Assembly: GCA_026391295.1 (NCBI GenBank)
Contig: JAPLDS010000027.1
Span: forward strand, 82,070-114,114
Reading direction: 5' to 3'
From: Bacteroidia bacterium
Lineage (GTDB): Bacteria > Bacteroidota > Bacteroidia > Bacteroidales > Prolixibacteraceae
Length of the DNA stretch: 32,045 nucleotides
The position numbers were made by a program, and so were the translations under genes. Below are positions 1 to 32,045 of this stretch, in pieces. A model generated the notes under the pieces. It searched no databases, was not told the DNA's origin, and was given only the letters and a program-made list of their open reading frames with translations. Position 1 is the stretch's first letter, and each line of letters opens with the position of its first letter.

Positions 1-1
1 A

Positions 2-472
2 AAAAAAATGACTTTTGAAGATTTCCAACTTCATATCGAATGGCGTTCTCCTGCCGTTGTTGATACTGCAAGTAAAAGCCAAGGCAGAGGAAACTCAGGA
101 ATATTTCTACAAGAGCGTTATGAACTTCAAGTACTTGACAACTATGGCAACAGAACCTACAGAAATGGTCAGGCAGGATCTTTTTACAAACAACACCCTC
201 CATTGGTGAATGTTTGCAAAAAGCCAGGCGAATGGCAGACCTACGATGTAATTTATACTGCACCACGCTTTAAAGCAGACAGCACCTTGTTTAGCCCTGC
301 AAGAGCAACGGTCCTTCAAAATGGTGTTTTAGTACAAAACAATGTTCAGCTATCCGGTCCAACAGAATACATTGGGATTCCAAAATATAAATTTCATGGT
401 CCAGCAGGGATTGCACTTCAAGATCATGGCAATCCGGTAAGCTATCGTAATATCTGGCTTCGGAAATTATAA
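2..472 (+). CDS. 3-keto-disaccharide hydrolase / DUF1080 domain protein, C-terminal part
   Basis: This is the 3' end of a gene that runs in from before the window: the frame is open to the first base, so the ATG at position 8 is probably internal. The visible ~155 residues match the second half of the DUF1080 (3-keto-disaccharide hydrolase, concanavalin-like) fold: a DFQLHIEWR strand, GNSGIFLQERYELQVLDN, a GEWQTYDV segment and the terminal GPAGIALQDHGNPVSYRNIWLR. Family members are usually secreted or periplasmic and act on oxidised sugars or glycosides; the part that would hold a signal peptide is outside the window. A strong hairpin terminator follows. The family call is firm, the substrate is unknown. 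Confidence 0.85.
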   Translation, partial: KKMTFEDFQLHIEWRSPAVVDTASKSQGRGNSGIFLQERYELQVLDNYGNRTYRNGQAGSFYKQHPPLVNVCKKPGEWQTYDVIYTAPRFKADSTLFSPARATVLQNGVLVQNNVQLSGPTEYIGIPKYKFHGPAGIALQDHGNPVSYRNIWLRKL

Positions 473-480
473 CCCACCAC

Positions 481-530
481 TTATCAAACTAAAAAATGCT
501 CATTTATTTGGGCATTTTTTAGTTTGATAA
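481..530 (+). terminator. Strong intrinsic terminator after the DUF1080 gene
   Basis: A perfect 19-bp inverted repeat pairs 481-499 with 512-530 around a 12-nt loop. The 3' arm contains the run GCATTTTTTAG, so the T-tract lies inside the stem. It starts nine bases after the DUF1080 stop codon and separates that gene from guaA. The A-tract/T-tract symmetry could also make it work on the other strand, but no leftward gene ends here. Confidence 0.85.
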
Positions 531-633
531 AGTTCTATCGGAAGAGAACCAGAAACTTAGGAAGTCAAAACATTTGGTCTATTAATGAATTCTTAACTTT
601 TCAACACATCGACTTCTCTAAGACAATAATCCA

Positions 634-641
634 TATATTTG
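634..641 (+). promoter_or_regulatory. Candidate guaA promoter, -7 element
   Basis: TATATTTG matches the Bacteroidota -7 consensus TAnnTTTG at all fixed positions and lies 33 nt before the guaA ATG. No convincing -33 TTG is visible 19-21 nt upstream, so the call rests on the -7 box and position. Confidence 0.5.
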
Positions 642-674
642 TGACCATTACCTTTTGACATAAAACAACAACCG

Positions 675-2204
675 ATGCAGGAAAAAATTATCATCCTTGA
701 TTTTGGATCTCAGTACACTCAATTGATTGGACGCCGCGTTCGCGAACACAATGTATATTGCGAAATTCATCCTTTCAACCACTATCCCGAACTAGATGAA
801 TCTGTCAAAGGGGTAATTCTTTCTGGCAGTCCCTATTCGGTGCGTGATGAGAATGGTCCAAGAATAAATCTCGAGAAGATTAAAGGTCAATTTCCACTAC
901 TCGGAGTCTGTTATGGCGCTCAATATCTTGCTCATTTCTTTGGTGGAGAAGTTGCTGCTTCAGACTCTAGAGAATATGGAAGAGCAAAGCTTACCGTTGT
1001 TGAAAAAGAGAGTCGTTTATTAAAAGGTCTTAGCACAAACTCACAAGTTTGGATGTCACACGGCGATACGATTGTTAGTTTGCCAAAAAACTACACCATC
1101 ATCGCCTCAACAGATGACGTAGAGAACGCAGCCTACAAAATTGAAGGTGAAGAGACTTATGCAATTCAATTTCACCCAGAGGTTTATCATACCACAGAAG
1201 GTTCTATCCTACTCGAAAATTTCTTGGTGAATATTTGTGGATGCAAGCAAGACTGGACTCCAGTTTCATTCATTGAAACAACAATTGCGAACATAAGAAG
1301 TACTGTTGGCAGCGACAAAGTTGTACTTGGTCTTTCTGGCGGCGTTGACTCAACAGTTGCAGGTGTTTTACTTCACAAAGCAATTGGTGAAAACCTAACT
1401 TGTATTTTTGTCGACAACGGTTTACTTCGCAAAAACGAATTTCAAGATGTGTTAGATTCTTATCAGCACATGGGATTAAACGTGATTGGTGTTGATGCCA
1501 GCGAACGATTCTGGTCTGATCTAGAAGGGATCACGGATCCTGAGACTAAACGAAAAATTATTGGTCGCGATTTTATTGAAGTATTTGATATTGAAGCACA
1601 TAAAATCAAAGAGGTAAAATGGCTTGCGCAAGGCACCATCTATCCAGATGTTATTGAATCGGTATCCGTCAATGGTCCTTCGGCGACAATAAAATCTCAT
1701 CATAATGTAGGTGGCTTACCTGCCAAAATGAATCTTAAAGTTGTCGAGCCGTTAAATCTTCTTTTTAAAGATGAAGTACGTCGAGTTGGCAAGGCTTTAG
1801 GCATTAAGCCAGAATTATTAGGGCGTCATCCGTTCCCTGGTCCAGGACTAGGAATTCGAATCTTAAGTGACGTTACGCCGGAGAAGGTTCGCATCTTACA
1901 AGAAGCAGATGCAATTTTTGTCAATGGGCTAAAAGAATGGGGATTGTACGATAAAGTTTGGCAAGCAGGAGTTATGTTATTGCCTGTTCAATCGGTTGGT
2001 GTGATGGGCGATGAGCGTACCTATGAAAATGTAGTCGCTTTAAGAGCTGTGGCCTCAACAGATGGTATGACTGCTGACTGGGTACACTTACCATATGAAT
2101 TCTTGGCTAAAGTTTCGAATGACATCATCAACAAAGTACGTGGAATAAATCGAGTAGTTTACGATATTAGCTCTAAGCCTCCAGCAACAATTGAGTGGGA
2201 ATAA
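675..2204 (+). CDS. guaA: GMP synthase (glutamine-hydrolysing)
   Basis: Converts XMP to GMP with ATP and glutamine, the last step of guanine nucleotide synthesis, in the cytoplasm. At 509 residues it has the full family architecture. The N-terminal class I glutamine amidotransferase has the nucleophile Cys79 in GVCYGAQ and the His167/Glu169 pair in QFHPEV. The ATP-pyrophosphatase domain has the P-loop SGGVDS at 221-226. The C-terminal dimerisation domain contains [13 protein letters not shown] and ends in the typical PPATIEWE. It starts at the only sensible ATG after a candidate TAnnTTTG promoter. It is monocistronic here and converges on a metallophosphoesterase gene 37 nt away. Confidence 0.98.
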
Positions 2205-2241
2205 TAGGATAAGAAGGGTCTCTTAAAGCAAAGCAAAAGCT

Positions 2242-3174
2242 TTAATCAGCCGACACACTAACAATATTTGCAACAGTTAATTTTGTTTCGCCGCTCCATC
2301 GATAGGCAGAAAGAATCTCGTTCCCTGCCACACCACTGTCCACACAGCAGATATTTTCTTGCATAACTGATGCCCCTTCAGTTAGGTTATAATGGCCAAC
2401 AAACACAGGTGGATCATTCAGGTCGTATGGCTCGAAAGAGGGTGCAAGTTCAACTGGAACGGTATATTTAGGAAGAATAAATTTATTCCCAAATGCTAAT
2501 GAACGGAAGGTTTTATTTGCAGGAGATTCCCACCAATTCATCCGAAAAGACTTTCGACTTAATCCTTCAGAACATTTCAGAATTAAGTCAGAAGGGCATT
2601 TAAAATCAAGTCCTTTTAAAATCCGAAGTATAACGACTGCAGAAGGGTGTTGTTTTTCGTGTATGGTGCGCAAGAAATCTTTTTTCAACCTGCCTTCTGG
2701 AAGAAAGCCTTTGAGATAATTCAAGTCGGAATTATTCCAATAGGCATGAACAATACGAATCCCTTGAAGATCTAAAAATAGTGGCAAAGTACGAAGCCAT
2801 TTACGGTGGTCGCGCCACTCCTCCTCACGCGCTAAAAATGAAGTAATCGTGCTCTGTATTTGATTGCGGTTACCAGCAATATGCTTTGAAAGATAAACGC
2901 CTTTGGAGTCTTTGATGTAGTAAAGAATTGCGCTGTATTCGTGATTACCCAGGATTGCAAGAGCTGAGCCTGCCTCATGCATCGATCGCACGATCTGAAT
3001 TGTTTCTCTAATTTCCGGACCACGATTAATAAAATCACCTATGAAAATTGCTTTTCGTTTTGGATTTTTCCATACACCTCCAACAACAGCATAGCCCAAC
3101 TCCTTCAAAAGTTTCTTTAGAAGGGTTGCATGTCCATGCACGTCGCCAATGATATCGTAAAACTGATTACCCAT
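2242..3174 (-). CDS. Calcineurin-like metallophosphoesterase
   Basis: A 310-residue protein with the ordered metal-binding motifs of the PPP/ApaH-like phosphoesterases near its N terminus: GDVHGH (residues 10-15), GDFINRGP and GNHEY, with further His residues downstream (IVHAYWNN and FVGHYNLTE). Such enzymes use a dimetal centre to hydrolyse phosphoesters; the closest resemblance is to the bis(5'-nucleosyl)tetraphosphatase (PrpE/ApaH) and protein-phosphatase branch. The middle (about residues 130-230) does not match anything I recognise. No signal peptide is visible, so it is probably cytosolic. It stands alone, convergent with guaA and separated from the MFS gene by a terminator. Substrate unassigned. 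Confidence 0.85.
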   Translation of the reverse strand: MGNQFYDIIGDVHGHATLLKKLLKELGYAVVGGVWKNPKRKAIFIGDFINRGPEIRETIQIVRSMHEAGSALAILGNHEYSAILYYIKDSKGVYLSKHIAGNRNQIQSTITSFLAREEEWRDHRKWLRTLPLFLDLQGIRIVHAYWNNSDLNYLKGFLPEGRLKKDFLRTIHEKQHPSAVVILRILKGLDFKCPSDLILKCSEGLSRKSFRMNWWESPANKTFRSLAFGNKFILPKYTVPVELAPSFEPYDLNDPPVFVGHYNLTEGASVMQENICCVDSGVAGNEILSAYRWSGETKLTVANIVSVSAD

Positions 3175-3287
3175 TAATCTTCAAAATTAAAAATATTTAG
3201 CAAACACCTTTCAACAGCTAAAGTATTAATCTAAAAATACGACTTAATTAATTAAAATAGGACCTAGGCATCTATATAAAAAACTAA

Positions 3288-3321
3288 AAAAGGCCATCTC
3301 TAGATTTAGAGATGGCCTTTT
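3288..3321 (-). terminator. Intrinsic terminator of the galK-MFS operon
   Basis: A perfect 14-bp stem (3288-3301 with 3308-3321, sequence AAAAGGCCATCTCT) encloses a 6-nt loop. It begins about 20 nt past the stop codon of the leftward sugar-porter gene, and in the minus reading it continues into T-rich sequence. It also insulates the downstream metallophosphoesterase gene. Confidence 0.85.
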
Positions 3322-3340
3322 AATATTTCAAAGATTTAGA

Positions 3341-4567
3341 CTATGATCTAATTCGAGAACCCTTCTTCGCGAAAAATACTAGATAGGCATAGTAAACGAA
3401 CAGACAGCTGACACCGATGACAACAGAGCCAGTCAGCGTTTGAACAGCAGCCATAGTTGGAGTTAAAATAGCAGCTCCAATAACAGAGGTAGCAATAACA
3501 CCAGAAGCGACCTTCGCATGCGGGCCTAAGTCTTCTAGAGAAAGACTGTAAATAACTGGCCACATAATTGAATGGAATAATCCTGTACCTAGATATAGCC
3601 ATATACCTAATGTTGGTGCACTAGAACCTACGGCAAATGAGGCTGCAAGCATTGCTGATCCACCAAAAGCACAAAGCGTTAGAATCTGACTAGCGCTATA
3701 TTTGCGAAGGATAAAGATACCCAACACACGGCCTACCATCAAACCACCCCAGTAGTATTTTAACATATCTGTTGCTTGAATATTTTGAAGACCAAGGTGT
3801 TTTACATAATCACCAAAAAAGCTTGGAATTCCTACTTCAATACCCATATAAAAGAATACAGCAAGGGAACCAAGCCATACATGGGTGTATTTAAATGCAC
3901 TAGCCTTGTAGTTTTTAGGTTCTGCAACTGCATCATCAGAATCTTTTATTTCTGGCAGTTTTAAGAAGAACATAATAAGAAGAATAAGTGCAGTAACCAC
4001 ACCAATCATTAAAAATGGACCTTTTACAATAGCCTGTATTGCTGAGTTAGCCATTGGTTTTCCGGCTTCAACATTTGGAGTAACCAGTAATATGGAGACA
4101 AATATTGGAGCGAAGACTGTTGCCACTGAATTCAAAGCATTGGTAAGGGTCAATCGACTGGCTGCAGTCTCGGGGCTACCCATTGCATTGACATAAGGAC
4201 CAGCAACAACCTGCAAGATCACCACACCGATGGCAAATACAGATACCGCACTTAAGAAACCATAATAACCCATTCCGACTCCTGGTATTGAAAGGAAAAA
4301 TCCTGCCGAGATCAATGCTAGTCCGAGTAAAACTCCGCTCTTATATCCAATACGCATTAACAATAAACCAACAGGAACGGACAAGATATAAGCACCATAA
4401 AAGAAACTATTCGGAAGTTGCTTCTCTACGTCATCCAAACCAAATGCATTTTTTAAAAAGTCGATAGTAGAATTGTTCATTGTTGTAATGAACCCAAAAA
4501 GGAAAAACAAGGAGGCCATCACAATGAGTGGGAACAAATACTTGTTTTTTGAAACTGAATCTGTCAT
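3341..4567 (-). CDS. Sugar MFS transporter, FucP/GluP family (probable galactose/glucose:H+ symporter)
   Basis: A 408-residue, very hydrophobic inner-membrane protein with about 12 predicted helices. The N-terminal FFLFGFITTMNNSTIDFLK is typical of the fucose/glucose-galactose porter branch of the major facilitator superfamily, as is the ANALN-like segment TLTNALNSVATVFAPI. It follows galK by 27 nt on the same strand, and galM diverges from galK, so galactose (or glucose/galactose) is the likely substrate; this is inferred from context. The stop codon is TAG, followed by a hairpin terminator at 3288-3321. Confidence 0.9.
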   Translation of the reverse strand: MTDSVSKNKYLFPLIVMASLFFLFGFITTMNNSTIDFLKNAFGLDDVEKQLPNSFFYGAYILSVPVGLLLMRIGYKSGVLLGLALISAGFFLSIPGVGMGYYGFLSAVSVFAIGVVILQVVAGPYVNAMGSPETAASRLTLTNALNSVATVFAPIFVSILLVTPNVEAGKPMANSAIQAIVKGPFLMIGVVTALILLIMFFLKLPEIKDSDDAVAEPKNYKASAFKYTHVWLGSLAVFFYMGIEVGIPSFFGDYVKHLGLQNIQATDMLKYYWGGLMVGRVLGIFILRKYSASQILTLCAFGGSAMLAASFAVGSSAPTLGIWLYLGTGLFHSIMWPVIYSLSLEDLGPHAKVASGVIATSVIGAAILTPTMAAVQTLTGSVVIGVSCLFVYYAYLVFFAKKGSRIRS

Positions 4568-4594
4568 AAATGTAAAGATTAGGTGTTTAGTTAA

Positions 4595-5755
4595 TTAAAA
4601 TAATTTCTTTCCTCCGTCGCCAATTTCGGCAACATAGAATAGCGGTTTTAGCCCGGTCCGCTTTTCATAATTTGCTCCAACTTGAGTGATAAATGTGTCA
4701 ACTGCGCCATCTTTCACCAAGCTCACAGTACATCCACCGAATCCACCACCTGTCATACGAGTGCCAATAACTCCTGAAATTTTGCGTCCTTCTTCAACCA
4801 TCGTATCTAACTCTAGACCGGTCACTTCGTAATCGTCGCGCAAAGAGTCGTGTGAGCCATTCATTAAAACGCCAAATTTCTCAAGGTCTCCAGCTTTTAA
4901 TGCGGTTACAGCATCGGTAGTTCGTTGAATCTCGCTTACCACGTGACGAGCTCGACGACGTACGGTAGGATCTTCAATTTTAGCTTCTACTTTTAGGAAA
5001 TCAGCCCAAGAAATTTCGCCTAATGCATTGATAGTTTGGAAAGGCTGAATAGCTTTAACTGCGGCTTGACACTCGGCAACTCGTTCATTGTATTTTCCAG
5101 AATCAAGTTTATGTGGGCTATTGGTATTGCTAATTACAATCTTAACTCCGTTGAGTTTAACCGGAACTAAATCATAAGAAAGGGTGTCGCAATTTAAGAA
5201 TACAGCATGATCCTTCTTGCCCATAGCAGAAACAAACTGGTCCATGATACCGCAATTAACGAGAGCAAATTCGTGCTCGGCTTTTTGTCCCATCAAGGCT
5301 AGCTCAACGCGATCGATTCCGAAACCATATTCTTCATTAATTAACACGGCGGTAGCCACCTCCAATGCGGCAGAAGAAGATAACCCAGCTCCTGTTGGAA
5401 CATCGCCATAAAATAATAGATCCGCACCTTTATCGAAGGCAAGACCTTTTTTTAGAAATTGAGCAAATACTCCGATTGGATAGTTCACCCACTCTTTCCC
5501 AATAGGTTTATTGAGTTCATCGACGCTCACCTCAGCCTCAAAAGGCATATTTTCAGAGGCAAATCGAACAGTCTTGCGGTCAGTTGTCCGAACTAGGCAA
5601 TAAATTCCAAAACTTAAGGCACAAGGGAAAACAAATCCGCCATTGTAATCAGTATGCTCACCGATTAGATTAACACGTCCTGGGGAAAAATACCCGCGAA
5701 TTTCGCCAGCCCCATATTTTTCAATAAATTTTGCTTTTAGTTGTTCTATAGTCAT
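4595..5755 (-). CDS. galK: Galactokinase
   Basis: Phosphorylates galactose to galactose 1-phosphate with ATP (GHMP kinase family, cytosolic). At 386 residues it has normal length and all three family motifs: the galactokinase signature GRVNLIGEHTDYNGG near residue 27, the ATP-binding GAGLSSSAALEVA near residue 125, and the C-terminal GTRMTGGGFGGCTVSLV near residue 335. It is the first gene of a two-gene leftward operon with the sugar porter and is divergent from galM. Its promoter has both -33 and -7 elements (5800-5831). No galT or galE lies in the window. Confidence 0.97.
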   Translation of the reverse strand: MTIEQLKAKFIEKYGAGEIRGYFSPGRVNLIGEHTDYNGGFVFPCALSFGIYCLVRTTDRKTVRFASENMPFEAEVSVDELNKPIGKEWVNYPIGVFAQFLKKGLAFDKGADLLFYGDVPTGAGLSSSAALEVATAVLINEEYGFGIDRVELALMGQKAEHEFALVNCGIMDQFVSAMGKKDHAVFLNCDTLSYDLVPVKLNGVKIVISNTNSPHKLDSGKYNERVAECQAAVKAIQPFQTINALGEISWADFLKVEAKIEDPTVRRRARHVVSEIQRTTDAVTALKAGDLEKFGVLMNGSHDSLRDDYEVTGLELDTMVEEGRKISGVIGTRMTGGGFGGCTVSLVKDGAVDTFITQVGANYEKRTGLKPLFYVAEIGDGGKKLF

Positions 5756-5799
5756 GTCGTTGATCTTTAAAATTTTTGTTATTTAAATTATGGTCGCAA

Positions 5800-5831
5800 C
5801 AAATGTAAAATAATTTCCCAAGTTAAAGCAA
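5800..5831 (-). promoter_or_regulatory. galK promoter (-33 TTG, -7 TAnnTTTG)
   Basis: Reading the minus strand, TACATTTG at 5807-5800 matches the Bacteroidota -7 consensus. TTGC beginning at 5831 supplies a -33 element with 21 nt between TTG and TA. It is 45 nt upstream of the galK start. This is the best two-element promoter in the window. Confidence 0.6.
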
Positions 5832-6002
5832 GCGATCAGAATGACTAATCAGTCAGTCTTTCTGGTCAATCATAGGGCCTAAGTCAACCGACGGCAACTA
5901 CATGAAGCACAACAATACAATGAGTTACGCAATTAAACCAACATAATTAATCCATTCTAATTTTTCATTCTTAAAAAAATAGATTTATTTTATTTTATTC
6001 TT

Positions 6003-6010
6003 TACGTTTG
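6003..6010 (+). promoter_or_regulatory. Candidate galM promoter, -7 element
   Basis: TACGTTTG matches TAnnTTTG and is 30 nt before the galM ATG. The upstream spacer is very A/T-rich and holds no clear TTG. The galK/galM intergenic region (5756-6039) therefore carries back-to-back promoters about 195 bp apart; no operator could be picked out between them. Confidence 0.5.
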
Positions 6011-6039
6011 TGTACGCTTAACTAACGAACTAAATAATT

Positions 6040-7089
6040 ATGAAAATTAAGAAATACAATTTTGGCAAAGGCCGAAGGGGTGAGAAAGTATTATTATACA
6101 CCCTTAAGAACGATAACGGGGTGACGGTTAAAATAACAAATTACGGAGGGATTATCACCGCTATTGAGACGCCTGATAAAGAAGGGAGAAAAGCGAATAT
6201 AGCCTTAGGCTTCAAATCATTTGCTGATTATATCTCGAATGCATATATCGATAACTGTCCTTGCTTTGGTTGTATTACAGGTCGATATGCAAATCGCATT
6301 GCGAAAGGCAAATTCACCATCGATAAAAAAACTTACACCTTAGCCATCAATAATGGGAATAACTGCTTGCATGGTGGAATAACAGGGTTCGACAAAGTGA
6401 TGTGGAGTCCTAAAGAGATTTGCAAAGTGAATCAAGTTGGATTAGAGTTAAAATATAGAAGTGTTCATATGGAAGAAGGATTTCCAGGAAATCTTGACCT
6501 TACGGTTACCTACCTATTGAACAACAAAAATGAGTTAATTATTGACTACAAAGCTACAACAGATCAAAAAACAGTTATAAACCTCACCAATCACACATAT
6601 TTAAACTTAGCGGGTAATGGGACGAATATCTTAGGGCATTCGCTTTATGTTCCAGCCAAAACAAAAACAGTCAATAATGAAGAGCTTATTCCAACTGGCG
6701 AATTTTCAAAAGTTGCAGGCACGCCATTTGATTTTACGACGCCCACTCTGGTGGGAGCTCGCATCAACGAACTTCCGGATGGTTACGATTGCAATTTTGT
6801 CTTGGAAAACCCAACTCAAAAGTTAGTTCAAGCGGCGATACTTACAGAAGAAAAATCAGGACGGAAAGTCGAAGTATTCACCACTGAGCCAGGCATTCAG
6901 TTGTATACTGGATATTATATTCCGGACATCAAAGGTCAAGGGGGTGAAAAATTTGGCAGATATGCAGGTTTAGCATTAGAGACACAGCACTACCCGGACT
7001 CTCCGAATCATCCTAGTTTTCCAACAACAGCACTTAATCCAGGTGAGACGTTTAAATCGAAAACTATTTACAAATTCGGATTAGCCTAA
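6040..7089 (+). CDS. galM: Aldose 1-epimerase (mutarotase)
   Basis: Interconverts alpha and beta anomers of galactose/glucose, supplying alpha-D-galactose to galactokinase. The 349-residue protein shows the family landmarks: NYGGIITAIETPD, GRYANRIAKGKF, a NNGNNCLHGG loop, the catalytic-His segment LTNHTYLNLAGNG, and ALETQHYPDSPNHPSFP near the C terminus. No secretion signal is seen, so it is likely cytosolic. It is divergent from galK, which supports the galactose role. The start ATG is 30 nt behind a TAnnTTTG element. Confidence 0.95.
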   Translation: MKIKKYNFGKGRRGEKVLLYTLKNDNGVTVKITNYGGIITAIETPDKEGRKANIALGFKSFADYISNAYIDNCPCFGCITGRYANRIAKGKFTIDKKTYTLAINNGNNCLHGGITGFDKVMWSPKEICKVNQVGLELKYRSVHMEEGFPGNLDLTVTYLLNNKNELIIDYKATTDQKTVINLTNHTYLNLAGNGTNILGHSLYVPAKTKTVNNEELIPTGEFSKVAGTPFDFTTPTLVGARINELPDGYDCNFVLENPTQKLVQAAILTEEKSGRKVEVFTTEPGIQLYTGYYIPDIKGQGGEKFGRYAGLALETQHYPDSPNHPSFPTTALNPGETFKSKTIYKFGLA

Positions 7090-7178
7090 AGCGACTAAAA
7101 CATTAAAAGACTTTAGGTGTTAGCTTTAAATAACACGAACGGAATAAATTAAAATATACCAACATAAAAGTTGAAAGA

Positions 7179-9089
7179 ATGAGAACACTTATTGAACTAT
7201 TTGAGACTAGCGTAGCGAAATTCCCAAACAATCCGTTGTTATGGGAAAAGACTAAGAAACAATTCGCACCCTCCACCTATCTCGAAATTAGACAACAGGT
7301 ATATCATTTTGCCGCAGGACTAATAACTATTGGACTAAAGCCAGGCGACCGTATTGGACTATTGTCTGAAGGTCAAAACTCATGGTTGATTAGTGAACTT
7401 GGAATCTTATATTGCGCAGCAGTAAATGTCCCCTTGTCTGTGAAGTTAGAGTCACCCGAATTAAAATTTAGATTGATTCATTCAGGATCTAGGATGGTTA
7501 TTGTCTCTGCTGGTCAGGCTTCGAAAATCGAAGAGATAAAAGACGAGATCCCAGATGTAGAATTTATTATTCATTTGGATCCGATTAAGAATAAAGGGCC
7601 TAAAGATTTGTACTTTAAAGATCTAATTGATCAGGGGATTGAATTTTTAAAATCCCCAAAACAAGCGGAGGAGTTTAAAGCGGTATGGACGAACATTCAA
7701 CCCGATGACTTAGCCAATATCTCCTATACTTCTGGAACGACAGCTGACCCTAAAGGGATCATGCTAACACATCTGAACTATGCATCCAATGTGGTTCAAG
7801 CAAACACCGTTTTAGATATTTCACCTAAATTTAAGACTTTAGCCATATTACCTTGGGACCACTCTTTTGCGCATACTGCCTGTTTATATACCTTTATGTA
7901 CAAGGGAGCGTCAGTTGGGTCGGTCCAGGTAGGTAAAACACCGATGGAGACGTTGCGTAACGTACCCACAAATATCCAAGAGTTTAAACCGGAGATTATG
8001 ATGAGTGTTCCGGCATTACTTAAAAGCTTCCGAAAAAATATTGAAAAAGGGATTGAATCAAAAGGGAAAATCACTTCGATGCTATTTAATCGGGGGTTAA
8101 AAGTTGCATACAAATACAATGGTGAAGGTTGGAATAAAGGAAAAGGGTGGCGGGCTCTTTTAAAACCAGAAGTTTTACTTTGGGACAAACTAGTCTTTTC
8201 AAAGGTAAGACAGGCTTTTGGCGGGAATCTACAATTCTTTATTGGAGGCGGTGCGCTATTAGATATAGAGTTACAAAGATTCTTCTCTGCTATTGGAACG
8301 CCTGTTTATCAAGGATATGGACTTACCGAGGCTTCACCTGTAATCTCAGCGAACTCTCCACTGGGAGTAAAATTTGGTTCTTCTGGTCGCTTAGTTAAGA
8401 AAATCGAACTAAAGATATGCGATTACGACGGCAATGAAGTCCCTGCAGGCGAGAAGGGTGAACTGGTTGTTCGAGGAGAGAATATCATGAAAGGCTATTG
8501 GCAAAACCCCAAAGCCAGTGCAGAGACATTAAAAGATGGATGGTTATACACTGGAGATCTTGGCTACATTTCAAAGGATGGCTATGTATATGTGATGGGC
8601 CGCTTTAAAAGTCTACTGATTGGTAATGATGGCGAAAAATTCAGTCCAGAAGGGATAGAAGAGGCTATTGTGGATCAATCACCTTATATTGACCAAGCAA
8701 TGTTATATAACAATCAAAATCCATATACAGTAGGATTAATTGTGCCAAATATCTCAGCGATAAATCAATTCCTACACAAACACAATTTAACTCCCAATAG
8801 CCCAGAGGGAATTTCAAAAGCGATAGAACTAATCAAATTGGAGATTGACGCCTATCGGAAAGGCGGCAAATATGAAGGGATGTTCCCTGAGCGATGGTTG
8901 CCAACCGCTGTTATTATTTTGCCAGAATCGTTTACGGAGCAAAATCACCTTCTGAATAGCACCTTAAAAATGGTTCGAAGTAAAATCACAGAACATTTCA
9001 CAACCGAGATGGAATATATCTATACACCAGAGGCAAAAGAGATTGGCAACATGCTTAATCGAGAGTCGCTAGCGAAATGGAATAAATAA
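7179..9089 (+). CDS. Long-chain acyl-CoA synthetase (AMP-binding, FadD15-like)
   Basis: Activates fatty acids to acyl-CoA through an acyl-AMP intermediate. The 636-residue adenylate-forming enzyme has the P-loop-like YTSGTTADPKG near residue 184, the YGLTEASP motif near 380, the adenine/ribose-binding GWLYTGDLGY near 454 and the hinge GRFKSLLIGNDGEKFSPEGI near 474. These spacings fit the long bacterial long-chain ligases that lack the plant-type linker, rather than short acetyl-CoA synthetases or MenE. It is a single gene 89 nt after galM. The following crtW gene is convergent with only 8 nt between stops and no terminator hairpin. Chain-length preference cannot be read from sequence. Confidence 0.92.
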   Translation: MRTLIELFETSVAKFPNNPLLWEKTKKQFAPSTYLEIRQQVYHFAAGLITIGLKPGDRIGLLSEGQNSWLISELGILYCAAVNVPLSVKLESPELKFRLIHSGSRMVIVSAGQASKIEEIKDEIPDVEFIIHLDPIKNKGPKDLYFKDLIDQGIEFLKSPKQAEEFKAVWTNIQPDDLANISYTSGTTADPKGIMLTHLNYASNVVQANTVLDISPKFKTLAILPWDHSFAHTACLYTFMYKGASVGSVQVGKTPMETLRNVPTNIQEFKPEIMMSVPALLKSFRKNIEKGIESKGKITSMLFNRGLKVAYKYNGEGWNKGKGWRALLKPEVLLWDKLVFSKVRQAFGGNLQFFIGGGALLDIELQRFFSAIGTPVYQGYGLTEASPVISANSPLGVKFGSSGRLVKKIELKICDYDGNEVPAGEKGELVVRGENIMKGYWQNPKASAETLKDGWLYTGDLGYISKDGYVYVMGRFKSLLIGNDGEKFSPEGIEEAIVDQSPYIDQAMLYNNQNPYTVGLIVPNISAINQFLHKHNLTPNSPEGISKAIELIKLEIDAYRKGGKYEGMFPERWLPTAVIILPESFTEQNHLLNSTLKMVRSKITEHFTTEMEYIYTPEAKEIGNMLNRESLAKWNK

Positions 9090-9097
9090 TCACCCCA

Positions 9098-9769
9098 CTA
9101 CCTTTTAATCCGGTACAATTGCCACCAGGGAGTTCCAGGCGAGGCATGGTGTTCTAAATGGTAACCAAAGAAATAACAGGAGAGCATCGCCCAAAGATGA
9201 TTCCGCTTCTGACTTCTTGCAAAATGTGGCGCAGAGATTGTATCATGCGGCATCCGATGAGGTCTGAAAGTCCCAAAATAAAATAATTGAAAGGTTGAAA
9301 GGATGGAAGGAACAATCCAGAAAATTAGGAGTTGTTGCTGACTAAACCAGAGTAATCCCAAATTAAAAAGTGAAGCCATAATTAAGATCTGCCAGATCGT
9401 AATGTATTGTTTCATAAAACGAAACCACCAAACCAGAAAATACTGATTAGCTACTGAATAATCTGGGTCTTGACCTGTAGCTGGATGTTGATGATGCAAG
9501 TAATGCTTTTTCTTAAGCATTGGATACCAAAGTCCTGCATACAACATCGACGAGGTAACACCAAGGAAAGAATTCATGATTTTACTTTTCGCCACGGTGC
9601 CATGCATAGCATCATGAGCCGTAATAAAAAGACCCGTAAACAGCCAAATCTGAATAGCCAAATGGATCCAAAACCAAGGATCTTGAGGAGCTATTGGCTG
9701 GTTCTGCAAAGTGAAGAGCAGATGTCCAATCCAGCTAATTAGTATCAATAAGGCCACTATAACACCCAT
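9098..9769 (-). CDS. crtW: Beta-carotene ketolase, CrtW type (membrane di-iron oxygenase)
   Basis: A 223-residue integral membrane protein of the fatty-acid-desaturase superfamily whose motifs are those of carotenoid 4-ketolases. They are GLFITAHDAMHGTVA (HxxxH box), KKKHYLHHQHPATGQDPD (HxxHH box), YFGTFRPHRM, and the C-terminal GYHLEHHASPGTPWWQLY box. CrtW adds keto groups at C4/C4' of beta-ionone rings (echinenone, canthaxanthin) using O2. Length is near the family norm and the His boxes are complete, so it is probably functional. No other carotenoid gene (crtB, crtI, crtY, crtZ) lies nearby. A general fatty acid desaturase is the alternative but fits the motifs less well. Confidence 0.85.
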   Translation of the reverse strand: MGVIVALLILISWIGHLLFTLQNQPIAPQDPWFWIHLAIQIWLFTGLFITAHDAMHGTVAKSKIMNSFLGVTSSMLYAGLWYPMLKKKHYLHHQHPATGQDPDYSVANQYFLVWWFRFMKQYITIWQILIMASLFNLGLLWFSQQQLLIFWIVPSILSTFQLFYFGTFRPHRMPHDTISAPHFARSQKRNHLWAMLSCYFFGYHLEHHASPGTPWWQLYRIKR

Positions 9770-9801
9770 ATCTAGAAGCTATGAATTTCACGTTTATTAG
9801 A

Positions 9802-9809
9802 CAAAGGTA
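9802..9809 (-). promoter_or_regulatory. Candidate crtW promoter, -7 element
   Basis: On the minus strand, TACCTTTG (9809-9802) matches TAnnTTTG 32 nt before the crtW start. No clear -33 TTG is seen. Confidence 0.45.
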
Positions 9810-9880
9810 ATGAATCTATTTCGTTACTTTTACGACTTATTTAAAGAAGATTTACAACTTTCAAAGAAGATTACACGATC

Positions 9881-10249
9881 ATGATAACAACAGATTTTCC
9901 AACCATACAAGATTTCCATATCGACGGAATAAAACACATCACACCAGATGAAGCCATGGCAGCAATCAACCAAGGTGAAGCCAAACTTCTTGATGTACGA
10001 GAAGAAAACGAATGCGTATTAGAACGTATACAGAATGACCAAGTACAGTACTTGCCCATGTCAGAAATTACCGAGCGAGTCAATGAAATCGTTGCAGATA
10101 AACCGATTATTGTTGTCTGTGCTGGTGGAGTAAGAAGTTCTAAGGTTGCCAAATTCTTAATGCTAAATGGAATAACTAATTGCGCCAGTCTTGAAGGGGG
10201 AATGCATCTCTGGAGAGCATTGGGCCTGCCTACCGACACACTCCTTTAG
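9881..10249 (+). CDS. Single-domain rhodanese (sulfurtransferase)
   Basis: A 122-residue cytosolic rhodanese. The CH2-type start DEAMAAINQGEAKLLDVREENE leads to the active-site loop CAGGVRSSKVAK, in which the persulfide Cys is followed by the Arg/Ser-rich loop, and then LEGGMHLWRALGLP. Such proteins transfer sulfane sulfur to cyanide or thiol acceptors in vitro; physiological partners vary. It lies just upstream of the arsenic operon on the same strand, but a separate promoter and operator at 10301-10344 intervene, so it is probably not part of that operon. The start is chosen because it leaves a typical length and follows an A-rich leader. Confidence 0.9.
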   Translation: MITTDFPTIQDFHIDGIKHITPDEAMAAINQGEAKLLDVREENECVLERIQNDQVQYLPMSEITERVNEIVADKPIIVVCAGGVRSSKVAKFLMLNGITNCASLEGGMHLWRALGLPTDTLL

Positions 10250-10300
10250 GCTATTTTTTTTTACCAAAAAACTTTTCTTTTGATTTCCATGAAATAAATA

Positions 10301-10344
10301 AACGTATTTATACGTCATATTAAAATATGTCGTATATTTGCGTT
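10301..10344 (+). promoter_or_regulatory. Dyad operator with embedded promoter of the ars operon
   Basis: Two 20-nt arms (10301-10320 and 10325-10344) around a 4-nt centre pair at 16 of 20 positions. The right arm contains TATATTTG (10333-10340), a perfect Bacteroidota -7 element. A dyad overlapping the promoter just ahead of an ArsR-family gene is the expected layout for autorepression relieved by arsenite. Binding by this ArsR is inferred. Confidence 0.6.
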
Positions 10345-10362
10345 ATAATTAAAATCATACCA

Positions 10363-10698
10363 ATGGTAGTATCCAAGACTGGCTTATTCGACAAAGGGTT
10401 ACAAAGCAAGGCTAATTTATTTAAAGCCCTTGCGCATCCTGCGCGACTGCAGATCATACAGTTTCTTGCCGCGCAGAAGAGTTGTATTTCTGGAGACATC
10501 TCAGAGGAATTACCATTGAGTCGAACAACGGTTAATCAACATCTAAAGGAGCTTAAAAAAGCGGGATTAATCCAAGGAATTGTGAGTGGAGTAAAGACAA
10601 ATTACTGTCTTGATTATGCAGTCATACAGGATTCAAAGGAGATCATCTCAGGTTTTTTAGACGAGATTAAGGTTCCGATGAGCTTTTGCTGCAAATAA
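10363..10698 (+). CDS. arsR: ArsR-family metalloregulator (arsenic-responsive repressor)
   Basis: A 111-residue winged-helix repressor: LFKALAHPARLQIIQFL (helices 2-3), the recognition helix LSRTTVNQHLKELKKAGLI, then the beta wing. It probably represses the operon and releases DNA on binding As(III). An upstream in-frame ATG at 10327 is rejected as the start because it sits inside the promoter; translation more likely begins at 10363 (MVVSKTGLF). The classical ELCVCDLC motif of E. coli ArsR is absent. Candidate thiol ligands are Cys41, the Cys in NYCLDY and a vicinal Cys pair at the extreme C terminus (SFCCK), as in ArsR types with relocated inducer sites. First gene of arsR-arsC-arsM-acr3. 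Confidence 0.9.
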   Translation: MVVSKTGLFDKGLQSKANLFKALAHPARLQIIQFLAAQKSCISGDISEELPLSRTTVNQHLKELKKAGLIQGIVSGVKTNYCLDYAVIQDSKEIISGFLDEIKVPMSFCCK

Positions 10699-10733
10699 TA
10701 CAAAAAGATAAGTATCAATCAAAAAAATAGAAC

Positions 10734-11153
10734 ATGAAAGTATTAATATTATGTACTGGAAATAGCTGCAGAAGTCAGATGGCACATGGCTATTTACAAT
10801 CCTTCGATTCTGAATTAACGGTTTGTTCTGCTGGCACTGAGGCTTCAGGGAGACTAAATATGAAAGCCGTGGCAGCAATGAAAGAAGATGGAATAGACAT
10901 CTCAAATCACACCTCTGATTCGGTATCAAAATATCTTGACGAAGCTTGGGACTATGTTATAACAGTTTGTGGAGGCGCAAACGAGAGTTGCCCCGCATTT
11001 ATTGGTAACGTAAAAAATAGGCTTCATATTGGTTTTGATGATCCATCTCATGCTACTGGAACTGATGAATTTATTTGGAGTGAATTTATTCGTGTCCGAG
11101 ACGAGATCAAAAAAGGATTTTATGAGTTCTATTCGAAAGAAATAACAAAATAA
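10734..11153 (+). CDS. arsC: Arsenate reductase, thioredoxin-coupled (low-MW phosphatase type)
   Basis: Reduces As(V) to As(III). The 139-residue protein has the phosphatase-like P-loop CTGNSCRS with nucleophile Cys7 and Arg13 (CX5R), and the two further redox cysteines Cys79 and Cys86. The intervals (72 and 7 residues) are identical to Cys10/Cys82/Cys89 of Staphylococcus aureus ArsC, so the triple-Cys relay ending in thioredoxin should operate. It lies 35 nt after arsR and is followed 39 nt later by arsM. A plain low-MW tyrosine phosphatase is excluded by the conserved Cys pair. Confidence 0.95.
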   Translation: MKVLILCTGNSCRSQMAHGYLQSFDSELTVCSAGTEASGRLNMKAVAAMKEDGIDISNHTSDSVSKYLDEAWDYVITVCGGANESCPAFIGNVKNRLHIGFDDPSHATGTDEFIWSEFIRVRDEIKKGFYEFYSKEITK

Positions 11154-11192
11154 GAGTCTTAATTATTTAATGATTACTAATACACAAACATC

Positions 11193-11999
11193 ATGAATCC
11201 TAACAATTTAAAGCTGATCGTGCAAGAGAAGTATGGAGAGATTGCCAACCAAAGCAAACTTTTCAATCAGTCGTCGTGCTGTGGAAGTACGAACTCGTGT
11301 GGAGATATGGATTATACCATCTTTAGTGATGACTATCAAGGTCAAGCTGGTTATAACCCAGATGCTGATTTAGGATTAGGGTGTGGTATTCCGACTCAAT
11401 TTGCGAATATCAGCAAAGGTGATTCGGTTTTAGATCTTGGCAGCGGAGCAGGAAACGATTGTTTTGTGGCTCGCGCCATTGTCGGTGAGACAGGCAAAGT
11501 TACCGGTCTAGACTTTACCGATGCTATGTTGCAAAAGGCAGATGAAAACAATAAGAAGCTAGGATTTACGAACGTCAACTTCGTGAAAGGCGACATCGAG
11601 GAGATGCCATTGCCTGATCAAAGTTTTGATGTGGTGGTCTCTAATTGTGTCTTAAATCTAGTCCCAGACAAAGAAAAAGCATTTGAGCAGATAAAGCGAG
11701 TCTTAAAAGTAGGTGGACATTTTTGCGTCTCTGATGTGGTTATAAAAGGTGACTTACCCGAGAAACTTCAAAAAGATGCAGAGATGTATGCTGGATGCGT
11801 ATCGGGTGCCATTGAATTAGATGTGTATATGGGACTAATAAAGAAACAAGGCTTTGAGAAGGTAGAAATCCATAAGCAGAAAGAGATTGCTATTCCAGAA
11901 GAGGTATTAAAAAACTACCTTAATCCGAAAGAGTTAGCCGAATTTCAGAATGGAGAAACCGGCATTTTCAGCATTACGGTAAGCGGAGCGAGAGCCTAA
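11193..11999 (+). CDS. arsM: Arsenite S-adenosylmethionine methyltransferase
   Basis: Methylates trivalent arsenic to mono-, di- and trimethylarsenicals. The class I methyltransferase fold has the SAM motif DLGSGAGND at 81-89, and LDFTDAML and GDIEEMPLP follow. Four cysteines (36, 64, 152, 202) reproduce the spacing of Cys44/72/174/224 of Cyanidioschyzon ArsM (28 and 50 residues between pairs), so the disulfide pair and the As(III)-binding pair both appear intact. An extra vicinal Cys29-Cys30 precedes them. At 268 residues it lacks a long C-terminal extension. It sits inside the operon between arsC and acr3. Confidence 0.95.
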   Translation: MNPNNLKLIVQEKYGEIANQSKLFNQSSCCGSTNSCGDMDYTIFSDDYQGQAGYNPDADLGLGCGIPTQFANISKGDSVLDLGSGAGNDCFVARAIVGETGKVTGLDFTDAMLQKADENNKKLGFTNVNFVKGDIEEMPLPDQSFDVVVSNCVLNLVPDKEKAFEQIKRVLKVGGHFCVSDVVIKGDLPEKLQKDAEMYAGCVSGAIELDVYMGLIKKQGFEKVEIHKQKEIAIPEEVLKNYLNPKELAEFQNGETGIFSITVSGARA

Positions 12000-12079
12000 T
12001 CATGTTATTTCAAAAGGCAAAATTCAAAAATCCTCATAAGACAAAAATAAAACTACAATACTAACTAAAGCCCTCAACG

Positions 12080-13123
12080 ATGAGCACCGTAAAACAACTC
12101 TCCTTATTTGATCGTTTTTTAACATTATGGATTTTTCTAGTCATGATAGCAGGGGTCGTTCTCGGCTTCTTCCTACCTAACATTCCAGAATTCTGGAAAG
12201 CGCTTAGTATAGGGACAACCAATGTACCGATTGCTATTGGGTTAATCTTAATGATGTATCCTCCATTAGCAAAGGTAAAATACGAGAAGCTCCCTTTGGT
12301 ATTTAAGAATGTGCGATTACTAACACTTTCATTGACCCAAAACTGGATAATTGGTCCAGTGATTATGTTTGCATTGGCAGTGATCTTCCTGCACAACCAA
12401 CCTGGATTAATGATTGGGGTTATACTCGTTGGTCTAGCACGTTGTATTGCAATGGTGTTAGTCTGGAATGATCTTGCCAAGGGTGATCCTGAACTAGCCG
12501 CAGGATTAGTAGCTTTCAATGCCATTTTTCAAGTATTTTTCTATTCGGCTTATGCCTATTTATTTATCACCATACTCCCACCCTATTTCGGTTTAGAAGG
12601 GGCCAATGTTGAAGTTTCCATCTACGAAATTTCGGTTACAGTATTTATCTACCTGGGTATTCCATTTCTGGCTGGCTTAATCTCCAATTCAATGCTTCGT
12701 CGGAAACATGGAGAGGAGTGGTATTTCGAGAAGTTCATCCCTAAGATTTCTCTTTTAACACCTGCCGCATTGTTATTTACAATCTTTGTTATGTTTTCCC
12801 TAAAAGGTGAAAAGATTATCACCTTACCTCTAGATGTAATCCTTGTTGCCATTCCCTATACGATCTATTTTGGGATTATGTTTTTCTCCACATTTTACAT
12901 CTCTAAGCGTATGGGAGAAAATTATGAAAGGTCCACAACGATGGCATTTACAGCTGGAAGCAACGATTTTGAATTAGCCATCGCAGTAGCTATTGCGGTC
13001 TTTGGCATCAATTCACAAGAAGCCTTTGCCACGGTTATTGGGCCGCTAGTAGAGGTCCCTGTGATGGTTGCTTTGGTGAATGTAGCTTTTAGCTTAAAAA
13101 AGAAATATTTCGTAGAGGGGTAA
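12080..13123 (+). CDS. acr3: Arsenite efflux permease, ACR3 family
   Basis: Exports As(III) from the cytoplasm. The 347-residue protein has about ten hydrophobic segments and the ACR3 signature [16 protein letters not shown], whose Cys122 corresponds to the essential cysteine of the family. LTQNWIIGP and the late [22 protein letters not shown] segment, with its conserved Asn/Glu, also fit. It is ACR3 rather than ArsB by sequence and length. It is the last gene of the ars operon, 80 nt after arsM. No hairpin terminator is evident before the repeat field begins at about 13171. Confidence 0.95.
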
Positions 13124-13170
13124 ATTCATACTTACAGAACGGGGTCTAATCGCACATAAAAACTCGCGAT

Positions 13171-13365
13171 TATAGAGTTCAACCACTTCGTGGCTGTGAC
13201 TTGGTTGTTGCAGTTTATCCATGGGTTAACATTCATGGAGCGTTAGACTTTCATGGGTTAGCACCCATAGTTATTAGAGTTCAACCACTTCGTGGCCGGG
13301 ACTTGGTTGATAGATTTTCCATGGGTTAAGAACCGCGATTAGAGAGTTCAACCACTTCGTGGCTG
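13171..13365 (-). repeat. Left cluster of GAA-triloop REP-like hairpins (3 copies)
   Basis: Three copies of the element read on the minus strand as RGCCACGAAGTGGTTGAA have cores at 13183-13193, 13285-13295 and 13352-13362. Each forms a CCAC/GTGG stem with a GAA loop. On the plus strand each is preceded by gagttcaa and, in the second copy, by a second hairpin (ATGGGT/ACCCAT, 13253-13268). No open reading frame of note occupies this stretch between acr3 and the transposase. Confidence 0.85.
13214..13295 (+). repeat. 82-bp direct repeat unit, left copy
   Basis: This 82-bp block matches 14173-14254 at 77 of 82 positions with no gaps. It contains a TCCATGGGTTAACA segment, the ATGGGT/ACCCAT hairpin and one GAA-triloop hairpin at its right end. 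The two copies flank the transposase in direct orientation, about 960 bp apart. Confidence 0.85.
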
Positions 13366-13420
13366 AGGATTTGGTTACTTTATACATTATGCGTAACCTA
13401 TAAAAAAAAAACAGTAAACA

Positions 13421-13437
13421 AAGCTCTGAAAGAGCTT
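13421..13437 (+). repeat. Hairpin with GAA loop (7-bp stem)
   Basis: AAGCTCT-GAA-AGAGCTT forms a perfect 7-bp stem with the same GAA triloop as the REP-like elements around it, but with unrelated stem sequence. It may be a diverged member of the family or act as a weak terminator for acr3. Confidence 0.5.
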
Positions 13438-13490
13438 AATCTCAATAACCATAGGTGTATGCCGATGGTTAGTGAAAAAATATCTCTCTC

Positions 13491-13508
13491 AGCCCCGAAG
13501 GGGTTGAA
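13491..13508 (+). repeat. Inverted GAA-triloop hairpin at the 3' side of the transposase
   Basis: AGCCCCGAAGGGGTTGAA is the same element as the cluster copies but on the opposite strand, with CCCC/GGGG in place of CCAC/GTGG. With the copy at 14000-14017 it forms an inverted pair that brackets the transposase gene; both point towards the gene. Confidence 0.75.
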
Positions 13509-13516
13509 TATAGTCA

Positions 13517-13963
13517 TCATGGAAAATAGTTTTCCGTGATTTCAATGCCTTGATCAGTTAGATACTTTCTTAATTCACCGTTATAAGATTTTTTACGATG
13601 GTGTTTCTGCTGATTCTTTATATAATTAACAATCATATCCTTGTCTCGCCACGCATAAGTAAATGCGCCATACCCAACTGCCCAGCCATAGAACAGCGGA
13701 AATTTCCCAGATTGTTTAATCCACAATGATGTTGATGTTTTAATATCCCGCATCAAATCTGCCAAGGCAATGGTTGGATTTAGCTCAATCAAAATATGCA
13801 TATGATCCTCCATCCCATTGATCGCATATACAAAGCAATCTTTGTTTTTTAATACCCCAAAGAAATAAGCTAAAAGTTCCGCCCGATGATCCGCTTCAAG
13901 GGTTTTATCGCCATTCTTTGTTCTAAAAACTAAATGATATAAAATTCGATAATAAGATGACAT
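13517..13963 (-). CDS. REP-associated Y1 transposase (RAYT, IS200-like TnpA)
   Basis: A 148-residue HUH single-strand nuclease of the Transposase_17/Y1 superfamily. It starts with the YYRILYHLVFRTKN beta strand, has the HUH pair in GMEDHMHILIEL (about residue 63) and the catalytic Tyr in MIVNYIKNQQKHH near the C terminus. IS200/IS605 enzymes cut and join ssDNA at hairpins. The lone gene is embedded in a field of repeated hairpins with no partner tnpB, which is the hallmark of domesticated RAYTs that act on REP elements. It is intact. The inverted GAA-loop hairpins at 13491-13508 and 14000-14017 are plausible recognition ends. Confidence 0.88.
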   Translation of the reverse strand: MSSYYRILYHLVFRTKNGDKTLEADHRAELLAYFFGVLKNKDCFVYAINGMEDHMHILIELNPTIALADLMRDIKTSTSLWIKQSGKFPLFYGWAVGYGAFTYAWRDKDMIVNYIKNQQKHHRKKSYNGELRKYLTDQGIEITENYFP

Positions 13964-14034
13964 ACTGGATTATTTTATATTAGGTTAGACTTTGTATTGT
14001 TCAACCACTTCGTGGCTGATGGCTCGTTTGCTGC

Positions 14035-14063
14035 ACAAACCTAGGGCTGCTCCCTAGGTTTGT
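14035..14063 (+). repeat. Perfect 12-bp hairpin inside the repeat field
   Basis: ACAAACCTAGGG (14035-14046) pairs perfectly with 14052-14063 around the loop CTGCT. It sits between two REP-like copies on the 5' side of the transposase gene. It could be a structural element recognised by the transposase or an insulating terminator; it lacks a clean T-tract. Confidence 0.7.
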
Positions 14064-14172
14064 AATATATAGCCACTTCGTGGCTTTCGTCGGATTGATA
14101 TCTTTTCCATGGGTTAGCACCCATAGTTATTAGAGTTCAACCACTTCGTGGCTGAGGATTTGGTTGATATAC

Positions 14173-14254
14173 TTTATCCATGGGTTAACACTCATGGAGC
14201 GTTAGACTTCCATGGGCTAGTACCCATCGTTATTAGAGTTCAACCACTTCGTGG
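14173..14254 (+). repeat. 82-bp direct repeat unit, right copy
   Basis: Second copy of the 13214-13295 unit (77 of 82 identical). Differences include two in the ATGGGT/ACCCAT hairpin, which here becomes ATGGG/CCCAT with a longer loop. It ends 46 bp short of the hydA stop codon. Confidence 0.85.
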
Positions 14255-14300
14255 CTGGGATATGGTGCGCAATTAGTCGAACTAAACACAAAACATGACC

Positions 14301-15080
14301 CTAAAACCTCTCTCTTGGGGTATAATGGGTGTGCAAGAGGTGATGCGAAACTTCACCCAACGGCTCAGTAAGGAACTCGGAATAGATCTTAAGAATTTCG
14401 GGATTCTGATGTGACTTTCGAAGAGGCATACCCTGATCTTCGGCATAGATCGCCAATGCGCGCTTGCGTCGGATCTCTGGATTGGTCGGGATTGGCTGAC
14501 CACCGCCACCCAGACAGCCACCTGGACAAGCCATGATCTCAATAAAATGATACTGCGATTCACCTGAAACGATCGAATCCATTAAGCTCTTGGCATTGAC
14601 AAGTCCATGAGCAACAGCGCATTTAAGTTCGATACCTTCCAAGAAAGACCAGTCGGGTAATGGGTTTTCAATTAATATCGAAGCCTCACGAACACCTTCC
14701 ATCCCACGAACAGGCATTATATTAAGATTTTCAAAAGGGACTTCGCGACCAGTCACCAGTTCATAGGCCGTACGCAATGCAGCCTCCATCACCCCTCCAG
14801 TGGCGCCAAAAATAACACCTGCCCCGGTTGAAGCACCCATAATTTGATCAAAGGACCGATCGTCAAGTTTTAAAAAATCAATTCCAGCCTGCTTTATCAT
14901 AATCGCCAACTCACGCGTCGTGAGTACATAATCGACATCTCGATAACCACTATCATGCATCTCTGGCCGATTAGCTTCAAATTTTTTGGCCGTACAAGGC
15001 ATAATAGATACCGAAACTATATTCTCTGGATTCAGATTAAAGTGCTTAGCATAATAAGTCTTAACTAAAGCTCCAAACAT
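14301..15080 (-). pseudogene. hydA: [FeFe]-hydrogenase HydA, C-terminal part (after deletion/frameshift)
   Basis: This segment carries the second half of the H-cluster domain: MFGALVKTYYAKHF, the L2 motif IMPCTAKKFEANRPEM, GASTGAGVIFGATGGVMEAALRTA, and the L3 motif MACPGGCLGGGGQP with its cysteine ligands. It ends with RKSHQNPEILKIYSEF. It is out of frame with the N-terminal part. The two join at 15081, where one nucleotide lies between the His of YLDH and the Met of MFGALVK; related enzymes have nine residues there (LSxxKSPQQ-like). The missing piece is thus a net 26 nt. An ATG at 15080 could allow re-initiation giving a 259-residue fragment, but that fragment lacks L1. Confidence 0.9.
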
Positions 15081-16065
15081 TATGGTCGAGATAGTCGGGA
15101 TACATATGCTCGATGTATTTAATCCAAGCTGGAGAGCAAGAGGTAGCCAATGGCAGTTTAACATTAGGATCATGATCTACCAACACTTTTTTAAGTCGCA
15201 TAAGGAGCTCCGAACCCTCCTCCATGATGGTTAGGTCAGCAGAGAAATCTGTATCCATCACCGCATCAAAACCTAAACGTTTTAAGGCAGCAACCATCTT
15301 TCCCGTCACTCGAGTACCTGGTTCGAACCCCAACTCTTCACCAAGTCCGACCCGCACGGCAGGTGCTGTCTGAACAATCACAAACTTATCTTTATTCGCG
15401 AGGGCATCCCACACCTCTTCGATATAATTACGCTCTACCAAAGCACCTGTTGGACAATGATTGATACACTGGCCACAATTGGTGCAGACCACATCGTTCA
15501 TCGGCTTTTCAAAAAAGGTTGCAATCTTCATCCGATCCCCCTTGTAGGCAGCCGTTAAAGCACTTACCCCTTGTATTTCAGCACAGGTTCTCACACATCG
15601 CTGACAGCGAATACATTTGCTATCATCCTTTATCATGGAGGGGGAATAATGATCAATCTGATATTTCCGCAATGGTGCCAGCTGGATAAAATCCTGCGTC
15701 ATTATTTTATAATCGGAAGCCAATTTTTGCAATTCACAATTCCCATTCTTATAACACAACGTACAATCAGCATTGTGCTCGGAAAGGAGTAGCTCAATAA
15801 TTTGTTTTCTAGCATTTCGAACTTTCAACGAATTGGTAAGAATTTCCATACCCTCTTCGCAGGGTGTAGCACAAGCTGCTGAGAGTCGTTTTTGGCCAGC
15901 TATTTCGACCACACAAACTCTGCAATTTCCTGCGACACAAAGATCTTTATGAAAGCATAACGTGGGGATAATTACGCCTGCACAAACCGCAGCATCAACA
16001 ATTGAGCTACCCTCTGCGATCTCAATCTGCTTCTCATTGATGATTATCTTAATCTTGGTTGTCAT
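15061..16065 (-). pseudogene. hydA: [FeFe]-hydrogenase HydA, N-terminal part (ends by frameshift)
   Basis: Catalytic subunit of a multimeric NAD-linked [FeFe]-hydrogenase. Domains in order: a plant-type [2Fe-2S] domain (Cys37, 48, 51, 65), a His/Cys [4Fe-4S] segment (HNADCTLCYKNGNCELQ), a two-[4Fe-4S] ferredoxin (CIRCQRCVRTC and CTNCGQCINHCPTG), then the start of the H-cluster domain with L1 TSCSPAW. True homology ends at YLDH (15082); seven out-of-frame codons follow to the stop at 15061. An intact protein would be about 590 residues, typical of the bifurcating trimeric type. It starts 20 nt after hydB. The lesion removes the segment that holds Ser319 and Ser323 in Clostridium pasteurianum CpI, so the product should be inactive if the deletion is real. 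Confidence 0.92.
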
Positions 16066-16085
16066 GACCGAATAACTTAATCTTG

Positions 16086-17270
16086 TTAATAAATCATCTC
16101 TTCTCTGAAATTCTCAACAATAGACGAAAATGAGTTCGCCACCGATTGTCCGAGACCACACTTGGCTGTATATTGCATTGTTTCGGTTAATCGCAATAAT
16201 TTATCAAGATACTGACCGTTCTTTTCACCTCTTTTGACCGCTTTAATCCCATTGAGTAGTTGTTGACAACCCACACGGCAAGGGGTGCACTGACCACAAG
16301 ACTCCTCTCGAAAAAACTCAAGGTAATTATCAAGCACGTTATACATCGATCGGGAACTATTAAAGAGCATCATTGAGCCTCCGGTTGGGAGTGAGATACC
16401 TGTAAGCTTTCCTTGAAATCCAATCGTTGTCTCTGCAAATCGTTTCTGTGGAACTAAAAACCCTGATGCCCCGCCAACTTGGACGGCTTTGGTATCTCCA
16501 TCACCAAAATCATGAACAAAGTCAAGTAAACTCATCCCAAGTTCTAACTCATAGATACCAGGTTTTGGCGTGTCGCCTGAGACAGAGAAAAGCTTAGAGC
16601 CACGCGAATATTGAACGCCTAGGTCGTAAAACCGTTTAGCTCCATATTTAAAAATAGTATACGTATGGGCTAGAGTTTCGACATTGTTAATCACAGTAGG
16701 CTTGCCGAGGTAACCAAACGATGTGGGATAAGGAGGTTTATTTCTAGGCTCGCCGCGCTTCCCCTCCATAGATTCAAACAGAGCAGTCTCTTCACCACAG
16801 ATATAGGCACCCGCGCCCATAAAGAGCTTAATCCGAAAATCAAAGTTAAGTTCTTGACAAGTGGCTTGAAATTCTAGTATGGCTTTGTTCAAGGCAGGCT
16901 GAAGGAAGAAATATTCGCCGCGCAGGTAGATGTAGGCCTGGTGTGATCCAATAACATACCCACAGATAGCCATAGCGGTAAGAACCTTCATCGGGACCTT
17001 TGTCAAGATTTCACGATCTTTAAATGTTCCAGGTTCACCTTCATCGGCATTGCAGATGATATATTTAATCAGATTCAACTCATCAGCCGCCAACTTCCAT
17101 TTAAAACCAGTGGGAAAGCCAGCTCCACCTCTACCTTTAAGTTCTGAGCTGATTAACTCATTTATTAATTCTGCGGGGGGCCGACTGAGGCTTTTCTGCA
17201 AAATATCTTTCCAATCGGACTCGTTTTGAAATATAAAATCAACTCGTTTTAGATCATATCCGGGTGTCAT
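16086..17270 (-). CDS. hydB: NAD-linked hydrogenase subunit HydB (NuoF-like, short form)
   Basis: FMN- and NAD(H)-binding electron-transfer subunit that links HydA to NAD. Motifs match NuoF/HydB: the NADH-binding GRGGAGFPTGFKW near residue 48, the FMN segment CNADEGEPGTFKDR near 73, GAGAYICGEETAL, and the C-terminal [4Fe-4S] site SCGQCTPCRVGC with a later Cys in KCGLGQ. At 394 residues it lacks both the N-terminal thioredoxin-like [2Fe-2S] domain and the C-terminal two-[4Fe-4S] ferredoxin of the ~600-residue Thermotoga-type HydB. The start ATG overlaps hydC by 17 nt and follows an AGGAGG-type ribosome site, unusual here. A respiratory complex I subunit is excluded by the neighbours. Confidence 0.92.
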   Translation of the reverse strand: MTPGYDLKRVDFIFQNESDWKDILQKSLSRPPAELINELISSELKGRGGAGFPTGFKWKLAADELNLIKYIICNADEGEPGTFKDREILTKVPMKVLTAMAICGYVIGSHQAYIYLRGEYFFLQPALNKAILEFQATCQELNFDFRIKLFMGAGAYICGEETALFESMEGKRGEPRNKPPYPTSFGYLGKPTVINNVETLAHTYTIFKYGAKRFYDLGVQYSRGSKLFSVSGDTPKPGIYELELGMSLLDFVHDFGDGDTKAVQVGGASGFLVPQKRFAETTIGFQGKLTGISLPTGGSMMLFNSSRSMYNVLDNYLEFFREESCGQCTPCRVGCQQLLNGIKAVKRGEKNGQYLDKLLRLTETMQYTAKCGLGQSVANSFSSIVENFREEMIY

Positions 17271-17745
17271 TTACTCCTCCTTTCCTATTCAAATAGCCGC
17301 TGAGTATTTCCCTTACTTTTTCAGGGGTAAGGTCGGTATAGACATCAAAATTAATCAGCATAGCAGGTGCCATATGACAAAAGCCTAAGCAATTAGTTTG
17401 AAGCAGGGAGAACATGCCATCAGGTGTGGTCTCACCGACTTTTATTTTCAACATATCCTCAATGGTCATCAAGACTTGATTTTTCCCTTTCATAGAACAG
17501 GTGATGGTCTTGCAGATACGAATCAGGTACTTGCCCATCTTCTTATATTCCAAGAATGAGTAAAAAGTTGCGGTACCATAAACCTCTGCGGCTGGAAGAT
17601 TTAGCGCCCTAGCAATCTCAATCATCGCATATTCAGAAAGGTAATTTTCTTGCTGGACGACCCCTTGTAGGATAGGCAACAGACTGCTCCTATCTCGACC
17701 ATATTGGTCAGTTAGGTTATCGATAAGTTCTAATACAGCAACCAT
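17254..17745 (-). CDS. hydC: NAD-linked hydrogenase subunit HydC (NuoE-like, [2Fe-2S])
   Basis: A 163-residue thioredoxin-like [2Fe-2S] protein. The N-terminal helical part (SLLPILQGVVQQENYLSEYAM) and AAEVYGTATFYSFL are typical of NuoE. The cluster ligands are the C-X4-C in CKTITCSMKG and the C-X3-C in NCLGFCHMAPAM. It works with HydB in electron transfer between NAD(H), ferredoxin and HydA. First gene of hydC-hydB-hydA; its 3' end overlaps hydB by 17 nt, suggesting coupled translation. No hydE, hydF or hydG maturase gene is in the window. Confidence 0.92.
   Translation of the reverse strand: MVAVLELIDNLTDQYGRDRSSLLPILQGVVQQENYLSEYAMIEIARALNLPAAEVYGTATFYSFLEYKKMGKYLIRICKTITCSMKGKNQVLMTIEDMLKIKVGETTPDGMFSLLQTNCLGFCHMAPAMLINFDVYTDLTPEKVREILSGYLNRKGGVNDTRI
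17271..17280 (-). promoter_or_regulatory. Strong Shine-Dalgarno of hydB within hydC
   Basis: On the minus strand, AGGAGGAGTAA directly precedes the hydB ATG. Most genes in the window have A-rich leaders without an SD, so this one stands out and supports the start at 17270 inside the end of hydC. Confidence 0.6.
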
Positions 17746-17845
17746 GATTTGCGTTTATTAAAAAGAGAACCAAAAAGGTCAAGCCTTATTTAAAATCGCA
17801 CGAACGAAGTGTATTTAAAGGTAGAAAAATGGACCAATTTTAAAT

Positions 17846-17859
17846 ATGACAAAAGTCAT
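17846..17859. promoter_or_regulatory. Candidate CRP/FNR-like dyad upstream of hydC
   Basis: ATGAC-AAAA-GTCAT is a 14-nt perfect dyad 101 nt upstream of the hydC start. The TGAC/GTCA halves with a 4-nt spacer resemble CRP/FNR-superfamily boxes, which would suit a redox-controlled hydrogenase operon. No clear TAnnTTTG is correctly spaced from it, so assignment is tentative. Confidence 0.3.
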
Positions 17860-17930
17860 GTTTGAAAGAAGAATAGTTATAAAACATATGAATCCAGCTC
17901 AGCACTAGAATAGTTTATTCTCCCGGATCA

Positions 17931-18000
17931 TACCTTGTTTATGGTACTATTTATACCCTTTAATTGGGATTTTAAAATTCACTAAGCAGACGCAATTTTG
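17931..18000 (+). promoter_or_regulatory. thrC control region: tandem ATACC-N8-GGNA dyads plus -7 element
   Basis: The distal box TACCTTGTTTATGGTA (17931-17946) and the proximal box TACCCTTTAATTGGGA (17954-17969) are separated by 7 nt. A near-consensus -7 element CAATTTTG (17993-18000) follows exactly 23 nt after the proximal box, 66 nt before the thrC ATG. The same order and the same 23-nt gap recur upstream of cysJ (27887-27955). If the start site is about 6 nt past the -7 box, the dyads centre near -44 and -67, typical activator positions. The cognate regulator is unknown. Confidence 0.6.
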
Positions 18001-18066
18001 TATCATCACAAAGAGCATCCGAATTCAAGAAATTGAAAACAGGAAAAGACCTTAAAACAATTTAAA

Positions 18067-19290
18067 ATGGCAAATCTAGAGCATCCTCAACAAGACCTTA
18101 AAAGCAAAAATAGCTTTATCTTACATCTGAAATGTTCAGGTTGCGGAACCCTCTATCCGCATGATGCCATTCAGAATTTCTGCCTGAAGCCAGAGTGCCA
18201 AGAGACATTAGTTTCCGAATACAACCTAACACCTGGACAAATCTCAAAAGCTGACTTACAGAATAGGCCCAATAACATGTGGCGTTACAAGGAGTTTCTA
18301 CCGATAAACGACGAAAAAAACATTGTTAGTCTAGGCGAAGGTGGGACTCCCCTATTCAAGGCAAACCGATTAAATAAGAATATTGGCATTGAGGAGGTCT
18401 ATTGGAAAGATGAAGGTGGCAATCCCACCGGATCGTTTAAAGCCAGAGGGATGAGCACAGCGATCTCAAAAGCCAAAGAGTTAGGGATTACAAAAGTTGC
18501 TATTCCAACAGCAGGAAATGCAGGCGTTGCACTGGCAGCCTATGGAACAAGAGCTGGATTAGAGGTACATGTGTTTATGCCAAAGGAGACACCAGACCAG
18601 CATAAACGCGAAGTTAAATATTATGGTGCTCAGCTTACTGAGATAGATGGAAACATTGGCGACTGCGGTAAACTTGTCGCTGAATTATGCGCTAAAGGAG
18701 AATGGTTTAACATGTCGACTCTGAAGGAGCCTTATCGTTTAGAGGGGAAGAAAACCATGGGTTATGAGTTGGCGGAGCAATTAAATTGGGAGTTACCTGA
18801 CGTTATTTTATATCCTACCGGTGGAGGCACTGGACTTATTGGATTCTGGAAAGCCTTTAACGAATTAGAGAGTCTTGGCTGGATTAGATCAAAAAGACCA
18901 CGATTAGTTGCTGTCCAGTCGGAAAATTGCAATGGAATAGTGACTGCTTTTCATCAGCAACTAGTTAAATCGGAGGCTATTGACAGAGGATTTACTATTG
19001 CCAATGGTCTGCGTGTACCAAAATCGTTCGCCGATAAGTTAATCCTGAAGATCCTTTATGAAAATAACGGATATGCCATTAGTGTTTCTGACCGAGAAAT
19101 CAACGATTCATTGCAGGAGGTCGCTCGTTTGGAAGGGATGTTTGTTGCACCTGAAGGGGCTGCATTATGGGCAGCCTTAAAAAGACTTAAAGCTGAAAAC
19201 CGAATTCAATCGCACGAAAAAGTGGTCCTAATCAATACCGGCACAGGCTATAAATACCTTGAAAATATTTTTGTAGGAGAGAATATCTAA
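18067..19290 (+). CDS. thrC: Threonine synthase
   Basis: PLP enzyme converting O-phosphohomoserine to threonine. The 407-residue protein starts with a short zinc-ribbon-like segment (CSGCGTLYPHD ... FCLKPEC). It continues with SLGEGGTPL, the PLP-lysine motif NPTGSFKARG near residue 118, TAGNAGVALAAYG, the PLP-phosphate loop PTGGGTGLIG, and EGAALWAAL near the C terminus. This fits the archaeal/plant-like class of threonine synthases more than the E. coli class. It is a single gene; its TAA overlaps the TAG of the convergent symporter gene. It shares a tandem-dyad promoter layout with the sulfite reductase operon. Confidence 0.93.
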   Translation: MANLEHPQQDLKSKNSFILHLKCSGCGTLYPHDAIQNFCLKPECQETLVSEYNLTPGQISKADLQNRPNNMWRYKEFLPINDEKNIVSLGEGGTPLFKANRLNKNIGIEEVYWKDEGGNPTGSFKARGMSTAISKAKELGITKVAIPTAGNAGVALAAYGTRAGLEVHVFMPKETPDQHKREVKYYGAQLTEIDGNIGDCGKLVAELCAKGEWFNMSTLKEPYRLEGKKTMGYELAEQLNWELPDVILYPTGGGTGLIGFWKAFNELESLGWIRSKRPRLVAVQSENCNGIVTAFHQQLVKSEAIDRGFTIANGLRVPKSFADKLILKILYENNGYAISVSDREINDSLQEVARLEGMFVAPEGAALWAALKRLKAENRIQSHEKVVLINTGTGYKYLENIFVGENI

Positions 19291-20645
19291 GGGAGGTCGT
19301 TGGAAAAATCAAGGGCTTTTTGATTGTCAAATTTCTTCTCCCATTTAGCCATGACTATGGTTGCAGTGCAGTTTCCAATGACGTTAACTGTTGTGCGAGC
19401 CATATCCATTAACACGTCGATACCCAAGATTAGAAATACCGGTGTGGTAGGTAAACCAAAGCTAGACAAGGTGCCTAAAAGAACCACCAAAGAAGCGCGC
19501 GAAACGCCGGCCACCCCTTTACTGGTAAGCATCAAAACAAGACACATCGCCACTTGCTGACCAATGGATAAGTCGATGCCGGCCACCTGAGCCACGAAGA
19601 CACAAGCCAAGGAAAGGTATAGCGAGGTTCCATCTAAGTTAAAACTATATCCCGTTGGAATCACAAAAGCGACTATTTCGCGAGGCACACCAAATCGCTC
19701 CATCGATTCCAAGGCTGAAGGAAGAGCCGATTCTGAGTTCGCAGTCGCAAAAGCTATCGATGCTGGTTCACTCACCGCAAGTAAGTATTGGCGGAATGGA
19801 ATCCGCAAAAGCAAAATCATCGGCAGTATAACCAAAATCAGAAAGGCAAACAAGGCGACATACAAGGTCGCTAAGAGTTTTAGCAAACTCGATAGAACAT
19901 CCATTCCAAGCTGACCAATGGTAAAAGCTATGGCGGCAAAGACAGCCACTGGAGCATAATACATAATCAGATTGGTAAATTTAAACATCACCTCAGCCAA
20001 GCTCTCGGTGAATTTCAGGATCGGCATCCGATGTTTACTCCCAATCTTCGCTAGTGCGATTCCGAAAATAATGCTAAACACCACCACTTGTAAGATATTC
20101 CCTTCAAAAACTGATTTGGCTATATTCTCAGGGAACATATTCAATAGAAAACCAGACCACGAATGCGCTTTCGAGGCCACTTCTGGAGCATTTGCACCAA
20201 CGGGTAAAACAACACCCACACCAGCTTTACTGATATTTATGGCCACTAATCCAATCACTAAAGCAATGGTGGAAACTACTTCAAAGTAAAGAATCGATTT
20301 CCATCCTAACCGACCAATAAGTTTAAGATCGCTATGACCTGCGATGCCATTAACGAGCGTTGCGAAAATCAGTGGAGCAATAATTGTTTTTATCAGTCGA
20401 AGGAAAATATCGCTTAAAAACTGCATCTCTTTCGCGATAGTAGGAAGGTCGTGGCCCCAGATCGTTAAGGAGCGCTGCTTTAGTCCAAACAACACAAGAA
20501 GTAAGATATTGACAAATCGAAATACTGTAAAAAAAGAGGCGTCAAGAGCCATAAGCTGATACGACGACAAGGCAAAAAGCAGTATCGTAATGGATGAGAT
20601 GACGATACAACATAGGTCGAGCAGTTTCCCGTATTTTTTTAACAT
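19287..20645 (-). CDS. Dicarboxylate/amino acid:cation symporter (DAACS, GltP/DctA family)
   Basis: A 452-residue inner-membrane symporter. It has the family's reentrant-loop serine-rich segment FATANSESALPSALESMERFGV, the cation/substrate motif PTGYSFNLDGTSLYLSLA and the late GVAGVSRASLVVLLGTLSSFGLP. Substrates in this family are glutamate/aspartate or C4-dicarboxylates; the sequence does not decide. The N terminus has an extra hydrophobic pair before the conserved core (MLKKYGKLLDLCC...). It begins 10 nt after the formylglycine-enzyme gene on the same strand, so the two may be co-transcribed. Its stop codon overlaps that of thrC on the other strand, leaving no room for a terminator. Confidence 0.92.
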   Translation of the reverse strand: MLKKYGKLLDLCCIVISSITILLFALSSYQLMALDASFFTVFRFVNILLLVLFGLKQRSLTIWGHDLPTIAKEMQFLSDIFLRLIKTIIAPLIFATLVNGIAGHSDLKLIGRLGWKSILYFEVVSTIALVIGLVAINISKAGVGVVLPVGANAPEVASKAHSWSGFLLNMFPENIAKSVFEGNILQVVVFSIIFGIALAKIGSKHRMPILKFTESLAEVMFKFTNLIMYYAPVAVFAAIAFTIGQLGMDVLSSLLKLLATLYVALFAFLILVILPMILLLRIPFRQYLLAVSEPASIAFATANSESALPSALESMERFGVPREIVAFVIPTGYSFNLDGTSLYLSLACVFVAQVAGIDLSIGQQVAMCLVLMLTSKGVAGVSRASLVVLLGTLSSFGLPTTPVFLILGIDVLMDMARTTVNVIGNCTATIVMAKWEKKFDNQKALDFSNDLP

Positions 20646-20655
20646 CGAGCGTAAT

Positions 20656-21789
20656 TTAATGTTCGGTCACACAGCGAAAACCGGTGTGTTCCATGCTAGT
20701 ATCTTCGGTGCACTTCATTCGTCGGGCATTGCGATAACCGCTACAATACGAATCATTGCACAAGAATGAACCACCGCGAAGCACCCTTTTTTGAGCATAC
20801 GGCTCATCGGGATCGAAACTTTTCAAAGGACCTTTCGGATTTTGAATCCCTTGCGGTGTGTTGATCTCTTTATAATATTCTACATGGTATAAATCGGAGC
20901 ACCACTCCCACACATTGCCGGAGATATCGAAGAGTCCATAGTTATTTGGCTGGAATGATTTTACAGGAGCGACACCGGGGTAACCATCCCGAGCCGTATT
21001 TAAAGTTGGGAATTTACCTTGCCACGTATTGGCTTTAGGCGTTCCTTGATCCACATTTTCGTTCCCCCACGAATAGATATTATTTTCTAGTCCGCCACGC
21101 GAAGCAAATTCCCATTCAGCTTCAGTGGGTAATCTTTTTCCGGCCCATTTGCAATAAGCTTGAGCATCGTACCACGACACCTGAACAACAGGAAAGTTAT
21201 CCTTATCGACAATCAACGACTCTTTGCCTTGTGGATGCCTCCAGTCGGCCCCTTCCTTCCAGGTCCACCATTGACTATAATCGGTCAAGCTCACCTCGTG
21301 ATTGGGAGATGAGAAGACTAATGAAGCGGCGATGAGTGTTTTCTCATCTGGCTTAGGTGTTCCCCCCGGGGGCAGTTGTTTTTTTAGCTCTTCCCAGTCG
21401 GGCTTCAGTTCGGCCGTGGTGACATACCCCGTAGCTTTTACAAAGGCAGCAAATTGAGCGTTGGTCACTTCGGTCTGATCGATCCAAAAACCATCGACGC
21501 TAACTTTATGTTTCGGATATTCATCTGGAGCAGCCTGATTGTTATCGCCTCCCATATCAAAGGTTCCACCTTTGATATAAACCATACCCTGATGCGAAAG
21601 AGATCCATTTTTAAAGGCCGTATCGCCCTTTAGGTTAGTCTCAAAACGAGCTGGGGTTTTCATGCAGCAGCTCTTTAGGCTATCAGTTGCAGAAGGCTTT
21701 GAAGGGGTCGTTTTATTCTGATTGCTTCCATTGTTTCCACAACTAAAAAGCAAGCCAACTAAAACCAGAATAAAAATCTTCCTCATCAT
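20656..21789 (-). CDS. Formylglycine-generating enzyme, lipoprotein form (sulfatase maturation)
   Basis: A 377-residue protein with a lipoprotein signal peptide (MRKIFILVLVGLLFSC, lipobox Cys17). After a linker rich in Ser, Thr and Asn, an FGE/SUMF1 domain runs from about residue 68: MVYIKGGTFDMGG, VSVDGFWIDQTEVTNAQFAAFV, RLPTEAEWEFASRGG, NVWEWCSDLY and GFRCV. Unlike many SUMF1-fold proteins, it keeps both catalytic cysteines (344 and 349 in GGSFLCNDSYC), which bind copper and convert a sulfatase cysteine to formylglycine with O2. It would therefore act outside the cytoplasm on exported sulfatases; no sulfatase is in the window. Two candidate -7 elements precede it. Confidence 0.9.
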   Translation of the reverse strand: MMRKIFILVLVGLLFSCGNNGSNQNKTTPSKPSATDSLKSCCMKTPARFETNLKGDTAFKNGSLSHQGMVYIKGGTFDMGGDNNQAAPDEYPKHKVSVDGFWIDQTEVTNAQFAAFVKATGYVTTAELKPDWEELKKQLPPGGTPKPDEKTLIAASLVFSSPNHEVSLTDYSQWWTWKEGADWRHPQGKESLIVDKDNFPVVQVSWYDAQAYCKWAGKRLPTEAEWEFASRGGLENNIYSWGNENVDQGTPKANTWQGKFPTLNTARDGYPGVAPVKSFQPNNYGLFDISGNVWEWCSDLYHVEYYKEINTPQGIQNPKGPLKSFDPDEPYAQKRVLRGGSFLCNDSYCSGYRNARRMKCTEDTSMEHTGFRCVTEH

Positions 21790-21812
21790 TTCGTGTATGA
21801 TTTATTGTTCAA

Positions 21813-21828
21813 CAAACATACAAAGATA
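21813..21828 (-). promoter_or_regulatory. Candidate promoter(s) of the formylglycine-enzyme gene
   Basis: Two adjacent minus-strand matches to TAnnTTTG, TATCTTTG (21828-21821) and TATGTTTG (21820-21813), lie 23-39 nt before the start. This supports a transcription unit separate from the cys/siroheme operon that ends at 21879. No -33 TTG is obvious. Confidence 0.45.
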
Positions 21829-21878
21829 GATTGACTTAGAAAATTAAAGATTTTAGAAATAATAGAGCTTAAAAAGTC

Positions 21879-23675
21879 TTAAGATACCGAGGTGATGAAG
21901 GATTCGCTAAGTTCTAAAAAGCGCTTCTCCGTCTCACGACCTCTGAAAATAAATCGCTTGTCATTAGGCAGTTCACCATAAAGTCGCAAGAAATTAGTCA
22001 CACACGAAGGAGCTGGGAAGACGATGGTCTGCACGTCAGTCAGATCAAGAGGCTTTATATTATCGGGGTATTTATTTTCATAAAATACAGGACGAGTGAC
22101 AGTCCATCCTAAACGAGCAAGGTTCTCTGGAAGGATTGGAAGTCCTAAGTTAGAGCGAGGAATTAGCACATGTCCATTAGGAATACCTTGTGCTTCAATC
22201 GCCTTGATTAATCCTTGTGATGATTCATCTTCGGGCTGCAGATCAGGCACGATGCCATATTTAGTCAACGCTTTAGAGGTTAGATCGCCCATTGAGGCAA
22301 TCTTTAGGTGAGCCAATGAACGACTATCCTTGCCGTAATGTTTTAAAAATTCAAAGAAAAACTGGACGGTATAACGACTGGTAAAAAAGATCCAATCGAA
22401 CTGTTTAAGATTTTTATAGTAGTTTTCAAGTTCAGCATAAGGCTGAATCCGATTCACTTCAATCAAGGGTTGATGAATCACGGTTCCGAGTTTTTGATAT
22501 TTCTCGGTGGTGGTTCCAGTAACAAAAAATACAGGTTTTAAAACTTCCATTTCGCTATTATTGCGCAAAGCTACTACTTTCCCAATCACAATAATGATTG
22601 GTGTTGGATATTTCACCGTATTGGTCGTCAGCTCTTGCAAAGTTGAAAAATATTCTTTCTGATCTGGCAGTGAGATATTATGAACAAGCATCACCGGAGT
22701 ATCGGCACGCTTACCTTGATCGATGGCTTTTTGAGCAATCATCCGAATATTACAGCCGCCCATAAAGCAGACTACCGTATCCGTTTCAGGAATCCGAACC
22801 GAATCGGAATGTCCTGAGATAAAAGCAACCGATGAGGAGATACCTCGATGTGTTAAAGGGATCTGAGTATAAGCAGCTACGGCGATACCAGCAGAAACAC
22901 CAGGAAGAACACTAACCTCCACAAAGTTGCGATGTAAAAATTCCAACTCTTCTCCGCCATGAGCGAAAACCATGGGATCACCACCTTTTAGTCGGACCAC
23001 ACAACGGCCTACTTTGGCTGCATTAAAAAGTAACCGATTGATTTTATCTTGACGGAAACTATGACAATCCTTCCGTTTACCGACATAAAATTTCTCGCCT
23101 CTATATTTAGCAGGGAAACTCTGATCTAATAAGTCGTCATGAAATATCACATCAGCTTTTGCCAATGCTTTATCGCCTCCTATGGTTAAAAGATCAGCAT
23201 TTCCTGGTCCAAAGCCCACCAAGGTCACTTTGCCAAATTTCTGACGACTATCGTATGGGGTAAATAAAGAGACCAATTCCGATTGATCCGCATGGGCCAC
23301 GAGGGCTAAATAATCATCTAATGGATCTCCTTGGAATAGATGCTCACCGAGGTCGTTAATGTCGTTACCCGAAAGATTCGCGGACTTTATTGAACCGTCC
23401 AATAGCGCAACAACTTTTAAATTTTCAGTCAGTGGATAGGGCAACTCAATCGCATTCACCAACGCTAAATCCAGCTTCTTTTGTTGAAGTTCTCGAAATA
23501 GCGTCTCCACGGTATTGGGAAGTGAATTCTTCGATCCCTCCTCCTTTAGCTTTATTTCTAATGGCATCAACAAACTAGCCAAATCAGTAAATTGCGTCAA
23601 CACTTCCTCGATCTTTTGAAGGACCAGCGGACTGCTTTGACTGCTTACTTTTAAGTTATTGTAAAGAATGCTCAT
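21879..23675 (-). CDS. Siroheme fusion: degenerate HemC N-domain + SUMT (CobA/CysG-C) + HemD
   Basis: A 598-residue fusion. Residues 147-385 are a uroporphyrinogen-III C-methyltransferase: TLVGFGPGNADLLT, VRLKGGDPMVFAHGGEELE, LPGVSAGIAVAAYTQIPLTHRG and HNISLP. It makes precorrin-2 from uroporphyrinogen III and SAM. Residues 390-598 resemble uroporphyrinogen-III synthase (FDWIFFTSRYTVQFF, SQGLIKAI, VLIPRSNLGLPILPENLARLGW). Residues 8-105 look like the first lobe of porphobilinogen deaminase (LKVSSQSSPLVLQ for IRIGTRxSPLALxQ; LFRELQQKKLDLALVNAIELP for the HSxKDVP region), but the conserved Arg and catalytic Asp are missing and the rest of the enzyme is absent. It follows the precorrin-2 dehydrogenase gene by 33 nt; last gene of the cys operon. 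Confidence 0.9.
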   Translation of the reverse strand: MSILYNNLKVSSQSSPLVLQKIEEVLTQFTDLASLLMPLEIKLKEEGSKNSLPNTVETLFRELQQKKLDLALVNAIELPYPLTENLKVVALLDGSIKSANLSGNDINDLGEHLFQGDPLDDYLALVAHADQSELVSLFTPYDSRQKFGKVTLVGFGPGNADLLTIGGDKALAKADVIFHDDLLDQSFPAKYRGEKFYVGKRKDCHSFRQDKINRLLFNAAKVGRCVVRLKGGDPMVFAHGGEELEFLHRNFVEVSVLPGVSAGIAVAAYTQIPLTHRGISSSVAFISGHSDSVRIPETDTVVCFMGGCNIRMIAQKAIDQGKRADTPVMLVHNISLPDQKEYFSTLQELTTNTVKYPTPIIIVIGKVVALRNNSEMEVLKPVFFVTGTTTEKYQKLGTVIHQPLIEVNRIQPYAELENYYKNLKQFDWIFFTSRYTVQFFFEFLKHYGKDSRSLAHLKIASMGDLTSKALTKYGIVPDLQPEDESSQGLIKAIEAQGIPNGHVLIPRSNLGLPILPENLARLGWTVTRPVFYENKYPDNIKPLDLTDVQTIVFPAPSCVTNFLRLYGELPNDKRFIFRGRETEKRFLELSESFITSVS

Positions 23676-23708
23676 TGAGTGAAAATTTTATTATTCTAAA
23701 TTCTATGA

Positions 23709-24179
23709 CTAGATAATGATCCGTCCGTCTTGAACAAGTGTAGAGATCTGATTTCGGATAGCTACAGCTTGATAAGCATCTCGACCGTTAGTTCCAACGG
23801 AGATGGTCACATGACCTTCGTTATGAATGGCAGGTGAAACAAAATCGCATAAAAATGGAGAATCACAAACACTGGTCAGGATATTTAATTCCTCTGCATC
23901 GGCTTTTATCTGCGCATTAAGCTCGTGGTTTCCGGTGCAGACATAGACTAAAAAGAACCCTTCAAGGTCACTTTTATCATACTCCTTCGTGACAAAATTA
24001 AACGGCAAAGCTTTAATCTCATCGGTAAACTCAGGAGCCACAACGGTAACTTGTTCGTGTACAATTCGCGCCATGATAACCCCTTTGTGCGTTGCTACTT
24101 TTCCACCCCCAACAAGTAAGATTTTCTTATTGGTTACGTTAATCGAGATGGGCAAAAATTGTAAATCTTCTCTTTTCAT
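23709..24179 (-). CDS. Precorrin-2 dehydrogenase / sirohydrochlorin ferrochelatase (CysG N-domain, Met8-like)
   Basis: Oxidises precorrin-2 to sirohydrochlorin with NAD and may insert iron to give siroheme. The 156-residue protein opens with FLPISINVTNKKILLVGGGKVATHKG, the Rossmann dinucleotide site, and contains the CDSPFLCDFVSPAIHNEGHVTISVGTNG core typical of CysG-N/SirC/Met8. It lacks the C-terminal dimerisation extension of full CysG-N (~200 residues), so it is closer to the short SirC-like form and chelatase activity is uncertain. It lies 30 nt after cysI; it ends in TAG. It supplies the cofactor of the sulfite reductase encoded upstream in the same operon. Confidence 0.92.
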   Translation of the reverse strand: MKREDLQFLPISINVTNKKILLVGGGKVATHKGVIMARIVHEQVTVVAPEFTDEIKALPFNFVTKEYDKSDLEGFFLVYVCTGNHELNAQIKADAEELNILTSVCDSPFLCDFVSPAIHNEGHVTISVGTNGRDAYQAVAIRNQISTLVQDGRIII

Positions 24180-24209
24180 ACTTCAACTTAATATTAACAG
24201 AATCAGCCT

Positions 24210-25913
24210 TTAATTATGAAACTCTTTGCCAGCTAATGTGGCTTTGATATAACCCTTACGGATCACAAAATCACCAAATCGCTCATCTGCTATCCGATTT
24301 TTTGCATAGTCTTCTAGAAGGGGAGCTAAAGCCTCAAGGATCTGCTCCTCATTAACCATCTCCTTATATAGTTTATTCAAACGATCACCCACAAAACTGG
24401 CGCCCAGATAGAGGTTATAAACCCCTGGTGCCCGACCTACTAGGCCAATCTCAGCTAGGAAAGGTCTTCCGCAGCCATTTGGACAGCCTGTCATTCGGAT
24501 ACTAATAGGTGTTTGAAGCAAGTCGTTTGCCTCTAAAAGCTGATCTATCTTACTAACTAATGTTGGCAGATAACGTTCCGCTTCCGCAAAAGCTAATCCA
24601 CAATAAGGCAAAGCGGCACAAGCAATAGAATTTTGGCGTAGCAGCGATATTTTTGCGGTGTCGATGATCTTATATTTCTTTAAGATAGCCTCAACCTTAG
24701 ACTTCTCACCCTCTTCTACCTGAGCAATCACAACATTCTGATTACCAGTAAGAATAAAAGTACCTTTATGGATTGTTGCGATTTCGCGAATAGCCGTCTT
24801 GGCTAAATAGCCATTTCGATCAATTAGTTTTCCACCCTCCACAAATACGGTATAATGCCATAGGCCATCTGCGCTCTTTAACCAACCATATTTATCGCCC
24901 ATCGTCTCGAAGGCATAATCTTTATTTGGGGTCAGAACGATCCCTTTTGTCCGCTTGATCTCCGCATAAAAGAATTCTAATCCTAAACGATCGACGGTAT
25001 ATTTCAACCGCGCATTTTTACGTTCAGAGCGATTACCATGATCTCGTTGGAAGATCAATATAGCTTCAGAAACTGCTTCGATTTGCTCTTTTGGAAAATA
25101 ACCAACCACATCGGCTACCCGAGGATAAGTCTCGTTATTTCCAAACGTATAAGCCATGCCACCACCAATGGTTACATTGTATCCAGTTAATTTTCCGTTC
25201 TCCACGATGGCAATAAACCCAAGGTCGTTTGACAACACATCGGTATCGTTACGAGGTGGTATAGCAATAGCTGTTTTAAACTTACGCGGCATATAAAGCT
25301 TGCCATACAAAGGTTCTTCTTCCTTCTCGCCACCCTCAACCAGTTTACCATCCAACCAAATTTCGTGATAGGCATTCGTAGAAGGTGTTAGATGGGCCGA
25401 AATTTTTCTTGCATCTTCAGCTACTTCAGCATGCACAGGCGATTCAAAAGGGTTGGCCGAGCACATCACGTTACGATTTACGTCACCACATGCGGCAATC
25501 GTATCCAATAAGGAGTCGTTAATCTCTTTGATGGTCCGTTTCAGATTGCGTTTTAATACGCCATGAAACTGAAATGCCTGACGGGTGGTAAGCTTCAAGG
25601 TCTTATCGCCGTATTGCTCAGAAAGATCATCCATAGCTAACCATTGTGCGGCCGTTGTAACACCTGCAGGGACACGGACACGAATTAAAAAGGAATAAAG
25701 AGGTTCAAGCTTTTGCTTTTTACGCTCATCATCCAAGTCGCGATCCTGCTGTTGGTAGGTCCCATGAAATTTAATCAGCACTTGATCAACGGAACGCATC
25801 CCACCGGTAAGTGGATCGTTTAAACTTTCTGTGATTGTTCCCCTTAGATAGGCACTCTCGTCCTTAATTTTCTCTATCGGCGACGGTGCTGGAGTCTCTT
25901 TCTTATCAGCCAT
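24210..25913 (-). CDS. cysI: Sulfite reductase hemoprotein subunit
   Basis: Six-electron reduction of sulfite to sulfide at a coupled siroheme-[4Fe-4S] centre. At 567 residues it is close to E. coli CysI (570). The cluster ligands are Cys432 and Cys438 (CAALPYC) and Cys477 and Cys481 (TGCPNGC). KLTTRQAFQFHGVLK near residue 105, GDVNRNVMCSANP and the C-terminal NRIADERFGDFVIRKGYI are also typical of the assimilatory NADPH-type hemoprotein. It follows cysJ by 49 nt and precedes the siroheme genes. It looks intact. Confidence 0.96.
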   Translation of the reverse strand: MADKKETPAPSPIEKIKDESAYLRGTITESLNDPLTGGMRSVDQVLIKFHGTYQQQDRDLDDERKKQKLEPLYSFLIRVRVPAGVTTAAQWLAMDDLSEQYGDKTLKLTTRQAFQFHGVLKRNLKRTIKEINDSLLDTIAACGDVNRNVMCSANPFESPVHAEVAEDARKISAHLTPSTNAYHEIWLDGKLVEGGEKEEEPLYGKLYMPRKFKTAIAIPPRNDTDVLSNDLGFIAIVENGKLTGYNVTIGGGMAYTFGNNETYPRVADVVGYFPKEQIEAVSEAILIFQRDHGNRSERKNARLKYTVDRLGLEFFYAEIKRTKGIVLTPNKDYAFETMGDKYGWLKSADGLWHYTVFVEGGKLIDRNGYLAKTAIREIATIHKGTFILTGNQNVVIAQVEEGEKSKVEAILKKYKIIDTAKISLLRQNSIACAALPYCGLAFAEAERYLPTLVSKIDQLLEANDLLQTPISIRMTGCPNGCGRPFLAEIGLVGRAPGVYNLYLGASFVGDRLNKLYKEMVNEEQILEALAPLLEDYAKNRIADERFGDFVIRKGYIKATLAGKEFHN

Positions 25914-25962
25914 TTAGTATACTTTACTTTGTTTAAGTCTAAAATCAAGACTTATAATTTTA

Positions 25963-26742
25963 TTAATAAACATCCAACTGCAAACGTTTCTCTCTCTGCA
26001 GCTTGGTAATATATTCTTCCGCTTTTTCTCTGTTTAGGGAGCCCTCTTTTTCAATGATTTTCAGCAAGGCCTTTTGAACATCTCCAGCCATATTATTCAT
26101 ATCGCCACAGATATAGAAATGTGCACCCTCCTCTAACCATTTAAATAACTCAGCAGAATTTTCAATCAGACGGTGCTGCACATACTCTTTCTTCTCGCCA
26201 TCGCGCGAAAAAGCCACATTCATCTTCGACAAGGCACCCGACTTTAAGAAGTTATGCCATTCGGCTTGGTATAAAAACTCAGTCTCAAAATTCCGATTAC
26301 CAAAGAAGAGCCAGCTCTTACCTCGTTTTTCTGACAGTTCACGGTGTTGAATAAATGCGCGATAAGGTGCAATCCCAGTCCCTGCTCCGATCATCACAAT
26401 CGGAGTTTCTTCATTTTGCGGCAATCTAAAATTTGGATTTGACTCAATAAAAATGGGCACATGTTCCTCATCTAAAGCTATTTCTGATAGATAATTTGAG
26501 CAAGTACCTCTTTTTGATCGGCCACTCTTCTCATAGTTAACAACACTTACTGTCAAGTGAAGCTCACCTGGACAAGCAGCTGGGCTAGAAGAGATCGAGT
26601 ACGAACGAGGCTGAATTGGACGCAATAATTTAACCAGCTCAGCAGCGCTGATCTTGGTAGGATTTTCGTGGAATAGATCTACGACATCACGGCCATACAG
26701 GTAATCCTTAAATTTTGCTGGATCATCGATTTGCTTTTGAAG
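25963..26742 (-). pseudogene. cysJ: Sulfite reductase flavoprotein CysJ, C-terminal part (after in-frame TAG)
   Basis: Continues cysJ in the same frame straight after the TAG at 26743-26745. It begins LQKQIDDPAKFKDYLYGRDVV and holds the FAD-binding RPIQPRSYSISSSP and KRGTCSNYLSE, the NADPH-binding GAGTGIAPYRAFIQHR, the FGNRNFETEFLYQAEW segment, YICGDMNNMAGDV and the C-terminal LQLDVY. No ATG or SD is visible near its beginning (the first possible alternative start is a TTG at 26625, which would cut into the FAD domain), so it is probably not translated separately. Apart from the stop codon the coding sequence appears undamaged. Confidence 0.9.
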
Positions 26743-27759
26743 CTATGCGTTAGGGGCAAGTTCTAAAAATCGTTTAACCACATCTGTTGTGATCTTTGAT
26801 AACTCTAAATCACGACGAAGAGCTGAATACAACGTTTTGTTAATACCGTTGACAGTCACTTCTTCTTGAGCATCTAAGCCAGTAGCCTGCAAGACCTCTT
26901 CGATAATTTTCTTTGTATTTAGGGGAATGATAGCCGCTGAATCGCCTGGCTCATAAGAGAGTCCTGCATCATCAGTGGCTAATTCAAGATGTATCGTTTG
27001 ACGTTCATCAGCCTTTCCATGCAAGCTAACGCGATCAAAAATTGGGGCTTTAAATGGATTCTTTTTCGAATATTTCACCACTTCAGAACCAATTCCTGCT
27101 GAGACACTCGACTGAGTACCAACAGCATTTGCTGAAGTGCCAAGTTTCTCTGCAAACACAGCCAAAGTCGAATTGAACCACACTTCGGCAGGCTCTTCAA
27201 AATCTAAGTCACAAGTTAAGATTGGAGCGATTCTGTTAGCTCCTAGCTTTTCAAGTTGCTCATCAAAATCTTTTCCGGTCTTACAAAATTGGAAATAGCT
27301 CGAGTCGCCTAAGGCCAATACCGCAAAATTTGTTGTGGCAAGCTTAGGAGCCCGTTTACCATAAATATATTCGTGTAGCTCTTGCGCTGAGAATGGAGGA
27401 ACACCATCGCCATGAGTAGAGACGATTACCAAGACATTTTTCTCTGTCTGAAGATCGCGAATTTTAAACGTCTCCATATTCTTAAGAACCGCTTTAAGAC
27501 CTCTTTCTTCGGCCAGACGGAGTGCTTTTTTCGCTAATCCTTCGCCATTACCAGTGCGCGATCCATACAAAATAGTCAATGAATCTTGTGAACTTGCAGC
27601 AGCAGACACTGGCTGAGCCAATGCGTTGCCACCCTGCTGTGCGCCTAGTCCAGCTAGATAACCGGATACCCAAAGTTGTTGTTCTTTAGATAATAAACTC
27701 GTTAACTTCGTAAGCTGTTCGAGTTGTTCTGCCGATAAAAGTCCAGATATAATGCTCAT
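26743..27759 (-). pseudogene. cysJ: Sulfite reductase flavoprotein CysJ, N-terminal part (ends at in-frame TAG)
   Basis: NADPH-dependent flavoprotein that feeds electrons to CysI. This part holds the flavodoxin FMN domain (ILYGSRTGNGEGLAKKAL, STHGDGVPPFSAQELHEYI, LALGDSSYFQFCKTGKDFDEQL) and the connecting/FAD subdomain up to FLELAPNA, 338 residues, then TAG. Reading through the TAG would give 598 residues, one less than E. coli CysJ, so the stop is a point lesion and not an altered gene end. I take the ATG at 27759 (MSIISGLLSAEQ) as the start; a TTG 12 nt upstream is the alternative. First gene of the cys/siroheme operon. Confidence 0.9.
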
Positions 27760-27847
27760 CGTTAATTGCAATTAAATTGATAATCGCTAGTAGATTTTCT
27801 GGATCAGAGTTTTTAAAATTCGGGGAGCAAAACATAATTCTGTTCCA

Positions 27848-27855
27848 CAAACCTA
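27848..27855 (-). promoter_or_regulatory. Secondary candidate cysJ promoter, -7 element
   Basis: Minus-strand TAGGTTTG (27855-27848) matches TAnnTTTG and is closer to cysJ than the element at 27894. No -33 element is seen at the right spacing and it is not aligned to the dyads, so I favour the upstream one. Confidence 0.3.
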
Positions 27856-27886
27856 AACGTCAGATTCTTTGACTACTAACTATTGA

Positions 27887-27955
27887 CAAAATTAAAACAA
27901 CAACAAGTGACGCGCCATACCTTTAATTTGGCATTTTAATACCTACTTTATGGTA
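27887..27955 (-). promoter_or_regulatory. cysJ control region: tandem ATACC-N8-GGNA dyads plus -7 element
   Basis: The distal dyad TACCTACTTTATGGTA (27940-27955, extended to ATACC...GGTAT) and the proximal dyad TACCTTTAATTTGGCA (27918-27933) are 6 nt apart. Reading leftward, the -7 element TAATTTTG (27894-27887) follows 23 nt after the proximal dyad, the same gap as upstream of thrC. A leader of about 120 nt precedes cysJ. The layout suits an activator binding just upstream of the -33 region. The remainder of the 27760-28000 intergenic stretch shows no gene. Confidence 0.6.
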
Positions 27956-28000
27956 TAAAACAATGCTGCTTAAGTGAGTGTATTCGAGGAGTAACTAACC

Positions 28001-29071
28001 TTATTGAAGATAATTCAGAACCATCTGATTCTTTAATATCTTACCCGTAGAGGAGAGCTCAAAATTGGGAATTGCAATGATTTCACGGGGAACTTCAAAC
28101 TTCGATAAACTTGTTTGAAATACTGATTCAAACTTTTGATTATCAAATGAATTAACTTCCAAAAAAAGAACCACTTTCTCCCCTAGAAATGGATCGGGCA
28201 AAGCAGAGATAAAAAATCGATCAGAAATAAATGGGGCCAATTTACGTTCCACGACCTCTGGAAAAATTTTCACGCCACCTGAATTAATAACCTGATCAAA
28301 ACGTCCAAGCCATTCAAAATGGCTTGGATCGACAAATACCACCAGATCATTGGTAACCAGAGGCACAGCGATTAGCCCTGGAGCCTGTATCACTAGACAG
28401 CCTCTCGAATCCAGACTCACCTCTACCCCATCTAGAACACTGTAATATTGCGATCTAGCTGAACTATTTACCACTCTGAGTGCAATATGTGAGCTTGTCT
28501 CGGTCATCCCGTAGGAGGCATAAACAGTCGCTGATAATTGCTGACAATCTTTCTCCAAAGCCAAGGAGATCTCACCCCCGCCAACCAGTATTGAACCTTG
28601 AGTCCATGTTTTAAGTTCATTCATTGAATGACCAAGCTGATAGGACGTAATCGCCACAAAATCAATCCGATCATCAACTGTTAAAAATGGATTGGCAGAG
28701 GGCTCTACCACGATAAGGTTCATTCCACTAACAAAAGCGCGAACCACCATCATCTTACCCGCAATATAACTTGCCGGCAAAGCTAACAAAGCATTGGTCG
28801 TACTGGTAAATTTAAAATACGATTGGGTCATTAGAGCCGAATGGATCATTTGCGATTTCAAATGATTAATCTGCTTCGGAGGCCCTGTAGAACCTGAGGT
28901 GTGCATAATCACATAATCGGAGTCAGAAAGCCAATCTAAGATGAATAAGTAGAGCTTCTTCCGCCATTCAGCAAGATCAGGAATCGCCAACTGCAATTGA
29001 CAAAAAGCAGTCAGCTCATCGGCCTTGAAATGGTGGCCATCCAGCGTTAGTGAGGAGTTAAATTTGCTCAT
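28001..29071 (-). CDS. menE: o-Succinylbenzoate--CoA ligase
   Basis: Activates o-succinylbenzoate to its CoA thioester in menaquinone synthesis. It is a short adenylate-forming enzyme with the P-loop MHTSGSTGPPKQI, the YASYGMTETSSHIALR motif, WLGRFDQVINSGGVKIFPEVVE and the C-terminal lysine region SSTGKILKNQM. The ATG at 29071 overlaps the menC stop codon as ATGA, so I prefer it (356 residues) to the GTG at 29092. At this length it is shorter than E. coli MenE (451) but usual for the compact Bacteroidota form. Last gene of the men cluster. Confidence 0.93.
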   Translation of the reverse strand: MSKFNSSLTLDGHHFKADELTAFCQLQLAIPDLAEWRKKLYLFILDWLSDSDYVIMHTSGSTGPPKQINHLKSQMIHSALMTQSYFKFTSTTNALLALPASYIAGKMMVVRAFVSGMNLIVVEPSANPFLTVDDRIDFVAITSYQLGHSMNELKTWTQGSILVGGGEISLALEKDCQQLSATVYASYGMTETSSHIALRVVNSSARSQYYSVLDGVEVSLDSRGCLVIQAPGLIAVPLVTNDLVVFVDPSHFEWLGRFDQVINSGGVKIFPEVVERKLAPFISDRFFISALPDPFLGEKVVLFLEVNSFDNQKFESVFQTSLSKFEVPREIIAIPNFELSSTGKILKNQMVLNYLQ

Positions 29072-30123
29072 TGGAATAAATTTAAATCCCACGAGTGAGC
29101 ATGATCATAAAAAAGTTTTCCCTCAGAGATGGTCAAAGGAGATTGGATGTTATTGGTATAAACCTGTCCAGTTCCAAGACCTTGAGGCATCGGATTATTT
29201 AGCAAATAGGTCCATTGAGCAATTGCATTCAGACCAATATTACTCTCAAGTGCCGAGGTCACCCACCACCCAATTTGCTGTTTTTCAGCAAGGGCAATCC
29301 ATGATTCACTGGCTTTGAAACCACCAATCAGACTAGGTTTTAGAATGAGGTAGGCAGGATTAATAAATCGCAGCAACTCCTCTTTTTCCGTTGTACTAAA
29401 TCGACCGATTAACTCCTCATCCAACGCAATCGGGATTGGAGAATCTCGACAAAGCGAAGCCATGGCTTCAGGCTGACCCTGACGGATCGGCTGCTCGATG
29501 GAGTGGATATCAAAGGGAGCAAATTGGCCCAGAATCTCTAATGCATTCTCTTTTTCGAAAGCCCCATTGGCATCGAGACGAATCGTAATAGTATCTGAAG
29601 AAAATTGTTTTCGCAGGTTCCGTAAGATATCAAGCTCGGTAGCTAGATCCAAAGCGCCCACTTTAATTTTGATGGTGTCGAAACCTTGAGCAAGCTTTTC
29701 GTTAATCTGCTGCTCCATATATTCACGAGATCCCATCCAAACCAACCCATTAATAGATATTCCTTGCATGCCTGCTGTAAAGTCTGAAGGGAAGAGAATG
29801 TTCTGATCTTTGCTTTTAGCTGACAGATCGGCCAATGCAATTTCCAATCCAAAGACGATAGAGGGGAAATCAGCAAGATCAATTGCCATAGGTTCTGTTC
29901 CGCCATTAATTAGCTGACAGACCTCTGTAATTTTAGAATTATATTCGGGTATATGATCGAGACTCAGATCGGGCAAGGTAGAACATTCGCCAATGCCAGA
30001 GTGGTTCGAGACCGTATCGTGCAAAATGATGAAATAGCACTCTTTCTGGGTTAAAACACCGCGTGATGTCTTCCCAGGAACTTTAAAATTAAGGCTATGT
30101 TTTACAATTCGGGCGTTCAACAT
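29068..30123 (-). CDS. menC: o-Succinylbenzoate synthase
   Basis: Dehydrates SHCHC to o-succinylbenzoate; an enolase-superfamily enzyme. Residues visible in order are the FDTIKIKVG strand with the catalytic Lys pair, the metal ligands in TIRLDANGAF, SIEQPI and IALDEEL, and the second Lys in AYLILKPSLIGGF. The 351 residues match the compact Bacteroidota MenC. It lies 52 nt after menA and overlaps menE by ATGA. A dipeptide epimerase or muconate cycloisomerase is the sequence-level alternative, but the men neighbours settle it. Confidence 0.93.
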   Translation of the reverse strand: MLNARIVKHSLNFKVPGKTSRGVLTQKECYFIILHDTVSNHSGIGECSTLPDLSLDHIPEYNSKITEVCQLINGGTEPMAIDLADFPSIVFGLEIALADLSAKSKDQNILFPSDFTAGMQGISINGLVWMGSREYMEQQINEKLAQGFDTIKIKVGALDLATELDILRNLRKQFSSDTITIRLDANGAFEKENALEILGQFAPFDIHSIEQPIRQGQPEAMASLCRDSPIPIALDEELIGRFSTTEKEELLRFINPAYLILKPSLIGGFKASESWIALAEKQQIGWWVTSALESNIGLNAIAQWTYLLNNPMPQGLGTGQVYTNNIQSPLTISEGKLFYDHAHSWDLNLFQ

Positions 30124-30175
30124 TAGAAGGCAAAATAAAAACCAGTGTGCACAATGGTTGTCGGCTGGCGAGAAT

Positions 30176-31072
30176 TTAGATCACCAGACTTACTCCAAAG
30201 GTAATTGAAAATAGCAACGTTGAAAGGGCCAAATTCCGCAATTCAACATTGAGATCTGCTGGATTCTCATTGCGAAGGACCACAATCAGATTACGGATTA
30301 TAAATGGAAATGAGATTAAAAACAACAATTGTTTTGGACTTTGGAAATCGAGGGTAATATAAATTAAAGCAGCTAACATCGCCAAAACAAGCATAGCTGC
30401 ATGGTAGATTCTTCCCCAACGACCACCCATCTTCACCACAATGGTAAGTTTTTTAGCTAAGGTATCGGAATGCTCATCACGCAAATTATTAAGATTGAGC
30501 ACTCCTGTGCTTAGCAGACCCAGTGAAAAGGCAGGCAGCAGCACTTCAGGGCGCACCATCTGAGCATGCAAGAAATAAGTCCCCATCACACTGACTAATC
30601 CAAAGAAGATAAACACAAACAGATCGCCAAAGCCACTATATCCATAGGGATTTTTACCTACCGTGTAATAAATCGCGGCAGCAATAGCCCCAATGCCAAT
30701 CAGCAGAAAGATCAGTTTGATTAAAACTTGTGAATCATTAAACCCTATTATAATCAGGGAAACACCGGTAATCAAACAAAGCGTCGACACCCCAAAGATA
30801 GCAGCTATCATTTGACGGGGTGAGATGGCACCTACCGAAACCATCCGGTCGGGACCAATCCGATGTTCGTTGTCGGTCCCCTTGGTGAAATCGCCATAGT
30901 CGTTCGCTAGGTTCGACAAGATCTGCAAAAGCAAAGAGGTTACTGCAGCAAGCAGAAATACAGACCATCGGAAATGACCGTCAGAGGCGGCTAAAAAGCT
31001 ACCCAATATTGAGCCAGACAAGGCCAACGGCAAGGTCCGCGGTCTTGCAGCATGTATCCAAGGTTTAATCAT
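30176..31072 (-). CDS. menA: 1,4-Dihydroxy-2-naphthoate polyprenyltransferase
   Basis: Integral membrane UbiA-family prenyltransferase that attaches the isoprenoid tail to DHNA, giving demethylmenaquinone. The 298-residue protein has about eight to nine hydrophobic helices and both Asp-rich loops: NDYGDFTKGTDNEHRIGPDRMV (NDxxD, near residue 64) and NNLRDEHSDTLAKKLT (near 200). It lies 51 nt after menB and 52 nt before menC, splitting the usual B-C-E run; this position is common in Bacteroidota men clusters. It needs a methylase (UbiE/MenG) that is not in the window. Confidence 0.94.
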   Translation of the reverse strand: MIKPWIHAARPRTLPLALSGSILGSFLAASDGHFRWSVFLLAAVTSLLLQILSNLANDYGDFTKGTDNEHRIGPDRMVSVGAISPRQMIAAIFGVSTLCLITGVSLIIIGFNDSQVLIKLIFLLIGIGAIAAAIYYTVGKNPYGYSGFGDLFVFIFFGLVSVMGTYFLHAQMVRPEVLLPAFSLGLLSTGVLNLNNLRDEHSDTLAKKLTIVVKMGGRWGRIYHAAMLVLAMLAALIYITLDFQSPKQLLFLISFPFIIRNLIVVLRNENPADLNVELRNLALSTLLFSITFGVSLVI

Positions 31073-31123
31073 CCAAATAGATCTATGGGGAAACGAGTTG
31101 ATTTATTAAACAAAAGGCTAAGA

Positions 31124-31945
31124 TTAAGGGAAACGAGGGAATTTTTTAAAGTCCGGCTTCCGTTTTTCGAGGTATGCCTTCTTCCCTTCTTGCGCCTCTT
31201 CTGTGAGATAATAGAGTAGCGTTGCATTTCCAGCAAGCTCTTGAATTCCAGCCTGTCCATCGAGATCAGCATTAAGTCCCACTTTAATCATACGCAAAGC
31301 CAATGGACTATGCATCATCATCTTTTCGCACCAAGCGACAGTTGTATCTTCCAATTGATCGAATGGAACCACTTTATTCACTAAGCCCATATCTAAAGCC
31401 TCTTGGGCCGAATATTGCTCACAAAGGAACCAAATCTCACGTGCTTTTTTCTGTCCAACAATACGTGCAAGATAGGATGAGCCAAAGCCGGCATCGAAAC
31501 TACCTACACGTGGACCAGTCTGACCAAAAATTGCGTTCTCAGAAGCGATAGAAAGGTCGCAGACAACATGCAGCACATGACCACCACCAATTGCAAAACC
31601 GTTCACCATCGCCACAACAGGTTTTGGAATAGAGCGAATAAGTTTTTGAAGATCGAGCACATTCAGACGAGGAACGCCATCTTTACCAATATAGCCACCT
31701 GAGCTTTTCACATTCTGGTCGCCTCCGCTACAGAATGCTTTATCGCCTTCTCCAGTTAAGATAATGGTGAAGATATCGTTGCTTTCGCGACAGTAAACCA
31801 TCGCTTCCATCATCTCACTAACCGTATCGGGAGTAAACGCATTGCGGTAACGTGGCCGATTGATGGTGATCTTACCGATCCCTTCGAAATATTCAAATTT
31901 TATATCTTCAAAATCTTTTATTTTGGTCCAGACTCTAGTACTCAT
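31124..31945 (-). CDS. menB: 1,4-Dihydroxy-2-naphthoyl-CoA synthase
   Basis: Ring-closing Dieckmann-type condensation of o-succinylbenzoyl-CoA; crotonase fold. The 273-residue sequence shows [15 protein letters not shown], the oxyanion-hole segments [10 protein letters not shown] and [35 protein letters not shown], and a C-terminal half ([47 protein letters not shown]) very close to enterobacterial MenB. The start ATG overlaps the menD stop codon (ATGA), so translation of the two is probably coupled. Confidence 0.97.
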
Positions 31946-32045
31946 ATGCTTTTTATTTGTTTGTAATAATCTTTATAGACAGCAGTATTAACAGCTACAT
32001 CGGTCACAATTTCGAGTATACTGACCTTATCAGAAGGTTGAAAAA
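31942..32045 (-). CDS. menD: MenD C-terminal fragment (SEPHCHC synthase)
   Basis: A leftward frame open to the window edge encodes 33 residues, including [28 protein letters not shown], before a TGA that overlaps the menB start. The VSILEIVTD ... [11 protein letters not shown] pattern matches the extreme C terminus of MenD (xxLLEIFTxRxxNxxVYxxYFKxIK), the ThDP enzyme that precedes MenB in the pathway and usually in the operon. The assignment rests on this short tail plus gene order. Confidence 0.75.

Follow-up and report, generated by a model that had tools for sequence, protein, structure and literature searches.

Results

Genes and sites in the window

The stretch of DNA analysed here, hereafter the window, comprises 32,045 nt of a contig from a member of the Prolixibacteraceae (Bacteroidales), and two of its genes, cysJ and a threonine-synthase-like gene (thrC-like), are each preceded by a pair of short dyads. 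The features on which the analysis rests are as follows, in window coordinates.

17254..17745, minus strand: NuoE-like subunit of an [FeFe]-hydrogenase operon, divergent from the thrC-like gene and sharing its upstream region
17931..17946, plus strand: distal (strong) box of the thrC-like site, TACCTTGTTTATGGTA, centre about -66.5; same letters in the genomes G006 and G016
17954..17969, plus strand: proximal (weak) box of the thrC-like site, TACCCTTTAATTGGGA, centre about -43.5
17993..18000, plus strand: -7 element of the thrC-like promoter, CAATTTTG, predicted start near 18005
18067..19290, plus strand: threonine-synthase-like PLP enzyme (PRK08197 type), additional to the canonical ThrC, which is encoded at another locus
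21879..23675, minus strand: tetrapyrrole methylase/HemD fusion, presumed from its domains to act in sirohaem synthesis, co-directional with cysJ
23709..24179, minus strand: NAD_binding_7 protein, likewise presumed from its domain to act in sirohaem synthesis, co-directional with cysJ
24210..25913, minus strand: sulfite reductase haemoprotein (NIR_SIR), behind cysJ and co-directional with it
25963..26625, minus strand: cysJ part 2, in a different frame from part 1
26743..27771, minus strand: cysJ part 1, sulfite reductase flavoprotein; the frame is broken and resumes at 25963-26625
27887..27894, minus strand: -7 element of the cysJ promoter, TAATTTTG, predicted start near 27882
27918..27933, minus strand: proximal (weak) box of the cysJ site, TGCCAAATTAAAGGTA (forward-strand reading TACCTTTAATTTGGCA), centre about -43.5
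27940..27955, minus strand: distal (strong) box of the cysJ site, TACCATAAAGTAGGTA (forward-strand reading TACCTACTTTATGGTA), centre about -65.5

Both sites are laid out alike, with a strong box TACC-N8-GGTA, 6-7 nt, a weaker box, exactly 23 nt and the element [TC]AnnTTTG. An earlier note on this DNA had described four 16-bp dyads in two pairs, flanked by A on the 5' side of all four and by T on the 3' side of three, with the better box distal and the weaker one proximal, with centres 22 and 23 bp apart, and with the proximal box ending 23 nt before a near-identical -7 element. This description held throughout: the dyads lie at exactly the positions claimed, the flanks are present at 4/4 and 3/4 boxes, the order is the same at both sites, the centres are 22 bp apart at cysJ and 23 bp at the thrC-like gene, and 23 nt separate the proximal box from both TAATTTTG and CAATTTTG. 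The claim that such agreement is unlikely by chance was borne out by shuffling as well as by recurrence in related genomes far above reversed-pattern controls. The pattern ATACC-N8-GGNA matches the window five times against 0.65 expected, a count reached by none of 100 shuffles, and the complete layout, present twice, appeared in 0 of 1000 dinucleotide shuffles (box pairs without the -7 element, 1 of 1000). As the layout pattern was derived from the window observation itself, the fair tests are those on other genomes, and these therefore carry more weight than the window shuffles.

A SAM or other known riboswitch in the leader was dropped from consideration because no Rfam family matched the window at gathering score. 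The cysJ gene (25963-27771, minus strand), split between two frames here, forms a single open frame of 602 aa in G006 and G016, and either an assembly error or a genuine break would account for the difference. The large subunit of the [FeFe]-hydrogenase (14301-16065, minus strand) is also read in two frames, 14301-15173 and 15061-16065.

Recurrence in related genomes

Single boxes with up to one mismatch were not in excess in the own genome (110 places versus 102 for the reversed pattern), and pairs alone were therefore used for scanning. The whole genome (2.93 Mb, 81 contigs) contains three box pairs and the reversed control none. The third pair (C44:344) lies upstream of a ThiS-family gene and a Cys/Met PLP enzyme, named metY here, and has the variant -7 element CATTTTCG. 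The cysK promoter carries a box pair too, with an 8-nt gap and the element GATATTTG, and a weaker variant of the site (23 bits) precedes a PBP_like_2 gene, so that the members found in this genome are cysJ, thrC-like, thiS-metY, cysK and the PBP_like_2 gene. The variant site (own form TACCTATTTAGGGTTAGATAATATACATAATTCGAGGTATTG; L262 2491, plus strand) is repeated across the genus, in G006, G016, G002, G004, G009, G011, G013 and G014, and where its surroundings were read it stands upstream of PBP_like_2 genes (own genome, G016) or of Porin_O_P-like genes (G011, G004); it perhaps represents a weaker or differently tuned class of site.

Across the 18 genomes of the genus, allowing up to two mismatches, the gap-7 pattern was found at 65 places versus 4 for the control and the gap-6 pattern at 19 versus 3, counts in which part of the dyads are scored on both strands and some weak places resemble noise. 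The full pattern, run over 393 genomes of the order, returned 45 places in 23 genomes versus 6 places for its reversal. At 19 of the 30 order loci fetched, the downstream gene was cysK, metY or a related Cys/Met enzyme, thrC-like, cysJ, sulfite reductase or a sirohaem gene, as judged by eye from translations, with 15 target-site or neighbour proteins checked against Pfam; TonB receptors, binding proteins and a serine hydrolase were among the other downstream genes, and five of the 30 loci, from four genomes (G205, G282, G163, G311), look like noise. Domains recognized in selected target proteins also included PAPS_reduct (cysD-like), NIR_SIR, Porin_O_P, PBP_like_2, OsmC, ThiF and MnmA-type domains. 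The scan of the genome and its relatives, which the earlier note had suggested, thus places most of the pairs upstream of genes for sulfur metabolism (cysK, metY, cysJ, cysD-like, sulfite reductase, sirohaem).

Conservation at cysJ was followed in 61 genomes, of which 20 had a match, at 25 loci. All 12 same-genus genomes that carry cysJ, the own genome included, have the box pair upstream of it, with protein identities as low as 55%, and so does G038, which belongs to another family; G008 and G017 carry CAATATTG at the 23-nt position in place of the usual TTTG-ending form. The pair is absent at the remaining 12 cysJ loci, which come from seven same-family genomes. Five of these seven, all but G031 and G032, were included in the regulator search described below: in G019, G023, G025 and G026 the best regulator match does not reach the tail, ending between residues 210 and 214 of 221, and in G034 the regulator is present, yet the fetched cysJ locus is without the pair.

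The thrC-like gene is named threonine synthase by NCBIfam, above the cut-off, and is rare. With E 1e-60 as the cut-off, orthologues were found in 2 of the 393 order genomes (the own genome and G100) and, within the genus, in G006 and G016, and in all four genomes the box pair with its -7 element lies upstream. The G100 copy, 72% identical to the window gene, adjoins cysK. A canonical ThrC with a Thr_synth_N domain was found in 11 of 12 genomes tested, including the own genome (contig C35), and was rejected as a regulon target since none of the 11 loci has a box pair. The window gene is either an extra threonine synthase or, at a guess, a relative of that enzyme which has come to serve sulfur metabolism. 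Between the thrC-like gene of G100 and an outer-membrane receptor gene divergent from it lie three box pairs (L291 2770-3046, the same as L274), of which two have a box in common, and this triple site may control both directions.

These results bear on the proposal of the earlier note that one regulator joins sulfide production with the partition of phosphohomoserine between threonine and methionine. The shared site and the link to sulfur stood, and the phosphohomoserine part is weakly supported, and not in the form put forward there, given that the regulon extends beyond sulfite reduction to cysK, metY, cysD-like genes and transport, and that the window thrC is an extra gene beside a canonical one that has no box pair.

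Spacing to the promoter

The distance between box pair and promoter was assessed in 51 loci fetched by protein (cysJ or regulator), using box matrices built from promoter-pattern hits; spacing played no part in choosing the pairs. These loci contain 79 distinct pairs, against 0 in reversed sequence, and the distance to NANNTTTG is exactly 23 nt for 43 of the 79 and some other value within 0-51 nt for 5, the remainder without the element being partly the same dyads read on the opposite strand. This count supersedes an earlier one (76 versus 11), whose bias arose from the use of the spacing in the pattern by which many of its loci had been retrieved.

The TAnnTTTG element sits at -12 to -5 according to PMC9723704, and on that basis the proximal box is centred at -43.5 and the distal box at -65.5, -66.5 or -67.5 for gaps of 6, 7 and 8 nt, respectively. 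A centre near -42 at a constant distance from the promoter element is a feature of class II activation, and it is matched by the proximal box. The base that follows the proximal-box T, where a -33 element would fall, is T in 80% and G in 16% of 76 sites. The earlier note had placed the boxes at about -44 and -67, positions suited to an activator; the centres at about -43.5 and -65.5/-66.5 agree with this and suggest that the factor most likely activates rather than represses transcription.

The heptamer recognized by the nitrate regulator NarL has the consensus TACYYMT, from which the heptamer found here, TACC[AT][TA]A, departs, positions 5 and 7 of the distal box being mostly A (62% and 79% of 76 sites). 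According to PMC9314961, a NarL site is built from a pair of 7-base elements with 2 bp between them, and a single such site, at -44.5 or at -66.5, supports activation by NarL; the dyads of the window and their conserved counterparts (TACC-N8-GGTA, 16 bp) fit this inverted 7-2-7 geometry as it is given there. Because the heptamer differs from the consensus, the dyads are regarded as having the same geometry as a NarL site and are not classed as NarL sites.

A candidate regulator

On contig C43 of the own genome, a gene for a NarL-type response regulator lies one gene, a GNAT acetyltransferase, away from the cysK with a box pair. Pfam recognizes in it both a receiver (Response_reg, E 8e-11) and a C-terminal GerE domain (E 5e-18) of the NarL/FixJ (LuxR-type) family. 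The earlier note knew of no named Bacteroidota factor with this site, and the missing factor is most likely this regulator. In a search of 54 chosen genomes the match extends to the last residue in all 19 site-bearing genomes included, the four site-bearing genomes earlier judged noise having been omitted, and the gene can be very close to a site, with distances of about 10 nt (G281, G042), 63 nt (G425) and 121 nt (G109).

A profile built from 14 relatives was run over the 393 order genomes, and the family was counted by hand from the result table. It comprises 47 genomes (E <= 3e-52, aligned to position 217 or 218 of 218), and paralogues score E 6e-48 and weaker, with alignments mostly ending near 212. 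The strict site occurs in 19 of the 47 genomes with the regulator versus 4 of the 346 without it (Fisher 4e-16), a comparison made, among transcription-factor families, for the response-regulator family only and with a profile whose scores favour site-bearing genomes, as it was partly trained on them. The four site-bearing genomes without the regulator are those that had been set aside as noise before the profile search. In 28 of the 47 regulator-bearing genomes the strict site is missing.

In a collection of named genomes 559 relatives were matched, and the best 80 of them come from, among others, Alkalitalea, Natronoflexus, Bacteroides, Prevotella, Segatella, Paludibacter, Dysgonomonas and Chlorobiaceae. 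A site matrix trained on 26 sites, picked by hand from the 45 order places, gave 36 hits at the loci of these 80, some of them on both strands, and none in reversed sequence. The regulator gene itself is preceded by a site in L152 and L196, and in Bacteroides fragilis (L207) a site lies upstream of metY, with mnmA and the regulator adjoining. The partners of the regulator thus vary among distant lineages (cysK, metY, mnmA). In Chlorobiaceae, at 6 of 8 loci (L141-L144, L147, L148), the pair follows the regulator at a distance of a few nt and precedes cysK; TTTG is correctly placed in only one of these six sites (L143).

The C-terminal tail of the regulator was first defined as EYxI (69 of 110 loci) and widened to [DE][YF]xI (95 of 110) after the tails had been inspected. 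Within the locus DNA examined, a full site accompanies 27 of the 95 loci with this tail, the Chlorobiaceae loci failing this stricter test, and a site-like hit lies near 2 of the 15 relatives that lack the tail (L163, L212), one of the 15 (L145) being cut by a contig end. The receiver pocket of the 69 EYxI relatives retains Asp59 (69/69), Lys109 (68/69), Thr/Ser87 (63/69) and the first acid of the acid pair (66/69), whereas a non-acid takes the place of the second acid in each of the 68 relatives listed. No kinase domain was found among the 10 neighbour proteins scanned, which come from five loci.

Discussion

We consider it highly probable that the paired boxes form the tandem site of an orphan NarL/LuxR-type response regulator that activates a sulfur-assimilation regulon. 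This proposal sets out from features observed directly in the genomes, namely the sequence of the site, its conservation, its fixed layout and register, the genes downstream, the co-occurrence with the regulator and the nearness of the regulator gene; binding, activation and the signal, a need for reduced sulfur, we infer. Counting against the proposal are the 28 regulator-bearing genomes in which the strict site is missing, the departure of the heptamer from the NarL consensus, the imperfect -7 elements in Chlorobiaceae, in G008 and G017 and at thiS-metY, the cysJ locus of G034, and the hits near the tail-less relatives L163 and L212. The regulator, with its GerE DNA-binding domain, atypical receiver and [DE][YF]xI tail, would bind as one dimer per 16-bp dyad. 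The dimer at -43.5 would adjoin the -33 region and contact RNA polymerase from a class II position, and the dimer at -65.5/-66.5, about two helical turns upstream, would assist. When reduced sulfur is needed, the regulator would in this way switch on sulfate activation, sulfite reductase with sirohaem synthesis, cysK, metY and uptake genes and, here, the threonine-synthase-like enzyme.

It could be argued that the boxes are real and conserved but bound by another factor (LysR, Rrf2/CymR-like or Crp/Fnr-like), the response regulator only travelling with cysK and metY. Regulon genes cluster, so that a gene near cysK would often be near a site anyway, and LysR activators, too, pair a strong site near -65 with a weak one near -42. 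We nevertheless regard this as unlikely, as the regulator co-occurs with the site (19/47 versus 4/346), changes its partners from lineage to lineage and is, in L152 and L196, itself encoded behind a site. The LysR-type activators CysB and CysL recognize an odd dyad, T-N11-A, which is not matched by the even 16-bp dyads of the window, and the latter agree with the NarL geometry. The LysR, Crp/Fnr and Rrf2 readings were set aside on dyad geometry and on the place of the regulator gene.

An operator at which a repressor would shut off the promoter in the presence of ample sulfur appears just as improbable. The proximal box extends to about -36 and could obstruct polymerase; occlusion, however, needs no fixed 23-nt register, in which 43 of the 48 NANNTTTG elements within 0-51 nt of the 79 pairs are found, and the NarL precedents at such positions are activators (PMC9314961).

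Considerably less probable still is that the boxes at 17931-17969 act on the divergent [FeFe]-hydrogenase operon, on which the earlier note is silent, instead of on the thrC-like gene. The site does lie between two divergent genes, and dyads have no direction of their own. However, a -7 element in the 23-nt register is present on the thrC-like side only, the expected place on the hydrogenase side being occupied by TAGTGCTG, and in G006 the site is unchanged before the thrC-like gene with no hydrogenase frame within 1.5 kb upstream. Given this register and the arrangement in G006, the site most likely belongs to the thrC-like gene; G100, too, has a site upstream of the same gene in a different setting. 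Finally, a chance resemblance of the two upstream regions, for which one might cite that single boxes are no commoner than the reversed pattern (110 versus 102), is already contradicted by conservation across families, by counts well over controls and by the sulfur genes downstream, and can be given practically no weight.

Among characterized regulators, the Escherichia coli nitrate regulator NarL, which works with sensor kinases, and VraR, known for its role in cell-wall stress, offer the closest comparisons. The proposed regulator resembles NarL in carrying a GerE domain on a receiver, in the 16-bp dyad and in the activating positions, given as -44.5 and -66.5 in PMC9314961. Unlike NarL, it has no kinase among the neighbours scanned, the second acid of its receiver pocket is replaced, its targets are sulfur genes and its sites come as two in tandem. 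VraR (5hev, 4gvp) is the closest solved sequence, matching across almost the full length (E 7e-34) with NarL lower in the list; the VraR match, however, ends at profile position 211 of 218, before the [DE][YF]xI tail.

Sulfur assimilation is known to be regulated by CysB and CysL of the LysR family and by CymR of the Rrf2 family, which control the same pathway, i.e. cysJI, cysK, sulfate uptake and methionine synthesis. These proteins differ from the candidate in belonging to unrelated families with unrelated DNA sites. In the open-access literature we found neither a description of the regulator or its regulon nor a named regulator of sulfur assimilation for Bacteroidota. If our proposal is true, the regulator would represent an independent solution to sulfur control in Bacteroidota and Chlorobiota.

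We lean, with some reservation, towards a bolder view, in which the protein is an undescribed master activator of sulfur assimilation, characterized by a remodelled receiver, a diagnostic tail and rigid tandem dyads, and in which the thrC-like gene encodes a sulfur enzyme. Such an activator would be patchy yet widespread, being present in 47 of 393 order genomes and ranging from Chlorobiaceae, with metY, cysK and a family 2A encapsulin for neighbours, as far as Bacteroides and Prevotella, and the rare thrC-like enzyme would be, for example, an O-phosphohomoserine or O-phosphoserine sulfhydrylase and not a housekeeping threonine synthase.

The gut and sediments harbour abundant Bacteroidota, whose metabolism of cysteine and sulfide has effects on host and community. 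What is gained here is a specific candidate protein, a base-level model of its site with a fixed promoter spacing, and a list of targets that can be tested in tractable Bacteroides species. The fixed register to the unusual Bacteroidota promoter could, moreover, provide a handle on the contact between activator and polymerase.

One Chlorobiaceae locus (L141 4354-10280) presents, in order, metY, the regulator, a site, cysK and a hexapeptide transferase, followed by a family 2A encapsulin that bears a cNMP domain, and the encapsulin compartment may be a further structure under the control of the sulfur regulator.
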